IMG/VR virus record: IMGVR_UViG_3300032205_000014
Location: 1-28,487 of that record
DNA from: a virus
Length of the DNA stretch: 28,487 nt
Strand: one strand, 5' to 3'
Shown here: positions 1 through 28,487 of the stretch, piece after piece
How the letters are laid out: each line of letters starts with the position of its first letter
Position numbering within the stretch: the stretch's first letter is position 1
Position numbers and translations under genes: made by a program
Notes under the pieces: generated by a model
The model's input: the letters and a program-made list of their open reading frames with translations, nothing else
What the model was told of the DNA's origin: nothing
The model's database searches: none

Positions 1-183
1 GAAATCGCCGGAGACAGCGACGGAGATGTCGCCCTTGCCGCCGGAGAAGTACTTCTTGCGGGCCACCATCTTGTCCATGAGCGGCCGGTTCTGGAGTGTC
101 TGTCTCCACTGGTCTCCCTTGTCGAGATACCAGTCGAGGGCGGAGTTCGCGATATTGGTGAGTTCGCCTGCTGTGAAGGCCAT
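1..183 (-). CDS. major capsid protein, N-terminal part (cut by window edge)
   Basis: Sixty-one codons are visible from an ATG at 183 to the window edge with no stop. The protein begins MAFTAGELTNIANSALDWYL and continues with an ALDWYLDKG / PLMDKM / KKYFSGGKGDISV pattern. That pattern resembles the start of tailed-phage major capsid proteins, where an N-terminal helix leads into a basic glycine-rich stretch. It lies directly after the scaffold gene with a 21-nt gap, which is the usual portal-scaffold-capsid order. The start is supported by GAGGGG nine bases upstream; this Shine-Dalgarno sequence sits inside a 12-bp palindrome (185-196). The assignment rests mainly on gene order and the look of the N-terminus, because the fold-defining part is outside the window. 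Confidence 0.6.
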   Translation of the reverse strand, partial: MAFTAGELTNIANSALDWYLDKGDQWRQTLQNRPLMDKMVARKKYFSGGKGDISVAVSGDF

Positions 184-184
184 T

Positions 185-196
185 GGGGAATTCCCC
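185..196. promoter_or_regulatory. palindrome GGGGAATTCCCC covering the capsid gene ribosome-binding site
   Basis: A perfect 12-bp palindrome lies between the scaffold stop and the capsid ATG. Its minus-strand left half is the capsid Shine-Dalgarno sequence. It could fold back only as a hairpin with a tiny loop or pair between RNAs, so an effect on capsid translation is speculative. The palindrome itself is certain. Confidence 0.4.
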
Positions 197-204
197 TCGT
201 AGCC

Positions 205-1284
205 TTACGCCCTGCGTGAGTTCTCCAGTCCTTGGAGCGCCGCTTCCATTAAGGATTTCGGTGCGGATCGGGCGGAAGGCGTTTGCGTGGACCCGTTCGG
301 CAGTGAACCGGTAGCCCTCGGCCTTGGCAGTATCGAGCGCGTGTGCCTGTTGACCTCGTCATAGGCCGCCTTGGTGATGTCCAAGGCTTCCTCGACGGTG
401 CCGATGCGGCCGCCGCGTTCGAGCAATAAGGCCTGAGCCACCCTGCGAACGGAGGGTGCCTTCGCCTTGTAATCGGGATCGCTCGCTGCAAGCCGCTGCT
501 CGAAGCTGGTGACGGCGCGCTGGACGTTGCCCTGAACGTTCTGGAGCGCCAGCTGCTGGTTGGCAGCCTCGTGCTCCTGCACGGTTATCTGGGCACGCTG
601 ATGATCGAAGCGCTGGCGCGCGAACTCCTTGGCGGCTGCTTCCGTCAGGTGACCCTGCCGGACACGCTCGCCGAGGTCTCTCGGCAGCACGATCCCAAGA
701 TACTCTTGGGCCGTCCTGACGAATGGAGCGACCATCTGGTAGAACGTCGCATAGTCCCCGGAACGCAACGCCGCCATGGTTTTCAGGCCATTGGCGACAT
801 CGTCTCCGGATAGCTGCGCAGTCCTCGCAAATTGCTCCAGTTCGCCGCCTACTTGGGCCGCGCCGTGCAGTCTCTGGACCTCGCCGCGAAGCCCTTCGAC
901 CTCGCCACGCAGTTCACGGCGCTGCTTCAGCAGCTTGTTGATCTTCTTTCGGATGGCCGGGGGAGCTTCGTGCTCCTCGGCATCGGGCACGTCTTCACCA
1001 TCCGCTTCGGGGGCTTCCGCCTGATCCGGATCGTCTGGCGTATGAGGCTCAGGAGCAGCCTCGCCATCAGCCTCTTCACCCTCTGCCAGTACGTCCTTCT
1101 CGTTCGTGGCAGGGACCACCTTGAGAACGGCGTCGAGCAGGGAGGACTTGGCTTCCCTTCCAGTGTCGGCATCCAGCTTCGGGCTAGCGTCGCTGGGCGT
1201 CGATTGCGTCGCGGGAGACGGAGACGGAGACGGGGAGGTGTCTGGTGCTGTGCTTTCTGTCCCCGCCGGGACATTGTCTTCCAT
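205..1284 (-). CDS. probable capsid scaffolding protein
   Basis: The protein has 359 aa. The first ~110 residues are acidic and disordered (Ser-Pro repeats, then many Asp/Glu/Ala). Next comes a coiled-coil-like basic segment around residues 110-145 (IRKKINKLLKQRRELRGEVE), then a helical C-terminal half ending in a short basic tail. An acidic, helical, low-complexity protein between portal and major capsid fits the scaffold that guides procapsid assembly and then leaves or is cleaved. The ATG at 1284 follows AAGAGGG at good spacing. No protease domain is visible, so scaffold and protease are not fused. The call rests on position and composition, not on a recognised family motif. Confidence 0.65.
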   Translation of the reverse strand: MEDNVPAGTESTAPDTSPSPSPSPATQSTPSDASPKLDADTGREAKSSLLDAVLKVVPATNEKDVLAEGEEADGEAAPEPHTPDDPDQAEAPEADGEDVPDAEEHEAPPAIRKKINKLLKQRRELRGEVEGLRGEVQRLHGAAQVGGELEQFARTAQLSGDDVANGLKTMAALRSGDYATFYQMVAPFVRTAQEYLGIVLPRDLGERVRQGHLTEAAAKEFARQRFDHQRAQITVQEHEAANQQLALQNVQGNVQRAVTSFEQRLAASDPDYKAKAPSVRRVAQALLLERGGRIGTVEEALDITKAAYDEVNRHTRSILPRPRATGSLPNGSTQTPSARSAPKSLMEAALQGLENSRRA

Positions 1285-1337
1285 CGATCCCTCTTAATTC
1301 GTTGTGCGCTTTATAGGCGCGATTGAATGTGTGCCGC

Positions 1338-1379
1338 AAGGGAGACAAGTTCAGCCAGTCTCCGGGCTCTGTCTCCTTT
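1338..1379. repeat. inverted pair of GGAGACA motifs upstream of the scaffold gene
   Basis: GGAGACA at 1341-1347 faces TGTCTCC at 1370-1376. The arms match over 9 of 10 bases (1338-1347 against 1370-1379) with a 22-nt spacer. The pair sits in the 131-bp gap between the small basic protein gene and the scaffold gene. It could form an RNA hairpin or be two sites for one protein. On the minus strand the hairpin is followed by mixed sequence rather than a T-run, so it is not an obvious terminator. Confidence 0.45.
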
Positions 1380-1415
1380 TGCCGGGGCGACCTCGGTCCC
1401 GGATTAAGTTTCCGC

Positions 1416-1565
1416 TTACTTTTTACGCGGTGGTATCCGTGCGCCAGACCTGCGGGCCTGATTAAGACTGGCCGCTACCGCTTGTTTTTGTGGATAACCG
1501 GAAGCTTTCATCTCTTTGATGTTGGAACTGATGGTCTTCTTCGAAGACCCCTTCTTGAGTGGCAT
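1416..1565 (-). CDS. small basic phage protein (DUF6496-like)
   Basis: This 49-aa protein begins MPLKKGSSKKTISSNIKEMK and has a PQKQAVAASLNQARRSGA core and a basic end (RIPPRKK). Short proteins of this shape (lysine-rich start, then KQAVAIAL and a basic tail) are common in tailed phages between portal and capsid genes and are annotated as DUF6496; I recognise the pattern by eye only. The ATG at 1565 follows GGGAGACAGGG, so here a GGAGACA motif also supplies the Shine-Dalgarno sequence. It lies 15 nt downstream of the portal stop. The function is unknown; nucleic-acid or capsid contact would fit the charge. Confidence 0.75.
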   Translation of the reverse strand: MPLKKGSSKKTISSNIKEMKASGYPQKQAVAASLNQARRSGARIPPRKK

Positions 1566-1580
1566 CGTCCCTGTCTCCCT

Positions 1581-3962
1581 TCACTGCATCATCGGACCGC
1601 CGCTGCCATTTGGCAGGCGTTGATCGGCTGGCGACGGCGTCGGCGATGCCGGGTTCGGCGACGGCGGTGCCGGCGTGTTGAGCGCGCCCTGCGGTCCCTG
1701 CGCGTTGGGATCGGGCTGGCCCGGCAGTCCCGGTATCTTGCCGGCGTTCATCGAGGTGACGCTGGGCAGGCCGTCGGCGACCGCCTCGTCGACGTCGATC
1801 TTGTCGTCGAGACGACTGATCGCCTGTTTTGCCAAGAACGACGGCTTGATCCCCGGCAGCTGCATCAGGATCGGAGCCAACCGCTCGAACTTCTGGATTT
1901 CCTCGGCTTGGTTGGGGCGGCCCGACGAGCCGGCGACGATTTCGAGATAGAGGTCCTTGGAGACCTCGGCCTTGGTCAGCACCGGCCACATCGCGCCGGG
2001 TCCGACAATCGACTTGACGACGTCCTCGGAGACGTTGAGCAGCAGTATCTGCCCTCCGGCGCGCGCCAAGGCCGTCAGCGTGTCGTCGATGTCGTCGATG
2101 ATGGAGCCGGTCGCCGTGGCCTTGGCTCCTGCCGCGATGTTGCTCTCGGTCGCCGTGTCTCCAGAGGTGCCGCCAAGGTCAGCCTCTTGGTCCCCGACGG
2201 TTCGGAGCAGGTCCTGAAAGATCGGGTTGACCTCATACAGATTGGGATCAATCGGCACGCCCTTGAACGCCTGCACGACGGCATTGATGTCCTGCCCCGG
2301 CTGCAAGCCGGCGATGGCGATCAGCGCGTTGACCGGATGGTTTTTGAAGGCGTCGATGTCTTCTTCGCTGAGCGTGCCGTCGGCGTAGACGGTCTTGGGG
2401 CGGTTGGCGATGCGGTGCTCCCTCAGGCCTTGTCTCGAACGATTAAGCTCGCGCTGCATCGGCCGGATCAGCGCCACGTCGCTCGGCGGGAAGACGAAGC
2501 CGTCAAGCTCGTTGAAGGCGACGAGGAACCACGGCCAGAAGCGGTCGGTGTAGACGTCGGGGGCCGCCGGCTCCTTGAGGAAGTCCGGCCAGCCGTCGCA
2601 GATCGTGTAGACCAGCCCGTCCTTCTTGTTGAACATCTCCCAGACGAGGCACATCTCGGTGTCGCCCGCCGAGATGCGCGAAGACGTGCCGTCGCTGCCG
2701 CCGTTCTGCCACGAGGCGCGCGCCCGCTCGTAGTCGGTGCCGCTGTCGACGCGCTCATAGGAATTATGGCTCTTGGAGACGTCGACGCCATAGATTTCCT
2801 GAATGTCGTTGACCGAGAGACAGAACTCCTCGGCGGCCCACTCGCAGCCCAAGAAGTCCCTTAACTGGATGCAGCGCGGATCGGGAATGATCGCCGTCGA
2901 CTTGGGCCATGAGAACTGCAAGCCCTCGCGCACCACGACGTCCTGCTCGGTCGACAGTTCTTGCAGCATGAGGCGCATCTCCTCGGCCTCGCTGCTGTCC
3001 ATATCGACCTCGTTGTCGGCGATGTCGGCGGAGATGCGTTCGATCACCGACAGCTGCGTCTCGATGTCGGCGATGCGGCTGTCCAAGTCGGGCGAGCGTC
3101 CCATCAGGCGCTGGAAGCCGAGGCGGACCCAGCCGACGCCGGAGGTCGTGGCGCGGCGCACCGTCATCTTCATCATCGACTTGAAGGACTGCTGCTGCTC
3201 GCTGATCTCATAATCGTAGAGAAGCTCCAGCGTCCGCGCGATCTTGTTGAGGATGGTGATCTGCTCCTTCACCGCCTGCGCGTCGGCGAGCACGGCCAAG
3301 GCGTTCTGGACCTCGTCGGGCGGCGGCATCATCGGCATCGGCGAGGGCGGCAGTTCCGCGCCCGGCGGCATGCCTTCCGGACCGGGCGCTCCGGGAGACA
3401 TGCCCGCTGGAGGCGCTGGTGGCGCTGCCGGACCGGGCATCGGTGTTGGCGGGGTGCCCGGCATGGACGGCATGCCCGAGGCCATGCCCATCAGGGCCTG
3501 CTGGCCCTGCTGCACGGTTTGCTGCGCCTTCTGCAAGCCCTCGGCGGTGCCGTCCCATACCGTCGACAGTATGCGTGGCCGCCTGCGGCACGACGCCTTG
3601 GGGTTCTTGGCGTAGACCGTGGAGACCCTTTTCTGGATGTGCTGGAGAGTGATGTTGGCGATGTAGAGGTCGCTGTCGCTGCTGTCGTTGTAGATCGACA
3701 CCTTGGGGTCTTCGCCCCACTGCATGCCGGCCGCGAATTTCTGGTCGGCCAGCATCTTCTTGAACGGCTTTTCCCAGAAGGTCTTGGCCTGCTTGACCAT
3801 GTCGGTCATGGCGTCGACGAGGGCCTTGCGCTTGTCGTCTGGTTCCGGCTTCTCGCGCGGCACCATGTCCTCGCCGGGAGGCGTCAGCGGTGGTTCGAGC
3901 AGGGGCTCCGGCTCAGGCGGAGACAGGCCGAAGGGATCGGCCGGGTCGGAGGGGAGAGCCAT
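1581..3962 (-). CDS. portal protein
   Basis: The protein has 793 aa, in the size range of long P22-like portals. It opens with a Pro/Glu-rich stretch (about residues 1-45). A segment with FWEKPFKKMLADQKFAAGMQW and YIANITLQHIQKRVSTVYAKNP (about 60-115) follows, typical of portals. Residues ~140-215 form a Pro/Gly/Met-rich insertion (MPGTPPTPMPG, GMSPGAPG), and the C-terminus is again Pro/Gly/Gln-rich. The middle carries helices around acidic MDSSEAEEMRLMLQEL. Portals form the dodecameric ring at one capsid vertex through which DNA passes. It lies 6 nt after the terminase gene and upstream of scaffold and capsid, the standard order. The low-complexity insertion is unusual and probably surface-exposed. 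Confidence 0.8.
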   Translation of the reverse strand: MALPSDPADPFGLSPPEPEPLLEPPLTPPGEDMVPREKPEPDDKRKALVDAMTDMVKQAKTFWEKPFKKMLADQKFAAGMQWGEDPKVSIYNDSSDSDLYIANITLQHIQKRVSTVYAKNPKASCRRRPRILSTVWDGTAEGLQKAQQTVQQGQQALMGMASGMPSMPGTPPTPMPGPAAPPAPPAGMSPGAPGPEGMPPGAELPPSPMPMMPPPDEVQNALAVLADAQAVKEQITILNKIARTLELLYDYEISEQQQSFKSMMKMTVRRATTSGVGWVRLGFQRLMGRSPDLDSRIADIETQLSVIERISADIADNEVDMDSSEAEEMRLMLQELSTEQDVVVREGLQFSWPKSTAIIPDPRCIQLRDFLGCEWAAEEFCLSVNDIQEIYGVDVSKSHNSYERVDSGTDYERARASWQNGGSDGTSSRISAGDTEMCLVWEMFNKKDGLVYTICDGWPDFLKEPAAPDVYTDRFWPWFLVAFNELDGFVFPPSDVALIRPMQRELNRSRQGLREHRIANRPKTVYADGTLSEEDIDAFKNHPVNALIAIAGLQPGQDINAVVQAFKGVPIDPNLYEVNPIFQDLLRTVGDQEADLGGTSGDTATESNIAAGAKATATGSIIDDIDDTLTALARAGGQILLLNVSEDVVKSIVGPGAMWPVLTKAEVSKDLYLEIVAGSSGRPNQAEEIQKFERLAPILMQLPGIKPSFLAKQAISRLDDKIDVDEAVADGLPSVTSMNAGKIPGLPGQPDPNAQGPQGALNTPAPPSPNPASPTPSPADQRLPNGSGGPMMQ

Positions 3963-3968
3963 AAGGCG

Positions 3969-5537
3969 TCACCAACCTTGCTTCTGTGCGGCGTTACGCT
4001 CCTTGCGTTCCTGCAATGCCGAGGCCTTGACCCAGCCCAGCGTCCCGGTCGACGGGACTGGAGCAGCCTTGCGCGGAACCTTGGGCGGCGCGTGCATCAC
4101 CAGACCTACGCCCACCCATGCCAATGCGTCAACGAAGTCGTCATGCGTACCGAACGGAAATTGCAGGATTTCCTGCCGCGCCTCCATCCACCACGTCGCA
4201 TAGGAGGGGAAATAGACCAGTCCCATCGTCATGCGCGCCTTTATCGACTGGGCGCGCGCCTGCTTGTCGTGGACCGGCGTGACCTCGAACACCGAGGTGA
4301 AAGTGCTGCGCTCCAGCATGCGCTTCCTGAGGAAGGGTCCTATCGACCCGGTGATGTGGCCGCGCTCGGCCCACCACGTCAGCGGCTTGTACTTGGCCAT
4401 CAGGTCGATCATGCGCTCGACCACGATGTTGGAGGGATAGCGGCCCCACAGCACGTCATCCATGATCCAGATATTCTGGTCCTCGTCGATGCCGATGGGC
4501 AGGAGACAGGTCTTGTCGCGGTCTTGTTTGGTGGAGACGGCGTGGTCCGAGGCTGCGTAGAACCGGAGCTTGTTATCGGGCGGTCGCTCGCCACGGTTAT
4601 AGGTGCGGATGCTGTCGGCGATGAAGAAATTGCCTTTCTCCGGCGTGGGGCTGCCCTGATAGAGCGCCTGAAAGCCGCGCGGGTCGGCCTCGCGCAAGCC
4701 TTCGAGATACGGCACGGGGAAGCGCTGCGGCCATAGCGCCTCACCGTATTTGCGGCCCAGCGGGTCCTTGTCGAGGGCGAGCGCCGGCAGGTCGATGATC
4801 TTCCAGCGCTTGGCTTCGACAGGCGAGTAATCGGGATTGGTCGGGTCGGTGAGCCGGCCGACCATGTCATCCTCGTGCCAGCGCGTCTGGATCACGATGA
4901 TCCAGCCGATGTGGGCGTTGAGGCGGGTCTTGGCGACTTGGTTGTACCACTCCCACAACTTCTTGCGGGTGACGACGCTGTCGGCCTCGACGCGGTCCTT
5001 GATCGGGTCGTCGATCAACAGGCCGGTGGAGCCGCGCCCGGTGGCGGCGGAGCCCCGGCCGATGAAGAACAGCTTGCCGCCCTTGTCTCCCTCGATGCGG
5101 TCGACGCTCGCCGAGGAGAGCACGCGTCCCGGGAAGACCTGCGCGTAGAGCGGGTCCTCGATGATCTCGCGCACCTCGCGGCCGAAGTCCCAGCTGAGCT
5201 TGTCGGCATAGGTGGCGAGGATCAGGCTCTGGTCCGGGTGCCGGCCGTGGAACCATGCCGGGAACAGCCGCGAGGAAAGCTCGGACTTCCCGTGTCTCGG
5301 CGGGACGTTGATGATCAGCCGGGAGACAAGCCCAAGCTCGACCTGCTCAAGGGCCGCCGCTATGGCGACATGGTGCTTGGCGGTGACATATTGCGAATAG
5401 GCGGGATCATCAGGGTGCAGCGGATCGGGGCGCATGAAGCGTGCAAAGGCAAGCAGGTCGTCGCGCGCCTGAAGCGCCGACTGGCGGCGCTTCAGGGCAT
5501 TCAGGTAGCGTGTCTCCCGGGCAGTGAGCGCCGTCAT
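3969..5537 (-). CDS. terL: terminase large subunit (packaging ATPase and nuclease)
   Basis: The protein has 522 aa, a normal length. The N-terminal ATPase shows a Walker A-like NVPPRHGKSE (about residues 77-86) and Walker B GLLIDDP (172-178). A Q/R-rich coupling segment, IVIQTRWHEDDMVGRL, follows. The C-terminal RNase H-like nuclease shows YAASDHAVSTKQDRD near 330 and DDFVDALAW near the end, giving the conserved acidic residues. Terminase cuts concatemeric DNA and pumps it through the portal. Its ATG (5537) overlaps the stop of the upstream 80-aa gene as ATGA, suggesting translational coupling. The ATPase and nuclease motifs look intact. Confidence 0.93.
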   Translation of the reverse strand: MTALTARETRYLNALKRRQSALQARDDLLAFARFMRPDPLHPDDPAYSQYVTAKHHVAIAAALEQVELGLVSRLIINVPPRHGKSELSSRLFPAWFHGRHPDQSLILATYADKLSWDFGREVREIIEDPLYAQVFPGRVLSSASVDRIEGDKGGKLFFIGRGSAATGRGSTGLLIDDPIKDRVEADSVVTRKKLWEWYNQVAKTRLNAHIGWIIVIQTRWHEDDMVGRLTDPTNPDYSPVEAKRWKIIDLPALALDKDPLGRKYGEALWPQRFPVPYLEGLREADPRGFQALYQGSPTPEKGNFFIADSIRTYNRGERPPDNKLRFYAASDHAVSTKQDRDKTCLLPIGIDEDQNIWIMDDVLWGRYPSNIVVERMIDLMAKYKPLTWWAERGHITGSIGPFLRKRMLERSTFTSVFEVTPVHDKQARAQSIKARMTMGLVYFPSYATWWMEARQEILQFPFGTHDDFVDALAWVGVGLVMHAPPKVPRKAAPVPSTGTLGWVKASALQERKERNAAQKQGW

Positions 5538-5776
5538 GCAGCCGGCTGGTCTCCTTCAGGCTGGTCGGGAGTAGGAGGCGTCGCGTCTGGACTGTCCTCG
5601 TCCTCGTCGTCCTCGTCCTTGTCGCCGTTGCGCCCCTTCTTGGGGTCCTGCCAGCCGCCGTCCTGAGCCACGAGCGTGGCTTGGTTCAGCATGGCGATCA
5701 CCGCCATGTTCTTGGTGATGCGGTGCCGGTACATCTGGATAAGCTCGCTCACGGCAAGCTCGAAATCCTTCGTCAT
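5534..5776 (-). CDS. small acidic-tailed protein upstream of terminase; possible small terminase
   Basis: The protein has 80 aa. A helical first half (MTKDFELAVSELIQMYRHRI...) is followed by a very acidic Pro/Asp tail. I chose the ATG at 5776 because AAAGGAGGAG lies seven bases before it; an in-frame ATG 20 codons earlier has no such site. The stop overlaps the terminase start by four bases. The position directly before the large terminase is where a small terminase subunit usually sits. However, the protein is short and shows no clear DNA-binding helix-turn-helix, so the role is open. Confidence 0.65.
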   Translation of the reverse strand: MTKDFELAVSELIQMYRHRITKNMAVIAMLNQATLVAQDGGWQDPKKGRNGDKDEDDEDEDSPDATPPTPDQPEGDQPAA

Positions 5777-5854
5777 GGGTTTCTCCTCCTTTATGCGAAC
5801 GCTGGTTGCCAGCAATTCACCATAGGTGATCTGCATCTCGAAATCCTCAACCTC

Positions 5855-5888
5855 CTGATGCCGAAGCGCTCCAGCACTCCGGCATCAG
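5855..5888. other. inverted repeat downstream of the two-helix membrane protein gene
   Basis: The 9-bp arms CTGATGCCG and CGGCATCAG are separated by 16 nt. The repeat lies in the 127-bp gap between the membrane-protein gene (stop at 5904) and the 80-aa gene (start at 5776). No T-run follows, so it is a weak candidate for a processing site or attenuator rather than a terminator. Apart from this hairpin and the ribosome-binding site at about 5783-5790, I see nothing in the gap. Confidence 0.4.
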
Positions 5889-5903
5889 CTTGCCGTTGTC
5901 ACT

Positions 5904-6101
5904 TCAGTTAAGCCGGGGCACGCCGCCGCCGATGCCAGCCATGCCGAGCAGGGCGTAGATCACGATGATGACGCCGACGACAATGCTGACAACCTTGACC
6001 AGCTTGTTGAGCGGTTCCGGCACCGGCAGGAAATCGCAGACCCACCAGATGACGCCGATCACCACGGCGACGACGAGGATATAGATCAGGGTTGAGACCA
6101 T
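5904..6101 (-). CDS. small membrane protein with two transmembrane helices; holin candidate
   Basis: The protein has 65 aa, starts MVSTLIYILVVAVVIG, and carries two hydrophobic segments, about residues 3-22 and 38-58. A short loop rich in Pro/Glu/Lys (DFLPVPEPLNKLVK) joins them. I chose the ATG at 6101 because AAAGGAA sits seven bases upstream; an in-frame ATG seven codons earlier lacks one. The last gene of a run of exported and membrane proteins is a common place for a holin, and two helices in about 65 residues fits a small holin. Bacteria also have unrelated small two-helix proteins of this kind. The leader up to and including the ATG is identical over 17 bases to that of the gene starting at 27475. 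Confidence 0.65.
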   Translation of the reverse strand: MVSTLIYILVVAVVIGVIWWVCDFLPVPEPLNKLVKVVSIVVGVIIVIYALLGMAGIGGGVPRLN

Positions 6102-6118
6102 GGGAGAGTTCCTTTCAT

Positions 6119-6589
6119 TCAACCGGGATCGGGGTGACTGCCACCGCCGCCGCCCGGGCCGGGGTCAGGGGAGCCGCCTCCCGAGCCGCCTCCATCAGGA
6201 GGTCCGCCACCACCTCCGCCGTCGGGTGGGCCTTCGCCGCCACCACCGCCGCCGTCAGGAGGACCAGCGCCACCGCCACCACCATCAGGAGGCCCAGACC
6301 CACCGCCACCACCGTCAGGAGGAGTGCTTCCACCACCGCCTCCAGTGCTTGGCGGGTTCTGGCTGACACCTCCACCCCCGCTGGCAGACTGAGGTGGACT
6401 GTGGGCTGGCTGCTGCTGCTGTTGTTCATCCTGCTTGTTGCCCCTGAATTGCACCCGCCCGTGCCTGTCGGCGCACTGGCTGACTTCCCTGTGGATGTTG
6501 ACCATGCGCAACACCCGGCACTGGTCCTCGGAGAACGTGACCCCGCAGGAGACAAGCATCAAGGGTATCAGGATCAGGACGCGTTTCAC
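6119..6589 (-). CDS. glycine/proline-rich lipoprotein; outer-membrane spanin candidate
   Basis: The protein has 156 aa and begins MKRVLILIPLMLVSCGV, a short signal peptide with lipobox LVSC, so Cys15 would be lipidated. A ~45-residue segment with two Cys and a Gln run follows. The remaining ~85 residues are repeats of PPDGGGGG. The start is GTG at 6589, overlapping the upstream stop as GTGA. The repeat region also gives long open frames on the other strand and in another frame; the clear lipobox and the coupling make this frame the real one. A lipoprotein coupled to an inner-membrane protein gene resembles an o-spanin following an i-spanin. The long glycine tract is unusual for that family. 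Confidence 0.7.
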   Translation of the reverse strand: MKRVLILIPLMLVSCGVTFSEDQCRVLRMVNIHREVSQCADRHGRVQFRGNKQDEQQQQQPAHSPPQSASGGGGVSQNPPSTGGGGGSTPPDGGGGGSGPPDGGGGGAGPPDGGGGGGEGPPDGGGGGGPPDGGGSGGGSPDPGPGGGGGSHPDPG

Positions 6590-6993
6590 TTGTCATCGGC
6601 CAGCATCTTGTCGGCAATCAGTTTCAACGCTTCGCAATACGAGTTGATCTCCTCGCGATCCGGCTGCCGGTCGAGGGCGACGTTGACGAACCAGCGGTCC
6701 GACCCGGTGAAAGCGAAGCCCGACGACACCGCCCAGACGTCGGGGCCGCCGCGCTGCTGCGCGTGGCGCAGCGTACAGCCGGCCTGCTGGCTGGAGAACT
6801 CTTCATATGTCGACAGGAACCTGTCGAGCAGCTTCTCGTCGTCAAGGGCGCGCCACACCAGATATGCCGGGATGGCGATGACCACCAGCATGCCGATCAC
6901 CAGCACGTTGCTGATGGTCAGGCCTTTGACCGCGTTCAGCCAGCCGAGGTATCTGCCTTCAGCCGGTGCTGGCGCAGGCGGTGGCTGGTCCAA
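6586..6993 (-). CDS. single-pass inner-membrane protein; inner-membrane spanin candidate
   Basis: The protein has 135 aa: a Pro/Ala-rich start (MDQPPPAPAPAEGRYLG), one transmembrane helix at about residues 28-48 (NVLVIGMLVVIAIPAYLVW), and then a ~85-residue domain with a helical first part. The start codon is TTG at 6993, chosen because GAGG sits seven bases upstream, inside and just after the previous stop. The stop is coupled to the lipoprotein gene by GTGA. The topology (N-in, C-terminal periplasmic domain) and the coupled lipoprotein fit an i-spanin/o-spanin pair. No long coiled coil is evident, so another envelope role is possible. Confidence 0.65.
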   Translation of the reverse strand: MDQPPPAPAPAEGRYLGWLNAVKGLTISNVLVIGMLVVIAIPAYLVWRALDDEKLLDRFLSTYEEFSSQQAGCTLRHAQQRGGPDVWAVSSGFAFTGSDRWFVNVALDRQPDREEINSYCEALKLIADKMLADDK

Positions 6994-7002
6994 CGGGCAT
7001 CC

Positions 7003-7314
7003 TCACTTGGTGCCGCGACTGACCGCGCTGGTGCCAAACGGTTGCTGTATCTGTCCGCTCTCGTTGACCAGCGGCGGGAGACAGGAGCCGGCGTTGCAGG
7101 CGGCGACCGCTGCCGCAAGCTGCTTGGTCAAGCGCGCTGCCCGGTAGTAGTGGTAACAGTTGGAGCCGCAGGTCGGTGGCGGACCATACTCAAGGGCTTC
7201 GGCCTGCTCATAGGCGAGGTAGCTCGACAGTTGCTGCACGAGAGTGGGCGTGGTCTGGGCGGAGACAGCGGTGCTGATCAGCAGCGCGGCCAGCAAGGTC
7301 GGGAGACACCTCAT
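7003..7314 (-). CDS. secreted cysteine-containing protein of unknown function
   Basis: The protein has 103 aa with a clear signal peptide (MRCLPTLLAALLISTAVSA, likely cleaved before QTTPT). The mature part is helical and holds four cysteines in two groups (PTCGSNC and ACNAGSC), which could form disulphides in the periplasm. The ATG at 7314 follows AAGGA. It is the first exported protein in a run of four membrane or exported proteins that ends before the packaging genes. No lysozyme or amidase motif is present. I do not recognise a family; an envelope or lysis-timing role is inferred from context only. Confidence 0.65.
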   Translation of the reverse strand: MRCLPTLLAALLISTAVSAQTTPTLVQQLSSYLAYEQAEALEYGPPPTCGSNCYHYYRAARLTKQLAAAVAACNAGSCLPPLVNESGQIQQPFGTSAVSRGTK

Positions 7315-7335
7315 TGGTCATTTTCCTTTTTCCTG

Positions 7336-7539
7336 TCATGTCGGCTGGGTGGCCGGCTCGGTGAACGGCTCGATGGTGCCGCCGTCCTCGATGTAGCGCA
7401 GCCAGTCGCCGACCTGACTGTCTTCAGTCAAGAACCACTCGGTGCCTTGGTCGTCGGTGGCAATCACCTGCTTCGGGGCTCCGAGCGGTTGCAGCCTAAT
7501 CTCGTCGAGAGGGGCATAGCGTGCGCTGACATAGGGCAT
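7336..7539 (-). CDS. small protein downstream of the fibre genes, unknown function
   Basis: The protein has 67 aa (MPYVSARYAPLDEIRLQPLG...) with an acidic C-terminal half and no membrane segment. The ATG at 7539 is chosen over an in-frame ATG 11 codons upstream because GAGG lies just before it and because it starts right after the fibre stop at 7544. It may be a fibre-associated chaperone or an unrelated morphogenesis protein; nothing in the sequence decides. Confidence 0.6.
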   Translation of the reverse strand: MPYVSARYAPLDEIRLQPLGAPKQVIATDDQGTEWFLTEDSQVGDWLRYIEDGGTIEPFTEPATQPT

Positions 7540-7543
7540 TGGT

Positions 7544-8641
7544 TCACATCCTCGCGCTGACGGCCGCAACAATGCCGCGCATATCGGCTACACCATTTGC
7601 AACAACATTAACTCCAATGTTCGTCATGTATACACTCGTATTGTATGGCGTTTGTGCGGTCACGTTTGCTGTCGTAGCCCATCCCGCTATTGTCACAGCA
7701 GGGCTTACCCGTTTCATCACCTTGAATGGGCATGGGTTCATTGTTGTCGTGCCTCCGTTGCCATACTGATAGATGTTAAGTCCATCGATGTATTCGAGAT
7801 AGCGCTGGCACGTCGCGAATTCCTGCGCCTCGTCGGGCAGCGTCCATGGCGGCGCAATGCCGGTGTTGAGCGGATCGAGATGGAGCGAAACATCGAACAG
7901 TTCGAAGGTATTGTTGACCGTCGCCAGTCCATTGGTCGCGCTGGCCAGAGTTGTCAGGCCGCCAGCCTGCCAGCCCGCAACGCCGACCTGATTTGCCCCG
8001 CCTGCAATCGCGACCGTCACGATATAGGCTCTCGACGTATCGACAGGCCACGTCCCCGTCACATCGCCGGGGATGACAAATGCCTGTTCAGTGTCCGTAT
8101 TGGCCTGCCCTGCCGAGATCACAAACGACGTGATGTAACTGCGCGTCGTGTCGCCATTCCTGACCGACACGCCATAGGTTCCCGCAGGACCTTTGAAGCC
8201 AAAGCGCAGCACAGTCTGTCTGGCACCTGCCGCTCCATAGCCAAAATCCGCAACGCGCGTGCCTTCGATGCTTTGGTATATCTGGCAGTATTCCGTGGCA
8301 GCCAGCGAAGTGTCGGCTGTCGTCACAGTCAGGCGCAAGCGGTTCCTTGATCCATTTGGCGTTGCCACCTGCACGCGCTGGAACGACACCGCACCTGTCG
8401 TTACAAAGGCCGCGCTCCACTGATCGGCAGCAAAATAACCGGATGTTGTTCCCGCCGTGTTGCCGGTCTCTTGGCTCACCTGCATCGCGCCGTTCACGAT
8501 GCGATTGCGCGCCTGCGCCGTGGCAATCGGCACGCTGCTTGAGGCCACCCGCCAAGCGCCGCCGGAATACTGGTACTGCGGCCCGCCCGCAGGGATGTAG
8601 ATGGTGCCGTCAGTCGGGGAGGCTGGGAAATCGAAAGCCAT
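7544..8641 (-). CDS. tail-fibre/appendage protein, paralogue A
   Basis: The protein has 365 aa. The first ~35 residues are a module (MAFDFPASPTDGTIYIPAGG ... YSGGAWR) shared with the next two genes. Residues ~40-290 form a beta-rich domain beginning RNRIVNGAMQVSQE, with GADQW-like, PNGSRNRL, ISAGQANTDT and IPGDVTGTWP signatures. These match paralogue B (9546-10637) along nearly the whole length, at well over half identity by eye. The end (ARM) is also shared. Such domains occur at the ends of phage fibres and may bind surface sugars. The ATG overlaps the previous stop as TGATG. Two divergent copies suggest host-range diversification. Confidence 0.75.
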   Translation of the reverse strand: MAFDFPASPTDGTIYIPAGGPQYQYSGGAWRVASSSVPIATAQARNRIVNGAMQVSQETGNTAGTTSGYFAADQWSAAFVTTGAVSFQRVQVATPNGSRNRLRLTVTTADTSLAATEYCQIYQSIEGTRVADFGYGAAGARQTVLRFGFKGPAGTYGVSVRNGDTTRSYITSFVISAGQANTDTEQAFVIPGDVTGTWPVDTSRAYIVTVAIAGGANQVGVAGWQAGGLTTLASATNGLATVNNTFELFDVSLHLDPLNTGIAPPWTLPDEAQEFATCQRYLEYIDGLNIYQYGNGGTTTMNPCPFKVMKRVSPAVTIAGWATTANVTAQTPYNTSVYMTNIGVNVVANGVADMRGIVAAVSARM

Positions 8642-9546
8642 CAGCGATATTCCTCGATCACGACCATGCCGTCCGCGCCAGCACCTCCCGGCACCGCCGA
8701 GCCTGCAAAGGCATTGAGCGCCCCAGCGCCGCCAGAGCCGCGCCCGTTGCCCGCATTGCCACCGTTGTGAAAGGCAGACGCCGTATTTACTACCTGACCT
8801 GTTCCGCCTGCTCCAAACCGGCTCGATGCACCGGCCTGCGCCATGCCGATAATCGTTGTCGCTATCGTCGTGTGGAAGCCGAAGCCGCCCTGATCGCCTG
8901 TCGCATTGATATCACCGCCTGTCGCCGAACCGCCGCCGCCGCCGACCCGCGTTCCTCCAGTCGCATTGAAACCGGCAGCACCAGCATTGCCGCCATTAGC
9001 CGTCAGCGTATTGGTGCCGTCGCTGTAACTCGATGCGGTGCCGGCCGAGGCGCTCGCGCCGCCCGTGCCGATGGTGCAGGTCGGCGTGAACGTGCCGGTC
9101 GGCTTGACGATCCACTTTTCGCAATAGCCGCCCGCGCCGCCACCAGACCCCATCTGGCCGTTGCTGCCAGAACCGGCAACGGCATTGCCGCCGCCACCGC
9201 CGCCGCCCTGCACCTGCACCCGGAATATACGGGTGTTGGCGTTAAGCGTGATTGCGCCTGACGTCGTGATGAACTGCCGCTGGATGAGACCGGAACCTGA
9301 AGGCGCGACGACCTGCACCCATTGCTGGGAATTGCCGTCGTCGTAGTAGACGAACAGCGCCCCGGTATCGCTCTCCCACCAGAGTTGCCCCGGCACCGGG
9401 TTGGCGGGCGCGGCATCGCTCGGCATCGCCCCTTGGAATTGCGCCGCGACGACAGCCCACACAGTACCGTTCCAACGGTACGTCGGCCCGCCCGCTGGCT
9501 GGTAGAGGGTTCCGGTGGTCGGGGATGCGGGGAAATCGAACGCCAT
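8641..9546 (-). CDS. glycine-rich tail-fibre tip protein
   Basis: The protein has 301 aa from the ATG at 9546, chosen because it shares the MAFDFPASPTTGTLYQPAGG module with its neighbours and overlaps the previous stop (TGATG). Longer in-frame versions upstream would run into that gene. After the N-terminal module comes GQLWWESDTG...YYDDGNSQQWVQ (about residues 53-77). Next is a beta strand segment and then a long Gly-rich domain (GGGGGGGNAVAGSG, GGGAGGYCEKWIV, GGNAGAAG, GGGGGSATGG). Glycine-rich adhesin tips of this style recur in phage fibres and form sheets of polyglycine helices, as in the S16-type adhesin; this similarity is by eye only. Confidence 0.75.
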   Translation of the reverse strand: MAFDFPASPTTGTLYQPAGGPTYRWNGTVWAVVAAQFQGAMPSDAAPANPVPGQLWWESDTGALFVYYDDGNSQQWVQVVAPSGSGLIQRQFITTSGAITLNANTRIFRVQVQGGGGGGGNAVAGSGSNGQMGSGGGAGGYCEKWIVKPTGTFTPTCTIGTGGASASAGTASSYSDGTNTLTANGGNAGAAGFNATGGTRVGGGGGSATGGDINATGDQGGFGFHTTIATTIIGMAQAGASSRFGAGGTGQVVNTASAFHNGGNAGNGRGSGGAGALNAFAGSAVPGGAGADGMVVIEEYR

Positions 9547-10637
9547 CACATCCTCGCGTTCAGGCTGATGGTACTGTCGGAAACGAAGTTGCCGGCGGCG
9601 GCACTGACGGCATTGGCCGACAGGATAAAGGCACTTGTCCCGTAGTTCGTCGGTCCCGTGCAATTGCTGTTGGTCACGCCGGAAAATGCCAAGGCCGCGC
9701 CGACCCGCATGGGCGTTATCGCGGTTGACAGCCTACCCTGAAATCCGGCTGCGGTCCCGTAACCGGCTATGTAGCCGGTCAGTTTCTGCCAGTACCTCAT
9801 GCACGCCGCCAGTTCCTGCGCCTCGTCTGGCATCGTCCATGGCGGTGCAATGCCGGTGGCGAGCGGGTCGAGGTAGAGGCCGACATCGTAGAGTTCGAAG
9901 GTATTGCCAAGAGTGGCAAGGCCGTTGGTGTTGCTGGCTGTGCCGATGAGATTACCTGCCTGCCAGCCCGCAACGCCTTGCAAGGTCGTTCCGGTCGCCA
10001 TTGTAAAATAAATGATCATCCCCCGACTGGTGTCTGATGGCCAAGTGCCAGTTACGTCACCGGGAATGATGAAAGTCTGCGTCGTGTCTGTGTTGGCTTG
10101 CCCGGCGCTGATCGTGAAATTGGCGATATAGGATCGGTTAGCGGAGCCATTGTTGATGCTGATCGAATAGGTGCCCGCCGGAGACTTCCAGCCGAAGCGC
10201 AGGATCGCTTGCTTTGCAGCCGCGCTCCCCCATTGAAAATCCGCAAGGCGGATACCCTCGATATTGGTCTGGAGGAACAGGTACTCCCCGGCTGCGAGGG
10301 AAGCATCAGCTGCGGAAACATAGACCTGATAGCGATTTCTGGAGCCGTTGGGCGTGACTGCCTGCGCCCGTCCCGTGCTGACCGTACCTGTCGTGGCGAA
10401 AGTAGCCAGCCACTGATCGGCCCCATAGAAAGCAGACACTGTTGAGGTGGTGTTGCCGTTCTCTTGGCTTATCTGCATCGCGCCGTTCACGATGCGTGAG
10501 CGCGTCTCCGCCGTGGTCACGCCCGACACGACGCCGGCCTCGATTGCCCACGTGGTGCCGTCCCAGACGTAGCTTGGCCCACCTGCCGGGCGGTAGGCCG
10601 TGCCGGGGGTCGGATTGGCTGGGAAATCGAAAGCCAT
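9546..10637 (-). CDS. tail-fibre/appendage protein, paralogue B
   Basis: The protein has 363 aa and starts MAFDFPANPTPGTAYRPAGG, followed by RSRIVNGAMQISQENGNTTS. It matches paralogue A through PNGSRNRY, ISAGQANTDT, IPGDVTGTWPSDTSRG, GVAGWQAG, LDPLATGIAPPWTMPDEAQE and the terminal LNARM. The ATG follows the upstream fibre stop by two bases, with GAGGGG as ribosome-binding site. The C-terminal ~70 residues diverge most from paralogue A, as expected if this part contacts a variable receptor. There is no enzymatic motif. Confidence 0.75.
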   Translation of the reverse strand: MAFDFPANPTPGTAYRPAGGPSYVWDGTTWAIEAGVVSGVTTAETRSRIVNGAMQISQENGNTTSTVSAFYGADQWLATFATTGTVSTGRAQAVTPNGSRNRYQVYVSAADASLAAGEYLFLQTNIEGIRLADFQWGSAAAKQAILRFGWKSPAGTYSISINNGSANRSYIANFTISAGQANTDTTQTFIIPGDVTGTWPSDTSRGMIIYFTMATGTTLQGVAGWQAGNLIGTASNTNGLATLGNTFELYDVGLYLDPLATGIAPPWTMPDEAQELAACMRYWQKLTGYIAGYGTAAGFQGRLSTAITPMRVGAALAFSGVTNSNCTGPTNYGTSAFILSANAVSAAAGNFVSDSTISLNARM

Positions 10638-10639
10638 CG

Positions 10640-12292
10640 TCAGCCCCTCAGACCTTCAAGGACGTAATACATTTGGGCGATGTTGCCGGTTGCCATCATC
10701 AGGCGAATGGCGTTCCGCGCGACCGACGTAGCGTGATAGGCGACAGAATAAGCCGATGTCAGCGCCGGCCCCGGCTGCGCATAGACAGCCTGCGAAAGAA
10801 AATGCGCATTACCGTTCTGGTTGAATTCGGAAATCTGGAATTTGAAACCCACGTTCCAGCTAGGTGCGATACCCGGCTGCCCAGCAAAAACAAATGCGCT
10901 GTAATTGCCGCCGGCTCCAGAGGCCGTCGTGCCGGAGGTGCTGGCTTGCTGGATGCCGTAATTGGAACCGGAAGCATCGAAGGTCGCGCCGTTGTCGGTC
11001 GAGTTCCTGATCTGAAGGTGGTTGCCACTGGTACTGTTGTTCAGCGCCTGACCGGAACCGCGCAGGATGCGGAAGGGCGCGAGGTTCGGGATGTCGACGC
11101 TGGCGACATTGCTGACGAAGCCAGACGCGATCACTTCCCAGCCGGTGACCTTCTGCGGACCCGATATCTGAACCCACTGTTTCGTATTTCCGTCGTCGTA
11201 GTAGAGGAACAATTTCCCGGTCGAGGATTGCCACCAGCCATTGCCGTGCTGGGGGCTTGCCGGGGGCGTGTCTCCGATGAAGGTGTAGGTCGCGACCTGA
11301 GACGCGACGACGTTCTGCTGCACCCACTGCTGGGAGTTCCCGTCGTCGTACCAGATATACGTATTGCCGGTGTCGCTCTCGAACCACAGCTGCCCGTTGG
11401 CCGGCGACGCCGGAGGGCCATCCGCGATGACCGTGTTGGGCGGGACCACCACCTCCTGCCATGCCGCGTTCTTGCGGACATACTGCTTGCTGTCGCTGGC
11501 GGCATCGACGATGAAGCCGGCGGTGGCCGCCGTCGCCACGGCGTGCAGTGACCCACCCGCGAGGTTGCCGTGCTGGGCAGCATTGATGCTGCCGGTCTGG
11601 TTGGAGAGTGTCAGGTAATAGGCGCTGCTTTGCCCATCGAGAAGATCGGCATCGAGGTTCGAGCCCGTGCCGTCGACGGTCAAAAGCTTGGAGAGGATGC
11701 TGGCCGGGGTGATGCCGGCGACAATCGCGGCATCGGCCGCGTCGACATAGTCCTTGCGCGTAGGGTTGCTGTCTCCGCCCCCGGTCGGGATGCCGAGATA
11801 GCCGGACATCGTGTCTCCGGACTTGGCGACCTTGGTCGCGTCGGCAGCCGCCTGCGCCGTCGAGACGGGCTTGTTCGCGTCTGAGGTGTTATCGACGTTG
11901 GAAAGGCCCACGGCTGCCTTGTCCAGCGTCGCCCAAGTCTTGTCTCCGCGCCAGTACTGGGTGGTCACGCCGGGGACGATGGCGTTCTCCTTGGACGGCA
12001 TGTCGGCGGCGGTGATTATGATGTCCCACTGGCTCGGATTGAAGGAACCGGCAGTGACGGCCCCTTTGGCCCGGTAGAGGGCTCCGGCCTGTATAGTGAA
12101 GTTACCCGCAGTATAATCGCTCGCCGAAGAGAAGAACCGGACAGCGACGATATCCTGCGGATTTTTGCCCGCGTCTACAACCCCCAGCTGCAAATCGGCT
12201 AGGTTGACGTAGAGTTCGCCGACCTCCCGCGTGTTGGGCGCGGGGCGGCTCCCCTTGACGGACGTGCGAAGGGATTGAACTCGGATGGGCAT
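10640..12292 (-). CDS. tail-fibre protein with repeated modules
   Basis: The protein has 550 aa. An N-terminal part (MPIRVQSLRTSVKGSRPAPN) and a carbohydrate-binding-like stretch (GALYRAKGAVTAGSFNPSQW) come first. Then comes the fibre shaft signature AAVGLSNVDNTSDANKPVST (about residues 124-143), KSGDTMSGYLGIP, and LLDGQSSAYYLTLSNQTG (about 218-235). Two copies of the module PASPxxGxxWxxSxTGxxxxYYDDGNxxQWVQ follow (about 295-380). The last ~170 residues are a beta-rich tip. The LLDGxxSxYY and GLxNVDNT patterns are standard in phage fibres. The same YYDDGN module is in the neighbour at 8641-9546, showing domain shuffling. Confidence 0.85.
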   Translation of the reverse strand: MPIRVQSLRTSVKGSRPAPNTREVGELYVNLADLQLGVVDAGKNPQDIVAVRFFSSASDYTAGNFTIQAGALYRAKGAVTAGSFNPSQWDIIITAADMPSKENAIVPGVTTQYWRGDKTWATLDKAAVGLSNVDNTSDANKPVSTAQAAADATKVAKSGDTMSGYLGIPTGGGDSNPTRKDYVDAADAAIVAGITPASILSKLLTVDGTGSNLDADLLDGQSSAYYLTLSNQTGSINAAQHGNLAGGSLHAVATAATAGFIVDAASDSKQYVRKNAAWQEVVVPPNTVIADGPPASPANGQLWFESDTGNTYIWYDDGNSQQWVQQNVVASQVATYTFIGDTPPASPQHGNGWWQSSTGKLFLYYDDGNTKQWVQISGPQKVTGWEVIASGFVSNVASVDIPNLAPFRILRGSGQALNNSTSGNHLQIRNSTDNGATFDASGSNYGIQQASTSGTTASGAGGNYSAFVFAGQPGIAPSWNVGFKFQISEFNQNGNAHFLSQAVYAQPGPALTSAYSVAYHATSVARNAIRLMMATGNIAQMYYVLEGLRG

Positions 12293-12369
12293 GTGCCCTC
12301 GCCTTAATGGCCTATATAGGCCGGCTTTGAAGAGACCTATCTAGGTCCCGCAGTCCCGACATCATGCAC
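12293..12369. promoter_or_regulatory. inter-gene region with two palindromes
   Basis: The 77-bp gap holds the perfect palindrome GGCCTATATAGGCC (12309-12322). Thirteen bases away is GACCTA-TC-TAGGTC (12335-12348), a 6-bp stem with a two-base centre. Similar small gaps in this operon are only a few bases long, so the region stands out. Two related palindromes at this spacing could be operator half-sites or a weak promoter region for the downstream fibre genes. There is no T-run for a terminator. Confidence 0.4.
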
Positions 12370-12603
12370 TCAGAACGTGCCGCAGTCGAGCAGGCTCAAG
12401 GTCCAGACGAAACCCGGCCCCGGCCCGGAGACAAGCACCTGCCCCTGCGCATCCGGATTGGGAAAGCTCGATCCGGCAGCCCCTGCCGCCCATGCCACGG
12501 TATAGGCGTCCCCCGGCAGCACGGTCTGCACCACCTGTCCGGCCGAAGGGTCGGCGAAGGGTATGTGAAGGGCGTTCCTGAAAGCCTGCGTCGTGCCGCT
12601 CAT
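12370..12603 (-). CDS. small structural/fibre-associated protein, unknown
   Basis: The protein has 77 aa from the ATG at 12603 (MSGTTQAFRNALHIPFADPS...). That ATG overlaps the upstream stop as ATGA, so I chose it over longer in-frame starts within the upstream gene. It is hydrophobic and Gly/Pro-rich without a membrane helix. It lies between two fibre genes and is co-translated with the upstream one. No family is recognised. Confidence 0.65.
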   Translation of the reverse strand: MSGTTQAFRNALHIPFADPSAGQVVQTVLPGDAYTVAWAAGAAGSSFPNPDAQGQVLVSGPGPGFVWTLSLLDCGTF

Positions 12604-13361
12604 GTCCATGCGCTCCCGTTCCAGACCTTGACCGGCTTGGTGATCCAGCTGGAGCCGCTCCAGACTTTGGCCGGCTTCAAGGCCCATGCCGATCCACCCC
12701 ACGCCTTGAGACGCCCGGCAGGAGCGCCAGCGGGAGCGAGTTCGATGCCCAGCATGACGACGCGGGTGTTGGTCGAGACGTATTGCGGGCTGATCGCCGC
12801 CGACGTGATATCATAGGAAGTGGCGTGACGCCGGGCCGTGGAGTGCGCGGCGTTGGACAGCGCGGTGTAACCCGCTGGAACCGTGAAGCTATTGCCGCCG
12901 ACGCCGGCCGTGCCGAGCAGCGTGATGTTGGTGGCTCCGGGCGCGGCGCTGAAAGTGAGGATCGGATCGCCGTTGACGAGGTCCTCGGCGGTCTTCACCT
13001 GCACGGTCGAACCGGAGACCTCCGATGACAGCACCGACGCGATGGTGACGCCGATTGAATTGCCGCCGGTCGTCGTCACCGTGACCGTCATCGCCGCAGG
13101 GGACGCGCCGACGCTGCTCGAAATGAACCACGTGCCGCGAACGTCGGCGACGGAGAAAGACGAGTTCACGAAGTCCAGCAGCTGCGTCCACGTCAAGCCT
13201 GACGTGTCCGAAATGGTCGGCAGCACCACCCCGGCACTGCCCTTGTAGGACGCGACGAAGGCGATCAACCGGGTGTTGGCGGGCGGCGTGAAGCTTGCCG
13301 TCGTGTGGGTGGCGGCCTGCGCCCCGGTCCCGGCGACCTGAACGACGGGTGCCGTGCTCAC
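12600..13361 (-). CDS. fibre/appendage protein with C-terminal WxGSxW repeats
   Basis: The protein has 253 aa. The main part is a Thr/Ser/Val-rich beta domain (TTASFTPPANTRLIAFVASY, AAMTVTVTTTGGNS, ILTFSAAPGATNITLLGTAG), like lectin-like or Ig-like folds on virions. The last ~38 residues are three imperfect repeats, KAWGGSAW / KVWSGSSW / KVWNGSAW, joined by KP linkers, a pattern seen at the ends of phage tail proteins. The start is GTG at 13361, overlapping the previous stop as GTGA. A receptor-binding role is inferred from position and composition. Confidence 0.7.
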   Translation of the reverse strand: MSTAPVVQVAGTGAQAATHTTASFTPPANTRLIAFVASYKGSAGVVLPTISDTSGLTWTQLLDFVNSSFSVADVRGTWFISSSVGASPAAMTVTVTTTGGNSIGVTIASVLSSEVSGSTVQVKTAEDLVNGDPILTFSAAPGATNITLLGTAGVGGNSFTVPAGYTALSNAAHSTARRHATSYDITSAAISPQYVSTNTRVVMLGIELAPAGAPAGRLKAWGGSAWALKPAKVWSGSSWITKPVKVWNGSAWT

Positions 13362-15229
13362 GTGGTATCGATCCAGACGTCGTTGACGCTAGGCGAGGAA
13401 GGCGCGGAACCAGCAATCGTGATCCTGCCGCCGGAAACGTCGTCGGCAGCAAGGATCGCAGCCGCGACAAAAGCGGTGCTGGCGATCTGGGTCGTATTGG
13501 TGCCCGGCGCGGCAGTCGGGACATCAGGCGTGCCAGTGAAGGTCGGGTCGAACAGGTCAGCCTTGTTGCCCAGCACCGGGGTGATGTTGGCGGCGATGTA
13601 GTTCTCGATCTCGCCGAGCGTGTCGAAGCCTGACGAGGCCGACCCGACAAGCGCGGCGACATTGGCCCTGACATGTGCCGTCGTAGCAATCTGCGTGGTG
13701 CTGGTCGCGGTCGCGGCGGTCGGTGCGGTCGGCGTGCCCGTGAGCGCCGGCGAGGCCAGCGGAGCCTTGGCCGCCAGATCGGAGACAAGGTTCGTCACGC
13801 CCGATTGCGCAATGGGAAGCGTCGGCGGGAAGGTGCTCGGCTTGCCCGTGATGTCGGCCCACGCCGTGGAGCCGCCACCGCCACCGCCTCCCCCGCCGCC
13901 GGCCACCGATTTCGACCATACCAAGAAGACGTAACTGTCGGCTGACGGGGCCGTGACAAAGGTGATCTGGCTCCCCACTGCCGTAAACGATATCCCCGGC
14001 TCCTGAACGACGCCATCCAAGGAGACGACAAGCTCCTCGTAGGACACGACATTCACCGGCACTGATGGAACGATCTTGGTTTCCAGATCGAACACCTTCT
14101 TGGTCCCGTCGATGCCGACCAGAGGTTTCAGGGAGTAAGCCTGCACGGCCCCCGGAGACAGCTGCTCGACCGGCATCAGCACGTCGACAGCGACCATGTC
14201 CCCCGCCCGTAAAGGACGCTGGAATGTCACCGTCGAGGACGGGGCGTCGACCACGAAGTCGTTGATCGGCATCAGCTTTATGCCGTTGACGTGGGGATCG
14301 ACCTGCTCCGGGGAACCCGGCGTCAGGGTCCATGACCGTCCCTGTAGGTCCATCGCGGTCAGGGGAAACGCCGTCTGTCCTGCGGTCGCTTCGTACCAGA
14401 GGGTGGCGATCCCGGACCGGTTGACGCCGGCATAGAAGGGTTCCCAAGAAGAACCGGTCCAGACGTAAGGTTGATGGTCGTCGCTGTCATAGTATATCGA
14501 GCCGGTCTCGATGGGTCCGCCATTGTTGTTCGTCGTCGGCGGCTCCGAATGCACGCCCAAGTAGAGCGAGGTCAGCATGCCGAAGGCATTCGCCGCTTGG
14601 TTCGCCCACCACCGGGAAGACCAGTGATCCCCCGTAATGTCCATGACTTTCAAGGCGTTATCGGGAAGCGTGTCGGGCATGTACTCGGCCCACATCTGCG
14701 AACTCTCGGCCCAAGCCTGCGCCGAGCTTTCGGCATCGTCCCAGTCGTCGACGGCGGTGCGGGTCTCGGCGTTGAGGACCTCCAGAAGCGCTATCGAGGC
14801 CTGCGCCTCGTCCCGCATGGCGATTGCCGCGCCCAAAGCGCTGTTCCTGACGTCGTCGATGCCAGTTTTGGCCTCGACGGCGCGGTCGCGGGCCTCAAGA
14901 GCCTCCTGAAGGGCTATTTCGGCAGCCGCTTTGGCGTTTTTTGCCTCTTCGCAGGCCAAAATGGCCTGCTGGAGGTCCGTTGCGACCATCTGGCGGACGT
15001 CGTGAAGGGTTTTTTCGAAGATTTCGGCCTTCACGGCGTCAATTCCGACGATTTGCGGGACCAAGGAGCCGTCGTCGCGCCTTATTTCGAGCAGTTTGGT
15101 CTCAAGGTCCGAGATTGCGGCGTAGATGGCGTCGAAACTCGCATCCAGCATGTCCCCCGGGGGCTGGTCCCCGGGATGACTGGCATTCCAGTCGGTGAAC
15201 GAGATCAGGCGGCGCAAGGTCTGGAGCAT
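13358..15229 (-). CDS. large tail-fibre protein, likely the base of the fibre
   Basis: The protein has 623 aa. The N-terminus (MLQTLRRLISFTDWNASHPG) is followed by a long coiled coil around residues 40-190 (IYAAISDLETKLLEI ... ALQEALEARDRAVEAK) that ends in SSAQAWAESSQMWAEY. A central beta region includes GSIYYDSDDHQPYVWTGSSW and FPLTAMDLQGRSWTLTPGSP. A glycine run (about residues 445-455) is followed by a shaft with two copies of ALTGTPTAPTAAT...TTQIATTAHV-type repeats. These repeats and the QAWAES coiled coil are hallmarks of phage fibres that attach at the tail. It is the first fibre gene transcribed, fitting a virion-proximal part. Confidence 0.88.
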   Translation of the reverse strand: MLQTLRRLISFTDWNASHPGDQPPGDMLDASFDAIYAAISDLETKLLEIRRDDGSLVPQIVGIDAVKAEIFEKTLHDVRQMVATDLQQAILACEEAKNAKAAAEIALQEALEARDRAVEAKTGIDDVRNSALGAAIAMRDEAQASIALLEVLNAETRTAVDDWDDAESSAQAWAESSQMWAEYMPDTLPDNALKVMDITGDHWSSRWWANQAANAFGMLTSLYLGVHSEPPTTNNNGGPIETGSIYYDSDDHQPYVWTGSSWEPFYAGVNRSGIATLWYEATAGQTAFPLTAMDLQGRSWTLTPGSPEQVDPHVNGIKLMPINDFVVDAPSSTVTFQRPLRAGDMVAVDVLMPVEQLSPGAVQAYSLKPLVGIDGTKKVFDLETKIVPSVPVNVVSYEELVVSLDGVVQEPGISFTAVGSQITFVTAPSADSYVFLVWSKSVAGGGGGGGGGGSTAWADITGKPSTFPPTLPIAQSGVTNLVSDLAAKAPLASPALTGTPTAPTAATATSTTQIATTAHVRANVAALVGSASSGFDTLGEIENYIAANITPVLGNKADLFDPTFTGTPDVPTAAPGTNTTQIASTAFVAAAILAADDVSGGRITIAGSAPSSPSVNDVWIDTT

Positions 15230-15279
15230 GGGAGAGCGGCTCCTTCTGCACTTGGTCTACAATCGGCATGGGCTGGCGT

Positions 15280-15540
15280 CTAGGGCCGGTCTTTCTGCCG
15301 GAGGCGCTCGATCTCCTCCGATATCTCCGCGTCTGTCATCTCGTTGAGGGGCTTCTCGGTCTGGCGCAGCGGGCTTTGCAGCCGGCCGATGTCGCCGATG
15401 CTCTCAAGAAGCGTTCGCGCGGCCGCAGCACGTGCTGCCGGGGGAGCATCTTCATTCAGGGAGACAGAAACGAGCGTGTTGGTCGCAACTATCCGTATCG
15501 CGTCTTTTGAGGGTACTGAGGACGTTGGTTGTTTAGACAA
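15280..15540 (-). CDS. small phage protein at the head of the late operon, unknown
   Basis: The protein has 86 aa: MSKQPTSSVPSKDAIRIVAT... then NEDAPPAARAAAARTLLESIGDIGRL, and an acidic helical end (EMTDAEISEEIERLRQK). Short proteins with this AARAAAARTLLExIGDIG core are familiar from phages and prophages near packaging genes. They might be small-terminase-like or DNA-binding, but I do not recognise a defined function. The start is TTG at 15540, supported by GAGG seven bases upstream; no ATG fits. It is the first gene of the leftward structural run and contains one GGAGACA motif (15460). Confidence 0.7.
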   Translation of the reverse strand: MSKQPTSSVPSKDAIRIVATNTLVSVSLNEDAPPAARAAAARTLLESIGDIGRLQSPLRQTEKPLNEMTDAEISEEIERLRQKDRP

Positions 15541-15756
15541 AAAGAACCTCAGACAAACAGGACATAAAATCTTGGAAATTTTGCAAGTGTGGGAGCGATT
15601 ACGTACTCGGTGCCCACGCGGGGTCGGGCCGGGGGTCGGTTTGCGGAACGGAACGTGAACCTGACACTATAGCCCTAGTACTTTCAAGCATAGAGACATG
15701 TCTCTGTCTCTGTCTCTAGTATTGATCTACTACAACCAAGTATCCAGTACTTGGCT
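15541..15756 (-). promoter_or_regulatory. control region upstream of the late operon with TGTCTC repeats
   Basis: This 216-bp stretch has no gene. It holds the perfect palindrome AGAGACATGTCTCT (15692-15705), which runs into three head-to-tail TGTCTC units (15699-15716). Right after the upstream gene there is a stem-loop, CCAAGTA-TCCAG-TACTTGG (15736-15754). It is AT-richer than the flanking genes and includes CTATAGTG on the minus strand (around 15665). The late promoter is expected here, but I cannot point to convincing -35/-10 boxes. The TGTCTC units are partial versions of the GGAGACA motif found across the genome. Confidence 0.5.
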
Positions 15757-16251
15757 TTACTTGGTTAGCTTGGTGTATTTCTTTCGCGTTGCTCTAGTTT
15801 TACTCTCTTTTGGGGTATCTCGCGCCGTGAGTGCTAACCTATACATCTTTGGAGACATCATACGATTGGCGTGCGCTTCCGCGAGCAAACCCCTATCGAC
15901 CGGAGACACAGGCGAGACAGGGATATCCGGAGACAAGCCGCTAGCGCCGATTGCCGCAAGGCCTTTGCGCACGATGCTGCGTCCCGTCGTTTTGGATTGC
16001 GTCCCGCCCGGCTGGTTATGCAACGCCCATCTGTGACCGCCATGCACGCGGCAACGCGTGCTAGCGTTCACCGCGTCATTGCGGCAACGCTCGCCGGTCG
16101 ACCGTGTCATTGCCGTGCATTGCACGCGTCCGGAACCGGGCGTGAAATCGCCCCAACCGCGCCGCTTGGCGACAACCGGCGTGATGTCCGCGTGCTTCGG
16201 CCCGGAGCGTTGCGGTATCACCCATAGCGGCCGGTTCTTGCGTTCACCCAT
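15757..16251 (-). CDS. zinc-finger-like HGG protein, unknown function
   Basis: The protein has 164 aa. Residues ~45-72 read CTAMTRSTGERCRNDAVNAS then TRCRVHGG. This CxA...TGxxCxNxAxxGxxxCxVHGG pattern is common in small phage and bacterial proteins and is probably a metal-binding knuckle. The N-terminus is basic (MGERKNRPLWVIPQRSG) and the C-terminus very basic (KESKTRATRKKYTKLTK), so nucleic-acid binding is plausible. The ATG at 16251 has only a weak ribosome-binding site. The coding strand carries three GGAGACA motifs and two CTAG sites. It stands alone between two non-coding regions. Confidence 0.7.
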   Translation of the reverse strand: MGERKNRPLWVIPQRSGPKHADITPVVAKRRGWGDFTPGSGRVQCTAMTRSTGERCRNDAVNASTRCRVHGGHRWALHNQPGGTQSKTTGRSIVRKGLAAIGASGLSPDIPVSPVSPVDRGLLAEAHANRMMSPKMYRLALTARDTPKESKTRATRKKYTKLTK

Positions 16252-16348
16252 GGCCGTGAGTGTAACCTAGCCCTAGGGTTGTAGAAAACGGGACGCGGTT
16301 GCAAAGCAAACCGGAGACAAGCGTTGCTTTTCTCTATTGGTTTTCTTC

Positions 16349-16441
16349 TGTCTCTTTACTTCAAAGGTGATTTTCGGGTTTGTGAACCCCCTGCGCCACA
16401 AGGGTTTGCGCGTTTTAGGTTTACTGTCTCTTTACTGTCTC
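16349..16441. repeat. TGTCTCTTTACT direct repeats
   Basis: A 12-mer is repeated exactly at 16349-16360 and 16425-16436. Its second copy is part of a tandem 11-bp repeat, TTTACTGTCTC (16420-16430, 16431-16441). Each contains the TGTCTC core of the genome-wide motif. The sites lie upstream of the HGG protein gene and could be operators. Confidence 0.55.
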
Positions 16442-16795
16442 TCCCAAATAAAGCCGGAGACAGGGGAGACAGAAGGGTAAAAAACTCTATAGGCTGTTTC
16501 GCCCATAAACGAGCGCCACAGGGGCGCGGGCTCCGGCATGATGGATTTCACCTAGAAAAATACAACCGCTCTGGCGCGCGTCTGCGTGGCGTCTAGGGCA
16601 TATCCGGCCGGCTTATCTCAGGCGCAACCGACATCATGCGGCACGGTTCCCGGCATGGGGACGTCCATTGCGCGCGGATTGCCGCTGTTTCGCCCTAGGA
16701 CGCGTGCCAGAGGGGTTCCAAGGCAAAAAGGCTGTAGGGGTAGCCAAAACCACAAAACGCGTCCTGTGCGCGTTTATGGGGGTTTTTGCTGGTTT

Positions 16796-16828
16796 TCCGG
16801 TTGCACCGGCCTTGTGGCTGCAACCGGA
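16796..16828 (-). other. stem-loop next to the terminator of the vWA gene
   Basis: A perfect 10-bp stem, TCCGGTTGCA/TGCAACCGGA, with a 13-nt loop lies six bases beyond the terminator hairpin at 16835-16867. On the minus strand it is followed by AAAACC rather than a T-run. It may be a second, back-up structure or part of a short structured RNA. Confidence 0.45.
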
Positions 16829-16834
16829 CATGGA

Positions 16835-16867
16835 AAAGCCCGGCTTGCATGGCGCAAGCCGGGCTTT
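16835..16867 (-). terminator. rho-independent terminator after the metallopeptidase-vWA gene
   Basis: A perfect 13-bp stem, AAAGCCCGGCTTG / CAAGCCGGGCTTT, encloses a 7-nt loop. On the minus strand it is followed by a short T-run (TTTT, including the stem end). It begins 31 nt after the stop at 16898, so it would end transcription of that gene. Confidence 0.8.
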
Positions 16868-16897
16868 GAGGATGGTTTCTAGGCGAAGCTGGCGCGA

Positions 16898-18811
16898 CTA
16901 GCGCGACAGCGCCGTGACCAGCACGCCCAAGCCGGCATTGGCGATATCGTCCGAACGGCATGACGCGCCTAGGCGGAAACCCTCATGCACGGGAACGTCA
17001 ATGCACAAGGCGACCGTCTCGACATCCAAGCGTGCCGCGTAAGCGCAAGCCTTGGGAACGCCGGCCGGCGTCTGGCACGCGCCGTCCGATATCACAAACA
17101 TCATTTTGCGCTTGGATGGCGCGCGATTGGCAAGCCGCGTCGCCGCGACGATCATTGACTTTGTGAGGGGGGTTCCGCCGCCGACGTCATAGGCGAGTTG
17201 CCCGAACCGCGATGCATCCCCGATCATGTCCTTATCGCCCTTCACAACGCGCAAGCCGCCGCTTGACGTGTTGAATTGCAGGACCTCGCACTTGACCCCT
17301 ACCTGATGCGCGGCTTGCGCGATGGCAAGCGCAAGCGACGCAGCCGCGAGAGCGCACACCATCATGGAACCGGAACCATCGACAAGAACGACGATTTCGG
17401 TTTCGTATCCGCCGGTAATGGTCCGCTTGGCGAACACGTTTTCGGTTTCGCCGGCCGCGATGCGCCAGTAAGCGAAGCGGTCGACGCGGCCGGAATTGCG
17501 GTTCCTATCCCATGCTTCCGTTTCTTCGGCACGCAGCACGCGCGCCACTTGCGCGCGAAGCTTGCCAGCCTTCATTGCCTCGCGCTTGACGATGCCGGCA
17601 TTGCCGTCATGGCCCGGCATCGTGGGAAGCGGCTTTGAAGCGTTGCGGCGGGCTTCCCGAATGGCATCGATGATTGCCGTTTCGCCATTCAGGGCTTGGC
17701 GGTTCCCGATTTTCTCGCGCGCCGTCTTGCGGTTTTGTTTCGCCTGCTTTTCCGACACGGGATTGATGTCGACCGGGAGCATGTCCTCGGGCTTGATGCC
17801 GGTTCCGCCGATTTCGCCCGGTTGACCCTTGTCGGTTCCGCCCGTGTCATTGCCGGCATCGCTCTCGCTCTCGCTCTCGCTCTCGCTCTCGCTCTCGCTC
17901 TCGCTCTCGCTCTCGCCGGCATCGCTCTCGCTCTCGCCGGCATCGCTCTCGCCGGCATCGCTCTCGCCGGCATCGCTCTCGCCGGCATCGCTCTCGCCGG
18001 CATCGCTCTCGCTCTCGCTCTCGCCGGCATCGCTCTCGCTCTCGCGGCCGGGATTGACCGGCATGTCGCTCTCGCTCTCGCTCTCGCGGCCGGGATTGAC
18101 CGGGAAATCGCCTTGCGGCTTTTCCGGCTTGGGCTGCGTCGCGAGTTCGCCCTTGATCCACCGGGCGATGTCTAGGACATCTTCGGTTGAACCGGCTCTA
18201 TCAAGCCGCGCCATTGCCTCGCCCACAAGGCTAGCAAGGGCGGGTTTCATGCGCGACAGCATGCGGCGACCCTGTGGAAGATCGTAACCGCAAATGTGGA
18301 CACGGCCGGCAATCGCCAGAACGTAGGGCAACTGGCGAAGATCGTTGACGTTGAACTTTTTGTCGGCAAGCGCGCTGTCGATGCTCCAAGCCATCAAGCC
18401 CGTGAGCAATTCGCGGTAGTTGCCGGCGAACGCGTCCTTCATCGCCTGCCGCTCAATGCGCGGGTCCTCTAGGCCGTTCACAAGCTCATGCACGCGTTCT
18501 TTGACGCCCTGCCGCCAAGCGGCAACCGACGTATAGAACGCGTGCGAAATTTCGTGAAGGAAGTATGCACAAAACCTGTCCATTTCGGCGCGCGTGATGC
18601 GCGTTGCGGCCGGCAGTACCGGGAAGTGCATCGTGACGTGAACGAAGCCATGATAGTCGGTTTCGTGCCAGATGGACGCGGTTCCCGTGACTTCGTCCGC
18701 TGTCGCCTTGATGCGTCCCGGCATGCGGCCGGTCATCAGGATGAAAGCGCGAATGTTGCTTTCCATTGCGTCAAGGGTATCGGGGAGTGCTATCGTTTGC
18801 ATTTTTGTCAT
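16898..18811 (-). CDS. metallopeptidase-like and vWA-domain protein, CobT-like
   Basis: The protein has 637 aa. Residues ~80-120 carry a zinc-protease motif HEISH (86-90; nt 18542-18556) followed by NGLEDPRIE (about 112-120). Residues ~240-325 are an acidic low-complexity linker of Ser-Glu and SDAGE repeats. The C-terminal ~180 residues are a vWA domain with a complete MIDAS: DGSGS (478-482), T547 in GGGTPLTKS, D576 in VISDGACQ. Family knowledge: cobaltochelatase CobT and related vWA proteins have this peptidase-like/acidic-linker/vWA plan and work with a MoxR/CobS AAA+ ATPase, which is the gene just upstream (18917-20368). No cobalamin genes are near, so a true chelatase role is unlikely. 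Two in-frame ATGs exist; 18802 has better spacing to CCTGAGG than 18811. Confidence 0.88.
   Translation of the reverse strand: MTKMQTIALPDTLDAMESNIRAFILMTGRMPGRIKATADEVTGTASIWHETDYHGFVHVTMHFPVLPAATRITRAEMDRFCAYFLHEISHAFYTSVAAWRQGVKERVHELVNGLEDPRIERQAMKDAFAGNYRELLTGLMAWSIDSALADKKFNVNDLRQLPYVLAIAGRVHICGYDLPQGRRMLSRMKPALASLVGEAMARLDRAGSTEDVLDIARWIKGELATQPKPEKPQGDFPVNPGRESESESDMPVNPGRESESDAGESESESDAGESDAGESDAGESDAGESDAGESESDAGESESESESESESESESESDAGNDTGGTDKGQPGEIGGTGIKPEDMLPVDINPVSEKQAKQNRKTAREKIGNRQALNGETAIIDAIREARRNASKPLPTMPGHDGNAGIVKREAMKAGKLRAQVARVLRAEETEAWDRNRNSGRVDRFAYWRIAAGETENVFAKRTITGGYETEIVVLVDGSGSMMVCALAAASLALAIAQAAHQVGVKCEVLQFNTSSGGLRVVKGDKDMIGDASRFGQLAYDVGGGTPLTKSMIVAATRLANRAPSKRKMMFVISDGACQTPAGVPKACAYAARLDVETVALCIDVPVHEGFRLGASCRSDDIANAGLGVLVTALSR
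17852..18087 (-). repeat. in-frame 6-bp and 15-bp tandem repeats in the vWA gene
   Basis: Head-to-tail 6-bp units (GAGAGC on the coding strand, Glu-Ser) are mixed with eight copies of a 15-bp unit giving SDAGE. At the end are two copies of a PVNPGRESES segment. Every unit is a multiple of three, so length changes keep the frame. The purity of the DNA repeat suggests recent slippage, and length may vary between relatives. Confidence 0.95.
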
Positions 18812-18840
18812 TTCCTCAGGTTTGTTTCTGTCTCGCGTTT

Positions 18841-18862
18841 TTAAAACGCCTAGGCGTTTTAA
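18841..18862. promoter_or_regulatory. 22-bp perfect palindrome upstream of the vWA gene, candidate operator
   Basis: The palindrome is centred on CCTAGG and includes AAAACGCCTAGGCGTTTT. It lies 30 bp upstream of the vWA start, between that gene and the terminator of the upstream AAA+ gene. Its core CGCCTAGGCG also occurs at 16966-16975 and 20655-20664, all within the same block, so it may be the binding site of a dimeric regulator. Because the flanks are A and T runs it could also act as a small hairpin. Confidence 0.55.
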
Positions 18863-18866
18863 CGAG

Positions 18867-18894
18867 AAAAGCGCGCTTGGTCAAGCGCGCTTTT
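18867..18894 (-). terminator. rho-independent terminator after the AAA+ gene
   Basis: A perfect 12-bp stem, AAAAGCGCGCTT / AAGCGCGCTTTT, with loop GGTC starts 23 nt after the AAA+ stop. A T-run follows on either strand (TTTTCTCG on the minus strand). It separates the AAA+ and vWA genes, implying that the two are expressed from separate promoters although they probably act together. Confidence 0.8.
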
Positions 18895-18916
18895 CACTCA
18901 CTAGGGGTTAGGCCGG

Positions 18917-20368
18917 TTATTCAACCGGCGTGAAAGGCGACCCGGGCATTGGAGCCGGAGCGGGAGCGGGAACCGGTTGCCCGTCTAGCTCTGCCTGATA
19001 TGCGCCCTTGTCGAAAGCCATTTTGATATGGGCCCGCAAGGCTTCCCGTTCCGCGTCCGGCAAGCGCGACAGCATGGTCATTTCAAACGCCGTGTCAGCG
19101 TTGAAACCGTGCCGCGTCGCCTTCACGAAAGCGATCATCCGGCGCAAGCTCATAGGCCGGTTCTCGAAGCCCGCGAGCTTGCGCACGCCGCCGATGAAGC
19201 TGACAACGCGTTCGCAAGCCGGAAGCGGCGCGCCCGTGCGATTGGCAAGCGCCTGCGTCTCCAAATCCAGCGGGAGATAGTCGACGTAAATCATACGTTC
19301 CATGCGGTCGACAAGCGCCGCATTGGCTTGCATCGTGCCCGAATAAAGCCCGGTATCGTCGCCGTAACCGCGCGTGTTGTCGCACGCCGCGAACACAACG
19401 CCATCCGCCACGGGAACGCGTTCGCCGGTCGAATGGATGTAGAGCACGCGAGCGCTCATCAGCGTTTGCAGCACGGCCGCCATTCCGGGCGGGGCGAGCG
19501 TGATTTCATCGAACATGATGACCGTTCCGGGCTGGCGTATGGCTTGTGTCAGGATACCGTCACACCAAACCATGCCACCGTTGCCGTCCGGCATCGGTTG
19601 CCCGATCAATTCGACCGCTTCCGCCTGTTTCTGGAAGGGAATGCACACGAACGGCCGGCCGGCATTCGCCGCGAATTGTTCCGGCATGGTTGATTTGCCG
19701 CCGCCGGCCGGGCCCGCAAGCCAAACGCTCCCGCCATGCTCCGCCGCTGTCGCGAGTTGCGCCATGTTGACCGGATCAACAACATACATGGGGTCAATCT
19801 TCGCCGCGTCCGGCGCGCTCCAAGCGGTCATGGGGAAGCTCGCGAGGGAACCCCTGATACCAAACATCTTGCCTAGCGTTGTCTGCTTGTCGCGGCGCGC
19901 GGCCGGCGCACGCTTGGGAAGCATGCGGGAACCGGAAGCGCCGGAACCCGAACCGGAAACGGGAACTTCAATTTCAACGATCTTTTCGATTTCCACGGCC
20001 GGCTTCAAGGCCAATTCGACAAGCGGCGCTAGCGCGGTTTCGACCGTCGCTAGGAGCGTGCTCGAAACAAAGGGACGCAGCACGTCCAGCACGGGTTCCG
20101 CGAGGGATGGCGTGCTTGTCTCGCCGTTTTCATCTTCAATCGGTTCGACCATGACCGCACCGGTAGCACGCGCCGCGTACCGGTCGATAATGGCTTGCGT
20201 TTCCGCTTCCGCTCCGAAAAGCGCAATCGCCTTGTGGATAAGATCGTTGCTGAAATCGCGGCTTGCGAAATTTCCATTCGCGGCGCGGAACGCATCGAAG
20301 CCCGGATTACGCCGGAGCATGCCCCGAATATCGTTCCGGACTTCGTTGTTTGTGAGATTGTAAGTCAT
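18917..20368 (-). CDS. MoxR/CobS-type AAA+ ATPase
   Basis: The protein has 483 aa. The first ~180 residues are an extra N-terminal part with an acidic/hydrophobic stretch (EIEKIVEIEVPVSGSGSG) that may bind the partner. The AAA+ core has Walker A GPAGGGKST (219-227), a QKQAEAVELIGQ segment, Walker B VIMFDEI (283-289), sensor 1 FAACDN (326-331) and a likely arginine finger in DRMER (354-358). The order and spacing match CobS/MoxR ATPases, which remodel or activate a vWA partner using ATP. That partner is encoded directly downstream. The ATG at 20368 has CCTGAGG seven to eight bases upstream; an almost identical leader precedes the vWA gene. CobS-like ATPases are known in tailed phages, but their role is unsettled. 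Confidence 0.9.
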   Translation of the reverse strand: MTYNLTNNEVRNDIRGMLRRNPGFDAFRAANGNFASRDFSNDLIHKAIALFGAEAETQAIIDRYAARATGAVMVEPIEDENGETSTPSLAEPVLDVLRPFVSSTLLATVETALAPLVELALKPAVEIEKIVEIEVPVSGSGSGASGSRMLPKRAPAARRDKQTTLGKMFGIRGSLASFPMTAWSAPDAAKIDPMYVVDPVNMAQLATAAEHGGSVWLAGPAGGGKSTMPEQFAANAGRPFVCIPFQKQAEAVELIGQPMPDGNGGMVWCDGILTQAIRQPGTVIMFDEITLAPPGMAAVLQTLMSARVLYIHSTGERVPVADGVVFAACDNTRGYGDDTGLYSGTMQANAALVDRMERMIYVDYLPLDLETQALANRTGAPLPACERVVSFIGGVRKLAGFENRPMSLRRMIAFVKATRHGFNADTAFEMTMLSRLPDAEREALRAHIKMAFDKGAYQAELDGQPVPAPAPAPMPGSPFTPVE

Positions 20369-20560
20369 TGATTTTCCTCAGGTTTTCTCAGGTTTTCGGC
20401 GATGCTCTCGCCGCCGGCACGCTTGGCCGGAACCAAGGTATAGGCGATTTTCGCCTAGCAAGTCAAGCGTTTCTGTCTCTCACGCTGGCGCGGCTTTCGG
20501 CCGTCTCCGGCTCTCGCAGCCTAGCGAAGCCCGGCTTGCCCGGAACCGACGCGCGCTTTG

Positions 20561-20574
20561 CGCCTAGCTAGGCG
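20561..20574. promoter_or_regulatory. CGCCTAGCTAGGCG palindrome, candidate operator
   Basis: This perfect 14-bp palindrome is built on the same CGCCTAG half-site as those at 20655-20664, 18847-18856 and 16966-16975. Together with TAGGCGA-TTT-TCGCCTA at 20441-20457 it makes three related sites upstream of the AAA+ gene. Autoregulation of the AAA+/vWA pair is an inference. Confidence 0.45.
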
Positions 20575-20782
20575 AGACAGGTTAGCGCGCGGTCGACCGG
20601 CCGGCCGGGAGCCCGGCGGCGAGACAGAGCGAGACAGGAAACAGCACGGCCGTGCGCCTAGGCGCAGCGCGGCGCGCAGCCGCGCCCCGCGACGCGGAGT
20701 GCGGGTGCCCGGATACGTAAATACGTTAAAAGACAAGAAAAACAGGAAAAGTGAAACGGTCGGAACGATTTGAGTTCAGCGC

Positions 20783-20792
20783 ACAAAAGCAC
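20783..20792 (+). promoter_or_regulatory. ACAAAAGCAC site 1, candidate operator
   Basis: This exact 10-mer occurs four times in the window: here, 20970-20979 (reverse), 27524-27533 (reverse) and 27589-27598. Here it lies at the edge of the iteron-bearing gap. The copies in the divergent promoter region overlap promoter elements, so this is probably a binding site for a phage regulator. Confidence 0.5.
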
Positions 20793-20850
20793 ACCTGCCC
20801 ACATTCAGCATGCCTACCCGTTTATGTGACAATATCACTCCCCCTGTTTT

Positions 20851-20965
20851 GCGTAGGCTCATATCCGCAAACGCTTACGCAACCGGTGCGTAGGCCCCCC
20901 CCCCTTTCGGAGGGGCCTACGCACGCCTACGCCGCGAGCCTACGCAGAGCCTACGCAGCCTACGC
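20851..20965. repeat. iteron-like GCGTAGG/CCTACGC cluster, candidate replication origin
   Basis: Seven copies of the 7-mer are present. Two are on the plus strand (20851-20857, 20888-20894) and five are inverted (20916, 20926, 20939, 20950, 20959). The inverted copies are 9-13 bp apart, close to one helical turn. All but the one at 20926 continue to GCGTAGGC or TGCGTAGG. The second and third copies form the arms of the hairpin at 20886-20924. Regular repeats next to a primase-helicase gene and an AT-richer stretch are typical of theta-type origins. Confidence 0.65.
20886..20924. other. long inverted repeat with a C-run in the loop
   Basis: A perfect 13-bp stem, GTGCGTAGGCCCC / GGGGCCTACGCAC, has a 13-nt loop that can also pair internally (CCCCT/AGGGG around TTCGG). 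It joins two iterons in opposite orientation. A run of ten C residues starts in the left arm. It could be a nicking or melting structure of an origin, or a transcript-ending hairpin for the primase-helicase gene, although no T-run follows on the minus strand. Confidence 0.6.
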
Positions 20966-20969
20966 AAGC

Positions 20970-20979
20970 GTGCTTTTGT
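20970..20979 (-). promoter_or_regulatory. ACAAAAGCAC site 2, candidate operator
   Basis: This is the reverse-oriented copy of the 10-mer. It overlaps a GGAGACA motif (20977-20983) and sits seven bases after the primase-helicase stop. With site 1 it brackets the iteron cluster. Confidence 0.5.
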
Positions 20980-20985
20980 CTCCAC

Positions 20986-23337
20986 TTAAAACGGGCTTTC
21001 TTCATCACGCACCACCACAGTTTCTGTCCTCTCATGCTTGTTTTTCACCAAAGTCACCAAGCCTTTTTCAGCCAGCTTTTCGATGATCTCCCAAGCCACC
21101 TGATTGCTCACACCGAGCACGTGATGCACGCTGTCACCGCCGATCTGCGCCCCCGTCGCCCCTGCGCCGTAGCGCCGCAGCGCCTTCTTGCTATTGCGCA
21201 GCTTCTCCGTCCACGCCTTCTCGTCGGCCGCCGAGGACACGACGCCGAACACCGAGGGCATGACGATTGGCACCAGCACCGGCACCCAGTCCTTTTCAGG
21301 AAGTCCGGTTTCAGCGCCCAGCACGTCGATCTCGACGGTATGAAGCTCGTAGAAGCAGGCCACCACGTTCTGTCTCCCGTCGCTGTTCTTGACGATGAAC
21401 TCGACGACGATCTTCTTGCCGGCGAATGTGAGGAACCGCTTCTTCTCGTCGTCGGTCGGGTCGACCATGGTGACGAGGCCGCGCACCGTACCGGTGATGC
21501 CGCCGAAACCACGCGCCGCGCTCGCCAGCGAGCGCCCGTCCTCGTTATCCCAGCCAGCTTTGGTGCCGTGGTGGATCAGCACGACCGAGCACCAGAAGGC
21601 GTCGGCGATGTCCTCCAGCAGTGCCATCACCTCCATCATCTCCGAGGAGTTCTCGTCGAAGCCGATGACCGATGATGGCAGCGTATCGACGAACACCGCC
21701 GTGATCGCGTGGCCATTGCGCAGCCGCTTGACCATGGCCTCGACGATGCGCTCGCACTCGATGGTGGTGCCGCGACTGCCGTTCTTCATCATCAGCGCCG
21801 AGGAGACAGGAAAGACGCCATGCTTGGCTGGCTTGCCCAGCAGGTTGTGATGCTTGCGCAGGCCTCTGAGCCGCCGCTCGATGGTGTTCTTGGCGTCCTC
21901 GTTGCAGACATAGAAGACGTCGCCGGGGAATTGCAGCCGTTCGCCGCCGTCGCGCAGCAGGTCCTTGTCGGCATAGGCGATGGCCATGCTCTGTGCGAGG
22001 GCGAGCGTCGACTTGTGCTTGCCGGGCGGGCCAGCCAGCATCGACAGTAGCCCTTTGACGTGAGGCTTGAAGATGGTGGCCGATGCCGAGGGTGTCCCTG
22101 TGCTGGTCAGCACGTCGACCGCCTCGCCGGTCTTGGTGAGCCAGTTGCGATCCTTGTCTCCGCGATGCTGTGTCGGCACCGGGGTCAGCCGGCGGGCCTC
22201 TTCGAGCAGGGCATGGAAGCGCTTCTTGGCGGCCTCTTCCTTCCTCTCGTCGGGAGAGGCAGCAGGTCCATCACCGGGGATCGTCCCGTCCTCGACGGCC
22301 GTGAACGCTGTCTCCGCAATCATCCCCTGCACGGCGCGGTAGGCGTCGCTGTCCTTGCCGTGGCGCTTCTCGACCTCCTTGCGCAGCGTCGCGCCGGAAG
22401 CCTTGGCTTCGCCGATGTCCTCCCATGTCTTCTGCGGCTCGCGCTTCTCCTGCACCTGCTTGGCGCACCAGTCCTCCCAGATCGGGAAGCCCTCGTCGCC
22501 GCACGCTCCCTTGATGGCGCAGCCGATGACGAACCAGTCGTCATGGCTGGCGTAGAAGCCGTCATTGGGCAGGTAGGTCTCGACCACCTTGCGCACGAGA
22601 TCGACAGGCCATTGCTCGCCCCAGCCGCCGCTGCGGAGGGGAACGACATTGGCTGGTGCCGATGCCGTACCGAGAGACAGGCCGAAACCTTGGACAAGCT
22701 GCGCGAACGTGTAGGTCTGGCCGCTGAAGGACACCAGCCGGGTCGGGAAGTCCTCGCGGCCCTCCTTCGAGTTCACCCCGGTCGGCAGCCGGAAGTACTG
22801 TCCGATGGAGCCTTGGATGCCGGCCTTGTAGCGGGGGTCGTTCCGCATCGCCTCGCGCAGGCGATGCGCTTCGGCGTGGGTCATCGCCGGCTCCAGCTGG
22901 AAGCCGTACTGGTGATTGCCCTTCGATGTCTCGATCACCCATGTCGGTTCAGGCGTGTTTTGCATGTTGGCGACATCGAGCTTGGCTCCGGGGGCCTGAA
23001 CATGAACCGTGTCTCCCTCGCCCCGCACGCCGATGTCGTCCACCACGAAGAACGGCACGTCGATGACGTTGCTCTCCATCTCGCTGCGCTTGAACAATCC
23101 CTCCCGGTAGCGGGCGCTCGACAGGTGATGCCGTTCCGTCGGCAGCATGGCGGCGACGGCGTCGGGCGAGTAATAGCCGCCGTTCTCCAGCCGGTTCGCC
23201 TCCTTGGGCTTGCTCGCGGCGATCCACAGGCCTGCGGTGCCGTCACCGAGCAGCGCGGTGACGAAATCAACGCTGGATTGATTGGGGGAAGGGTCGGGGC
23301 CTTGCGGAGGGGGAGAGGCTGATCTATTTTCGCTCAT
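20986..23337 (-). CDS. fused primase and replicative helicase
   Basis: The protein has 783 aa. Residues ~90-200 look like a RepB/archaeo-eukaryotic-type primase core (PFFVVDDIGV, WVIETSKGNHQYGFQL, GQYFRLPTGVNSK). Residues ~255-320 resemble a PriCT-2-like primase C-terminal domain (SHDDWFVIGCAIKG...WEDWCAK...TWEDIGEAK). Residues ~420-660 are a RecA/RepA-type ATPase with Walker A GPPGKHKST (435-443), Walker B VFVDTLP (D551) and LIHHGTKAG. The end (~725-775) is a winged helix (VSNQVAWEIIEKLAEKGLV). The protein would unwind and prime phage DNA for the family A polymerase encoded upstream. This plasmid-like primase-helicase layout replaces a T7 gp4-type protein. The ATG at 23337 uses AAAGGA inside a 32-bp duplicated leader. 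Confidence 0.88.
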   Translation of the reverse strand: MSENRSASPPPQGPDPSPNQSSVDFVTALLGDGTAGLWIAASKPKEANRLENGGYYSPDAVAAMLPTERHHLSSARYREGLFKRSEMESNVIDVPFFVVDDIGVRGEGDTVHVQAPGAKLDVANMQNTPEPTWVIETSKGNHQYGFQLEPAMTHAEAHRLREAMRNDPRYKAGIQGSIGQYFRLPTGVNSKEGREDFPTRLVSFSGQTYTFAQLVQGFGLSLGTASAPANVVPLRSGGWGEQWPVDLVRKVVETYLPNDGFYASHDDWFVIGCAIKGACGDEGFPIWEDWCAKQVQEKREPQKTWEDIGEAKASGATLRKEVEKRHGKDSDAYRAVQGMIAETAFTAVEDGTIPGDGPAASPDERKEEAAKKRFHALLEEARRLTPVPTQHRGDKDRNWLTKTGEAVDVLTSTGTPSASATIFKPHVKGLLSMLAGPPGKHKSTLALAQSMAIAYADKDLLRDGGERLQFPGDVFYVCNEDAKNTIERRLRGLRKHHNLLGKPAKHGVFPVSSALMMKNGSRGTTIECERIVEAMVKRLRNGHAITAVFVDTLPSSVIGFDENSSEMMEVMALLEDIADAFWCSVVLIHHGTKAGWDNEDGRSLASAARGFGGITGTVRGLVTMVDPTDDEKKRFLTFAGKKIVVEFIVKNSDGRQNVVACFYELHTVEIDVLGAETGLPEKDWVPVLVPIVMPSVFGVVSSAADEKAWTEKLRNSKKALRRYGAGATGAQIGGDSVHHVLGVSNQVAWEIIEKLAEKGLVTLVKNKHERTETVVVRDEESPF

Positions 23338-23400
23338 AAGAATGAAGTCCTTTCGTGGGGCGGAGTTCTTGGAATGACGTCCTTGCTTGGGGCGGAGTTC
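23337..23400 (-). repeat. tandem 32-bp duplication of the primase-helicase leader
   Basis: Two adjacent 32-bp units (23369-23400 and 23337-23368) match at 27 of 32 positions. Each contains GAACTCCGCCCCA, then a Shine-Dalgarno-like AAGGAC or AAAGGAC, then a TCATTC run. The downstream copy provides the ribosome-binding site and the A of the ATG. The upstream copy keeps a Shine-Dalgarno-like site but has lost the start codon. It may be a ribosome standby site, a protein-binding repeat or a recent slippage duplication. Confidence 0.75.
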
Positions 23401-23572
23401 GAAAGGGATGCTGTCCTTAGTCGCTTGCTTGATGCGTCTCGACCGGTTCTGAAGGCGGGTCGGGATGCAAGGGTCCCCTCAGGTTCCCTTCGTCGACGAA
23501 AGATAGTCTCATTCCGAGGGTGCGGGCAATGCTTTGGTTGAGTGAACCTGCATCCGCCCCGGAAACAGACGA
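23401..23572. other. non-coding stretch upstream of the primase-helicase gene
   Basis: I see no credible gene. A long minus-strand open frame crosses it (to 23609) but is Arg/Pro/Ser-rich, overlaps the terminator-like hairpin and the 45-aa gene, and has no ribosome-binding site. A promoter for the primase-helicase gene is expected here because a hairpin separates it from the genes to the right. I could not identify good boxes. Confidence 0.4.
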
Positions 23573-23602
23573 GCCCTCCAGAGCCCCCCGGCACTGGAGG
23601 GC
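23573..23602 (+). terminator. strong hairpin at the end of the polymerase operon
   Basis: A 9-bp stem, GCCCTCCAG / CTGGAGGGC, has a 12-nt loop. A T-run (TTTT) follows on the plus strand, the classic terminator layout for rightward transcription. No rightward gene ends here, and the leftward 45-aa gene stops only four bases away. It may act on leftward transcripts as well, or block antisense transcription into the replication genes. Confidence 0.6.
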
Positions 23603-23605
23603 TTT

Positions 23606-23743
23606 TCATTTCAGGGCTGCCTCGATCTTATCGGTCAGCTTTTGTATTGCTGCCATCGAGGCAAAAGCGGTCAAACTGCCATCTTCAACGCCGATGCGGA
23701 TAGCTTGACGGAGGATGTGTAATTCCTTGGCTGTGAACTTCAT
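23606..23743 (-). CDS. small protein of 45 aa, unknown
   Basis: Starting at the ATG at 23743 the protein reads MKFTAKELHILRQAIRIGVE and then DGSLTAFASMAAIQKLTDKI, ending EAALK. It is a helical, weakly charged protein without membrane segments. The start overlaps the stop of the 108-aa gene as ATGA, which strongly supports translation. It is the last gene of the polymerase operon. No family is recognised. Confidence 0.7.
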   Translation of the reverse strand: MKFTAKELHILRQAIRIGVEDGSLTAFASMAAIQKLTDKIEAALK

Positions 23744-24066
23744 GGCTGGCCTTTCACAACTGCGCGGGCGCGTAACCAGTCGTCTTCGGTTGGACCTGCG
23801 GTATTGATCTCCCAGCCATCGGGGCCGTCATCGACGCTATCGGCGAATGGCTTCAGCACCTCGCGCAGTTCCTTCTCGCGTGCCTCTACCAGAGCCTCCT
23901 GCTCATTCAGCCATTTCGCCCAGCGAGCCGCCGTCTCATCTATGCGCTGCTGAAGCGCCTCGATGCGGTCGGCGGCCTCCTCCCACAGCGTCGGAAACCG
24001 TTCATCGTAGGTTTCCATCGCCTGTGCATGGCGGTGCCGCAACTGCTCGATCAGGTCGTCGCTCAT
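23740..24066 (-). CDS. helical coiled-coil protein of 108 aa, unknown
   Basis: The protein begins MSDDLIEQLRHRHAQAMETY. Residues ~25-75 form a likely coiled coil (EEAADRIEALQQRIDETAAR, LVEAREKELREVLKPF), and the tail ends GPTEDDWLRARAVVKGQP. Proteins with an EAADRIE-x-L core are frequent small ORFs in phages of GC-rich hosts. The ATG at 24066 follows AAGGAGACAG, where the GGAGACA motif doubles as the Shine-Dalgarno sequence. Frames extending further upstream overlap the polymerase and are not needed. The function is unknown. Confidence 0.75.
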   Translation of the reverse strand: MSDDLIEQLRHRHAQAMETYDERFPTLWEEAADRIEALQQRIDETAARWAKWLNEQEALVEAREKELREVLKPFADSVDDGPDGWEINTAGPTEDDWLRARAVVKGQP

Positions 24067-24083
24067 ACCTACTGTCTCCTTCT

Positions 24084-26051
24084 TCATTTCAGGCCATAGC
24101 GGTCCATCAGGCCCCCCTCGCAGGCGACCGGCAGTCCCTCCGCCCATGCCGGCAGCAGTTCGACGAGGCGCTTGGCGATCAGCATGCAGGCCACCGCGCC
24201 TGTCTCCGGCACTTCCCACACCAGTTCGTCGTGGACCGACAGGACCAGTTCGCCCGTGCCGGTCTTCTCGACGCGCAGCGCCGCTTCGGCCATGACGTCG
24301 CGGGCGATGGCCTGCGTCACGTTCTCGGCCAGCTTCGCTCCCCACGTCCTGATCGGCACCCACTTCTTGCTGGTCTGGTCGATGCCGTCGAAGACGATGG
24401 CGTCGCGGCTCTTTACCGGGTCGTATTCGAGCCGGGGATTGCGGTAGTACAGCATCCGTCCCGACGGCAGCTGGATCGTCATCCTGTCGCGGTTGGCATG
24501 GACGTGCAGGGACATCCGCGTGTGGTGGATGCTGACAGGCCCGCGCGGGTTCTGGATCGCGGCGCGGGCGGCGTCGTCGAGGTCGTGCCAGAACCGGACG
24601 ATGTGCGAATTGGCCCTGCGCCAGTCGTTGACGATTGTCTCGCTCTCCTCCGGAGACAGGGTCAGGCCGTAGCCCTTGGCAAGCTCGACGAACTTCTTCC
24701 AGCCGGTGCCGTATCCAAGACCCAAGACAACCACCTTACCGGCGTCCCGGTGCGGCAGGCCTAGCCTGTCCTTGGTGTAGGTGTAGACGTCCTCGCCGTT
24801 GGCGAAGACTTTCAGGATGTCGTCCTGCCCGGCCAGCCACGCGAGGACCCTTGCCTCGATCTGGCTGAAGTCGAACACGAGGAGCTTCTCCCCGGGGCCG
24901 GGGATGATGGTCCCCCGGAGACAGCGTGCGACGGCTTCGAGCGGCGTCGCCCAGAAGGTGCGCAGCGTCTCCGTCGCTTCCTTTGCCGGGGCGGTCTTGA
25001 CGTAAGGCACGATGTCGCGGATCGGGATCGCCTTGGAGGGCCGGGGGAAGTTCTGCGGCTGGATCAGCCGGCCCGAGAAGCGCCCGGTGCGGCCGGCCCC
25101 GTAATACTGGAGCGTGCCGCGCACCCGTTCGTCGTCCTCGACGCAGGCGATCATCGCCTTGAGCTTGCCGAGCGAGGACTTGGCGACCTCGCGGCGGATC
25201 GCAAGGACGCGACACACGTCGTCCGGAAGCTCCGCGTCGAACGCTGTCTCCAGCGTCTCCATGACGGTGGCCTTGTCGACCTTGTCGAGCTTGCAGCCAT
25301 GGGCTTCCAGCCAGTCGACGAGCCGCTTCACCTGCGTGCCGGGCTTGGTTACCGCGCCCTTGGTCAGGGCCGCGCATTCCCGGTCGAGCAGCGCTGTCTC
25401 CTCCTGCGCGATGCGGATGAAGGCGTGGACAAGCTCCAAGTCCAGTCTTACGCCACGGCCGTTGGTGAGGCGGTCGAGCAGCGAGACCTTCTGTTCCATG
25501 GGCGGCAGGTCCGGCAGCTGGTGCCCGGCGGCGCGTTCCGCGATGACGTCGCTCATGCAATAGGCCCCGAGCCGCGCCAGCATGGTCGGGCCTTCGGCCG
25601 GGTCGTCGTGCCAGAAGCTGCCGTCCTTGCGCGGCTTGCACATCTTCATCATCAGCCGGTAGCCCTCCATGTCCTTGGCGACGGGAAGGGCCATGGCGCT
25701 GGCTGCGTCTTCGAGGCGTGCCGGAAAGCCGGCGTAGAGCGAGCGCTGCATGGTGCAGACGAACTGCTTCGCCTTCACCGGGATGCCGAGCGTGTGCTGG
25801 ATGATCGCCATCTCGAAGGCGGCGTTCCACGCGTGTATCTCGCCACCGCTGCGGATGTGGTCGTCGACCGCCGTGGGGACGGGGGTCACAAGTGAGGCGA
25901 CCCCCCTTGACACGTGCCGCACCGGGCCGTTGTCGAAGGCCCATGCGAGACAGAGCACCACGGTCGAAAAATTTTTTGCGTAGGCCGAGGCCCCTGCCTT
26001 GCGCAGGTCGGCCTTGGAGGCGGTTTCGAAGTCGAGGGATAGTACAGTCAT
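24084..26051 (-). CDS. family A DNA polymerase with 3'-5' exonuclease
   Basis: The protein has 655 aa, near the size of T7-like polymerases. The N-terminal exonuclease has LSLDFETAS (D7, E9) and a later GAYCMSDVIAE motif, so proofreading looks active. The polymerase has motif A LLVFDFSQIEARV (D394), motif B R435-x3-K439...YG (Y447) and motif C SVHDEL (D608). In motif B the residue at the usual Phe/Tyr position is Leu443, which may change nucleotide discrimination. The polymerase replicates phage DNA with the primase-helicase. The ATG at 26051 follows GAAGGG within the end of the upstream gene. Seven CGTCTCC/TGTCTCC-type motifs lie in this gene, five of them exact GGAGACA sites. Confidence 0.95.
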   Translation of the reverse strand: MTVLSLDFETASKADLRKAGASAYAKNFSTVVLCLAWAFDNGPVRHVSRGVASLVTPVPTAVDDHIRSGGEIHAWNAAFEMAIIQHTLGIPVKAKQFVCTMQRSLYAGFPARLEDAASAMALPVAKDMEGYRLMMKMCKPRKDGSFWHDDPAEGPTMLARLGAYCMSDVIAERAAGHQLPDLPPMEQKVSLLDRLTNGRGVRLDLELVHAFIRIAQEETALLDRECAALTKGAVTKPGTQVKRLVDWLEAHGCKLDKVDKATVMETLETAFDAELPDDVCRVLAIRREVAKSSLGKLKAMIACVEDDERVRGTLQYYGAGRTGRFSGRLIQPQNFPRPSKAIPIRDIVPYVKTAPAKEATETLRTFWATPLEAVARCLRGTIIPGPGEKLLVFDFSQIEARVLAWLAGQDDILKVFANGEDVYTYTKDRLGLPHRDAGKVVVLGLGYGTGWKKFVELAKGYGLTLSPEESETIVNDWRRANSHIVRFWHDLDDAARAAIQNPRGPVSIHHTRMSLHVHANRDRMTIQLPSGRMLYYRNPRLEYDPVKSRDAIVFDGIDQTSKKWVPIRTWGAKLAENVTQAIARDVMAEAALRVEKTGTGELVLSVHDELVWEVPETGAVACMLIAKRLVELLPAWAEGLPVACEGGLMDRYGLK

Positions 26052-26054
26052 GTA

Positions 26055-27269
26055 TTAGCCCTTCACCTCGTAGTCATGGAACACCTTGCCAATCGCCTCG
26101 TCGCCGCGTTCGTGGTGGTCGATCCAGCGGATCAGGTGTTCACATTTTCGGCATAACGCGTAATTGCCGTCCCGTTCAGCCACCACGTGGGCGCACAGGA
26201 AGCGCATCGGGGCCTTGCGGCTGTCGACGACGCGCCAGTGCCCGCGCACCTCGTGCCAGCGGTTGTGCCGCCCGGTCGCCTCGTGCATGTGCTTCTCGTA
26301 GACGGCCATCTCGTGCCCCGGTCGGGCGTCGATCTTGATGGTCGTGAAGTCCAGTTTGGGGACGTTCCTCAGGCGGTGCTGGAACGAGCCCTTGACGCTG
26401 TGCTGGATTTGCAGCAGCGGCACCACGTTGATCGACGATAGGATGGAGACGGCCCAGCGCAGCTTGCCGGCCCCTTCGGCGGCGAAGCGTCCGGCGGCGC
26501 GGGTAATGAAGTCGCTGGCGGCGTCCACGCGTTCTCGACCGCCCAGTTCGGCGGCGCGCAGGGCTCCCTGCAATATCGGCAGGAAGAAACGACCTTCCGG
26601 CACGGCAACGCCGCGTTGCAGCAGTTCGTCGTGGATGGCGTATTGCAGGTTGCTGGTGCCGCCCTTGTCGACATAACCCCAGCCGGAGGCCAGCAGGTTC
26701 TGGATGAAGCTGCTTTTCGCGAAGTTCTGATGGTTGGCGGGATCGATGTCGCGGGCGTCTTGGTCGAGCGAGAAGTAGGCGGCGTAGGGCCAGACCGGCA
26801 GCGAGTTCTCGCTGTCGCAGCAATGCGAGACGCGCCACGCGTTGGCGTTGCCCCTGTCGATGCGCTCGAACAACAGGCCGGCGCGGCCGTAATCCTCGTT
26901 GGGGTTGAAGCCGTAGGAGGTGCCTATCTCCTTGGCCGCTGCGCTGGTGCCACGGACACGGGTGTTGTCGTCGTATTCGACGAACACCACGTCGTGCGGC
27001 AGCTGCGACAAATGCGCCATGGCCAGCATGTCGGTGGGTCCGCCTATCGTCTTGCGCGCCACCTGATGGATGAAGTTGTCGTCGAGCCGGTAGCGCTTGG
27101 CCTCGCGTATCGTCTCGCGCAGGTGGCGCTTCTGCCCGGCCTGCCACTCCTTGGTGACCTTCGCGTCGGGGTAGCTGATCTTGGCCTCGCCGATACGGTC
27201 GAACACCGGACGCGTGTCGTAGGTCCAAGCGTGCAGCCAGTCGGCCAGCGTGTCTGTCTTGATGGACAT
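26055..27269 (-). CDS. conserved-looking replication-operon protein, unknown
   Basis: The protein has 404 aa from the ATG at 27269 (AGGAG seven bases upstream; a GTG one codon earlier overlaps the previous stop). A helical N-terminus and central part carry FVEYDDNTRVRG and KSSFIQNLLASGWGYVDKGG. A C-terminal part has a distinctive HNRWHEVRGHWRV (about residues 335-350). A short Cys/His-rich end, FLCAHVVAERDGNYALCRKC then EHLIRWIDHHERGDE, might bind zinc. Phage proteins with a VRGHWR-like motif next to polymerase genes are familiar, but I know no established function. Its place between the 68-aa gene and the polymerase suggests an accessory role in replication. Confidence 0.75.
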   Translation of the reverse strand: MSIKTDTLADWLHAWTYDTRPVFDRIGEAKISYPDAKVTKEWQAGQKRHLRETIREAKRYRLDDNFIHQVARKTIGGPTDMLAMAHLSQLPHDVVFVEYDDNTRVRGTSAAAKEIGTSYGFNPNEDYGRAGLLFERIDRGNANAWRVSHCCDSENSLPVWPYAAYFSLDQDARDIDPANHQNFAKSSFIQNLLASGWGYVDKGGTSNLQYAIHDELLQRGVAVPEGRFFLPILQGALRAAELGGRERVDAASDFITRAAGRFAAEGAGKLRWAVSILSSINVVPLLQIQHSVKGSFQHRLRNVPKLDFTTIKIDARPGHEMAVYEKHMHEATGRHNRWHEVRGHWRVVDSRKAPMRFLCAHVVAERDGNYALCRKCEHLIRWIDHHERGDEAIGKVFHDYEVKG

Positions 27270-27475
27270 CACTTCGCTCCTTTCCGCTTGCTTCCGACGA
27301 TGGTGTCGATGCGGGCTAGGAAGGCATCCTTGTCTGGATCGCTCATGCGATCCCAGAGATTGCGGACGAAGGCGTCGGCGACGTCTTCACCCTTGCGCGG
27401 GACGATACGTTCGGCACGGAGCTTGCCGCTGCGGATGGCGCGGCCGAGCTTGGAGTTCGGATCGAGGCAGGTCAT
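27269..27475 (-). CDS. small basic protein, first gene of the replication operon
   Basis: The protein has 68 aa (MTCLDPNSKLGRAIRSGKLR...). The middle is amphipathic (EDVADAFVRNLWDRMSDPDK) and the end basic (GSKRKGAK). The ATG at 27475 has AAAGGAA seven bases before it. It is the first gene after the leftward promoter at 27508-27536 and its stop overlaps the next start. The charge suggests nucleic-acid contact; no family is recognised. Confidence 0.7.
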   Translation of the reverse strand: MTCLDPNSKLGRAIRSGKLRAERIVPRKGEDVADAFVRNLWDRMSDPDKDAFLARIDTIVGSKRKGAK

Positions 27476-27507
27476 GGGAGAGTTCCTTTGGTCGAGTGAA
27501 CGCCGTA

Positions 27508-27536
27508 CATATCAAGGGCTCGCGTGCTTTTGTCAA
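27508..27536 (-). promoter_or_regulatory. leftward sigma-70-type promoter for the replication operon
   Basis: On the minus strand a perfect -35 box TTGACA (27531-27536) is followed after 17 bases by GATATG (27508-27513), or after 19 by TATGTA. The ACAAAAGCAC site overlaps the -35 box and spacer, so a protein bound there would block RNA polymerase. Transcription would start about 30 bases upstream of the 68-aa gene. Confidence 0.6.
27524..27533 (-). promoter_or_regulatory. ACAAAAGCAC site 3, candidate operator
   Basis: An exact copy of the 10-mer overlaps the -35 box of the leftward promoter. With site 4 it forms an inverted pair 55 bp apart across the divergent promoters. Confidence 0.55.
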
Positions 27537-27578
27537 CTTAAAAAAGTGAAAATTTTTGTCGGCCCGACATAATCCCTA

Positions 27579-27607
27579 TTGCGCCGGCACAAAAGCACCG
27601 ATATATG
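27579..27607 (+). promoter_or_regulatory. rightward promoter candidate for the regulator operon
   Basis: TTGCGC (27579-27584), a 17-bp spacer and TATATG (27602-27607) precede the HTH-like gene by about 37 bases. The ACAAAAGCAC site lies within the spacer. The -35 box is imperfect. Confidence 0.5.
27589..27598 (+). promoter_or_regulatory. ACAAAAGCAC site 4, candidate operator
   Basis: An exact copy of the 10-mer lies in the spacer of the rightward promoter, as expected for autoregulation of the first rightward gene. Confidence 0.55.
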
Positions 27608-27644
27608 AAGCGAACACCAACGAAACCCCACCGAGGTTAACGCA

Positions 27645-27914
27645 ATGTCCGGTCGCTACACCCACGTCAAGCCGCTGACCGAGCGAAACTATCCCGACTA
27701 TAAGTTCCGGGAACTGCTGGCCGCTGTCGGCAACGATCAGGAGGTTCAGGACGTCATCGTCACGGCGGGCTTCGAGCCCCCGACCGCCCACGTCATCCGT
27801 GGCTGGCGACGACGGAACTCGATCCCGCCGCGCTGGCTTCCGATACTCATGCACAAGGCCATGGCCAAGGGCGTCATCCGCAGCGCGGACGACCTCCTGA
27901 AGGCTCCGTTCTAA
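27645..27914 (+). CDS. small helix-turn-helix regulator candidate
   Basis: The protein has 89 aa. The C-terminal half reads TAHVIRGWRRRNSIPPRWLP, followed by helices. The VxxWRRRxxIPPxW pattern is the recognition region of small phage repressor/Cro-like and carph-isopro-type proteins, in which a helix is followed by IPxxW. The ATG at 27645 follows GAGG by eight bases. It is the first rightward gene beside the divergent promoters and their paired 10-bp sites, so it is the best candidate for the protein that binds them. Whether it represses early genes or keeps lysogeny is open; no integrase is in view. Confidence 0.7.
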   Translation: MSGRYTHVKPLTERNYPDYKFRELLAAVGNDQEVQDVIVTAGFEPPTAHVIRGWRRRNSIPPRWLPILMHKAMAKGVIRSADDLLKAPF

Positions 27915-27956
27915 AGAGAGACCTAAGCCGGGCGTGTGAGTAACTGGCTTGGAAGG

Positions 27957-27998
27957 ACTGCCGCCTGCCTCTCAATCCCCCTCAAGGCGGGCGGCAGT
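27957..27998 (+). terminator. possible terminator after the regulator gene
   Basis: Arms ACTGCCGCC..GCC and GGC..GGCGGCAGT pair over about 13 bp with one mismatch around a 16-nt loop. They are followed on the plus strand by TTCTGATTTC, a weak T-rich tail. It would limit read-through from the regulator gene into the zinc-ribbon genes, whose own ribosome-binding site (AGGAAAACCTGAG) follows. Confidence 0.5.
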
Positions 27999-28026
27999 TT
28001 CTGATTTCGAAAGGAAAACCTGAGAC

Positions 28027-28206
28027 ATGACCAACGAACCGCCACGCGGCGAGAAGCGCTATCGGATTTACTGTCCGCACTGCGAACGGCAGGGGGTCTT
28101 CGCCGGCTGGCGCAGGCTGCTGACCGGCGAGGAAGTGCCGCCGGAGGAGTTCACCTGCCCTGAGTGCGGCGAGAAGGTCGACGTCTTGGGACGCGAGGAT
28201 CAATGA
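28027..28206 (+). CDS. zinc-ribbon protein of 59 aa
   Basis: The protein reads MTNEPPRGEKRYRIYCPHCE..., and about 25 residues later FTCPECGEKV. The two CPxC knuckles make a typical zinc ribbon. The ATG at 28027 is preceded by AGGAAAACCTGAGAC. Such small ribbons in phages may bind DNA, RNA or RNA polymerase; the exact role is unknown. It is followed one base later by another cysteine-rich small gene. Confidence 0.75.
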   Translation: MTNEPPRGEKRYRIYCPHCERQGVFAGWRRLLTGEEVPPEEFTCPECGEKVDVLGREDQ

Positions 28207-28207
28207 C

Positions 28208-28393
28208 ATGATGGCCCGTCTTTACCGGTGCGACCGTTGCGGCAGCGAGATGCCTTCGACGGAGACCTACGCCGAACGTTGCCACATCCAAGTCCAGTTC
28301 AGCCCGGCTTTCGGTAGTGAGCGCGGCCGGATGGATTGGTGCCGTAGCTGCGAGCAGGACTTCAGAAGGTGGTTGCAGGAGGGGGGCGCATGA
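28208..28393 (+). CDS. second small zinc-binding protein, 61 aa
   Basis: The protein begins MMARLYRCDRCGSEMPSTET and later has AERCHIQ and WCRSCEQDFRRWL, so CxxC pairs could bind zinc. The ATG at 28208 follows GAGG; a second ATG is the next codon. The stop overlaps the RuvC-like start as ATGA, indicating co-translation. The gene type is common beside phage recombination genes; the function is unknown. Confidence 0.72.
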   Translation: MMARLYRCDRCGSEMPSTETYAERCHIQVQFSPAFGSERGRMDWCRSCEQDFRRWLQEGGA

Positions 28394-28487
28394 TCCTCGG
28401 CATCGATCCCGGCTCTGTCTCCGCCGCCTATGGCATCCTCGACGACCAAGGCATCTTCGTCGAGACCGGCGACATCCCGGTGGTCGA
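28390..28487 (+). CDS. RuvC-like Holliday junction resolvase, N-terminal part (cut by window edge)
   Basis: Thirty-two complete codons are visible, beginning MILGIDPGSVSAAYGILDDQ and continuing with IFVETGDIPVV. GIDPGxxxxxYGI is the first motif of RuvC-type nucleases, with the catalytic Asp at residue 6. The enzyme would resolve recombination or replication branches before packaging. Only the N-terminus is here, so the other catalytic residues cannot be checked. Confidence 0.85.
   Translation, partial: MILGIDPGSVSAAYGILDDQGIFVETGDIPVV

Follow-up and report, generated by a model that had tools for sequence, protein, structure and literature searches.

Conserved operator-like 10-mers at the divergent promoters of a tailed-phage genome fragment and the Cro-like protein that probably binds them

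The DNA analyzed here (the window, i.e. the whole stretch of 28,487 bases) is an IMG/VR virus record and, next to a relative of 49 kb, evidently a fragment of a tailed-phage genome. Its genes include those for terminase, portal protein, a family A DNA polymerase, a PriCT-2/AAA primase-helicase and a CobS/CobT-like pair (Table 1). A control region at 27476-27644 sits between the leftward gene of a 68-aa protein and the rightward gene of an 89-aa protein, and the rightward operon continues after the latter with small zinc-ribbon-like and RuvC-like genes, assigned by inspection. The pair of a CobS-like AAA ATPase and a CobT-like VWA protein (16898-20368) is common to the 49-kb relative and to Microcystis phage Mae-Yong1326-1. 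Within the CobT-like gene of the window, hexamer and 15-mer DNA repeats (17847-18035) encode a Ser-Glu/Ser-Asp-Ala-Gly-Glu run.

Table 1. Positions of the putative operators, candidate promoters, repeats and genes in the window
Feature	Positions	Strand	Remarks
CobS/MoxR-like AAA ATPase	18917..20368	-	downstream of W1/W2
W1, putative operator copy	20783..20792	+	upstream of the CobS-like gene, left of the CCTACGC repeats
CCTACGC repeat cluster	20850..20966	.	flanked by W1 and W2; the "iteron gap" of the preliminary description
W2, putative operator copy	20970..20979	-	right of the CCTACGC repeats, just beyond the primase/helicase stop codon
Primase/helicase-like protein (PriCT-2 and AAA_25)	20986..23337	-	leftward operon
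Family A DNA polymerase	24084..26051	-	leftward operon
405-aa protein of unknown function	26055..27272	-	leftward operon
68-aa protein	27269..27475	-	heads the leftward operon; across the promoters in the relative
Candidate leftward promoter TTGACA-17-GATATG	27508..27536	-	predicted, read by eye; -35 conserved in the relative
W3, putative operator copy	27524..27533	-	overlaps -35 TTGACA of the candidate leftward promoter
Conserved block TTTTTGTCGG	27553..27562	.	between the two promoter operators; 10-nt identity to the relative
Candidate rightward promoter TTGCGC-17-TATATG	27579..27607	+	predicted, read by eye; counterpart in the relative TTGCGT-17-TATAGA
W4, putative operator copy	27589..27598	+	within the 17-bp spacer of the candidate rightward promoter
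89-aa Cro-like HTH protein, putative binder	27645..27914	+	first in the rightward operon; predicted fold; 61% identical in the relative

The word ACAAAAGCAC is present in four exact copies in the window (W1 to W4), and allowing one mismatch reveals no fifth copy there. The preliminary description had reported these four copies with fewer than 0.1 expected, and the count holds: 800 anagrams of the word gave a mean of 0.058 exact copies in the window (that is, about 0.06) and a maximum of 2. All four copies are intergenic on our gene map, in which intergenic DNA makes up 3,032 of the 28,487 bases (10.6%). Given the two promoter copies, the Poisson chance of at least two others anywhere is about 1 in 600 (mean 0.058). 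A shuffle control with one mismatch allowed expects 1.15 copies and reached four in 3 of 100 shuffles, but it is the expectation for exact matches that is relevant here, and chance is not a credible source of the four copies. W1 and W2 are inverted with respect to each other, and their 16-nt arms are complementary at 88%.

The other two copies lie in the control region and overlap a -35 box or a spacer, as had been described, the promoters themselves being predictions. In the leftward register the operator begins inside the TTGACA hexamer, and in the rightward register it is located in the spacer. The only candidate from a generic scan, the rightward GTGAAA-16-CATAAT (27546-27573), lacks a conserved counterpart in the relative and was discarded for that reason.

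The question raised by the preliminary description of whether the site is found at the promoters of close relatives can be answered from the only one that we found, IMGVR_UViG_3300047409_000236 (G001; 49,130 bases), such that conservation here refers to two genomes. The two phages share 85% identity in terL, 61% in the polymerase, 60% in CobS and 61% in the 89-aa protein. The divergent promoters of G001 hold the same inverted pair, with ACAAAAGCAC at 10180(-) and GCAAAAGCAC at 10234(+), and the placement is also the same, with one site on the leftward -35 and the other in the rightward spacer. In the alignment of the two regions, 19 of the 20 operator bases are identical, compared with 86 of 129 other ungapped positions, and the longest identical block, the 21 nt GTGCTTTTGTCAACTTAAAAA, consists of the leftward operator, its -35 and an A-rich upstream part. 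It is close to certain that the divergent promoter region contains conserved regulatory sites. The block TTTTTGTCGG keeps an equal distance from the W3 site in both phages and is possibly a weak third site or an UP element. Start to start, the two operators lie 65 bp apart in the window and 54 bp apart in G001, a difference of about one helical turn that, with two genomes, is only suggestive.

Beside these promoters, gene order differs between the two phages. The 68-aa gene runs leftward before the 405-aa gene in the window, whereas in G001 (10277-10474) it has the opposite orientation and runs rightward before the 89-aa gene. Because the control region points the same way in both phages, we rejected a simple inversion that took in both this gene and the promoters. 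Conservation includes the leftward leader TCCTTTGGTCG, despite the different first leftward gene. As read from the two sequences, the control region is maintained as one unit despite the shuffling of the 68-aa gene.

Of 2.9 million viral contigs scanned, 10 contain the inverted pair, which is intergenic only in G001 and coding in the other nine. Among viruses, the 20-nt left block matched G001 alone. The lone match of this block in a genome scan, in a Mailhella MAG directly upstream of a tRNA gene, was judged to be chance. No closer relatives were found with either the primase or the 89-aa protein as query, the 405-aa protein returned two distant loci only, and a scan of GTDB genomes with the 89-aa alignment gave no match. 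Alignment of terL identified 18 more viral contigs, many of them short, with common structural genes; the eight longest contain no homologue of the 89-aa protein or of CobS, and CAAAAGCAC occurs among them once, in one contig only.

A Cro-like helix-turn-helix fold is confidently predicted for the 89-aa protein. Its AlphaFold2 model, built from a two-sequence alignment, has helices at residues 21-28, 31-40, 48-57 and 65-74 with pLDDT above 90 over most of the helical core, in a Cro-like four-helix arrangement. The top Foldseek match is N15 Cro, although it is weak (E 2.8), a VIA-align comparison with a Xylella prophage Cro gives a middling Z of 4.2, and the best structure matches are of the Cro and cI types; the predicted fold agrees with the earlier assignment as HTH-like, with weak structural matches. 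The protein also matches the carph-isopro domain (NCBIfam NF046037) with an E of 7e-6 and 26.1 bits (22.8 bits for the G001 protein), below the curated cut-off of 38 bits. Weak matches of this kind, all below the cut-off, are found in proteins of all four phages considered here, and no mention of the domain was found in the literature searched.

In Mae-Yong1326-1 and in Rhizobium phage RHph_N65, a distant homologue is encoded in the Cro position, next to a DicA/cI-type repressor. Mae-Yong1326-1 lacks the ACAAAAGCAC site. The corresponding region of RHph_N65 has an inverted 11-mer, CGGACAAAATG, of which one copy falls within the 17-bp spacer of its rightward promoter, and the 10-mer core of this word is found nowhere else in that genome. 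Judged by its sequence, this region is of the same architecture as that of the window, with a related ACAAAA core. Neither a cI-type repressor nor an integrase is located at the locus in the window or in G001, and tblastn with the repressors and integrases of Mae-Yong1326-1 and RHph_N65 returned nothing significant in the window fragment or in G001.

On balance we favor the 10-mers as operators, which we infer to be bound by a Cro-type autoregulator, probably the 89-aa protein, that controls two divergent early operons. The control region would drive a leftward operon of the 68-aa, 405-aa, DNA polymerase and primase/helicase genes and a rightward operon in which the 89-aa HTH gene comes first. 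Protein bound at the leftward -35 and in the rightward spacer would block RNA polymerase at both promoters, such that the 89-aa protein, as it accumulates, would bind the operators and shut off its own promoter together with the replication operon. Lambda-type Cro systems (N15/PY54 Cro, immB) similarly have a small HTH protein beside divergent promoters and operators overlapping promoter elements, and N15 Cro is the best, though weak, structural match of the 89-aa protein. In contrast to these, the window locus has no cI gene, its leftward promoter would drive polymerase and primase genes, and its site has no dyad. RHph_N65 is alike in having the distant homologue in the Cro position and an inverted A-rich operator-like pair with a copy in the rightward spacer; it differs in that CGGACAAAATG is partly palindromic, in carrying a cI-type repressor and an integrase, and in that no CobS/CobT-like pair is annotated.

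The main point against the 89-aa protein as binder is the missing dyad. A Cro dimer normally recognizes a site with dyad symmetry, but neither the 10-mer nor the flanks of seven aligned sites, checked by eye, show a clear dyad, and the site is not palindromic. A site of this kind would suit operators of another protein, either from the host or an unrecognized phage regulator, with the 89-aa HTH protein having other targets; several small early proteins of G001 are without a Pfam family match, and the window is a fragment of its genome, which leaves room for such a regulator. We nevertheless consider this unlikely, as G001 has no detectable counterpart of the cI-type repressors and integrases of the two distant relatives, and the 89-aa gene encodes the only promoter-adjoining protein with an HTH-like fold and is conserved together with the sites. 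The neighboring 68-aa protein is not predicted to be an HTH protein, on a weak model (pLDDT 68).

It is improbable that the 10-mer is a promoter part, i.e. an extended -35 or a spacer element for a particular sigma factor, and that its copies simply mark promoters. Two copies do overlap predicted promoters, and the chance copy of the left block in the unrelated MAG has a promoter-like setting upstream of its tRNA gene. However, the registers of W3 and W4 relative to the -35 differ by 7 bp, which favors an operator over a promoter element, and no promoter-like sequence accompanies W1 and W2.

The copies outside the divergent promoters bear on how far an operator system would extend. Within one mismatch, G001 has seven copies, six of which are intergenic on our gene map against 0.36 intergenic copies for anagrams (maximum 3). 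These are the two at the divergent promoters, one at 2690 upstream of CobS, two at 47612 and 47667 upstream of late genes, and a sixth at 6375 between polymerase and primase that is intergenic only depending on the primase start. As exact or one-mismatch copies are thus found in several intergenic control regions of G001, the 10-mer is likely to mark a multi-site regulon. Under the autoregulator reading, the copies that precede the CobS/CobT-like genes in both phages and the late genes in G001 would extend its action to later control regions.

The regulon proposed in the preliminary description therefore stands as likely multi-site control, but the link that it drew to an origin is not supported: G001 shows no enrichment of the CCTACGC repeats, and no promoter is predicted near W1 and W2. 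It is very doubtful that these two copies are part of a replication origin to which an initiator, or a regulator coupling replication to transcription, would bind. They do flank the CCTACGC cluster, and the G001 copies at 47612 and 47667 adjoin a tandem repeat cluster of another kind, but the two phages do not share the repeats, the clusters are in different places, and the nearby polymerase and primase genes do not locate an origin. The G001 cluster (47696-47850), composed of GGCTCGCGCCCATGGTCGAGGC, is located between the CobT-like and late genes. Upstream of its CobS gene (2696-2890), G001 also carries arrays built of GGGAGACAC and GGAGCGCCGAAGCGCC, which have no counterpart in the window.

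A more speculative extension, which we put forward tentatively, is a Cro-only circuit in a lineage without the cI half of a lambda-type switch and with a replication operon in its place, in which the operator has spread to later control regions and a single small protein would time the transcription of early, CobS/CobT and late genes. Overall, as a phage switch element the site is well founded, if rather ordinary. It provides a concrete putative operator in a phage group that is barely annotated, and it opens the function of carph-isopro-like proteins to testing; should the additional copies prove functional, a Cro-type regulator would serve as a timer for the whole genome in a phage that has no recognizable lysogeny repressor.

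A different short word is abundant in the same genomes. GGAGACA is the most over-represented 7-mer in both phages, with 43 occurrences against 2.7 expected in the window and 80 against 4.8 in G001 (repeat arrays masked), and it is distributed roughly equally on both strands and over both genic and intergenic DNA. RHph_N65, for which no CobS/CobT-like pair is annotated, has no over-represented word as strong; Mae-Yong1326-1 has another such word, AGGACA (133 against 22.4).
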